From the IMG/VR virus record IMGVR_UViG_3300027754_000366, positions 1 through 26,547 of that record: a stretch of 26,547 bases of DNA. One strand, 5' to 3'. The stretch's first letter is position 1, and each line of letters opens with the position of its first letter. The translations under genes and the position numbers were made by a program. Positions 1 through 26,547 of the stretch are shown in pieces. Source of the DNA: a virus. The notes beneath the pieces are model-generated. The model made no database searches. It was not told where the DNA came from and worked only from the letters and a program-made list of their open reading frames with translations.

Positions 1-2
1 AT

Positions 3-242
3 GTTTGTTATGATTCATTTATAAAGAATGAACAGGACATATTAAATATACAGATTGACTTAGATTACTTATTAAATACTCTACCAAGTAGATGGAGAGA
101 TATTGTAGTAGCTCATAATATTGAAGGGTTAAGTTTAAAGGAAGTAGCTGTTAAGTTTAATATAACATTTCAAAGAGTAGCAGAAATAGAGAAATTAGCA
201 ATGAAGAAGTTACAAGATAAAGTAAATGGAGTTAGTGTTTAG
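3..242 (+). CDS. RNA polymerase sigma factor, RpoH-like, C-terminal part (5' end outside window)
   Basis: The open frame enters from the left edge and ends at TAG 240-242, giving 79 visible residues. They contain a sigma-70 family region 4: LPSRWRDIV, then a helix-turn-helix (LSLKEVAVKFNI) and the recognition-helix tail RVAEIEKLAMKKLQ. From memory, E. coli RpoH ends with RVRQLEKNAMKKLR, which is unusually close, so I call it sigma-32-like rather than ECF or housekeeping. Region 4.2 reads the -35 promoter box, so the protein presumably redirects host RNA polymerase to phage promoters. Regions 1-3 are not visible and it could be a truncated protein. It is the only clear plus-strand gene here, is convergent with the minus-strand late block, and overlaps the end of the neighbouring gene by 11 bp. 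No terminator separates them. Confidence 0.8.
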   Translation, partial: VCYDSFIKNEQDILNIQIDLDYLLNTLPSRWRDIVVAHNIEGLSLKEVAVKFNITFQRVAEIEKLAMKKLQDKVNGVSV

Positions 243-492
243 TAAAATAATCCAGCCAGAGACGTCTATAGTCTATTTCAGCATTTATAGAAGCAGATTC
301 TATATCATTAATGGCACTCATTAGGGCGGAATTAAATGATTTATCGTTTCTAGTGAACTCTAAAGATACTGTACCATCTTGAAACTTAAGTAAAGCATCC
401 GTACACCCAGCTTCATATAGGCTGTCTTCAAGATTTTTAGTATCTTCATTGACGTTTGAAAGGTGTATGATAAAGGTATGAGAGGCCTCCAT
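232..492 (-). CDS. Conserved small protein of unknown function
   Basis: This 86-residue acidic protein has a predicted alternating beta/alpha pattern: SHTFIIHLSNV, then an acidic helix, EAGCTDALL, FQDGTVSLEF, and a helix SALMSAINDIESA. The combination 'HTF.. / LEDSLYEAGCTDALL / DGTVSLEF / A..SAI.DIESA' resembles a widespread bacterial small-protein family that I recall only as uncharacterised, sometimes labelled HTH or antitoxin-like, so I give no function. The ATG at 492 lies 4 bp after the stop of the zinc-ribbon gene, and an AGGGG sits almost against the start, which suggests translational coupling. Its 3' end overlaps the convergent sigma gene at 232-242. Both genes probably share the transcript from the promoter at 1151-1179. 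Confidence 0.7.
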   Translation of the reverse strand: MEASHTFIIHLSNVNEDTKNLEDSLYEAGCTDALLKFQDGTVSLEFTRNDKSFNSALMSAINDIESASINAEIDYRRLWLDYFTKH

Positions 493-496
493 GCCC

Positions 497-700
497 CTAT
501 TTCTTGCCCGAATGTGTTCTTGCAGAAATAAGGTCTCTATCCATTACTAATGGTTTAGAGCTAATGCCAACTTGTTTAAGTAGCATACCATCACATCCTT
601 CAGTCTCCGCACACGGAATTTCCTCTAATATATTTTCATATTTATCTAATACTTCTATTGTACCATCACACTTATTACACTCGTAACTATAAAGTGGCAT
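497..700 (-). CDS. FmdB-type zinc-ribbon protein
   Basis: This is a 67-residue protein that starts MPLYSYECNKC, the hallmark N-terminus of the FmdB/CxxC_CxxC_SSSS putative regulatory family. The metal ligands are visible as C8/C11 and C30/C36, so one zinc ribbon occupies roughly residues 5-40. The tail is basic (ARTHSGKK). Proteins of this family are common in bacteria and phages. A regulatory or nucleic-acid-binding role is proposed but not proven. The start is supported by GGAG eight bases upstream of the ATG. It is the first sizeable gene after the structured leader (701-1144) and is followed after 4 bp by the 86-residue gene. Confidence 0.8.
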   Translation of the reverse strand: MPLYSYECNKCDGTIEVLDKYENILEEIPCAETEGCDGMLLKQVGISSKPLVMDRDLISARTHSGKK

Positions 701-814
701 ATTAGTATCTCCAGATATTAAATGTTAATTAATTAAGTCCCCCTATGGTGTCTACGGGGGGAGTAGGTCAATACGCACATTTAGATTGTGTTTAGACATT
801 CAACACCATTATTG

Positions 815-829
815 TCCCTTATGGGGACT
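815..829. repeat. Short perfect hairpin in the leader
   Basis: GTCCC, a five-base loop (TTATG) and GGGAC form a compact GC-rich hairpin on either strand. On the minus-strand transcript it lies about 115 bases before the zinc-ribbon start codon. No U-run follows. Confidence 0.5.
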
Positions 830-989
830 AACCTATCATGTAGCTCTCCTAGTACAATCCGGGGCACACACTCGATAGATCACATACTATCCCTATACTC
901 AAGCCTTAATTCCTTCTCCTGAGGCTCCTGGAGAGTTTTAAGACCACTAAAACTATAGTGGAGATATTAGATCACCTTACCTTTTTATA

Positions 990-1076
990 TTAGGCAGGAG
1001 GTAAACAGTTGGGGCATTGAGGTGCTGCCTTCTGTCTTACTGCTCCTGCGTTATTAAACACGGTCGAAGCGCTCAT
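990..1076 (-). CDS. Candidate 28-residue peptide with a C-terminal CPNC motif
   Basis: The frame runs from ATG at 1076 to TAA at 990-992 and encodes a small peptide beginning MSASTVFNNAGAVRQK and ending with CPNCLPPA. An AGGAG lies upstream with a rather long spacing of about 12 bases. The composition looks protein-like, with no low-complexity stretch, and a CxxC pair sits near the end. It would be the first translated frame on the transcript from the promoter at 1151-1179, so it could be a leader peptide, a small zinc- or redox-type peptide, or chance. I know no family for it. Confidence 0.4.
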   Translation of the reverse strand: MSASTVFNNAGAVRQKAAPQCPNCLPPA

Positions 1077-1120
1077 TGTCAGTAGTATCTCCTATGTTTT
1101 AAAGCTTTGGGTCTTTGTTT

Positions 1121-1144
1121 AAGAGGAAGTTTTATCTTCCCCTT
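1121..1144 (-). promoter_or_regulatory. 5'-terminal mRNA hairpin
   Basis: Read on the minus strand, AAGGGGAAG, a six-base loop ATAAAA and CTTCCTCTT form a nine-pair stem with one G-U pair. It starts about seven bases after the -10 box at 1151-1156, so it would sit at the very 5' end of the transcript. Such 5' stems are known to protect phage and bacterial mRNAs from decay; that role here is inferred from position. Confidence 0.55.
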
Positions 1145-1150
1145 AATTAA

Positions 1151-1179
1151 AATATACCACTACCTATATTGACTGTCAA
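1151..1179 (-). promoter_or_regulatory. Sigma-70-type promoter for the leader / zinc-ribbon unit
   Basis: On the minus strand the -35 box is TTGACA (1174-1179, perfect), the spacer is exactly 17 bp, and the -10 box is TATATT (1151-1156, five of six). Transcription would start near 1144. The -35 box is part of a short palindrome, TTGAC-T-GTCAA (1169-1179), which could also be an operator. It lies 13 bp downstream of the coiled-coil protein stop, so it re-initiates transcription for the last two genes of the block. Confidence 0.7.
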
Positions 1180-1191
1180 CAGTTTATTTTA

Positions 1192-1437
1192 CTATTTACC
1201 GTAGAGTCTTTCTAATAACCTATCTAACTTACTTTCTATTCTTCCTAAGTCTTCTTTAAGATTAACCTGTTCATTTACAACAGTCTTAATCTCAAGTTCA
1301 ATTAGTTTATTAACCTCAGTACGATTTACTGCCTTGTCTAGTTTATCTTGCATATTAGATAACCTTTTCTCCACTGTACCTAAGTAAAATACTACGCCGC
1401 CAAGTATGATATCCGCAAGTAATTGTATTGTTTCCAT
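1192..1437 (-). CDS. Small protein with an N-terminal membrane segment and a coiled coil
   Basis: This 81-residue protein has a hydrophobic stretch near residues 5-21 (LLADIILGGVVFYLG) and then a long charged heptad-patterned helix to the end (KRLSNMQDKLDKAV ... RIESKLDRLLERLYGK). One membrane anchor followed by a coiled coil is seen in inner-membrane spanin subunits and in XhlA-like lysis accessory proteins, but no lipoprotein partner is visible and the topology is weak because an Asp lies inside the segment. I therefore leave it unassigned. The ATG at 1437 has AAGG about ten bases upstream. It is the last gene of the tail block, 20 bp after the fibre gene. Confidence 0.6.
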   Translation of the reverse strand: METIQLLADIILGGVVFYLGTVEKRLSNMQDKLDKAVNRTEVNKLIELEIKTVVNEQVNLKEDLGRIESKLDRLLERLYGK

Positions 1438-1457
1438 TTTGGAAATGCCTTATTATC

Positions 1458-2792
1458 TTAGGTGCTTAAGTTTAAAAAGGGCAATGCAGTTGACGCGCTA
1501 GGCTCTACCAATATCAAGGTATTCACCGTAGGGAACGCACCAAAAGCACTTGTCTGTTGGTAGGCTATCGGCATACTTGTGGTAATGTCTGTTTTTCCGC
1601 CAAAATATGGAAAGTTACTTACGTTTGCCGCAAGGCAAGAAAATTGAGCAGTATCTGCGTCAGTATTAAATGCAAGCCAATATAAAGTGTTTGCACTTAA
1701 TGTACGGTAGGAGGGGGTACCTCCAGTAAGTCCCGTTGCGCCAGTGCTTATATTTCCGGAGTCATAAAAAGCTGACCCAGTTGGGCGGGAGGTTCCGGCG
1801 GCACTATTATACATAGCTAACCGCATATTTTTTGCGGCCTGTAATGTAGAAATATTAACTACAAATGAAAAGAAACTAAAGTCAGTACTAGATATAAATG
1901 GCACAAAATATACAGTACCAATGGTAAGCGTACTTGCCGTCGGTATAGTTGCTTTTGTTACTCCTAACACCCCCGGCCCATAATAATACCCAGAGGTAGT
2001 GCATATTGGAAATCCCTTGTTAATAGTATTTAACAATACTCTTTTATTTGTAGTGGCTGAGGTGTCATATGTCATTACATAGTCCGCCGCATAATCCGGA
2101 GTACTGTCCACACTTCTTCCCACTATATCCACAACAGTTGCATTACTGTTTGCTGAAGCTGTCACTTCACCTGTCAGGGCCGCCCTTGAAATGGTAGTTC
2201 CTGCAATTGTAAGACTAACCCCTGCCGTCAATGCCTCAGGCACCCCCGTACCTGCAGTGGCCCTACCTATTAAGCTAGCTGTTGCTATATTGGCCATTTT
2301 TGCTAGGGTGACAGCTCCACTCGCAATAGTAGTAGCATTAGAGTTAGCGGATGCTGTTACATCGCCAGTAAGTGCCGTTCTTTGTACTTGTATTGTGGAC
2401 CCAGCACCTGCATCGACTATTGCATTTGTAGTAGAGGTAGTCAATACTCGTCCACCCGTAAGTCCTGTCTCACTTACTGCAGTTATAAAAGAGCTTGAAC
2501 CATTAAATCCACCACTAGCCACATTATCTAATGTCTGTATAGTAGTCCCAGAAGAATCTTTAATTACTAATTTATAAAGTACAGTAGTACCTAACCAAAT
2601 ACCGTTACCACTATTTGGTCTGCCATTAGCGTCTAAGTCTACATAATTGCCAACTGAAGTTAAACCTCCAGCATCTGTATATGTAGGGGTTGGGGTCGTA
2701 GTCCCGGCTATGTAAGTATATACTTTACCAGAAGCTAGGGGAGAGCCTGAAGCATCTGAGAATTGTAATTCAGGGAATAAAATAGCTGCCAT
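1458..2792 (-). CDS. Tail fibre / tailspike-type adhesin
   Basis: The 444-residue protein begins with a particle-binding domain typical of podovirus fibres (residues about 1-95): LFPELQFSDASGSPLASGKV, an AGTTTPTPTYTDAGG segment, VDLDANGRP, and a TIQTLDNV end. Next come about 110 residues of Ser/Thr/Ala-rich repeats in which the ALTG(D/E)VTASANSNAT motif appears twice, once followed by VTLAKMANIATASLIGRATAG. The C-terminal half (residues about 250-444) is a beta-rich domain with no recognised enzyme motif and probably contacts the host receptor. The repeat module is shared with the 736-residue fibre at 14782-16992. The ATG follows the upstream stop by two bases with GAGGG nearby. No C-terminal chaperone domain is visible. 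Confidence 0.8.
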   Translation of the reverse strand: MAAILFPELQFSDASGSPLASGKVYTYIAGTTTPTPTYTDAGGLTSVGNYVDLDANGRPNSGNGIWLGTTVLYKLVIKDSSGTTIQTLDNVASGGFNGSSSFITAVSETGLTGGRVLTTSTTNAIVDAGAGSTIQVQRTALTGDVTASANSNATTIASGAVTLAKMANIATASLIGRATAGTGVPEALTAGVSLTIAGTTISRAALTGEVTASANSNATVVDIVGRSVDSTPDYAADYVMTYDTSATTNKRVLLNTINKGFPICTTSGYYYGPGVLGVTKATIPTASTLTIGTVYFVPFISSTDFSFFSFVVNISTLQAAKNMRLAMYNSAAGTSRPTGSAFYDSGNISTGATGLTGGTPSYRTLSANTLYWLAFNTDADTAQFSCLAANVSNFPYFGGKTDITTSMPIAYQQTSAFGAFPTVNTLILVEPSASTALPFLNLST

Positions 2793-2794
2793 GT

Positions 2795-4552
2795 CTATTG
2801 GCCCTCATCTTGTTGTTGCTGTTGTGGATTATCAAATATTATTCTACCGGGTATTACAGGGGCGGATGGTCTTACTGATGAGCCTATTGCATTAATTCCA
2901 CCTAAAGTAGCCTCACCTACATCTGCAACTTTCTCTCCTACCTTACCTGCCCTTCTTAGTAGATTAAATATCTTTTCAGTTCTAGTTGCAGAAGCAGTTT
3001 GTTCTTGCATCAGCTTAGTAAACTGAGCACTGAACTTAGTTTTACCATTTAAAAGACTTGATACTGCACTGGCCATCTTCTGTGGGTCCAGTTCAGAAGA
3101 CTTTAAGCCTACCATCCTACCTATTGTAGAGTTAGGTTGTGATTGGGCTTGTTTAGTAGCATTTACAAATCCAGTTAATGCTTTTAGTTTATCTGCAGTT
3201 TCTTGATTGCCTATCTTCGATACGTAACCTATTACTTGTGCTTGCTCCTGGGCATCTTTACCTAAAGTTCTTGACAGTTGCTCTAATGGTGTTAGGTTAG
3301 AGTTTCTGACTAAGTCTTTACGCAAGCCATCTAGTAACATGTTATGTAGTACTTCTGGTCCCTTTTCAGTCTTCATAACTAAATCAATGTCGTTTTGTAT
3401 TAAGTCATACTTAGGAGATTTAATAGTTTTTAATAAATCCGTACCAATGTTTTTAGATACCATACGACTTTGTTTTAATAAATCTTGAGCTTCTGCGAAT
3501 CCTGGTAGTTTATCCCTAAATGAATTTGTAATTTCAGCCACTGCTCCTTTATTGCCGTCACCATCTATTTCACCAATCATTTTACGTAATTGATTATAGT
3601 AGGCTAAGCTTCCTTTGTCTTGTACTGCAAAAGCATCTAATGTGCCCTCTGAGGCATCTAGTGCCTTTTTAGCGGCAGTTAATGTCTTAGGATTGACAAC
3701 ATTAAAGGCGTCAATAATTTCTTGTGGTGCTTGTTTGCTTGCAAGTACTTCGTCAAATTGAGCTGAAGCTTGTTTGGCAGTATCTCCTTTTAGTTTGGCA
3801 AAGAAATCTACTTGTGCCTGATAATCTTCAGGCTTTAGTCCAGCTTTCTTTATGCCTAAGTCTTTATAGATTTGCCCAACTTCAGATTTCATTGCAGCAT
3901 GAATTTCATCTGCTGTCTTTGCGGCTGTTTCTAAAGCTTTCTTATTAGCAATTTCACCTAATCCTAGTTTATTTGAGATTATATCTTTTGCTTTACCGGC
4001 AGCATATGGCACTACATTACTTAATGCTCCAACAGTTCCTCCTAATGCGGCACCTAAGGCACCTTTAGAAACTGCTTGGCTTCTAGTATCACCTTCCCCT
4101 GAGGCCTGTAACCCGCCAGCTAAACCACCTAAAGCAGCGGCAGGAATGCTTGCACCAGCTACGGCGCCAACAGGTAAGGTATTACCAATACCGTATAAGG
4201 TATCAGCAGCACCTTGAGATACTCCATCTTGAGCACCTGTCCCATAGAATTTATTGGAACCTTCTCTCATGAATTGGTTAAATTTACCAATACCGGCCTC
4301 CATCTTATCTGCTGTTTCGGGGCTTACCAACCTAGTTGCCCCCGCGGCAAGTTCTGCAGGGGCCATAAGTACACCTTGTGCTACACTTTGGGCACCTGAA
4401 CGTAAGGCAGACGGAATGTTAGAGGCCGTAGCTTCTGCTTTCTTAACTGCTTCAGCTCCAAATATCTTATCTGCCTGGGCTGCTTTATCGGCAGTACCAA
4501 GTTCAGCTTCTAACGCGTCTAGTTCTTGTTGTTCTGCTGGAGTTAATGCCAT
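2795..4552 (-). CDS. DNA ejection protein candidate (585 aa)
   Basis: The protein begins MALTPAEQQELDALEAELG, a start I associate with ejection/DNA-transfer proteins of P22-like phages. Hydrophobic Gly/Ala-rich stretches follow at about residues 122-152 (GAVAGASIPAAALGGLAGGL) and 162-187; they could insert into the host membrane during DNA delivery. The rest is mostly helical and Lys/Gln-rich, ending with a Q-rich tail. No lysozyme or peptidase motif is seen. It is the last of three large consecutive genes between the tail hub and the tail fibre, the place where P22 carries its three ejection proteins (gp7, gp20, gp16). I infer the role from that position, the size and the membrane-active segments; the match to one specific P22 protein is not certain. 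Confidence 0.7.
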   Translation of the reverse strand: MALTPAEQQELDALEAELGTADKAAQADKIFGAEAVKKAEATASNIPSALRSGAQSVAQGVLMAPAELAAGATRLVSPETADKMEAGIGKFNQFMREGSNKFYGTGAQDGVSQGAADTLYGIGNTLPVGAVAGASIPAAALGGLAGGLQASGEGDTRSQAVSKGALGAALGGTVGALSNVVPYAAGKAKDIISNKLGLGEIANKKALETAAKTADEIHAAMKSEVGQIYKDLGIKKAGLKPEDYQAQVDFFAKLKGDTAKQASAQFDEVLASKQAPQEIIDAFNVVNPKTLTAAKKALDASEGTLDAFAVQDKGSLAYYNQLRKMIGEIDGDGNKGAVAEITNSFRDKLPGFAEAQDLLKQSRMVSKNIGTDLLKTIKSPKYDLIQNDIDLVMKTEKGPEVLHNMLLDGLRKDLVRNSNLTPLEQLSRTLGKDAQEQAQVIGYVSKIGNQETADKLKALTGFVNATKQAQSQPNSTIGRMVGLKSSELDPQKMASAVSSLLNGKTKFSAQFTKLMQEQTASATRTEKIFNLLRRAGKVGEKVADVGEATLGGINAIGSSVRPSAPVIPGRIIFDNPQQQQQDEGQ

Positions 4553-4553
4553 A

Positions 4554-6092
4554 TTATTTACCTGCCTTAGCTCTTAGTTCTTGTAGACGTTTAAATTTAG
4601 CTGTCTGGTCTTTAGGATTAGCTGTTTCTTCTTTGACGTCACTATTGTATAGTGCTTTCTTGAGCTCAAAAGAAGATATGCTGGGGTTTGCGTCAATGGT
4701 ATTTTGTAGTTTAGTTGCCCTTGCTACCTTTTCATCTATGCCCTCAGCTGCCCTTAATGCTTTGAACTCCTCGGCACCAAATTCATTTAGGTCTTCTAGT
4801 CTTTGCATTAGTCTAGCATTTTCAGGTAATACATTACCATCTTTATCTGTTTGCTGTGATAATTTGTTACGCAGTGCCATTGCATTGCCTCGAAACACTG
4901 CTTCTGCCCTGTCTAAATCTCCTAAGGATTTAATTGGAATACCGGCAGATTTAGCTACTAATTGTATGATACCTGCGGCATCTGCAGCCCCAGACTGTAC
5001 CGCTCTTTTGCCAAGTCCGGCCAAAGCAAACCCTTCAGCAGCTTTGATAGTGGCATCATAGACTTTGCCTCGTTCCTGTGCCGAATTAGCTTCTGCAAAA
5101 GTACGATTTATAACATCGTTAACTTCTTTAGTTTCTTCTGGAATTCTAGGCAATCTAACAGGTTTACCAGAAATGGCAGAACTTATAGTAGCTGACAGGT
5201 TTGGGTCCCCCGCAACTTCACCTAATTGTTTGCCAAATGTAGTTAAGAAAGCAGTAGTGCCAACTTCTTCAATGTTACCTACCTTTAATACTTTATTGGT
5301 AAAGTCATTGCCATATAATGTATCAACTAAATTGATAGCATCTTTAGTATTTAACTTGTCGCCTTTCATAATAGTAGGCGCTAACTGTAAGAATGCTTCT
5401 TCTTTCGCTTTCTGGGCTTCTTTATTGCCTTTTAAGTCCTCGGCGGCGGCTAGTTTTGTACTAATGTCGACAAAAGTTTCAGCTTCTTTTAACATGCCAT
5501 TATCTAATAAAGTATTATATACAGCATCAGTTCCTTGTTTGCGGGCAGCAGCAATATTATCTTTTAATTCTTGCTTCTGAGCTTCACCTTTCTTCCATTT
5601 ATCTATTTCAAAGCCAAACTTACGTTCTTCCCTGTCATCAGCATTTTCGCCCCATTTAATGTCATATCCTAACTTTGTTTTCATTTGATCTTTAGTAAAG
5701 TTCTGCATATCTTCTCTAAGAGAGAAATCTTTATATTTGAACTCAGTGTCAACGCCAAACTTACTCCAATCTAGTGATATATCAGAACCAATCTTTTCTA
5801 TTTGTTTGGCATTTAGATTTTCAAACCCAATAGTCTTCCGCTCTTCTCTGGCATCTTGATTCATATCAAGCCCCATTGCTTGTTGCTCGCGAGCAAGTTT
5901 AACTGCATCCATTTGGGCAGCTCTAGCATCTCTAGCAAAGTCTATTTGATTTGGTCCTTGTGCGGCAATCTGCATTCTAGCAATATCCATTTGCTGAGCT
6001 CTTGCTTTCTCTTGTTCTAATTGAGCCATTACATTTGATGTAAAGCTTGGTAATTGTCCACCACCATTAAGTGCATTAAAGTCTATAGCCAT
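4554..6092 (-). CDS. Internal virion / ejection protein candidate (512 aa)
   Basis: The 512-residue protein is predicted to be almost entirely alpha-helical and highly charged. Residues about 20-180 have dense Arg/Glu/Lys heptad-like patterns (NQDAREERKTIGFENLNAKQ, DDREERKFGFEIDKWKKG), and further helices run to the C-terminus (RLQELRAKAGK). No enzymatic motif or TM segment is obvious. It is the middle one of three large genes after the tail-hub gene, so a role as an ejected internal protein is likely by synteny with P22-like phages. The stop and the next start are nearly contiguous (4552/4554), and an AGGAGG-like stretch precedes its ATG at 6092. Confidence 0.6.
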   Translation of the reverse strand: MAIDFNALNGGGQLPSFTSNVMAQLEQEKARAQQMDIARMQIAAQGPNQIDFARDARAAQMDAVKLAREQQAMGLDMNQDAREERKTIGFENLNAKQIEKIGSDISLDWSKFGVDTEFKYKDFSLREDMQNFTKDQMKTKLGYDIKWGENADDREERKFGFEIDKWKKGEAQKQELKDNIAAARKQGTDAVYNTLLDNGMLKEAETFVDISTKLAAAEDLKGNKEAQKAKEEAFLQLAPTIMKGDKLNTKDAINLVDTLYGNDFTNKVLKVGNIEEVGTTAFLTTFGKQLGEVAGDPNLSATISSAISGKPVRLPRIPEETKEVNDVINRTFAEANSAQERGKVYDATIKAAEGFALAGLGKRAVQSGAADAAGIIQLVAKSAGIPIKSLGDLDRAEAVFRGNAMALRNKLSQQTDKDGNVLPENARLMQRLEDLNEFGAEEFKALRAAEGIDEKVARATKLQNTIDANPSISSFELKKALYNSDVKEETANPKDQTAKFKRLQELRAKAGK

Positions 6093-6093
6093 A

Positions 6094-7974
6094 TTATAAT
6101 CCTCCTAACGCCATTGCCCCAAGACTTAAAGCTAAACCACCACCATTAAACATAGCTCCGAAGTTATTAGCTTTATTTTTTCTATCTTGTTGGTCTATTA
6201 GCACTTGTAATTGAGCATTCTGATTTGCTCTATCTGCTTCAATCCCAGCTGATTTCATTTGAGCTGTACCATATATATCATTACCATATACATTTTGGCC
6301 TGCTACACTGTTACCGAGGTTGCCGTATATGTTTGCAGTAGTATTGGCAGCTTGTTGCCCACCTTGAAGCATATTTGATAAACCACCTTGCATCAATGCA
6401 TTTTGATTATTTGCAGTAGCATTGCTTTGACTTTGTAGATTACCTAAGAATTGATTGCCCATACCTGAATATTGGTTAGTTAGGTTTTGAGTCATAGAAG
6501 CTTGTTGTCCAATCATATTATTGGCAAACTCTACACCTTTACCTAATAAGCTATAGTAATTACTTAATCTGTTATTAGCCAAGTTGGCACCAGTCGATAA
6601 TACATTATTAGCAAGTTGTCCAGCGTAAGGTACAATATACTGACCGGCTGCATTAGTTCCAACCTTTTGTAGTTCTGCCAGTGTTTGACCACTATCTAAC
6701 ATACCTCTAGCTGCTTGTGCATTTTGTACAGCATTAGTACCAGCACCCACAGTAGCGTCCATTACCTTTCTAACTACATCAGAATTCATCCATTGATTTA
6801 CTGCCCCAGTAGCTGGGTCAATTAATTTGGATAATATATCATTAGCTTCTTGTCCGGCATTAGGTCTTGAATTGGTTTCGGCAGACATATTGCCAAGTAC
6901 TTGTTGGATATATTGAGACAATCCGCCTTGGCCTTGTTGTTGCTGCTGGGTTTGTCCTTGCTGTTGTTGTGCAAATTGACCTTGTTGTTGCTGTTGCCCT
7001 AATGTTACTGGGCCTTGCTGAGCTCCTGGAATTCTACCTGACTTCACCAACATACCCATTTCAGCTGGCGTTAGTTGGGCAGGTGTATTGTTAGCAGGTC
7101 TGGCAGCATTTTGCTCTTGCATTTTCATATCAGCTAATTGCTGAGTCCATGAATTGTTTTTAGCAAGACTGTCTAAAGACTGTATCATCTGAGGATCTGT
7201 TGTTTTAGCCTTTTCTGCATTAATGGCGGCTAAATAATCTTTTTCCTTAGTTTGCAAGCCTGCCAATTGAGCAGCTTTAGCTTCTGCTACTTTAGGATCT
7301 ACTGGAGCTTGGTACGCTTGGAATGCAGGCTTAGCGGCAAATTGATCTGGTGCCCGTGTAGCTTGTTGCTGTGCTTGATACCTTTGGAATAAAGAATCTA
7401 ATTGTGATTGTTGCGCAGCAGTTTGTTGTGCATTAGCATCTGCAGCTCGTTGTTCTGGGCCCACGTATGGACCAGATGCTCTTCCTAGGGCCACATTCAT
7501 TTCATGTTGTTTTTGTGCTTGTGATTTACCAGGTTGTGCTGGAGCTTGCATAGGGGCTTGTTGTTGTACAGGAGCTGCAACAGGGCCGCCAAATATAGAA
7601 TCCATAAAGTTAGATGCTTGTCCAGCAGCAGTATTATAGGCCCAACCTGGAATAGATTGTAATAATGGAGCAGCATTAATACCTTGCTGATTAAATATTT
7701 GTGTAGCTTGTGGTATTGCAGCTTGTTGTTTAGCCTGACCATTCATGCCTAAAGCATCCATATATAGCCCTGAGCTTTGTTTGGCTAGTGCTTGATATGG
7801 GGCGAGCAAACTAGCAGCTTGGTCTGTGAGCTGTTTAAAGTAATCAACATTAGCCCCAACTGTAGCATCTGTCCTGACCTGTACACGACCTAAAGCATCT
7901 TGTTGACCTTGTGCCGCTTGGTTTAAAGCTGCTTGTAAGGTCCCGTAATCTTCATTTGTATATTGTGAATCCAA
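6094..7974 (-). CDS. Ejectosome-type virion protein with a glutamine-rich centre (626 aa)
   Basis: The N-terminal third is Ala/Gln-rich. A Q-rich low-complexity stretch covers about residues 321-350. The C-terminal half carries the pattern AQAARGMLDSGQTLAELQKV followed by GQYIVPYAGQLANN, which matches a motif I recall from phage DNA-transfer proteins (A.RG.L.SG.t..aL...). The last ~25 residues (NNFGAMFNGGGLALSLGAMALGGL is the longest hydrophobic part, partly quoted) form a Gly/Ala-rich hydrophobic tail that could enter a membrane. The start is a TTG at 7974 with AGGGG seven bases upstream; no ATG in frame fits better. The gene sits just after the small beta protein and before two other ejection candidates. 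Confidence 0.7.
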   Translation of the reverse strand: MDSQYTNEDYGTLQAALNQAAQGQQDALGRVQVRTDATVGANVDYFKQLTDQAASLLAPYQALAKQSSGLYMDALGMNGQAKQQAAIPQATQIFNQQGINAAPLLQSIPGWAYNTAAGQASNFMDSIFGGPVAAPVQQQAPMQAPAQPGKSQAQKQHEMNVALGRASGPYVGPEQRAADANAQQTAAQQSQLDSLFQRYQAQQQATRAPDQFAAKPAFQAYQAPVDPKVAEAKAAQLAGLQTKEKDYLAAINAEKAKTTDPQMIQSLDSLAKNNSWTQQLADMKMQEQNAARPANNTPAQLTPAEMGMLVKSGRIPGAQQGPVTLGQQQQQGQFAQQQQGQTQQQQQGQGGLSQYIQQVLGNMSAETNSRPNAGQEANDILSKLIDPATGAVNQWMNSDVVRKVMDATVGAGTNAVQNAQAARGMLDSGQTLAELQKVGTNAAGQYIVPYAGQLANNVLSTGANLANNRLSNYYSLLGKGVEFANNMIGQQASMTQNLTNQYSGMGNQFLGNLQSQSNATANNQNALMQGGLSNMLQGGQQAANTTANIYGNLGNSVAGQNVYGNDIYGTAQMKSAGIEADRANQNAQLQVLIDQQDRKNKANNFGAMFNGGGLALSLGAMALGGL

Positions 7975-7987
7975 AGGTAATCCCCTC

Positions 7988-8395
7988 TTATGTAAATGTT
8001 ACGCCATTATATGAAACTATATACCATTTTGAGTTATCGCAGCTAACTAATACTACTATGTCATTTTGCGAGTTCCATGTCAAGGTGGTACCTGATGGTT
8101 GACCTATTAAATTTGTCATTGCTAAAGTAATATTATCTGCATTATTGGATGTCTTCTGTATTGTCTTATAGATTCCTGGTAAAGTAGGAGCTTCTAATGT
8201 TACAGCATATCCAGAACCTGATGACTGCAAACGAACAAACCTAGCATCTAGATTTATTGCAGCAGCTGATGTTATAGTTTGATGATTTTTAATTGAAAGA
8301 TTGTAATATAGATTACTAAACCAAGACTTCCAGATAGCTTCATGATCTTTTAGTGCTAAGCTTGGTAAAGATTCATAGTCTTTATTTATTGCCAT
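7988..8395 (-). CDS. Small beta-rich virion protein, paralogue of the 17642-18061 product
   Basis: This is a 135-residue protein. Residues about 45-135 (AVTLEAPTLPG, NADNITLAMTNLIGQPSGTT, VVLVSCDNSKWYIV) align along their length with the 139-residue product near the capsid gene (AVTLAAPTKPG, GSNVTLALTNVVEGTAATT, LVLVSNSVTSGKWIV). The N-terminal ~40 residues differ: here they are helical with aromatic residues (EAIWKSWFSNLYYNLS), which could be an anchor to the tail. The shared part looks like a beta-sandwich found on phage decoration or fibre proteins; I cannot name the family. The gene is coupled to the tail-hub gene by a TAATG stop-start overlap, so it is probably a tail-associated protein. 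Confidence 0.7.
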   Translation of the reverse strand: MAINKDYESLPSLALKDHEAIWKSWFSNLYYNLSIKNHQTITSAAAINLDARFVRLQSSGSGYAVTLEAPTLPGIYKTIQKTSNNADNITLAMTNLIGQPSGTTLTWNSQNDIVVLVSCDNSKWYIVSYNGVTFT

Positions 8396-9885
8396 TAGTC
8401 TACTGAACCTTCTATTTCAGCTGTAATTCCAGCAATAGCCCATGCGACAGGGTCTGTCATTGTTAATCTTAAAGTAAAGGATTTACCTCCACCACAAGAA
8501 CCTATTCGTACAATAGTCTTATATTGACCTGAAGCACCAGCAGTTCTTACAATCGGGGAACTCCAAGTATTATTCCTATCCTTAGACATTTCAATCATAA
8601 TTTGAGGAGTTGAGCCTTGACCTGAAGTCAAACCTATGCCTCTTTCTATGTCAATCTCTAAATTATATACCGAGAAGAAAGAATCCCTATCTATTAATGT
8701 AGCTGTTATAAGTTCTCTATATATGGCTACATCATCTTCGTCATAATAATTAGTGGATATTTCTTTAAAGTTTGCATCTGTGCATGAGCCAATTAATTGT
8801 TTATTGCCTAAGTACATAGAGCAATTGGCATTATGTCTAGTTTCTCTATCTTCTGCATCATTATATGAAGTTCTGATAAACCATAGATTTGTAGTTATAT
8901 CATATGTCCAAGTAATGCCAGTGTTAGTGGAAAATCCTGGAGCTAATTCCTTTGTTGGAAATGTTATGTTATAGAATATATGTCCATTGTGTGTATCAGT
9001 CCAAGCTAAAGCATCTGTATATGAATAATAGCTATTAATTGTTTCTACAAAGTCTGGAGTACTGACAACTTTATAATTAGTTCCATCTAATTCTATTACT
9101 CCTAATAGTCCATTAGTTGTACGCCCTAGGTAGTATACTTTATTCATAATAGATAAAGCTGAACTTGATGCTGCAATACCAACAGGTATAGCTCCACCAT
9201 CAACTCTAGCAAATGGTCCAATTTCAGCACCAGTATCTCTAAATACTTCTACTGCATTTTCATTAAAGTAGTATTGGTACCAAGTAGTAACCGCGCCAGT
9301 AGACAGGGTACCAGCTATTGTATTTGGTATGAAACCATTTAATGAAGTAATTGAGTTACAGTTATATATTGCAGATATATGTACTTGTGAGGCATTAGAA
9401 GTAATATAGATGAATCTTTTATTCTGAGACATTACTGCTATTGGTATATTTAAAGCATCAATAGCTGTTAATACAGCTGTAATATCAGTAACAACGTCTG
9501 TAGCTGTATTTATTCTATATATTTTACTATTGGCGCATACTACAACTTCAGTACCAGTAGCCGCCATAGTAACTAATCCAGTGGAGCCACCAAGAGTAAC
9601 GCCTAGATCTGATACTACAAATGCTGAGGTTATCTTCTTAAGTTTATTATCTACAACTGCGTAACCTACATTATTATAAGATATGCAAGCTCTAACAGTA
9701 GTTCCAGCTATTGTAACAGTATCTAAGAACCCGGGAGCAGATAGGACAGAGTATTGACCCCTACCATCTATCATTCCAGGAGTCATGTGAAAATAACAAT
9801 TCTTTAGTCTTTGTTGCCCGGCTAACTTTAGTCCCTTCTGTTGATAGTTAGGAACTAAGAATGGAACAACTTTACGTTCTCCCAT
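8395..9885 (-). CDS. Tail hub / packaged-DNA stabilisation protein, P22 gp10-like
   Basis: The 496-residue protein begins with VPFLVPNYQQKGLKLAGQQR and LKNCYF, then TPGMIDGRGQYSVLSAPGF, the N-terminal layout of gp10-like nozzle proteins of P22-like podoviruses (about 470 residues in P22). Repeated beta-propeller-like segments follow (CISYNNVGYAVVDNKLKKIT; ICANSKIYRINTATDVV-type strands), and a C-terminal beta domain ends with GITAEIEGS. In the virion this protein sits below the adaptor ring and closes the channel after packaging. It directly follows the gp4-like adaptor and is joined to both neighbours by TAATG overlaps, the expected order adaptor then hub. Confidence 0.8.
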   Translation of the reverse strand: MGERKVVPFLVPNYQQKGLKLAGQQRLKNCYFHMTPGMIDGRGQYSVLSAPGFLDTVTIAGTTVRACISYNNVGYAVVDNKLKKITSAFVVSDLGVTLGGSTGLVTMAATGTEVVVCANSKIYRINTATDVVTDITAVLTAIDALNIPIAVMSQNKRFIYITSNASQVHISAIYNCNSITSLNGFIPNTIAGTLSTGAVTTWYQYYFNENAVEVFRDTGAEIGPFARVDGGAIPVGIAASSSALSIMNKVYYLGRTTNGLLGVIELDGTNYKVVSTPDFVETINSYYSYTDALAWTDTHNGHIFYNITFPTKELAPGFSTNTGITWTYDITTNLWFIRTSYNDAEDRETRHNANCSMYLGNKQLIGSCTDANFKEISTNYYDEDDVAIYRELITATLIDRDSFFSVYNLEIDIERGIGLTSGQGSTPQIMIEMSKDRNNTWSSPIVRTAGASGQYKTIVRIGSCGGGKSFTLRLTMTDPVAWAIAGITAEIEGSVD

Positions 9886-10853
9886 TATTGATTCCTTGGT
9901 ACTATTTTAAGTTTAGTTTTTTCTTGTAAATCACTTCTTAAGCTGTTCAATAAGCTTGAAGCTATTGGAGCTACTGCTTGTGCTGCCTTTTGTTCTTTAC
10001 CATATTTAGGTGCAATATAAGAAGCTAAGTTATAAGCTAAACATGAAGCTGCATTGGCAGGTAAATCTGCTACATCATTTGCATTATCAAAATCTTCTAT
10101 GATTCTTTTATATGTTACTTTTAATCTTTCACTAGCAACAGAAGCTGTTGGCCATACATATAAATTAGTTGATGTATTACCTTTCTCTTGATAGAACATT
10201 ACTGGGGTACCTTGAGTACCTTTATTATACAATCCTTTATATTGACCTTTACCAATTTCTTGTAACTTTCTTTCACTTAACGAAGAAGTTAAAGAGTCAG
10301 CGGTACCACCAGCATTTCTCATTAATACATAAGATATTTCTAAAGGTCTGCCCATAGCATTGGTATAGCTAAATACATAGTTACCAGTATTTGCAGCACC
10401 TGTTATGGCTACAGTCAATTCTAAAGTATCAGCATCTGTTATACTTGCAATTGTAGTCCAATGTACTGCGCCACTATCCATAACAATACCAATAGGATCT
10501 AAAGCTGTCATACCTACAGTAGTAGTAACATTTACAGTAGTTGCAGCAGCAGCTATATCTGATGTAGTTTGATTTTCTAATACTGGGTCTTTACCGGTTC
10601 TGCTAGGAGAAGCTCCACCTAGTACATATTTCTGAGTACCTGGAACTAAGAATACAGTAGCTTCAGCTTCATGTGTAATGAATATACCATCTTGTTGCCA
10701 AGATTTTACCATCATATTTAAGCTGCGTAAGCATGTAGTATAGTCTTCACTATTTACAGATTGTCCTATACCAACTACACCAATAAGCTCTAAGGCTTCT
10801 TGTATAATTTCAGTAGTGGTTAGGTTAAAAGTTGTATCACCTGATGTTGCCAT
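9885..10853 (-). CDS. Head-tail adaptor, P22 gp4-like, with an inserted beta domain
   Basis: Residues 11-70 (TTEIIQEALELIGVVGIGQS, CLRSLNMMVKSWQQDG, FLVPGTQKYVL) are the typical helical core of gp4-like adaptors that bind below the portal. Residues about 86-167 look like an inserted beta domain (AAATTVNVTTTVGM, HWTTIASITDADTLEL). The core resumes with MGRPLEISYVLMRN and ends with the helix that covers ASCLAYNLASYIAPKYGKEQ. At 322 residues it is about twice P22 gp4 (166), which the insert partly explains. P22 gp4 also has a muramidase activity, but I see no conserved catalytic motif here. The ATG at 10853 is 3 bp after the upstream stop. Confidence 0.78.
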   Translation of the reverse strand: MATSGDTTFNLTTTEIIQEALELIGVVGIGQSVNSEDYTTCLRSLNMMVKSWQQDGIFITHEAEATVFLVPGTQKYVLGGASPSRTGKDPVLENQTTSDIAAAATTVNVTTTVGMTALDPIGIVMDSGAVHWTTIASITDADTLELTVAITGAANTGNYVFSYTNAMGRPLEISYVLMRNAGGTADSLTSSLSERKLQEIGKGQYKGLYNKGTQGTPVMFYQEKGNTSTNLYVWPTASVASERLKVTYKRIIEDFDNANDVADLPANAASCLAYNLASYIAPKYGKEQKAAQAVAPIASSLLNSLRSDLQEKTKLKIVPRNQ

Positions 10854-10856
10854 GGT

Positions 10857-11372
10857 TTAATCTTCCCCTGGTAGTGGGTCGTAATCTTCTCTGGTAATTC
10901 TGTCGCCAAATGTATAAACTTGGGAGTATATATTATCAACAAAATTAATGTTTTGGTTCCAAGATGAATTGGTAAATTGACTTGAAGGAGCATCCCAAAT
11001 AACGTCAAGTTCTTCCCATGACTGTAAATCTTCTAGTTGTATTGATACTAAATCTGGATTTAGCTCTCCAACTAATACACCATTTGGGTAAAACTGTAAT
11101 CTATCTAAGTATGAACTTGGGAAGTTGTATACATCTTTATATACACCATTACGTTCTGCAGGTTTAGGTCTAGCATTTAGCGGAGGTAAGGGAGGTTCAA
11201 TATCAATTATGATTTCATTTGGAGGTATTGGGTCATAGTTTTCAGGCTTAACCATTCTACCTTTAGAATCCATTCTCATGTTATTTGTGTAACCTACTTC
11301 TCCAGTTACATCATCTACGAACCTTCTTGAGTGGTTCTTAGCTTGTTCTAATCTTCTAGTTCTTCTACTCAT
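10857..11372 (-). CDS. Unknown protein before the head-tail adaptor gene
   Basis: The 171-residue protein has a basic N-terminus (MSRRTRRLEQAKNHSRRFVD) and a Pro-rich middle (PENYDPIPPNEIIIDIEPPLPPL). Its second half is acidic and aromatic, with YNFPSSYLDRLQFYPNG and YSQVYTFGDRITREDYDPLP; the phrase 'NYDPIP' near residue 45 is echoed by 'DYDPLP' at the end. No TM segment or known domain is recognised. The ATG overlaps the stop of the upstream membrane gene (ATGA) and the next gene starts 3 bp after its stop, so it is cotranslated with the adaptor. It is probably a minor head-completion or tail component; that is inference from context. Confidence 0.65.
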   Translation of the reverse strand: MSRRTRRLEQAKNHSRRFVDDVTGEVGYTNNMRMDSKGRMVKPENYDPIPPNEIIIDIEPPLPPLNARPKPAERNGVYKDVYNFPSSYLDRLQFYPNGVLVGELNPDLVSIQLEDLQSWEELDVIWDAPSSQFTNSSWNQNINFVDNIYSQVYTFGDRITREDYDPLPGED

Positions 11373-11575
11373 TTTCTAAAGTATGCTCGTTTAATACAAT
11401 GAAGCGCAAATTTAAGGACTCTATGATAAAATAAAGCGAATGCACCTAATAAGGCTATTGAATATAAAATTGTTAATGTTATGCCTATTACTGCGGCAAG
11501 TATATAAATGCCTATCTTAACTAATAATCTAGTGCACGGATTTTTTGATAGTGATAGGTGCGCTCGCATCTTCAT
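11369..11575 (-). CDS. Small membrane protein (second of an overlapping pair)
   Basis: The 68-residue protein has a basic N-terminus (MKMRAHLSLSKNPCTRLLVK), a hydrophobic core of about 30 residues (IGIYILAAVIGITLTILYSI then ALLGAFALFY) and a basic tail (RVLKFALHCIKRAYFRK). One long or two short membrane helices are possible. The start is supported by AGGGGGGA eight bases upstream and lies inside the preceding gene, in another frame, with a 47-bp overlap. Overlapping small membrane genes next to a holin suggest a lysis or membrane-modifying role such as antiholin or spanin-like, but there is no lipobox, so I do not name one. Confidence 0.65.
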   Translation of the reverse strand: MKMRAHLSLSKNPCTRLLVKIGIYILAAVIGITLTILYSIALLGAFALFYHRVLKFALHCIKRAYFRK

Positions 11576-11714
11576 AGTGCTTATCCCCCCTTTCTTTCAT
11601 ATATTGATTCCATTTACGGGCAAACATAAAAGCTTTTATAGCACTAATAGTGGAGCTTAAAAAGATAAATATTACAGCAGTAATAAATCCTTGAAGCAAC
11701 ATAGTAAGTAGCAT
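11529..11714 (-). CDS. Small membrane protein (first of an overlapping pair)
   Basis: The 61-residue protein begins with a hydrophobic segment (LLTMLLQGFITAVIFIFLSS, then TISAIKAFMF) followed by a charged tail (ARKWNQYMKERGDKHYEDAS ...). It looks like a single-pass membrane protein with a hydrophilic C-terminus. The ATG at 11714 has AAGGAG six bases upstream, and the sigma-70-type promoter at 11733-11761 would give a 5' untranslated region of only about a dozen bases. The following membrane gene begins inside it. This is the first gene of its transcript, so its expression is probably set by that promoter. Function unknown; a lysis-related role is guessed from the neighbours. Confidence 0.68.
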   Translation of the reverse strand: MLLTMLLQGFITAVIFIFLSSTISAIKAFMFARKWNQYMKERGDKHYEDASAPITIKKSVH

Positions 11715-11732
11715 AATTTACTCCTTAGTGAA

Positions 11733-11761
11733 ATTGTAACACGGGTATACACCTTTGTCAA
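11733..11761 (-). promoter_or_regulatory. Sigma-70-type promoter before the membrane gene pair
   Basis: On the minus strand the -35 box is TTGACA (11756-11761, perfect), the spacer is exactly 17 bp, and the -10 box is TACAAT (11733-11738, five of six). The start of RNA would fall near 11726, directly before the AAGGAG of the 61-residue membrane protein. The promoter overlaps the inverted repeat at 11742-11772. Confidence 0.75.
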
Positions 11762-11772
11762 GTGTATGCCCG
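11742..11772. repeat. Operator-like inverted repeat around the -35 box
   Basis: CGGGTATACAC (11742-11752) and GTGTATGCCCG (11762-11772) form 11-bp arms with a single mismatch and a 9-bp spacer. One arm covers much of the promoter spacer; the -35 hexamer lies mostly in the centre. The geometry suits binding by a dimeric repressor. No T-run follows on either strand, so a terminator is less likely. Confidence 0.6.
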
Positions 11773-11802
11773 CATTAGTTATACTGGAAATACTATATCT
11801 TT

Positions 11803-11824
11803 AAGATAACATACTAGTTATCTT
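11803..11824. repeat. Perfect inverted repeat after the 50-residue membrane gene
   Basis: AAGATAAC (11803-11810) and GTTATCTT (11817-11824) are perfect 8-bp arms around a 6-bp spacer, starting five bases after the stop of the gene at 11830-11982. The stem is AT-rich and no clear U-run follows, so it is either a weak transcript end for the holin unit or a protein-binding site. Confidence 0.45.
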
Positions 11825-11829
11825 GTTGT

Positions 11830-11982
11830 CTACTTAATTTCTTCTGGTTTGGGGGCTTCTACTGGTACTTCTACCTTAGGGGCTTCTACAATATCTGCTT
11901 CACCTTTGAATAATTTAATAATGTCATCTTTAAAAAATACTACTGCAGCACCGACAGCTGCGCCAATTACAAATTCAATCAT
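11830..11982 (-). CDS. Small membrane-anchored protein (50 aa)
   Basis: The frame runs from ATG at 11982 to TAG at 11830-11832. It encodes an N-terminal membrane segment (MIEFVIGAAVGAAVVFFKDD) followed by an amphipathic stretch and an acidic, Pro/Val-rich tail (VEAPKVEVPVEAPKPEEIK). AAAGG lies about eight bases before the ATG, which supports translation. The single N-terminal anchor with a short extended tail resembles many small phage membrane proteins near holins, but no specific family is recognised. It follows the holin gene by 30 bp and is probably cotranscribed with it. Confidence 0.65.
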   Translation of the reverse strand: MIEFVIGAAVGAAVVFFKDDIIKLFKGEADIVEAPKVEVPVEAPKPEEIK

Positions 11983-12012
11983 TTATGTTTACCTTTTATG
12001 TGTTACGACTAG

Positions 12013-12453
12013 TTAGTCATTGTTACTTTTACTTGTAGTTAACTGGTCTAAATATTTCTTTAAGACTGAGCTTAAATTTAAACCGGCCACTATCTTCTCT
12101 ACTGAACGAGATACTACATATCCGCCCATTCCCACTTCAACTAAATCCCATAATCTGTCATATTCTGCTGGGCTCATATGACTTGGAACTAAGCCGAAAA
12201 ATCTAGATACAATTAAACCTACAAATATGGTCATAGTTATAGGTCTCCAATTCCTAGCTAACCAACTATCAGATTGAGCTTCTGCTGCAACAACTAGTGC
12301 TGCTGCTCTTTCTCTCTCTGCATTAGAGCTAGCTAATGTACTGATTGCTTCAACTGCGGTTCCTACTACCTCACCTTGTTTGACCTTGGTGTTGAAGAAG
12401 GAACCGAAGATTGATCCTAGTGCGGAAATTAATCCGCCAATGATGCCGCCCAT
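12013..12453 (-). CDS. Holin, three-TM gene-transfer-agent type
   Basis: This is a 146-residue protein. A Gly-rich amphipathic N-terminus (MGGIIGGLISALGSIFGSFF) is followed by a helix with SNAERERAAALVVAAEAQSD. Then comes the signature WLARNWRPITMTIFVGLIV and, near the end, WDLVEVGMGGYVVSRSVEKI. The 'NWRP' turn, the following membrane helix and the Gly-rich last helix match what I know of the holin family first described for gene-transfer-agent release (three TM segments). Holins form pores in the inner membrane and time lysis. AGGAG six bases upstream supports the ATG. No endolysin is next to it. Confidence 0.78.
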   Translation of the reverse strand: MGGIIGGLISALGSIFGSFFNTKVKQGEVVGTAVEAISTLASSNAERERAAALVVAAEAQSDSWLARNWRPITMTIFVGLIVSRFFGLVPSHMSPAEYDRLWDLVEVGMGGYVVSRSVEKIVAGLNLSSVLKKYLDQLTTSKSNND

Positions 12454-12472
12454 TTTGTTCTCCTATGTTGTG

Positions 12473-13375
12473 TTAAATTTCTATTAATATTGCAAAACCT
12501 GGCCCGCCGGCACCCCCAGCTCCACTATTTGAAGCTGCGGAATTACTGGCACCACTTCCTCCTCCGCCGCAACCCAGTCCACCAGGTCCGCCGTTTCCTC
12601 CTGTTGCAGTAGAAGATCCGCCTCCAGTTCCTCCATAACAAGCACTATGCACTAATGGGTTGAATAGTGTGTTTATTTGGAGGGCACCGTTTGCTGTTGG
12701 CCCTGCAATTGCTGGCAGCAAACCATCTGAGAAATATCCTCCTCCGGCAGCAGCAATATTTGTAGTAGTTATGCCCCCGCCACCACATCCGCCAGCTGAA
12801 ATTGAGATGTCTCGAGAACTAGTGTTTGCTGTTGTGTTCGTGTTTCCTTGTGTTCCAGAGGAAAGTGAATATACCGTTGTTATTCCATATGCTGTAGCTG
12901 CTGTTCCTCCTGCGTTTCCCCCAAGCCCGCCACTTGTGTCTAGTGATGCCTGCCCCCCGCCGCCAGCACCTGCTACATAAATGAACGAGCCATTAGATGT
13001 AGATGGGTATGTGTTTCCATGGAACAAACCAGTGCTAGTTCCACCAAGTCCAGCATTACTTGCTAGTCTTGAACCTGCCCCTCCAGCGCCCCCTTGCCCA
13101 ATTCTTACTTCTATTCCTCCTGGTAATAAATAACTGGGAGCAAAAATACGGGCGCAGTCTCCTCCAGCTCCCCCTCCTCCACCGCCAGTATCAGTTGCTC
13201 CTGCAACGTCTGCCCATCCAGAGGAACCTCCGCCTCCTCCTCCATTAAGCACGGCAAATAGACATTTTCTTGGGTCTCTTGGAATGCACGTTCTAGGAGT
13301 TACTGAGGTTGTCGAAGCCGGTCCAACTAAAAAGGTATAGGGTTGTCCTAGTGCGGTTGTGTTTCTATTTTGCAT
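12473..13375 (-). CDS. Glycine-rich adhesin-like protein 2 (300 aa)
   Basis: After about 40 residues (YTFLVGPASTTSVTPRTCIP, KCLFAVLNGGGGGG) most of the protein is made of Gly-rich blocks (GGGGGGAGG, IGQGGAGGAGS, GAGGGGQAS, SAGGCGGGGI), ending with GGPGGLGCGGGGSGASN and a short strand FAILIEI. Proteins of this layout are exposed on virions; by analogy with the polyglycine-II bundles in the tip adhesins of some T4-like phages, the Gly runs may form a rigid scaffold that displays variable loops. It is a paralogue of the gene directly upstream and joined to it by a TAATG overlap. Five cysteines are unusual in such a protein. Confidence 0.65.
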   Translation of the reverse strand: MQNRNTTALGQPYTFLVGPASTTSVTPRTCIPRDPRKCLFAVLNGGGGGGSSGWADVAGATDTGGGGGGAGGDCARIFAPSYLLPGGIEVRIGQGGAGGAGSRLASNAGLGGTSTGLFHGNTYPSTSNGSFIYVAGAGGGGQASLDTSGGLGGNAGGTAATAYGITTVYSLSSGTQGNTNTTANTSSRDISISAGGCGGGGITTTNIAAAGGGYFSDGLLPAIAGPTANGALQINTLFNPLVHSACYGGTGGGSSTATGGNGGPGGLGCGGGGSGASNSAASNSGAGGAGGPGFAILIEI

Positions 13376-14328
13376 TATGTTAATACCTGAATAAACACTA
13401 TTCCACTTCCCCCGTTTCCACCTGCTCCTGCTACTGCCGCGGTACCGTTTGTAGCGCCCCCTCCTCCGCCACCCGAGCCAAATCCTCCATGCCCGCCTTT
13501 TCCTCCCGTTCCGACTAGGGTGTTACCTCCTCCCCCAGAACCGCCAAGCGATAAATAAGGAAACAAAGGGTCTAATAATTTGGTATAGGAACCACTTCCG
13601 GCACCTCCTGCAGTGGCCCCACCAGTAATACCAGGTACAATCCCTGCGCCGGTTATTGCTCCACCTGCAAATGTAGTGTTGGAGGCGTTTACTGCCCCAC
13701 CTCCTGCTCCTCCGGTACACAATGTGCTTGCTGTGGCATTGGCCCAAGTTGCTGCCCCGCCTGCAGCTGACGCACTACCAGCTTTTCCTGTTTCTCCGGC
13801 AATAAAGGATGTAATTCCAATTGCACTAAGTGCAGATGCTGTACTTGCAGCCGCTGCTGTTACTGCTGCCCCTGCGCTTGCTCCACTTCCTAAGTTTCCA
13901 GCTCCGCCGCCAAGGGCTTCTACAAATTGAAAGAAGGCGGTGGCGGTCATGGCCGAACACACTACAGTGGAGGTACCAGCAGCCCCGGCAGTTGCTGCCG
14001 CTCCACCTTGTACTTGTCCAGTTCCTCCTGTTCCGCCAACTCCAACTTTTATATATAGTAAGTCTGGCAATAAAGCAGCGGGAAAAAGGGCATGGGTTGT
14101 TGCTCCATTTCCTCCACCGCCTCCTCCTCCTGCTGCTGTCAGTGTGAGGGATGCCCCCCCACCTCCTCCTCCACCACCTCCACCAATAGCAGTAATGTAT
14201 ACTGCTTTAGCATTCTTAGGTTTTTCCCAAACCATCCAACTTAAAACGGAGGTAGTTGCCGCTACCGCATTAGTATATATCCATAGGTTTTCACCTGCTG
14301 AATATAGATGGTCAAACTGTTGGTACAT
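13375..14328 (-). CDS. Glycine-rich adhesin-like protein 1 (317 aa)
   Basis: The N-terminus (MYQQFDHLYSAGENLWIYTN, then WMVWEKPKNAKAVYITAIGG) is followed by long Gly runs: ten Gly at about residue 50-60, seven Gly at about 68, and a C-terminal GGHGGFGSGGGGGGATN before the final strand IVFIQVLT. The block order, PKNAKAVYITAIGGGG start, LLPDLLYIKVGVGGTGG and the C-terminal GGxGGFGxGGGG motif, matches the paralogue at 12473-13375 (RKCLFAVLNGGGG, LLPGGIEVRIGQGGAGG, GGLGCGGGG). It is probably a virion-surface fibre or receptor-binding component. It is coupled to both neighbours by TAATG overlaps. No enzyme motif is seen. Confidence 0.65.
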   Translation of the reverse strand: MYQQFDHLYSAGENLWIYTNAVAATTSVLSWMVWEKPKNAKAVYITAIGGGGGGGGGGASLTLTAAGGGGGGGNGATTHALFPAALLPDLLYIKVGVGGTGGTGQVQGGAAATAGAAGTSTVVCSAMTATAFFQFVEALGGGAGNLGSGASAGAAVTAAAASTASALSAIGITSFIAGETGKAGSASAAGGAATWANATASTLCTGGAGGGAVNASNTTFAGGAITGAGIVPGITGGATAGGAGSGSYTKLLDPLFPYLSLGGSGGGGNTLVGTGGKGGHGGFGSGGGGGGATNGTAAVAGAGGNGGSGIVFIQVLT

Positions 14329-14765
14329 TAGTAGTCACCATGGACCGAAGTGATGTTCCATTGCGTATTAGCTGCCATTGCAGTAACGCCCACATATATG
14401 GCGTATCCTGGGGCAATTTGAATATTAAGTGGTAGTTCATAACCAGTGGACATTGTTGTTCCTGCCACGTTTACGGCAATTGCTGCTAGTGACCACTCTT
14501 TTATTAATTGGTTATTTGCTGCGGTACCTACCGTACTTCCATTGTTTAGGTACACCCGCAATGACGCTGCTGAGGTGGTGGTAGATCCAGAAGTACTTAT
14601 GGGTTGCATTATAAGTCTTTGCAAGAAACTACCATTTGTAGCATGGGCAGTAAATACTACTTTAACGTCAGCGTCTATACCGTCCATAGAGCCGTCGACG
14701 CCAGTTACTTTAGCAAAACCATTTCTTGGTACGTTAGTGAAAATTGGACTTGTTCCAGCTGCCAT
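14328..14765 (-). CDS. Beta-rich virion protein in the adhesion cluster
   Basis: The 145-residue protein is Thr/Ala/Asn-rich and predicted all-beta (KVVFTAHATNGSFLQRLIMQ, SLRVYLNNGSTVGTAANNQL, ELPLNIQIAPGYAIYVGVTA). The strand order with an 'Y.LPL.I..G..I.V' end resembles small trimeric decoration or fibre-knob domains, but I recognise no family. AAGGGGG upstream supports the ATG at 14765. It lies between the repeat fibre and the first glycine-rich gene, with which it shares a TAATG junction, so the three are probably made together and may assemble into one appendage. Confidence 0.6.
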   Translation of the reverse strand: MAAGTSPIFTNVPRNGFAKVTGVDGSMDGIDADVKVVFTAHATNGSFLQRLIMQPISTSGSTTTSAASLRVYLNNGSTVGTAANNQLIKEWSLAAIAVNVAGTTMSTGYELPLNIQIAPGYAIYVGVTAMAANTQWNITSVHGDY

Positions 14766-14781
14766 TTATATAGCCCCCTTA

Positions 14782-16992
14782 TTAATTTGAAAATACACCT
14801 TGAGCCATTAATGTTGTAAGACCTAGATTTACTCCGGCAGTTACCCAAGTCGTTACTCCGGTTCCGTCAGTGCGCAGCACATAATCTACTGTACCTCCGT
14901 CTGGGGGTAAAGTAAATGTATAGTCTGCAGATAAGCCAGCGGTAGGTGTTGTAACTGTAACTTTATTGCTTCCGAAGTCAGTATCTTCAAAGAAAGCTAT
15001 TGAAGAGGGTCCTACAGAACTAGTGCCTAGATTAACATTATAAGGTATTGATAAAGTAGGGGCCCCAGAGACGCCATCACCATTAGTAACTGTTACTTGA
15101 TTGGCAGTTCCTGTGATAGTCCTACCTGTAAAAGTATCAGCAGAAGTTTGACAGATAACACCATTAGTATTATAAGCAGCTAAAGATGTTAATGTAGCAT
15201 CTAGTGGTTGCCCGCCTAATGTTGTTAACATGGCCCCTACTGAAGCATCATCTAATACAGTTCTTGCTGCAGAGGTAACAGTCATTAATGCTGCAGTTCC
15301 AGAGCCTGTGTAATATGGTGCGCTATCTGCGGCTGAAGTTAATCCTGCAATAGAAGATATCTCAACATCCCCATAGGATGTAGCAAAAGAACCGGTACCA
15401 GAGCCTGTTACAGCTCCCGTTAGGGTTATTGTTTGGTCCCCAGTATTGGTGCCTGAGTGTGTTCCACCCGATAGCGTAGTACTTCCACTTATGGTTAAAG
15501 TTCTGTCCGCGTCTCCAGTAGTCACTGTTAAAGTTCTGTCTGCTGTAATGTCAGAACCTGGAGCAATGGTAAGTCCATGTGAAGCATTAGTATCTTTAAT
15601 TTTTAACCCAGTATTGTTTAAATATACTGAAGTTAGGTCAGTGTTGGCTCCACTCGCAGCAGCTCCAATAGTTCCCCGTACTGTGGCGGCATCTGTATCA
15701 TCTAAAATAGTCTGGACAAAGTCGGTTATTGGAATTTCTTCCACGTCCCCCGCCAGTGCACTTACTCTTCCCAGTAATCTATCTGTTGCTGAAACATTTT
15801 GCATCTTTGCATATGTTACAACATCATTATCAATAGTCAATACCGTGCTAGTGCCGGATACAGTTATGTCTCCATAATCTCCGTCCCCAAGTCCGCCGCC
15901 CCCGCCTCCGGAAGCTGCGATAGTTATTGTATCCGTCCCAGCATTAGTAGTTATGGTTACATTTGCTCCAGCTACTAACGTTAGGGTATCTGAAGCCGCA
16001 TCTGCTACTACGTCAGATTGTCCAGAAACTGCTATTGTACTGAATAGATTTTGATCGCCAGTATTGGTGCCGGAAGAAGTTCCACTAAAAGTGCCTGACT
16101 GTGTGGCCAGTGTGCCCAATCCTAGGGTAGTTCTGACAGCTGAGGCGTCGGCATCATCTAATATAGTTTGCACAAAGTCGGTTATTGGAATTTCTTCAAT
16201 ATCGCCGGCAGCGGCGCTTACCCGACCTAATAATCTATCAGTAGTTGATACATTTTGCATTTTAGCATATGTTACAACATCGTTAGCTATAGTTGTAGCA
16301 AAAGAACCTGTTCCGGAACCTGTAACGTCACCAGTTAAAGTTATTGTTTGGTCGCCAGTATTAGTCCCCGAGGAAGTACCACTGAACGTGCCAGATTGGG
16401 TAGCTAATGTACCTAATCCTAATGTAGTTCTGGCATCTGAGGAGGTGGCATCATCTAATAAGCTTCTAGCGTAGCCAGTGCAAGTTATTTCTTCAATAAC
16501 TCCAGCGCCTGCAGTACTTCTTCCTAATAGTTTATCTGTAGCCGATACATTTTGTATCTTTCCATAAGTAACAGCTAAGTTATCTATGGTCATTACTGTG
16601 CCGGCGCCAGATACAATTATGTCTCCATAATCGGCATCGGTCAAGCCACCTGATACATTTATTGTAGTGCCAGTAATGGATAAATTTGTACCTAAACTTA
16701 AATAGGTATAGCTTCCAGCTGAATCGTCCCAAAATAAGATTCTATCTGCATTTGGATCAGATAAAGAAACACCTAAGCCCCCATTTGCCACAGACAAGGG
16801 GGACCCTAGAGTGACGGTACCAATAAGGGAGGGATTGTTAATCTCGGTACCTAAGGTAGAAACTCTAATCGTTGTGTTATTTCCATAACCATCTTGCACA
16901 TACTGTAACGACGCATTTACTGTATCGTTATTTTCTACGTGCAAAATTGAGTCATAGGTATCTTTAGGCTTCAGCCCAGTAAATGTTGCCAT
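14782..16992 (-). CDS. Long repeat fibre protein (736 aa)
   Basis: This Ser/Thr/Gly-rich protein has three copies of a roughly 55-75 residue unit at about residues 141-214, 239-313 and 391-446. The unit reads VTYAKMQNVS.TDRLLGR, then ..AGD.EEIPITDFVQTILDD, then RTTLGLGTLATQSGTFSGTS and GTNTGDQ. A shorter motif, DYGDI.VSG..TV.TID, appears at 121-137 and 372-388. The N-terminal 1-100 residues (ASLQYVQDGYGNNTTIRVS, GTVTLGSPLSVANGGLG) look like an attachment domain, and the end has DYTFTLPPDGGTVDYVLRTD, a motif common at fibre tips. It is presumably a trimeric fibre. It starts 4 bp after the upstream gene's stop. Location on head or tail is not certain. Confidence 0.75.
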   Translation of the reverse strand: MATFTGLKPKDTYDSILHVENNDTVNASLQYVQDGYGNNTTIRVSTLGTEINNPSLIGTVTLGSPLSVANGGLGVSLSDPNADRILFWDDSAGSYTYLSLGTNLSITGTTINVSGGLTDADYGDIIVSGAGTVMTIDNLAVTYGKIQNVSATDKLLGRSTAGAGVIEEITCTGYARSLLDDATSSDARTTLGLGTLATQSGTFSGTSSGTNTGDQTITLTGDVTGSGTGSFATTIANDVVTYAKMQNVSTTDRLLGRVSAAAGDIEEIPITDFVQTILDDADASAVRTTLGLGTLATQSGTFSGTSSGTNTGDQNLFSTIAVSGQSDVVADAASDTLTLVAGANVTITTNAGTDTITIAASGGGGGGLGDGDYGDITVSGTSTVLTIDNDVVTYAKMQNVSATDRLLGRVSALAGDVEEIPITDFVQTILDDTDAATVRGTIGAAASGANTDLTSVYLNNTGLKIKDTNASHGLTIAPGSDITADRTLTVTTGDADRTLTISGSTTLSGGTHSGTNTGDQTITLTGAVTGSGTGSFATSYGDVEISSIAGLTSAADSAPYYTGSGTAALMTVTSAARTVLDDASVGAMLTTLGGQPLDATLTSLAAYNTNGVICQTSADTFTGRTITGTANQVTVTNGDGVSGAPTLSIPYNVNLGTSSVGPSSIAFFEDTDFGSNKVTVTTPTAGLSADYTFTLPPDGGTVDYVLRTDGTGVTTWVTAGVNLGLTTLMAQGVFSN

Positions 16993-16996
16993 TTAG

Positions 16997-17623
16997 TTAT
17001 AGTCCGGCACTTTGTGTTATATTGAAGCTTAAAGTTGGAGCGGAAAAGGTAGTGGTTATTAGCCGACAAGCTTTAGCATGTACGTCCAAAGGTGCAACAA
17101 GTGTAGCAGATTTGGCACTAAGGGCTGTTGGAGTTATCCATACCTCTGTGTCGTTTACTCCGTCTGGAGTAGAGTAGGTTTCTTGTACTGAAAAAGTAGC
17201 AGTTCCGGCAGTTAAGTGTACTGCTATTGCGGCTGCAATTTCATCATAGAAATTAAGTAAGTACTTCTTAGTTGCTAAGTCATCAGACGTACCGACAGTT
17301 ATATTTACTGCTGACATGTTTGCTGATGCTGTAATAGATGTTACAGTTTGGAAGTATTTTGTACTTTGCACTGTATTGGCGTTTGGGCCAGTAACAGCTT
17401 CAGACAAAGCTCTTCCGTCAGCGTCAGTTCCTACACAAGTAAAGGTAATAGCACTAAGGTTGCCCGCAGAAACTAAATCTAACTTTCTTGCAAAGTCAAA
17501 AGTGGTACCTGCTTTAGCGCCATTAAGGGTTAGGGCCCCCGCAGAAGCCCTGGTTTGAGATAAGCAAATGTCGTTAGCTGATGCGGCAACGGGAACAATT
17601 GTGAATATTTTAGGTCTAGCCAT
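16997..17623 (-). CDS. Beta-rich structural protein (208 aa)
   Basis: The protein starts MARPKIFTIVPVAASANDI and continues with repeated beta segments (LDLVSAGNLSAITFTCVGTD, GRALSEAVTGPNANT, KYFQTVTSITASANMSAVNI). The pattern 'ITFT..GTDA.G....E.VTG....T..S...F.TVTSIT' recurs in virion proteins of environmental phages that I remember only as hypothetical structural proteins. No enzymatic residues are evident. AGGAG lies before the ATG at 17623. It sits between the small decoration-like gene and the long fibre gene, so it may be a base or adaptor for that fibre. Confidence 0.65.
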   Translation of the reverse strand: MARPKIFTIVPVAASANDICLSQTRASAGALTLNGAKAGTTFDFARKLDLVSAGNLSAITFTCVGTDADGRALSEAVTGPNANTVQSTKYFQTVTSITASANMSAVNITVGTSDDLATKKYLLNFYDEIAAAIAVHLTAGTATFSVQETYSTPDGVNDTEVWITPTALSAKSATLVAPLDVHAKACRLITTTFSAPTLSFNITQSAGL

Positions 17624-17641
17624 TGCGTATTACTCCTAAGA

Positions 17642-18061
17642 TTATGTTAATGTCAATCCTGCAGCGGACTGTTTTAACACTATCCATTTTCCAGAGGTTA
17701 CAGAGTTAGATACTAGGACTAATCGTCCTGCGGTAGAGGTAAATGTAGCAGTAGTGGCTGCTGTACCTTCAACAACGTTTGTTAATGCTAGTGTAACGTT
17801 GGAACCAAAAGTGGTTACGTCAATTATTTTTATGAAGCCTGGTTTGGTTGGCGCAGCTAAAGTAACGGCACCCCCTGCTACTATTGCTAAATGTGAAACT
17901 GCGACAGATGTGCTTAAAGCACCAGCTGCAGCGATGGTTTCTTCCATTGCAGAATCATCAGTACGTGAATTTAATTCGGCGGCGGTAGAGCCTATTGCTA
18001 CGCCGGCAATTTGAAAGCCTGCGGTTGAATTAACTGGACCTGAGAATGTACTTCTAGCCAT
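17642..18061 (-). CDS. Small beta-rich decoration-type protein, paralogue of the 7988-8395 product
   Basis: The 139-residue protein begins MARSTFSGPVNSTAGFQIAG, which resembles the start of phage decoration/fibre proteins, then a short acidic helix (TDDSAMEETIAAAG). From about residue 45 it is a beta domain (AVTLAAPTKPGFIKIIDVTT, NVTLALTNVVEGTAATTATF, LVLVSNSVTSGKWIVL) shared with the tail-cluster protein at 7988-8395. The N-terminal arms differ, which suggests one beta module attached to two places on the virion. The leader before it holds the hairpin at 18088-18131, and AAAAGG precedes the ATG by about ten bases. It is the first gene after the major capsid gene, consistent with a head decoration role. 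Confidence 0.7.
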   Translation of the reverse strand: MARSTFSGPVNSTAGFQIAGVAIGSTAAELNSRTDDSAMEETIAAAGALSTSVAVSHLAIVAGGAVTLAAPTKPGFIKIIDVTTFGSNVTLALTNVVEGTAATTATFTSTAGRLVLVSNSVTSGKWIVLKQSAAGLTLT

Positions 18062-18087
18062 ATATATTATGCCTTTTATGAATTGGT

Positions 18088-18131
18088 GTAGCTTGTCTGG
18101 ATTCCTTTCCAGTCGATTTGCGGCAAGCTAC
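18088..18131 (-). ncRNA. Nested hairpin between capsid and decoration genes
   Basis: GTAGCTTG (18088-18095) and CAAGCTAC (18124-18131) are perfect 8-bp arms. Inside, CTGGA (18097-18101) and TCCAG (18108-18112) form a second perfect 5-bp stem with a six-base loop, leaving an 11-base bulge on one side. No U-run follows on the minus strand, so it is not a standard terminator. It probably acts as an RNA-stability or processing element that protects the capsid mRNA 3' end; that role is inferred. Confidence 0.55.
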
Positions 18132-18185
18132 TGTGAAGTATTTAGTATCCTTTAAACACTGTATGTTTTAGGTAACTATAGAGTA

Positions 18186-19088
18186 TTAAGCACCTGGTGA
18201 GCCGAAAACGCCTCTCCAATCGCCCCAACCTACTGAGAATCTCATCAATGCACGGAACTGAATAGCATCGTGTGCGAAGTGGGGTTCACTGTCAACACCT
18301 AAGGCTTTACGTTCGAACATGATAAGACCATCATCTACGTTGGTAATGAAGTGGTAAGCATCAGTATCGGTTAGATGATCAACAACAACTACTTCTGAGA
18401 TGATTTTTTTCATCTTTAAAGCATTAATGTCGTTATCTGAAGTGCTTGCACGGCCATCGGATTCTAAGATTCTAGCGGCTTCGAAGCATAATGCTCTAGG
18501 AACGATAAGTTTCTTAGGCATTACTTGAATGCGGACACCACGGTCATCGCGAATATCAGCCATTTCAATGTATGATTGCTCAATTGAAGCTTCTGACAAG
18601 TCAGCATCGACTGCTAATCTGTTGGATTGGTTACCGGCAGAAGATGGGTGAGCAATACTTAATAATGCTACGCCATCGGCGCCTAAGGTAGAGGTAGAGT
18701 TATTGAGGATGTCAATAGCTACTTTATTCTTAGTTTCCATTGCAGCACGTTTTAAAGCGCGAGCTTGTTTTTCTAAGATTTTAACAGCTTTGCCATCATC
18801 TAACATTTCTTGGGTAATTGACAACATTTTACCATATTTTGCATGGGCAAAATTGATAGAATATAATTGTCTCATACGGTCATTAGAGATACTGCCGCCT
18901 TCAGCAACAGCTTCCAATAAACCAATGCCAGACATAACGAGCAATTCTTCAACTGCTTGGTCTGATTGTCTTACATTGAAGACTTGTTTATAAACTTCTG
19001 GGTAATCAGCATAGCTGTCACCTAGAACTGTGTTAACCGCAGGTACGAGCATGCGTGCCCAATCTGCTCTTGAAATTGATCCACTCAT
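18186..19088 (-). CDS. Major capsid protein
   Basis: The 300-residue protein shows the layout of Mu gpT-type HK97-fold capsid proteins: an N-terminal arm (SRADWARMLVPAVNTVLGDS), then EVYKQVFNVRQSDQAVEELL, the E-loop-like region (GLLEAVAEGGSISNDRMRQL), the long spine helix (MLDDGKAVKILEKQARALKR then AAMETKNKVAIDIL), and the P-domain end (DAYHFITNVDDGLIMFERKA, IQFRALMRFSVGWGDWRGVF). The length equals that of Mu gpT (about 305) and is shorter than P22 coat (430), which carries an extra domain. The arrangement scaffold, unknown, decoration candidate, capsid is usual. The ATG at 19088 is 1 bp after the upstream stop. The gene is followed by a 124-bp gap with a hairpin. Confidence 0.88.
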   Translation of the reverse strand: MSGSISRADWARMLVPAVNTVLGDSYADYPEVYKQVFNVRQSDQAVEELLVMSGIGLLEAVAEGGSISNDRMRQLYSINFAHAKYGKMLSITQEMLDDGKAVKILEKQARALKRAAMETKNKVAIDILNNSTSTLGADGVALLSIAHPSSAGNQSNRLAVDADLSEASIEQSYIEMADIRDDRGVRIQVMPKKLIVPRALCFEAARILESDGRASTSDNDINALKMKKIISEVVVVDHLTDTDAYHFITNVDDGLIMFERKALGVDSEPHFAHDAIQFRALMRFSVGWGDWRGVFGSPGA

Positions 19089-19089
19089 G

Positions 19090-19737
19090 TTATACCCCTG
19101 CCTTAGCGACGTCTACGTCAGTGTGATTGTTGATTTGAACTAATATATTAGCATTATTTGCAGCTACGTCATTGTTCAATGGGTCACCAGAAACTCCAAC
19201 TATGCGCAATTGGTAGGTAGAGTTACCTGTTGCCATTGCAGCGGAGTCAGCTTCAGTTGAGGCAAGGCCGGTTACCGTTGAACCACCAGAACCGGTTATA
19301 TTGGTGTTTTTGCCGACATCGGTTGCAACAAAAGCAGCTGAGGCTTGCATTTCAAAAATGGTATCTGGGTGGTCAGCAACAAAAACTACGGCTTCAGTTG
19401 ATGCTGGTTTATATCCTGCTCGGAAGCAAGAAGCATCTGCAGCAGAGAAACCGATCTTTTGGACGAAGCCGGTAATGGCATTGGTATCACCATTAGCTGC
19501 GCGTTCAACTTTTTGCAAAGCACCTGGGCCGAAGGCTTCAGCGCCCCCTAGCATGGCCCCTGCTGCTAGTTTAATGGCTGCGGTATTGGAGTCCCCAGCG
19601 ATACGGGAAACTGCGTCCCCAATATATAAAGCGGTAGCATAGGAAGCTGCTACATAATAAGCGCGTAAAGGGACGTCTCTTGATCCGTTCCTCATGCACT
19701 TAGCAATTGCGCCATGTTTGGCGTTTAGATTAGCCAT
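19090..19737 (-). CDS. Capsid-associated / decoration protein candidate (215 aa)
   Basis: The protein begins MANLNAKHGAIAKCMRNGSR and contains YYVAASYATALYIGDAVSRI, FGPGALQKVERAANGDTNAI, and the phrase EAVVFVADHPDTIFEMQASA. Ala, Thr and Asn are abundant and the pattern is beta-rich. The 'Y.GD.V.......AI......G....ITGFV' order resembles proteins encoded directly before the capsid gene in several environmental podoviruses; by position and composition it is likely a capsid decoration protein. No catalytic motif is visible. GAGGT precedes the ATG at 19737. It is separated by one base from the capsid start, so the two are probably made in related amounts. Confidence 0.6.
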   Translation of the reverse strand: MANLNAKHGAIAKCMRNGSRDVPLRAYYVAASYATALYIGDAVSRIAGDSNTAAIKLAAGAMLGGAEAFGPGALQKVERAANGDTNAITGFVQKIGFSAADASCFRAGYKPASTEAVVFVADHPDTIFEMQASAAFVATDVGKNTNITGSGGSTVTGLASTEADSAAMATGNSTYQLRIVGVSGDPLNNDVAANNANILVQINNHTDVDVAKAGV

Positions 19738-19757
19738 TTAAATAACCTCTAAATAGA

Positions 19758-20198
19758 TTAATGATTTGGTGTATTAGTGAAACTATATGTTTGTTTCAAT
19801 GTTGTTCCGTCAGAGACTTCCATACCTTCAGCGAGCATGGCCTTACGTTCTGCCTTACGATCTTCCTCTTTCTGTTTTTGTCTTTCGAGATAAACATCCA
19901 TTGGAAGTCTCATTAAAACTGCTTGGCCCCCTTTTTTTAAGGGACAAGTTACATATCCTTCACGGACGATAGTTGATTGTGCAAAAATCTTAGACTTTAG
20001 GTGATTAGTTTCACCGATTGGCACAGGGTCATAACCTAAGCGTTCAGTTTCCATAGCTTTCCAAGGAGATTCTGGATCATAATTAGTCCAACGATAGTGG
20101 AAATTAGGATCTCTGAACTCAGCAGGGAAATGCTGTGGGCCTCTATGGGATAAACTGATTCTTTCTGAACCTCTTTCAGGTTTTCTTTCATTAGTCAT
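19758..20198 (-). CDS. Unknown protein between scaffold and decoration genes
   Basis: The 146-residue protein is hydrophilic. It has an Arg/Ser-rich start (TNERKPERGSERISLSHRGP), an aromatic central part (NFHYRWTNYDPESPWKAMET, RLGYDPVPI), a strand region (TYTV-like VREGYVTCPLKKGGQAVLMR) and a Lys/Glu helix (YLERQKQKEEDRKAERKAML). I recognise no named domain, although genes with a 'YRW.....G....AE..GY..V' layout often stand next to podovirus scaffold genes. AGGAG upstream supports the ATG. A role in head assembly is inferred from position only. Confidence 0.65.
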   Translation of the reverse strand: MTNERKPERGSERISLSHRGPQHFPAEFRDPNFHYRWTNYDPESPWKAMETERLGYDPVPIGETNHLKSKIFAQSTIVREGYVTCPLKKGGQAVLMRLPMDVYLERQKQKEEDRKAERKAMLAEGMEVSDGTTLKQTYSFTNTPNH

Positions 20199-20213
20199 GT
20201 TTTAGTACTCCTA

Positions 20214-21020
20214 CTATTTACCTAGTGCTTTAAGATAAGATTTTGTGTCATATCCTTGTTTCTTGAGGAAATCAACGATAGACTTTTCTGCTGATGTCAG
20301 TTTACTTTCTGCGGAATCAGAAGAAGGTTTGCTTGTACTACCTGCGAGTACCGATGCTTGTGAGCTGTTTCTAAGCTCAGATTTAAATTGTTCTGGAAAT
20401 TCTTTACGAATCTCTTCATGAACATACTGAAGCTCATCTTTAAGCTCAGCTCTGGGGTGCTTGGCGGCATATTCGTTAGATATTTCAGATGCAACTTTTT
20501 GCATAGCTTTTGAAATTCTATCTGTGCCGGATACCCATTTGTTTTGTGGGAAAAACTCTTGAAACTCTTCAGAGTCTTTAATGGAAAGTTGTTGTTGAGC
20601 ATGTTGGACTTTAACTTGCTCCATCAACTGTTGTTGTTTTTGGGTTACGTCTAGAGCTTCCTCTACGTCTCCTATATCTTTGGCTCGTGCCAATCTAGCT
20701 TCTAAATCTCTAGCAGCCTTATCGTATGCGACTTGTTCTGCTTTTTGCATTGTTGATAACATACTTTTGGTAATGTTTTTCAACTCTTTAATTTCTTTTT
20801 CAAGCTTGTTAGCTTTTTCGTCTCTTCCTTTTATTATCTTACCGACTCGTACAAATTCCTTTGCATCTGCCCAATTATCTGGGTTACCTTTAAATTCGTC
20901 TAACGGTACCCATCCATCTCCCCGTGCCTGATCTTCTACGCTTATTGTACTGGTCTGATTGACCCCTACTACAGCTTCGACTGGGGCTTGTTGAACATCT
21001 GAACTTACTTCATCTGTCAT
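20214..21020 (-). CDS. Scaffolding protein candidate
   Basis: The 268-residue protein is acidic and predicted mostly helical. An N-terminal disordered tail is followed by ARGDGWVPLDEFKGNPDNWA and AKEFVRVGKIIKGRDEKANK, then a long coiled coil (LEKEIKELKNITKSMLSTMQ ... ARDLEARLARAKDIG). The C-terminal part is Ser-rich and ends with a Lys-rich helix (FLKKQGYDTKSYLKALGK), as in scaffolds that bind coat through a basic C-terminal helix-turn-helix. The 'GW.p.deF.Gdp..W.da.eFv.rg' motif recurs in scaffold-position proteins of podoviruses. It lies between the GroES-like gene and the capsid genes. AGGAG supports the ATG at 21020. No protease is nearby. Confidence 0.72.
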   Translation of the reverse strand: MTDEVSSDVQQAPVEAVVGVNQTSTISVEDQARGDGWVPLDEFKGNPDNWADAKEFVRVGKIIKGRDEKANKLEKEIKELKNITKSMLSTMQKAEQVAYDKAARDLEARLARAKDIGDVEEALDVTQKQQQLMEQVKVQHAQQQLSIKDSEEFQEFFPQNKWVSGTDRISKAMQKVASEISNEYAAKHPRAELKDELQYVHEEIRKEFPEQFKSELRNSSQASVLAGSTSKPSSDSAESKLTSAEKSIVDFLKKQGYDTKSYLKALGK

Positions 21021-21032
21021 TTAATATTACTC

Positions 21033-21362
21033 CTAAAGTAATTTGTCGGTTTTATCTTCTTCTGAGACTAAAGCAATGATGTCTTCATCATTTACTATGC
21101 GTATCTTACGACCGGATTCGAAGCTGAACTTTTGACCACCGTAAGCTTTAAAGTAAACCCTATCACCAGGTTTTACCCATGGTTCTTTGGATTCACCATT
21201 TGCTAATCCTCTATACGCTAAAGGACCTAATTCTAATATTGTTCCAGTTTCTGAGCATTCATCAGATAACATACGAGTTTTTTCTGGTATAAAGATACTA
21301 CCAATTTTCTCTTCTGTTTTATCCATCAGAATACTAACTCGGTAACCTAAAGGTACTGGCAT
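21033..21362 (-). CDS. GroES-like co-chaperonin (Cpn10)
   Basis: The 109-residue protein matches the Cpn10 fold in order. It opens with PLGYRVSILMDK (bacterial consensus PL.DRV.V). The mobile loop around residues 16-35 contains G-S-I-F-I, with residues 23-25 (IFI) at the place of the IVL tripeptide of GroES that docks on GroEL. Then come ETGTILELGPLAY, VKPGDRVYFKAYGG and RIVNDEDIIALV. The dome segment ACTG-like insert around residues 48-62 is changed, and the C-terminus is extended by about ten residues. It probably replaces host GroES to fold the phage capsid protein, as gp31 does for T4. GGAGG eight bases before the ATG is strong. It is cotranscribed between portal and scaffold genes. Confidence 0.85.
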   Translation of the reverse strand: MPVPLGYRVSILMDKTEEKIGSIFIPEKTRMLSDECSETGTILELGPLAYRGLANGESKEPWVKPGDRVYFKAYGGQKFSFESGRKIRIVNDEDIIALVSEEDKTDKLL

Positions 21363-21365
21363 AAA

Positions 21366-21620
21366 TTACTCCTCCCAATTAACATGTTCATTTAATAAAT
21401 CTTTTAGTTTTGACATGTCTGAAATAGTTTGTAGTTCTAAAATCCTACCTCTATTTTCTGCTATTTTTAAGTCGTAATTGTCTTGTAGTTGTATCTTAAC
21501 AAGGCTTTGATATAACCCATCAGTTCTAACCTGTAGGGCCTTTATTAGGGCCAGTGTTACCGGATCTTCTAGCCATTGCCGCAACCTTGTCACGCTCAAT
21601 GTTTTGATATTCTCGTTCAT
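21366..21620 (-). CDS. Small protein overlapping the portal gene
   Basis: The 84-residue protein is helical: SVTRLRQWLEDPVTLALIKA, LYQSLVKIQLQDNYDLKIAE, RGRILELQTISDMSKLKDLL. The first 31 codons lie inside the portal gene's 3' end in another frame. Its ATG at 21620 has GGAG six bases upstream and the rest of the gene is non-overlapping, so the frame is likely real. Small ORFs at this place are common after podovirus portal genes; their function is unknown. It ends 3 bp before the start of the co-chaperonin gene. Confidence 0.65.
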   Translation of the reverse strand: MNENIKTLSVTRLRQWLEDPVTLALIKALQVRTDGLYQSLVKIQLQDNYDLKIAENRGRILELQTISDMSKLKDLLNEHVNWEE

Positions 21621-23595
21621 TATCGTCTCCAGACTTTAATTTAGCAGCATCTAGTATATGTCTTACTCTACTATCTTGGTCTACTTGTTTTTGTCTTGAA
21701 GCTTCTAACTGTAATCTAGCTGGAGTTGCTTGAGTTTCTGCCATTATCTTCGCAGTGTTAGCTTCTATTTCTTTTATTCTAGCTTCAGTCTCTGCTGCAG
21801 ATATGTGCATTCCTTGTTCTTTTAACTCAAGTTCCTTCATCTTGATTTGAATGTCTTGTTGCATTTTTATCATATCAGGATTTGGTTGTTCCTGTTGCGG
21901 AGGAGGAGGAACTAATGCTTCTATGTTCTCAACATCCATCGCTTTATAATATGTAACTGCTAACATGGTAGGGTCTGTGGCGCCCATTTGAGCGAACTGT
22001 AACCCTGCTTGCATTATTGATTGAGCTTTATTCATAGCCTCTAATTCTGTAGAATCTTCAATATCTACAATTGGAACTATGTCTAAGCTTTCTAATACGT
22101 AATCTTTAATGCGACCAAATTCATCGTACAACTCTTGAAGGTCTTTTTGTTCTGGGTCAATTAGAGTTAAGTATTCTTGTTCGTTTAAATGTCTTGAATT
22201 TAATCTTACAAGCTTTTGTAGCTCTTTTCTAAACCCTCTAAATATACGTCGTTGAATAGAACTGTATACTTTTAAACCTTGTTGCATTAACATTGCAACT
22301 GAGTTAGGTGATGCGTTAGTTACGTCTGTGGTGCCGGTTAATACTTCACTAGTAGACGTTAAATTATTAGCACCTTCGACCAACTGGCCTAATAACTGTA
22401 ATAGAACCATTGAAGGTTCTTTATATGACATTGGGACTATGTTATCTTTTATCGAAGCACCTGAAGATGAATCTACAGTTACCCAATCCCCAGGCCCAAG
22501 TAACATATCATCTTTCTTTATTCTTAAATCTTTGCCGATGAAACCACCTTGAACTGTGGCTAATGTACCAGCATTAATTAACTGATTTAATAAAGTATTG
22601 ATGGTATGGTTAGTATCTAATAACAATGTACCAAAACCTAAACTAAAGAAGCTACCATCAGGAGATGGAATGAAGTGATAGTCAGTGAAGTATTCTTCAG
22701 CTACTATTCTCTTTACTTGTCCTTTATCATTTAGGAATACTGTTCGATCTTCTAGAAATTCGAATCTTGGGGCTATACGTAGAACACATTTATGTGCAAT
22801 GTGATACACAACAATATAGGGTTCTTTTAAGCCGTCTTTATCTAAGTCTAAATATGTATGTTGTTCTAGCAGTTCATGATAAATTGGTTCTGGGTCATTC
22901 TCATCCATTACCATATCTTCAGGTTTATATTCATCTAAGAATAAACCATATCTTTGATGTTCTACTATGTCATTGCCAGTTAGATATATCAGTTGCGATA
23001 TACGACCTGCTGACTCAATATTCTTAATTCCATTGTTAATGAATATTTGGTCATAAGGTACAAGCTCAGATTTATTCTGTTCTGTTATTGGGTCGTAGTA
23101 AGTCTTCGTAAAGCAAGTACCTACAACTGCTAATTGGTTGTGTAACTTATCTCTTTCTGAGAACCAGTTTGGCATCTTTTCTTGGATTTGCCAGTTAAGA
23201 TGTTGAGATACTCTCCATCCTTTCTTAGCTTTCAATCCATCTCTATCTTTGCCTAATACTTTGTATTTAGCTACTTTACCTGACTTTGACATCTCAGCAA
23301 CTGAACGAGATGAGAACTGCATAACAGCTGTAGCTATTAATGGGTAATGAATATTAGATGCTCCAACCCATGGAGTATCCTTTTGTTCCTTTTCCAATAA
23401 GCAAAGCTTCATGGCTTCTGCTGCGGTATCCATCCATTTATGCATAGACTTCTTATCTATGTCCCACTCTTTTACAACTTTAGCGCCTATAACTTCTAGT
23501 TCTTCTTCTGTTAGAAGTTCAGCAACATTATCCATGCCGGCTAAATCTTCTAGATTCCTAGCTTTAACTTCTTTTAGTTCGTCGTTATCTGACAT
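21526..23595 (-). CDS. Portal protein
   Basis: This 689-residue protein is close in size to P22 portal (725). The N-terminal part has KEWDIDKKSMHKWMDTAAEA and WVGASNIHYPLIATAVMQFS (wing). The middle contains AVVGTCFTKTYYDP, VPYDQIFINNGIKNIESAGR and HFIPSPDGSFFSLGFGTLLL, then LDTNHTINTLLNQLINAGTL, all typical of portal stem and crown. PPPPQQEQP near residue 568 links to a long C-terminal helix (IKMKELELKEQGMHISAAET ... ARIKEIEANTAKIMAET), which probably forms a coiled barrel like the P22 portal. Twelve copies form the DNA channel and recruit the terminase. The ATG is 5 bp after the terminase stop. The end overlaps the next gene by 95 bp. Confidence 0.9.
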   Translation of the reverse strand: MSDNDELKEVKARNLEDLAGMDNVAELLTEEELEVIGAKVVKEWDIDKKSMHKWMDTAAEAMKLCLLEKEQKDTPWVGASNIHYPLIATAVMQFSSRSVAEMSKSGKVAKYKVLGKDRDGLKAKKGWRVSQHLNWQIQEKMPNWFSERDKLHNQLAVVGTCFTKTYYDPITEQNKSELVPYDQIFINNGIKNIESAGRISQLIYLTGNDIVEHQRYGLFLDEYKPEDMVMDENDPEPIYHELLEQHTYLDLDKDGLKEPYIVVYHIAHKCVLRIAPRFEFLEDRTVFLNDKGQVKRIVAEEYFTDYHFIPSPDGSFFSLGFGTLLLDTNHTINTLLNQLINAGTLATVQGGFIGKDLRIKKDDMLLGPGDWVTVDSSSGASIKDNIVPMSYKEPSMVLLQLLGQLVEGANNLTSTSEVLTGTTDVTNASPNSVAMLMQQGLKVYSSIQRRIFRGFRKELQKLVRLNSRHLNEQEYLTLIDPEQKDLQELYDEFGRIKDYVLESLDIVPIVDIEDSTELEAMNKAQSIMQAGLQFAQMGATDPTMLAVTYYKAMDVENIEALVPPPPQQEQPNPDMIKMQQDIQIKMKELELKEQGMHISAAETEARIKEIEANTAKIMAETQATPARLQLEASRQKQVDQDSRVRHILDAAKLKSGDDNEREYQNIERDKVAAMARRSGNTGPNKGPTG

Positions 23596-23600
23596 CGTAG

Positions 23601-25115
23601 TTAATATCCTGTTGTAGGGTTTCTACCTAAGTGATTGTTTAGTCGGGAAGTATATACTGTCTCGTCGTCGGAATCTCGATAGATTTGACCTATATGATTG
23701 GACATTACTCCATACCTAAAAGCATCCATTGCGTGGTCCTTTTGTCCTTTCGCTATCTCTGTTACACCCGTCTTTTTATTGGTGTGGTATCTATATAGTC
23801 TATACTCTTCTAGGGTTTTTGTCAAGGTACTAAAGAATTTAACACCTCCAGTACTTAGCTTATTGTTACATTCCATGATGCCGGCCTGTACTCTATTATC
23901 CCCTAATCTTAAGTCTAATCCCATATCTTTATAGATTTGGAATGACTTTAATCCATCGTGTGAAGAGGTCTTCAAGGCTGAAGGATCTATTACTCCTGTC
24001 ATCCATTCTCCTCTTCTTTTAATTGCAGCTACATGTGTTGAAGGTAATGCTTCTTCGCTATAGTACTCATCATAAACATATAACGTATTGGTAACTGGGT
24101 CTTGAGCAAACCAGAGTGCTGCTGTGCACTTATAGCCTATGTCCACTGAGTAGAACTTAGTGAAATGAAGTGGTATCCTGAAAGGCTCTACAACGCATGT
24201 GGATTCAGGTGTAGTGAATACTTTACCACTACCCACTACTGGTATACCCTTCATACGAGCTTCACGCTGGTGAGGCAAATAGGTGGCTTCTAGCTGTACT
24301 TTCATTTCAGCTGGCAGCATTGCCTCTGGTACATCATTCCATGTTACCTGTTCTACATAGGCAGAACGTCCCGGTACTATATGGTCTAATGGCATCCTAC
24401 CTTGTGGTAAGAAATGTAATACTGTATCTGATAGGCCCGACAGAGGAGTAAAGTATAAGGCTATACGACCATTAACGGTAGCACAACGAGTTACACACTC
24501 CTCATATACATCTTGAGGGCATTCTTCATCTAAACCTACGAAATGAACTGAGGTACCTTGGAATGATTCCCGGCCTTGTTCATATGATTTAAAGCTTAAG
24601 GTAGCTAGTCCACCACCTGCTCTTTTAATGACTACTTCGGAATAGGCATTAGGAACGCCTGGTTTCGACCGTACGTCGAGTATTGAGTCTTTAGGTATAA
24701 GACCAGTACCTATGCTATGCGCAGGTCCTAGGAGCTTGTATTGCTGAATATCTCTAACGTCACCATGGCTTACACCACCAATCCAGATATTGATATCTTC
24801 AGCTGGATTAAACTTCATGCCTTTGAACCATGGATGGTCAGCATAGGCACCAGTAGCGTGTAGGTATATCTCAAATGCACATGTTTCAGACTTACCAGAT
24901 CTATTAGAACCTAATAAGCATCTTTCTAAGAACCCTACACCTGCATTCATAAATGCTATCTGTTTAGGGAACTTATCTATCGATAAAGGCCCTGTCTCTG
25001 GGAAGTATGTTTTAGCTTTATTATATTTAAGGCGTACATCTAGTTCTTGTAATGACTTTAGTAAGTCTATCTTCTGGTCTTTAGATAAACCTTTAGTAAT
25101 ATTATTTAATGTCAT
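23601..25115 (-). CDS. Terminase large subunit
   Basis: The 504-residue protein has both domains of a DNA-packaging motor. Residues 69-77 (GSNRSGKSE) are a Walker A loop, residues 191-198 (HFVGLDEE) Walker B with the catalytic Glu, and YFTPLSG at 221-227 fits the coupling motif. The nuclease domain starts at FYSVDIGYKCTAALWF with Asp325; Asp377 (GVIDPS) and the C-terminal KDHAMDAFRYGVM (Asp460, Asp464) complete the RNase H-like acidic triad. It cuts and packages concatemeric DNA together with the portal. It overlaps the small-subunit gene by 14 bp. The protein is complete. Confidence 0.95.
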   Translation of the reverse strand: MTLNNITKGLSKDQKIDLLKSLQELDVRLKYNKAKTYFPETGPLSIDKFPKQIAFMNAGVGFLERCLLGSNRSGKSETCAFEIYLHATGAYADHPWFKGMKFNPAEDINIWIGGVSHGDVRDIQQYKLLGPAHSIGTGLIPKDSILDVRSKPGVPNAYSEVVIKRAGGGLATLSFKSYEQGRESFQGTSVHFVGLDEECPQDVYEECVTRCATVNGRIALYFTPLSGLSDTVLHFLPQGRMPLDHIVPGRSAYVEQVTWNDVPEAMLPAEMKVQLEATYLPHQREARMKGIPVVGSGKVFTTPESTCVVEPFRIPLHFTKFYSVDIGYKCTAALWFAQDPVTNTLYVYDEYYSEEALPSTHVAAIKRRGEWMTGVIDPSALKTSSHDGLKSFQIYKDMGLDLRLGDNRVQAGIMECNNKLSTGGVKFFSTLTKTLEEYRLYRYHTNKKTGVTEIAKGQKDHAMDAFRYGVMSNHIGQIYRDSDDETVYTSRLNNHLGRNPTTGY

Positions 25116-25638
25116 TATTAACTACTAACTTAGGTTTATTGTCTTGTTCATTTAAGATGTAAGACTGTATCTGTGACTTACCGAGTAACTGCATTATCTG
25201 CTGTTCTAACTGGTCATCAGTCAATCTACCAACATGGGATATCTCTAACTTCTGATCATTCTTTTCAGTCCACTCAGATTTAAACTGAGTCTTTAATACG
25301 AACTGTTGTGCGGATATCTCAGCTGAGGCATACTTACCATCTTCACCACATATCATCTTCTGTAGAAGAGTTTCATGATATGCTTGCCATGCCGTTTTTC
25401 CTAATTCAAATGCTTTAACAAATTCCTTATGTTTAACTTTATCTCTTGACCATCTTTCTAATTGTTCTTTTGGTAGAGATAGTTTATCTGCTATCTGGGT
25501 TAAAGATAACCCTTGTTTACACATAATCAAAAATTGAGGGGCTATAGCTTTAGAAGATGTTAAACTTCCTGTACCTTTTGGTCTACCTGCCTTTTTCTTC
25601 TTAGGAGGCAATACATCAATATTGATACTGTCTATCAT
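25102..25638 (-). CDS. Terminase small subunit
   Basis: The 178-residue protein has a basic N-terminal patch (PPKKKKAGRPKGTGSLTSSK), an HTH (MCKQGLSLTQIADKLSLPKE, then QLERWSRDKVKHKEF), a helical oligomerisation region (KAFELGKTAWQAYHETLLQK) and a C-terminal basic/acidic tail. ISAQQFVLKTQFKSEWTEKN matches the typical end of small terminase subunits of several podoviruses. It recognises the packaging site and loads the large subunit. Overlap with the large subunit and position at the start of the operon agree. AAGAAG before the ATG is a weak ribosome site. A leader of about 280 bases connects it to the promoter at 25925. Confidence 0.85.
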   Translation of the reverse strand: MIDSINIDVLPPKKKKAGRPKGTGSLTSSKAIAPQFLIMCKQGLSLTQIADKLSLPKEQLERWSRDKVKHKEFVKAFELGKTAWQAYHETLLQKMICGEDGKYASAEISAQQFVLKTQFKSEWTEKNDQKLEISHVGRLTDDQLEQQIMQLLGKSQIQSYILNEQDNKPKLVVNNDIK

Positions 25639-25713
25639 AAATATTAGTTCTTCTTAATATATTAATTAAATATTTACCAACTGTATAGTAAATAGGGTGT
25701 TGGAGGAAGGTCA

Positions 25714-25761
25714 ATGGTAATTGAAGATTCACCACATACACATTTAAGGGGAGTTAGGTAG
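25714..25761 (+). CDS. Possible 15-residue peptide with a very strong ribosome site
   Basis: GGAGGAAGG lies four to eleven bases before ATG 25714 on the plus strand, and the frame (MVIEDSPHTHLRGVR) ends at TAG 25759. The ribosome site is the best in the region, but the peptide is very short and no plus-strand promoter is obvious, so it may be chance. Confidence 0.2.
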   Translation: MVIEDSPHTHLRGVR

Positions 25762-25924
25762 TTTGTGCATATGCTACTTATATACTAGTAGTTATATATA
25801 GTGTATAATTAATACTGTTATTAGATTAACTGTAGGTGGTTATTCTGCAGAAGCATCTGGTTGTGGATTAGTCCTGGCTTAGTGTCGTTGTTAGTATATT
25901 ATATATATTCAATATCATATATAT

Positions 25925-25953
25925 TTTATATCACACTTTTAATCAAATGTCAA
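25925..25953 (-). promoter_or_regulatory. Sigma-70-type promoter for the packaging/head operon
   Basis: On the minus strand TTGACA (25948-25953, perfect) and TATAAA (25925-25930, five of six) are spaced by exactly 17 bp. The start of RNA is expected near 25918, about 280 bases before the small terminase gene, with an AT-rich leader. TTACC/GGTAA repeats begin 29 bp upstream of the -35 box. Confidence 0.75.
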
Positions 25954-25981
25954 GTACCCTGTGATGTAGGTCAATCATAGT

Positions 25982-26062
25982 GGTAAGTTACCTACGGTAA
26001 CAATAAGTTACCTTTCAGTAAGTTAGTATCAATATTTGATCCTTAGTTACCCAATATGGGTA
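25982..26062. promoter_or_regulatory. Operator- or iteron-like repeat cluster
   Basis: TTACC occurs in both orientations: GGTAA-G-TTACC (25982-25992), GTTACC-TAC-GGTAAC (25987-26001, perfect arms), a further TAAGTTACCT at 26004-26013 (20 bp, two helix turns, from the identical copy at 25984-25993), and GTTACC at 26046-26051 joined to the palindrome TACCCA-ATA-TGGGTA (26048-26062). The cluster is just upstream of the promoter at 25925-25953. It could bind an activator or repressor, or be part of a replication origin. Confidence 0.55.
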
Positions 26063-26129
26063 CTATAGTGCCTCTTTTCAGTAGTGAAGGTCCCATTATA
26101 CCCCCCGTACTTAAGTAACTTATATACGT

Positions 26130-26159
26130 TATTATCGTATTGCCGATCTTTCGATAATA
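26130..26159. repeat. Inverted repeat enclosing the GCCGATC motif
   Basis: TATTATCG (26130-26137) and CGATAATA (26152-26159) are perfect 8-bp arms around a 14-base loop that carries the ATTGCCGATCTT motif, which recurs at 26194. Confidence 0.5.
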
Positions 26160-26250
26160 GTATCATACCCTTACAGTGATTTTACCATAAATCATTGCCG
26201 ATCTTATTTGTTACTTATCGCCAGTGTGTGGTAGATTTTACCATGTTATG
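26139..26250. repeat. Two imperfect 55-bp direct repeats
   Basis: ATTGCCGATCTT starts both units (26139 and 26194, 55 bp apart) and ATTTTACCAT lies near the end of both (26179 and 26235, 56 bp apart). The middles differ, so only the ends of the unit are conserved, as expected for paired protein-binding sites. The second unit runs into the hydrophobic plus-strand frame. Confidence 0.45.
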
Positions 26251-26434
26251 GCGATTATGTACATATGGTGCTGTGGTCCTCTGTGGGGCTATATCATACG
26301 GTAGTGGCTATGTATGTATAGGGTATTGCGGTAAATCGTCTTGTAGGGCTTTGTATTGCGTTGTGGTGGTAATCTTATTGGCCATTGTTGGTCATTTGTT
26401 GGCCGTATTGTTAGTTGTCGTCCTTGTTAAGTAG
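26195..26434 (+). CDS. Doubtful hydrophobic, cysteine-rich small protein
   Basis: A plus-strand frame with TTG at 26195, or more likely ATG at 26243, ends at TAG 26432. The 79-residue (or 63-residue) product is hydrophobic and Cys-rich (RLCTYGAVVLCGAISYGSGY, YCGKSSCRALYCVVVVILLA) and ends with a long Val/Leu run, so it could be a membrane peptide. It has no convincing ribosome site, and the strand is G/T-rich, which creates Val/Leu/Cys/Gly codons by chance. It would face away from the late operon. I keep it only as a candidate. Confidence 0.2.
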   Translation: MPILFVTYRQCVVDFTMLWRLCTYGAVVLCGAISYGSGYVCIGYCGKSSCRALYCVVVVILLAIVGHLLAVLLVVVLVK

Positions 26435-26489
26435 TCTGTGCACATGCATGCTATTACCCAATTTGATTCACTATACGATTAGGCTATCC

Positions 26490-26547
26490 CTCTCTCACTC
26501 TCACCCCCACTTCTTTTTACCCTCCCCCCCCCCCCCTCCCCCCCCCC
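26490..26547. other. Degenerate poly-C end, probably artefact
   Basis: The sequence becomes a CT/CA run and ends with long C homopolymers. The change is abrupt and of low complexity, typical of poor-quality read ends or poly-G artefacts in reverse orientation. I treat it as not biological. Confidence 0.7.

Follow-up and report, generated by a model that had tools for sequence, protein, structure and literature searches.

Translational attenuators are leaders that hide the Shine-Dalgarno sequence by pairing it with upstream bases; some have a leader ORF and others do not, and leaders of this type, in which the ribosome site is sequestered, are already a known kind of element. The region described here (positions 701-1144, read on the minus strand) resembles them in its long 5' UTR with a candidate leader ORF, and in two ribosome sites that are each paired with an anti-Shine-Dalgarno strand, with a possible exchange of partners. 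It differs in being predicted from sequence, with no identified ligand, stalling motif or relatives, and in that the FmdB-like gene has its ribosome site paired in both computed conformers. GOLLD and ROOL are described as large ornate phage RNAs, both with profiles in Rfam; many GOLLD RNAs exceed 800 nt, and both RNAs are often located near tRNA islands, which is a tendency and not a strict criterion (PMC12286853). The present region would likewise give a phage-encoded RNA that is large and, by prediction, structured, but unlike GOLLD and ROOL (PMC12286853) it has no Rfam match and its window has no tRNA gene. OOP, DicF and VpdS are phage small RNAs (PMC12197685); they share with this region the origin in a phage, whereas the RNA predicted here is ∼440 nt long, with no terminator found and no known target. 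None of the titles and abstract beginnings listed by the literature searches concerned a structured leader before a phage FmdB gene, and a description of one may still be in print.

The window, i.e., the whole stretch of DNA that was analysed, is the complete IMG/VR record IMGVR_UViG_3300027754_000366 (26,547 bases). Because a sigma-factor-like gene is cut by the left end, the record is probably a fragment; what is left of this gene is a C-terminal piece of sigma-70 region 4 (3-242, plus strand), which converges on the end of the 86-aa gene and overlaps it by 11 nt. The gene content is podovirus-like, with a long minus-strand late operon, and the main features are listed in Table 1. The terminase large subunit matched 433 phage records, every one below 60%, the best-ranked match among named phages being EBPR podovirus 1 at 42%; two genome contigs matched at 39 and 41%. 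In the viral contigs the terminase matched IMGVR_UViG_3300009181_000425 and 23 other loci (31-41% identity, best segment), and the former was the sole viral-contig match of the portal and of a 496-aa tail protein. This contig is at least 99.9% identical across window positions 5872-26546 and ends short of the 701-1191 region.

The sequence-only reading had pointed to about 440 bases that encode nothing obvious, and this held: no ORF of at least 60 aa is present on either strand. The gap extends from the end of an 81-aa gene (1192) to the start of the FmdB-like gene (700) and measures 491 nt (701-1191). By our own gene list, on which all gap sizes are based, it is the largest internal gap, the remaining internal gaps above 40 nt being 124 and 115 nt long; its GC content is 0.393, vs. 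0.347 and 0.322 for these two, respectively. Inside it the transcribed strand has nothing longer than two 28-aa ORFs, and the opposite strand nothing longer than one of 44 aa. Gaps of at least 300 nt are frequent in distant relatives (18 annotated gaps in four records, folded below as 20 segments), so the size of 701-1191 alone is unremarkable. A longer protein gene that is simply broken in this genome had been named as the finding that would overturn the reading; it was not supported, as stop codons occur in every minus-strand frame. Longer readings of the minus-strand frames scored negative on the codon score.

The proposal that the region has a strong promoter of its own was confirmed by consensus matching. 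The extended -10 promoter in Table 1 carries 11 of 12 consensus bases with a 17-nt spacer and TG preceding the -10 box, and it ties with a site at 11761 for the best score in the window; the score requires A and T at -10 positions 2 and 6. Of 100 shuffled windows, 3 held an equally good site (an expectation of 0.03 per window), and shuffling the local 500 nt 1000 times produced such a site once. Transcription would start at ∼1144, approximately 7 nt past the -10 box. No intrinsic terminator turned up when positions 1-3000 were scanned for the consensus, shuffles averaging 1.8 sites there; the transcript should therefore continue into the zinc-ribbon gene and then into the 86-aa gene, which is probably carried on the same transcript as the FmdB-like gene. 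The -35 box lies within an inverted repeat, ACTGT-TG-ACAGT (1172-1183, minus strand), and as judged from the sequence this repeat could be an operator.

Table 1. Coordinates of the features at the locus and of landmark genes in the window.
Feature	Position	Strand	Remarks
86-aa gene	232-492	-	phrog_2620, E 2.3e-16
FmdB-like zinc-ribbon gene, 67 aa	497-700	-	Cys 8, 11, 30, 36; sub-cut-off profile matches
Shine-Dalgarno of FmdB-like gene	708-714	-	predicted sequestered by 934-928; is the domain 2 closing strand
Domain 2	708-934	-	closed by UCUCCAG (934-928) / CUGGAGA (714-708)
Domain 1	940-1115	-	closed by AAGACC/GGUCUU; core hairpin 1049-994
Anti-Shine-Dalgarno strand UAUCUCC	960-966	-	complementary to 1092-1086, also to FmdB site 712-706
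Candidate upstream ORF, 28 codons, MSASTVFNNAGAVRQKAAPQCPNCLPPA	990-1076	-	ATG with GGAG upstream; inside domain 1
Upstream ORF ribosome-binding site GGAGAUA	1086-1092	-	paired with 966-960
5' hairpin at predicted start	1121-1144	-	9 bp, pair probability 0.97
Sigma-70-type extended -10 promoter	1151-1179	-	consensus match; -35 TTGACA 1179-1174, TG 1159-1158, -10 TATATT 1156-1151
GTA-type holin	12013-12453		
Portal	21526-23595		phrog_1216; SU10_portal slightly under cut-off
Terminase large subunit	23601-25115		

The several stems that had been noticed by eye were borne out by folding, the minus-strand RNA being more stable than its shuffles (z about -3). The minimum free energy of the RNA 1144-701 is -122.9 kcal/mol, with z -2.99 and none of 100 shuffles as stable in one run, and z -2.96 and 2 of 200 in another; smaller shuffle sets gave z -2.22 (40 shuffles) and -2.74 (16 shuffles). 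Mean positional entropy was 0.561, vs. 1.065 in shuffles, and 6 of 200 shuffles were as low. The plus strand of the region gave z -1.24, with 10 of 100 shuffles being as stable and 69 of 100 having an entropy as low. In a sliding scan of 33 windows (444 nt, 25-nt step), which is partly post hoc because the boundaries 701-1144 came from the sequence-only reading, the window at the predicted RNA start came first on both counts, its energy of -122.9 (runner-up -121.6) and its entropy of 0.561 (runner-up 0.738) each being the lowest of the scan.

On the scale of the genome, 59 minus-strand windows of 444 nt gave a mean z of -1.25 (sd 1.38), and in a list of 120 entries, which holds the region itself twice per strand, the region ranked 22nd by z with 40 shuffles and 9th with 16. 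Of 112 other minus-strand windows, 22 reached its raw energy and 3 its entropy. In 150-nt folds the region is unremarkable (best rank 51 of 704, counted from 0). Among gaps of at least 300 nt hand-picked from four distant records, a z of -2.9 was reached by 3 of 40 strand-segments and a fold at least as well defined by 1 of 40. We concluded that the distinguishing trait of the region is the definition of its full-length fold. Alcaligenes phage vB_Af_QDWS535 has a gap where its late operon ends (19279-19688), and the two strands of this gap gave z -4.3 and -5.2.

The predicted fold consists of a 5' hairpin followed by two domains. When the parts were folded alone, with a bias in their favour since they had been chosen from the fold, the 5' hairpin gave z -3.26 (0/200 shuffles as stable), domain 1 gave z -2.76 (3/200) and the core hairpin of domain 1 gave z -3.42 (1/200). 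The entropies of domain 1 and of its core were not unusual (34/200 and 35/200 shuffles, respectively). Domain 2 alone was not exceptional (z -1.54, 12/200 shuffles as stable); the probability of its closing helix is 0.98, and 0.96 when 30 extra bases are included.

The Shine-Dalgarno of the FmdB-like gene has a mean pairing of 0.976 in the predicted ground state. Pairing of at least 0.95 at this site was obtained in 8 of 200 leader shuffles (about 1 in 25), and among 29 genes (itself included) folded with 444 nt of upstream sequence the FmdB site is the most strongly paired, the next reaching 0.93. The ribosome-binding site of the upstream ORF is paired with a mean probability of 0.96 (0.94 with 30 extra bases). 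The 10-mer GGAGATACTA is common to both ribosome sites (at 1092 and 712); it has only two copies in the window, both strands considered, each directly ahead of an ATG within the region. Some repeated 10-mer also arose when the region was shuffled, in 200 of 2000 cases. As judged from these complementarities, the two ribosome sites could trade partners: a forced swap of 966-960 onto the FmdB site costs 2.2 kcal/mol, and a fully free FmdB site costs 5.8 kcal/mol. In both computed conformers the FmdB site stays buried.

FmdB zinc ribbons begin with MPxYxY, and the name of the TIGR02605 model gives two CxxC pairs for FmdB zinc-ribbon proteins. The 67-aa product has the MPLYSYECNKC start, and its second Cys pair is C-x5-C instead of CxxC. 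It scored 27.8 bits against TIGR02605 (curated cut-off 31.3) and 25.6 bits against PF09723 (curated cut-off 34.4); the product thus resembles FmdB-type proteins by matches that lie under the curated cut-offs. The 86-aa protein matched three records of phages Cyrano and SSU5, and the labels of its family conflict (HicB antitoxin, AlpA-like regulator and excisionase). A search of 19 records for the zinc-ribbon family and the 86-aa family (E up to 0.01) detected them in the window only; in the control genomes for these searches the zinc ribbon was matched in 10 of 14 and the 86-aa family in 0 of 14.

Relatives of the region were sought in several collections. In blastn searches from which records very near the window's own were possibly excluded, no match was obtained with window 1-2400 against phages (E 1e-5), with 690-1190 against phages (E up to 1), or against plasmids (E up to 0.01). 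The FmdB-like, 585-aa and 86-aa proteins had no match in the viral contigs, and a search of IMGVR_UViG_3300009181_000425 with window 1-3000 gave nothing. When 690-1190 was compared with 17 records (13 of the 23 terminase-relative records plus four phages), allowing E up to 10, four of the 17 gave matches, all of 12-16 nt. Rfam 15 gave no match in the window at gathering scores and none in 480-1450 at E up to 5, which argues against a known RNA family. No tRNA gene was detected in the window, itself probably a fragment.

We interpret the region, tentatively and with a probability of about 0.45, as a structured cis-acting 5' leader of the FmdB-like gene. Of the three options offered by the sequence-only reading (a regulatory noncoding RNA, a leader controlling the FmdB-type gene, or several micro-ORFs) the leader fits best: the promoter aims at the FmdB-like gene, no terminator was found, and the Shine-Dalgarno of that gene forms the closing strand of domain 2. 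The micro-ORFs fared less well, because on the transcribed strand one ORF of at least 20 codons, and not several, has both a start codon and a purine-rich site. That this 28-codon ORF (1076-990) is a small-protein gene expressed for its own sake, with the stems being incidental, appears very improbable to us. It has an ATG with GGAG 13-16 nt upstream, and the CPNC at its C-terminus resembles, as far as the residues go, a zinc knuckle; but the distance between this site and the ATG is long, the codon score of 0.055 falls under those of all 27 genes that built the score (0.143-0.495) and ranks 32nd of 241 small ORFs, and the product has no PHROG, Pfam or phage match. In an exact-pattern scan of viral contigs, a 19-mer at the ORF start had no match and an 18-mer from the domain 1 core was found in four contigs, which form two near-identical pairs. 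The 18-mer matches lie in unrelated phage protein genes (at 7249-7266 of one contig and 7578-7595 of another) without further similarity to the region, and we take the recurrence as chance; the frame used in those genes reads AGAVRQ, as in the upstream ORF, which speaks in favour of a coding role for the ORF. An element that acts as DNA, for example in replication origin or packaging, is the reading to which we give the least credence: the stretch is bordered by AT patches of the TTAATTAA type (725-736 and 1143-1150), yet the structural signal is confined to one strand and a strong promoter match points through the stretch.

The closest rival to the structured leader is a functionless long 5' UTR, in which the promoter is real and the region that separates the late operon from the two accessory genes is a neutral spacer, decayed DNA or some unrecognised element. 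The many annotated gaps of at least 300 nt in distant relatives, the modest genome-wide rank of the fold and the absence, in these searches, of any relative of the region that would show conservation all agree with this; still, we consider it rather unlikely, as the definition of the fold is strand-specific, the best-folding window coincides with the predicted RNA start, and the GC content exceeds that of both other internal gaps. We rank after it, as less likely again, a free-standing regulatory or structural RNA of ∼440 nt that is transcribed from the promoter at 1179, is processed from the FmdB-like mRNA or ends just before it, and acts in trans. Such an RNA would account for the promoter of its own, the hairpin at the predicted 5' end, the definite fold with its best window beginning at the predicted start, and the closure of the fold at 708, ahead of the coding region. 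Against it, the 3' end has no intrinsic terminator that could be found, the last helix is formed with the next gene's ribosome site, and no Rfam match was obtained over the ranges given above.

If the region is a structured leader, the promoter at 1179-1151 would start the RNA at ∼1144, and the RNA would carry, in this order, the 5'-end hairpin, domain 1 with the 28-codon ORF, and domain 2 ending on the Shine-Dalgarno of the FmdB-like gene, before extending through the FmdB-like gene and the 86-aa gene. With both ribosome sites paired in the predicted ground state, translation would be low, and opening of the 934-928/714-708 helix would switch it. The opener might be a protein, the pairing of another RNA, or ribosomes on the upstream ORF that shift the pairing partners. 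The gap, the promoter match, the strand-specific fold and the complementarities are computed features of this DNA; transcription, sequestration in the cell, any regulation, the exchange of partners and translation of the upstream ORF are what we infer for it. A bolder version, which we regard as improbable, would make the region a new class of phage RNA switch of ∼440 nt, with duplicated ribosome sites and two anti-Shine-Dalgarno strands that trade partners, in which translation of the leader peptide or binding of the zinc-ribbon product sets the expression of the FmdB-like and AlpA/HicB-like genes; the support for such a dual-site switch is thermodynamic. A structured leader here would provide an example of translational control by a long folded leader that can be put to the test, from an uncultured phage lineage that has very few relatives in the databases, and it would open a way to the role of phage-encoded FmdB-like zinc ribbons; if the interpretation is wrong, the region is an ordinary long untranslated region.

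Two other sites in the window are worth recording. At the second top promoter match (11737-11777, minus strand), the -35 box TTGACA (11761) is located at the tip of a strong hairpin with a minimum free energy of -21.2 for 45 nt, and the 150-nt window at this position has the lowest z of 704 (-5.31). This arrangement of sequence suggests a terminator and promoter in one, or a promoter that occludes itself. At the right end, the ∼900 nt upstream of the terminase genes (25639-26547) contain no 60-aa ORF on the operon strand and terminate in a G-rich run. The contig IMGVR_UViG_3300009181_000425 extends beyond this run by ∼395 nt (contig positions 1-395) that appear by eye to be GC-richer and dissimilar to the phage, which suggests an integration junction or an assembly chimera.
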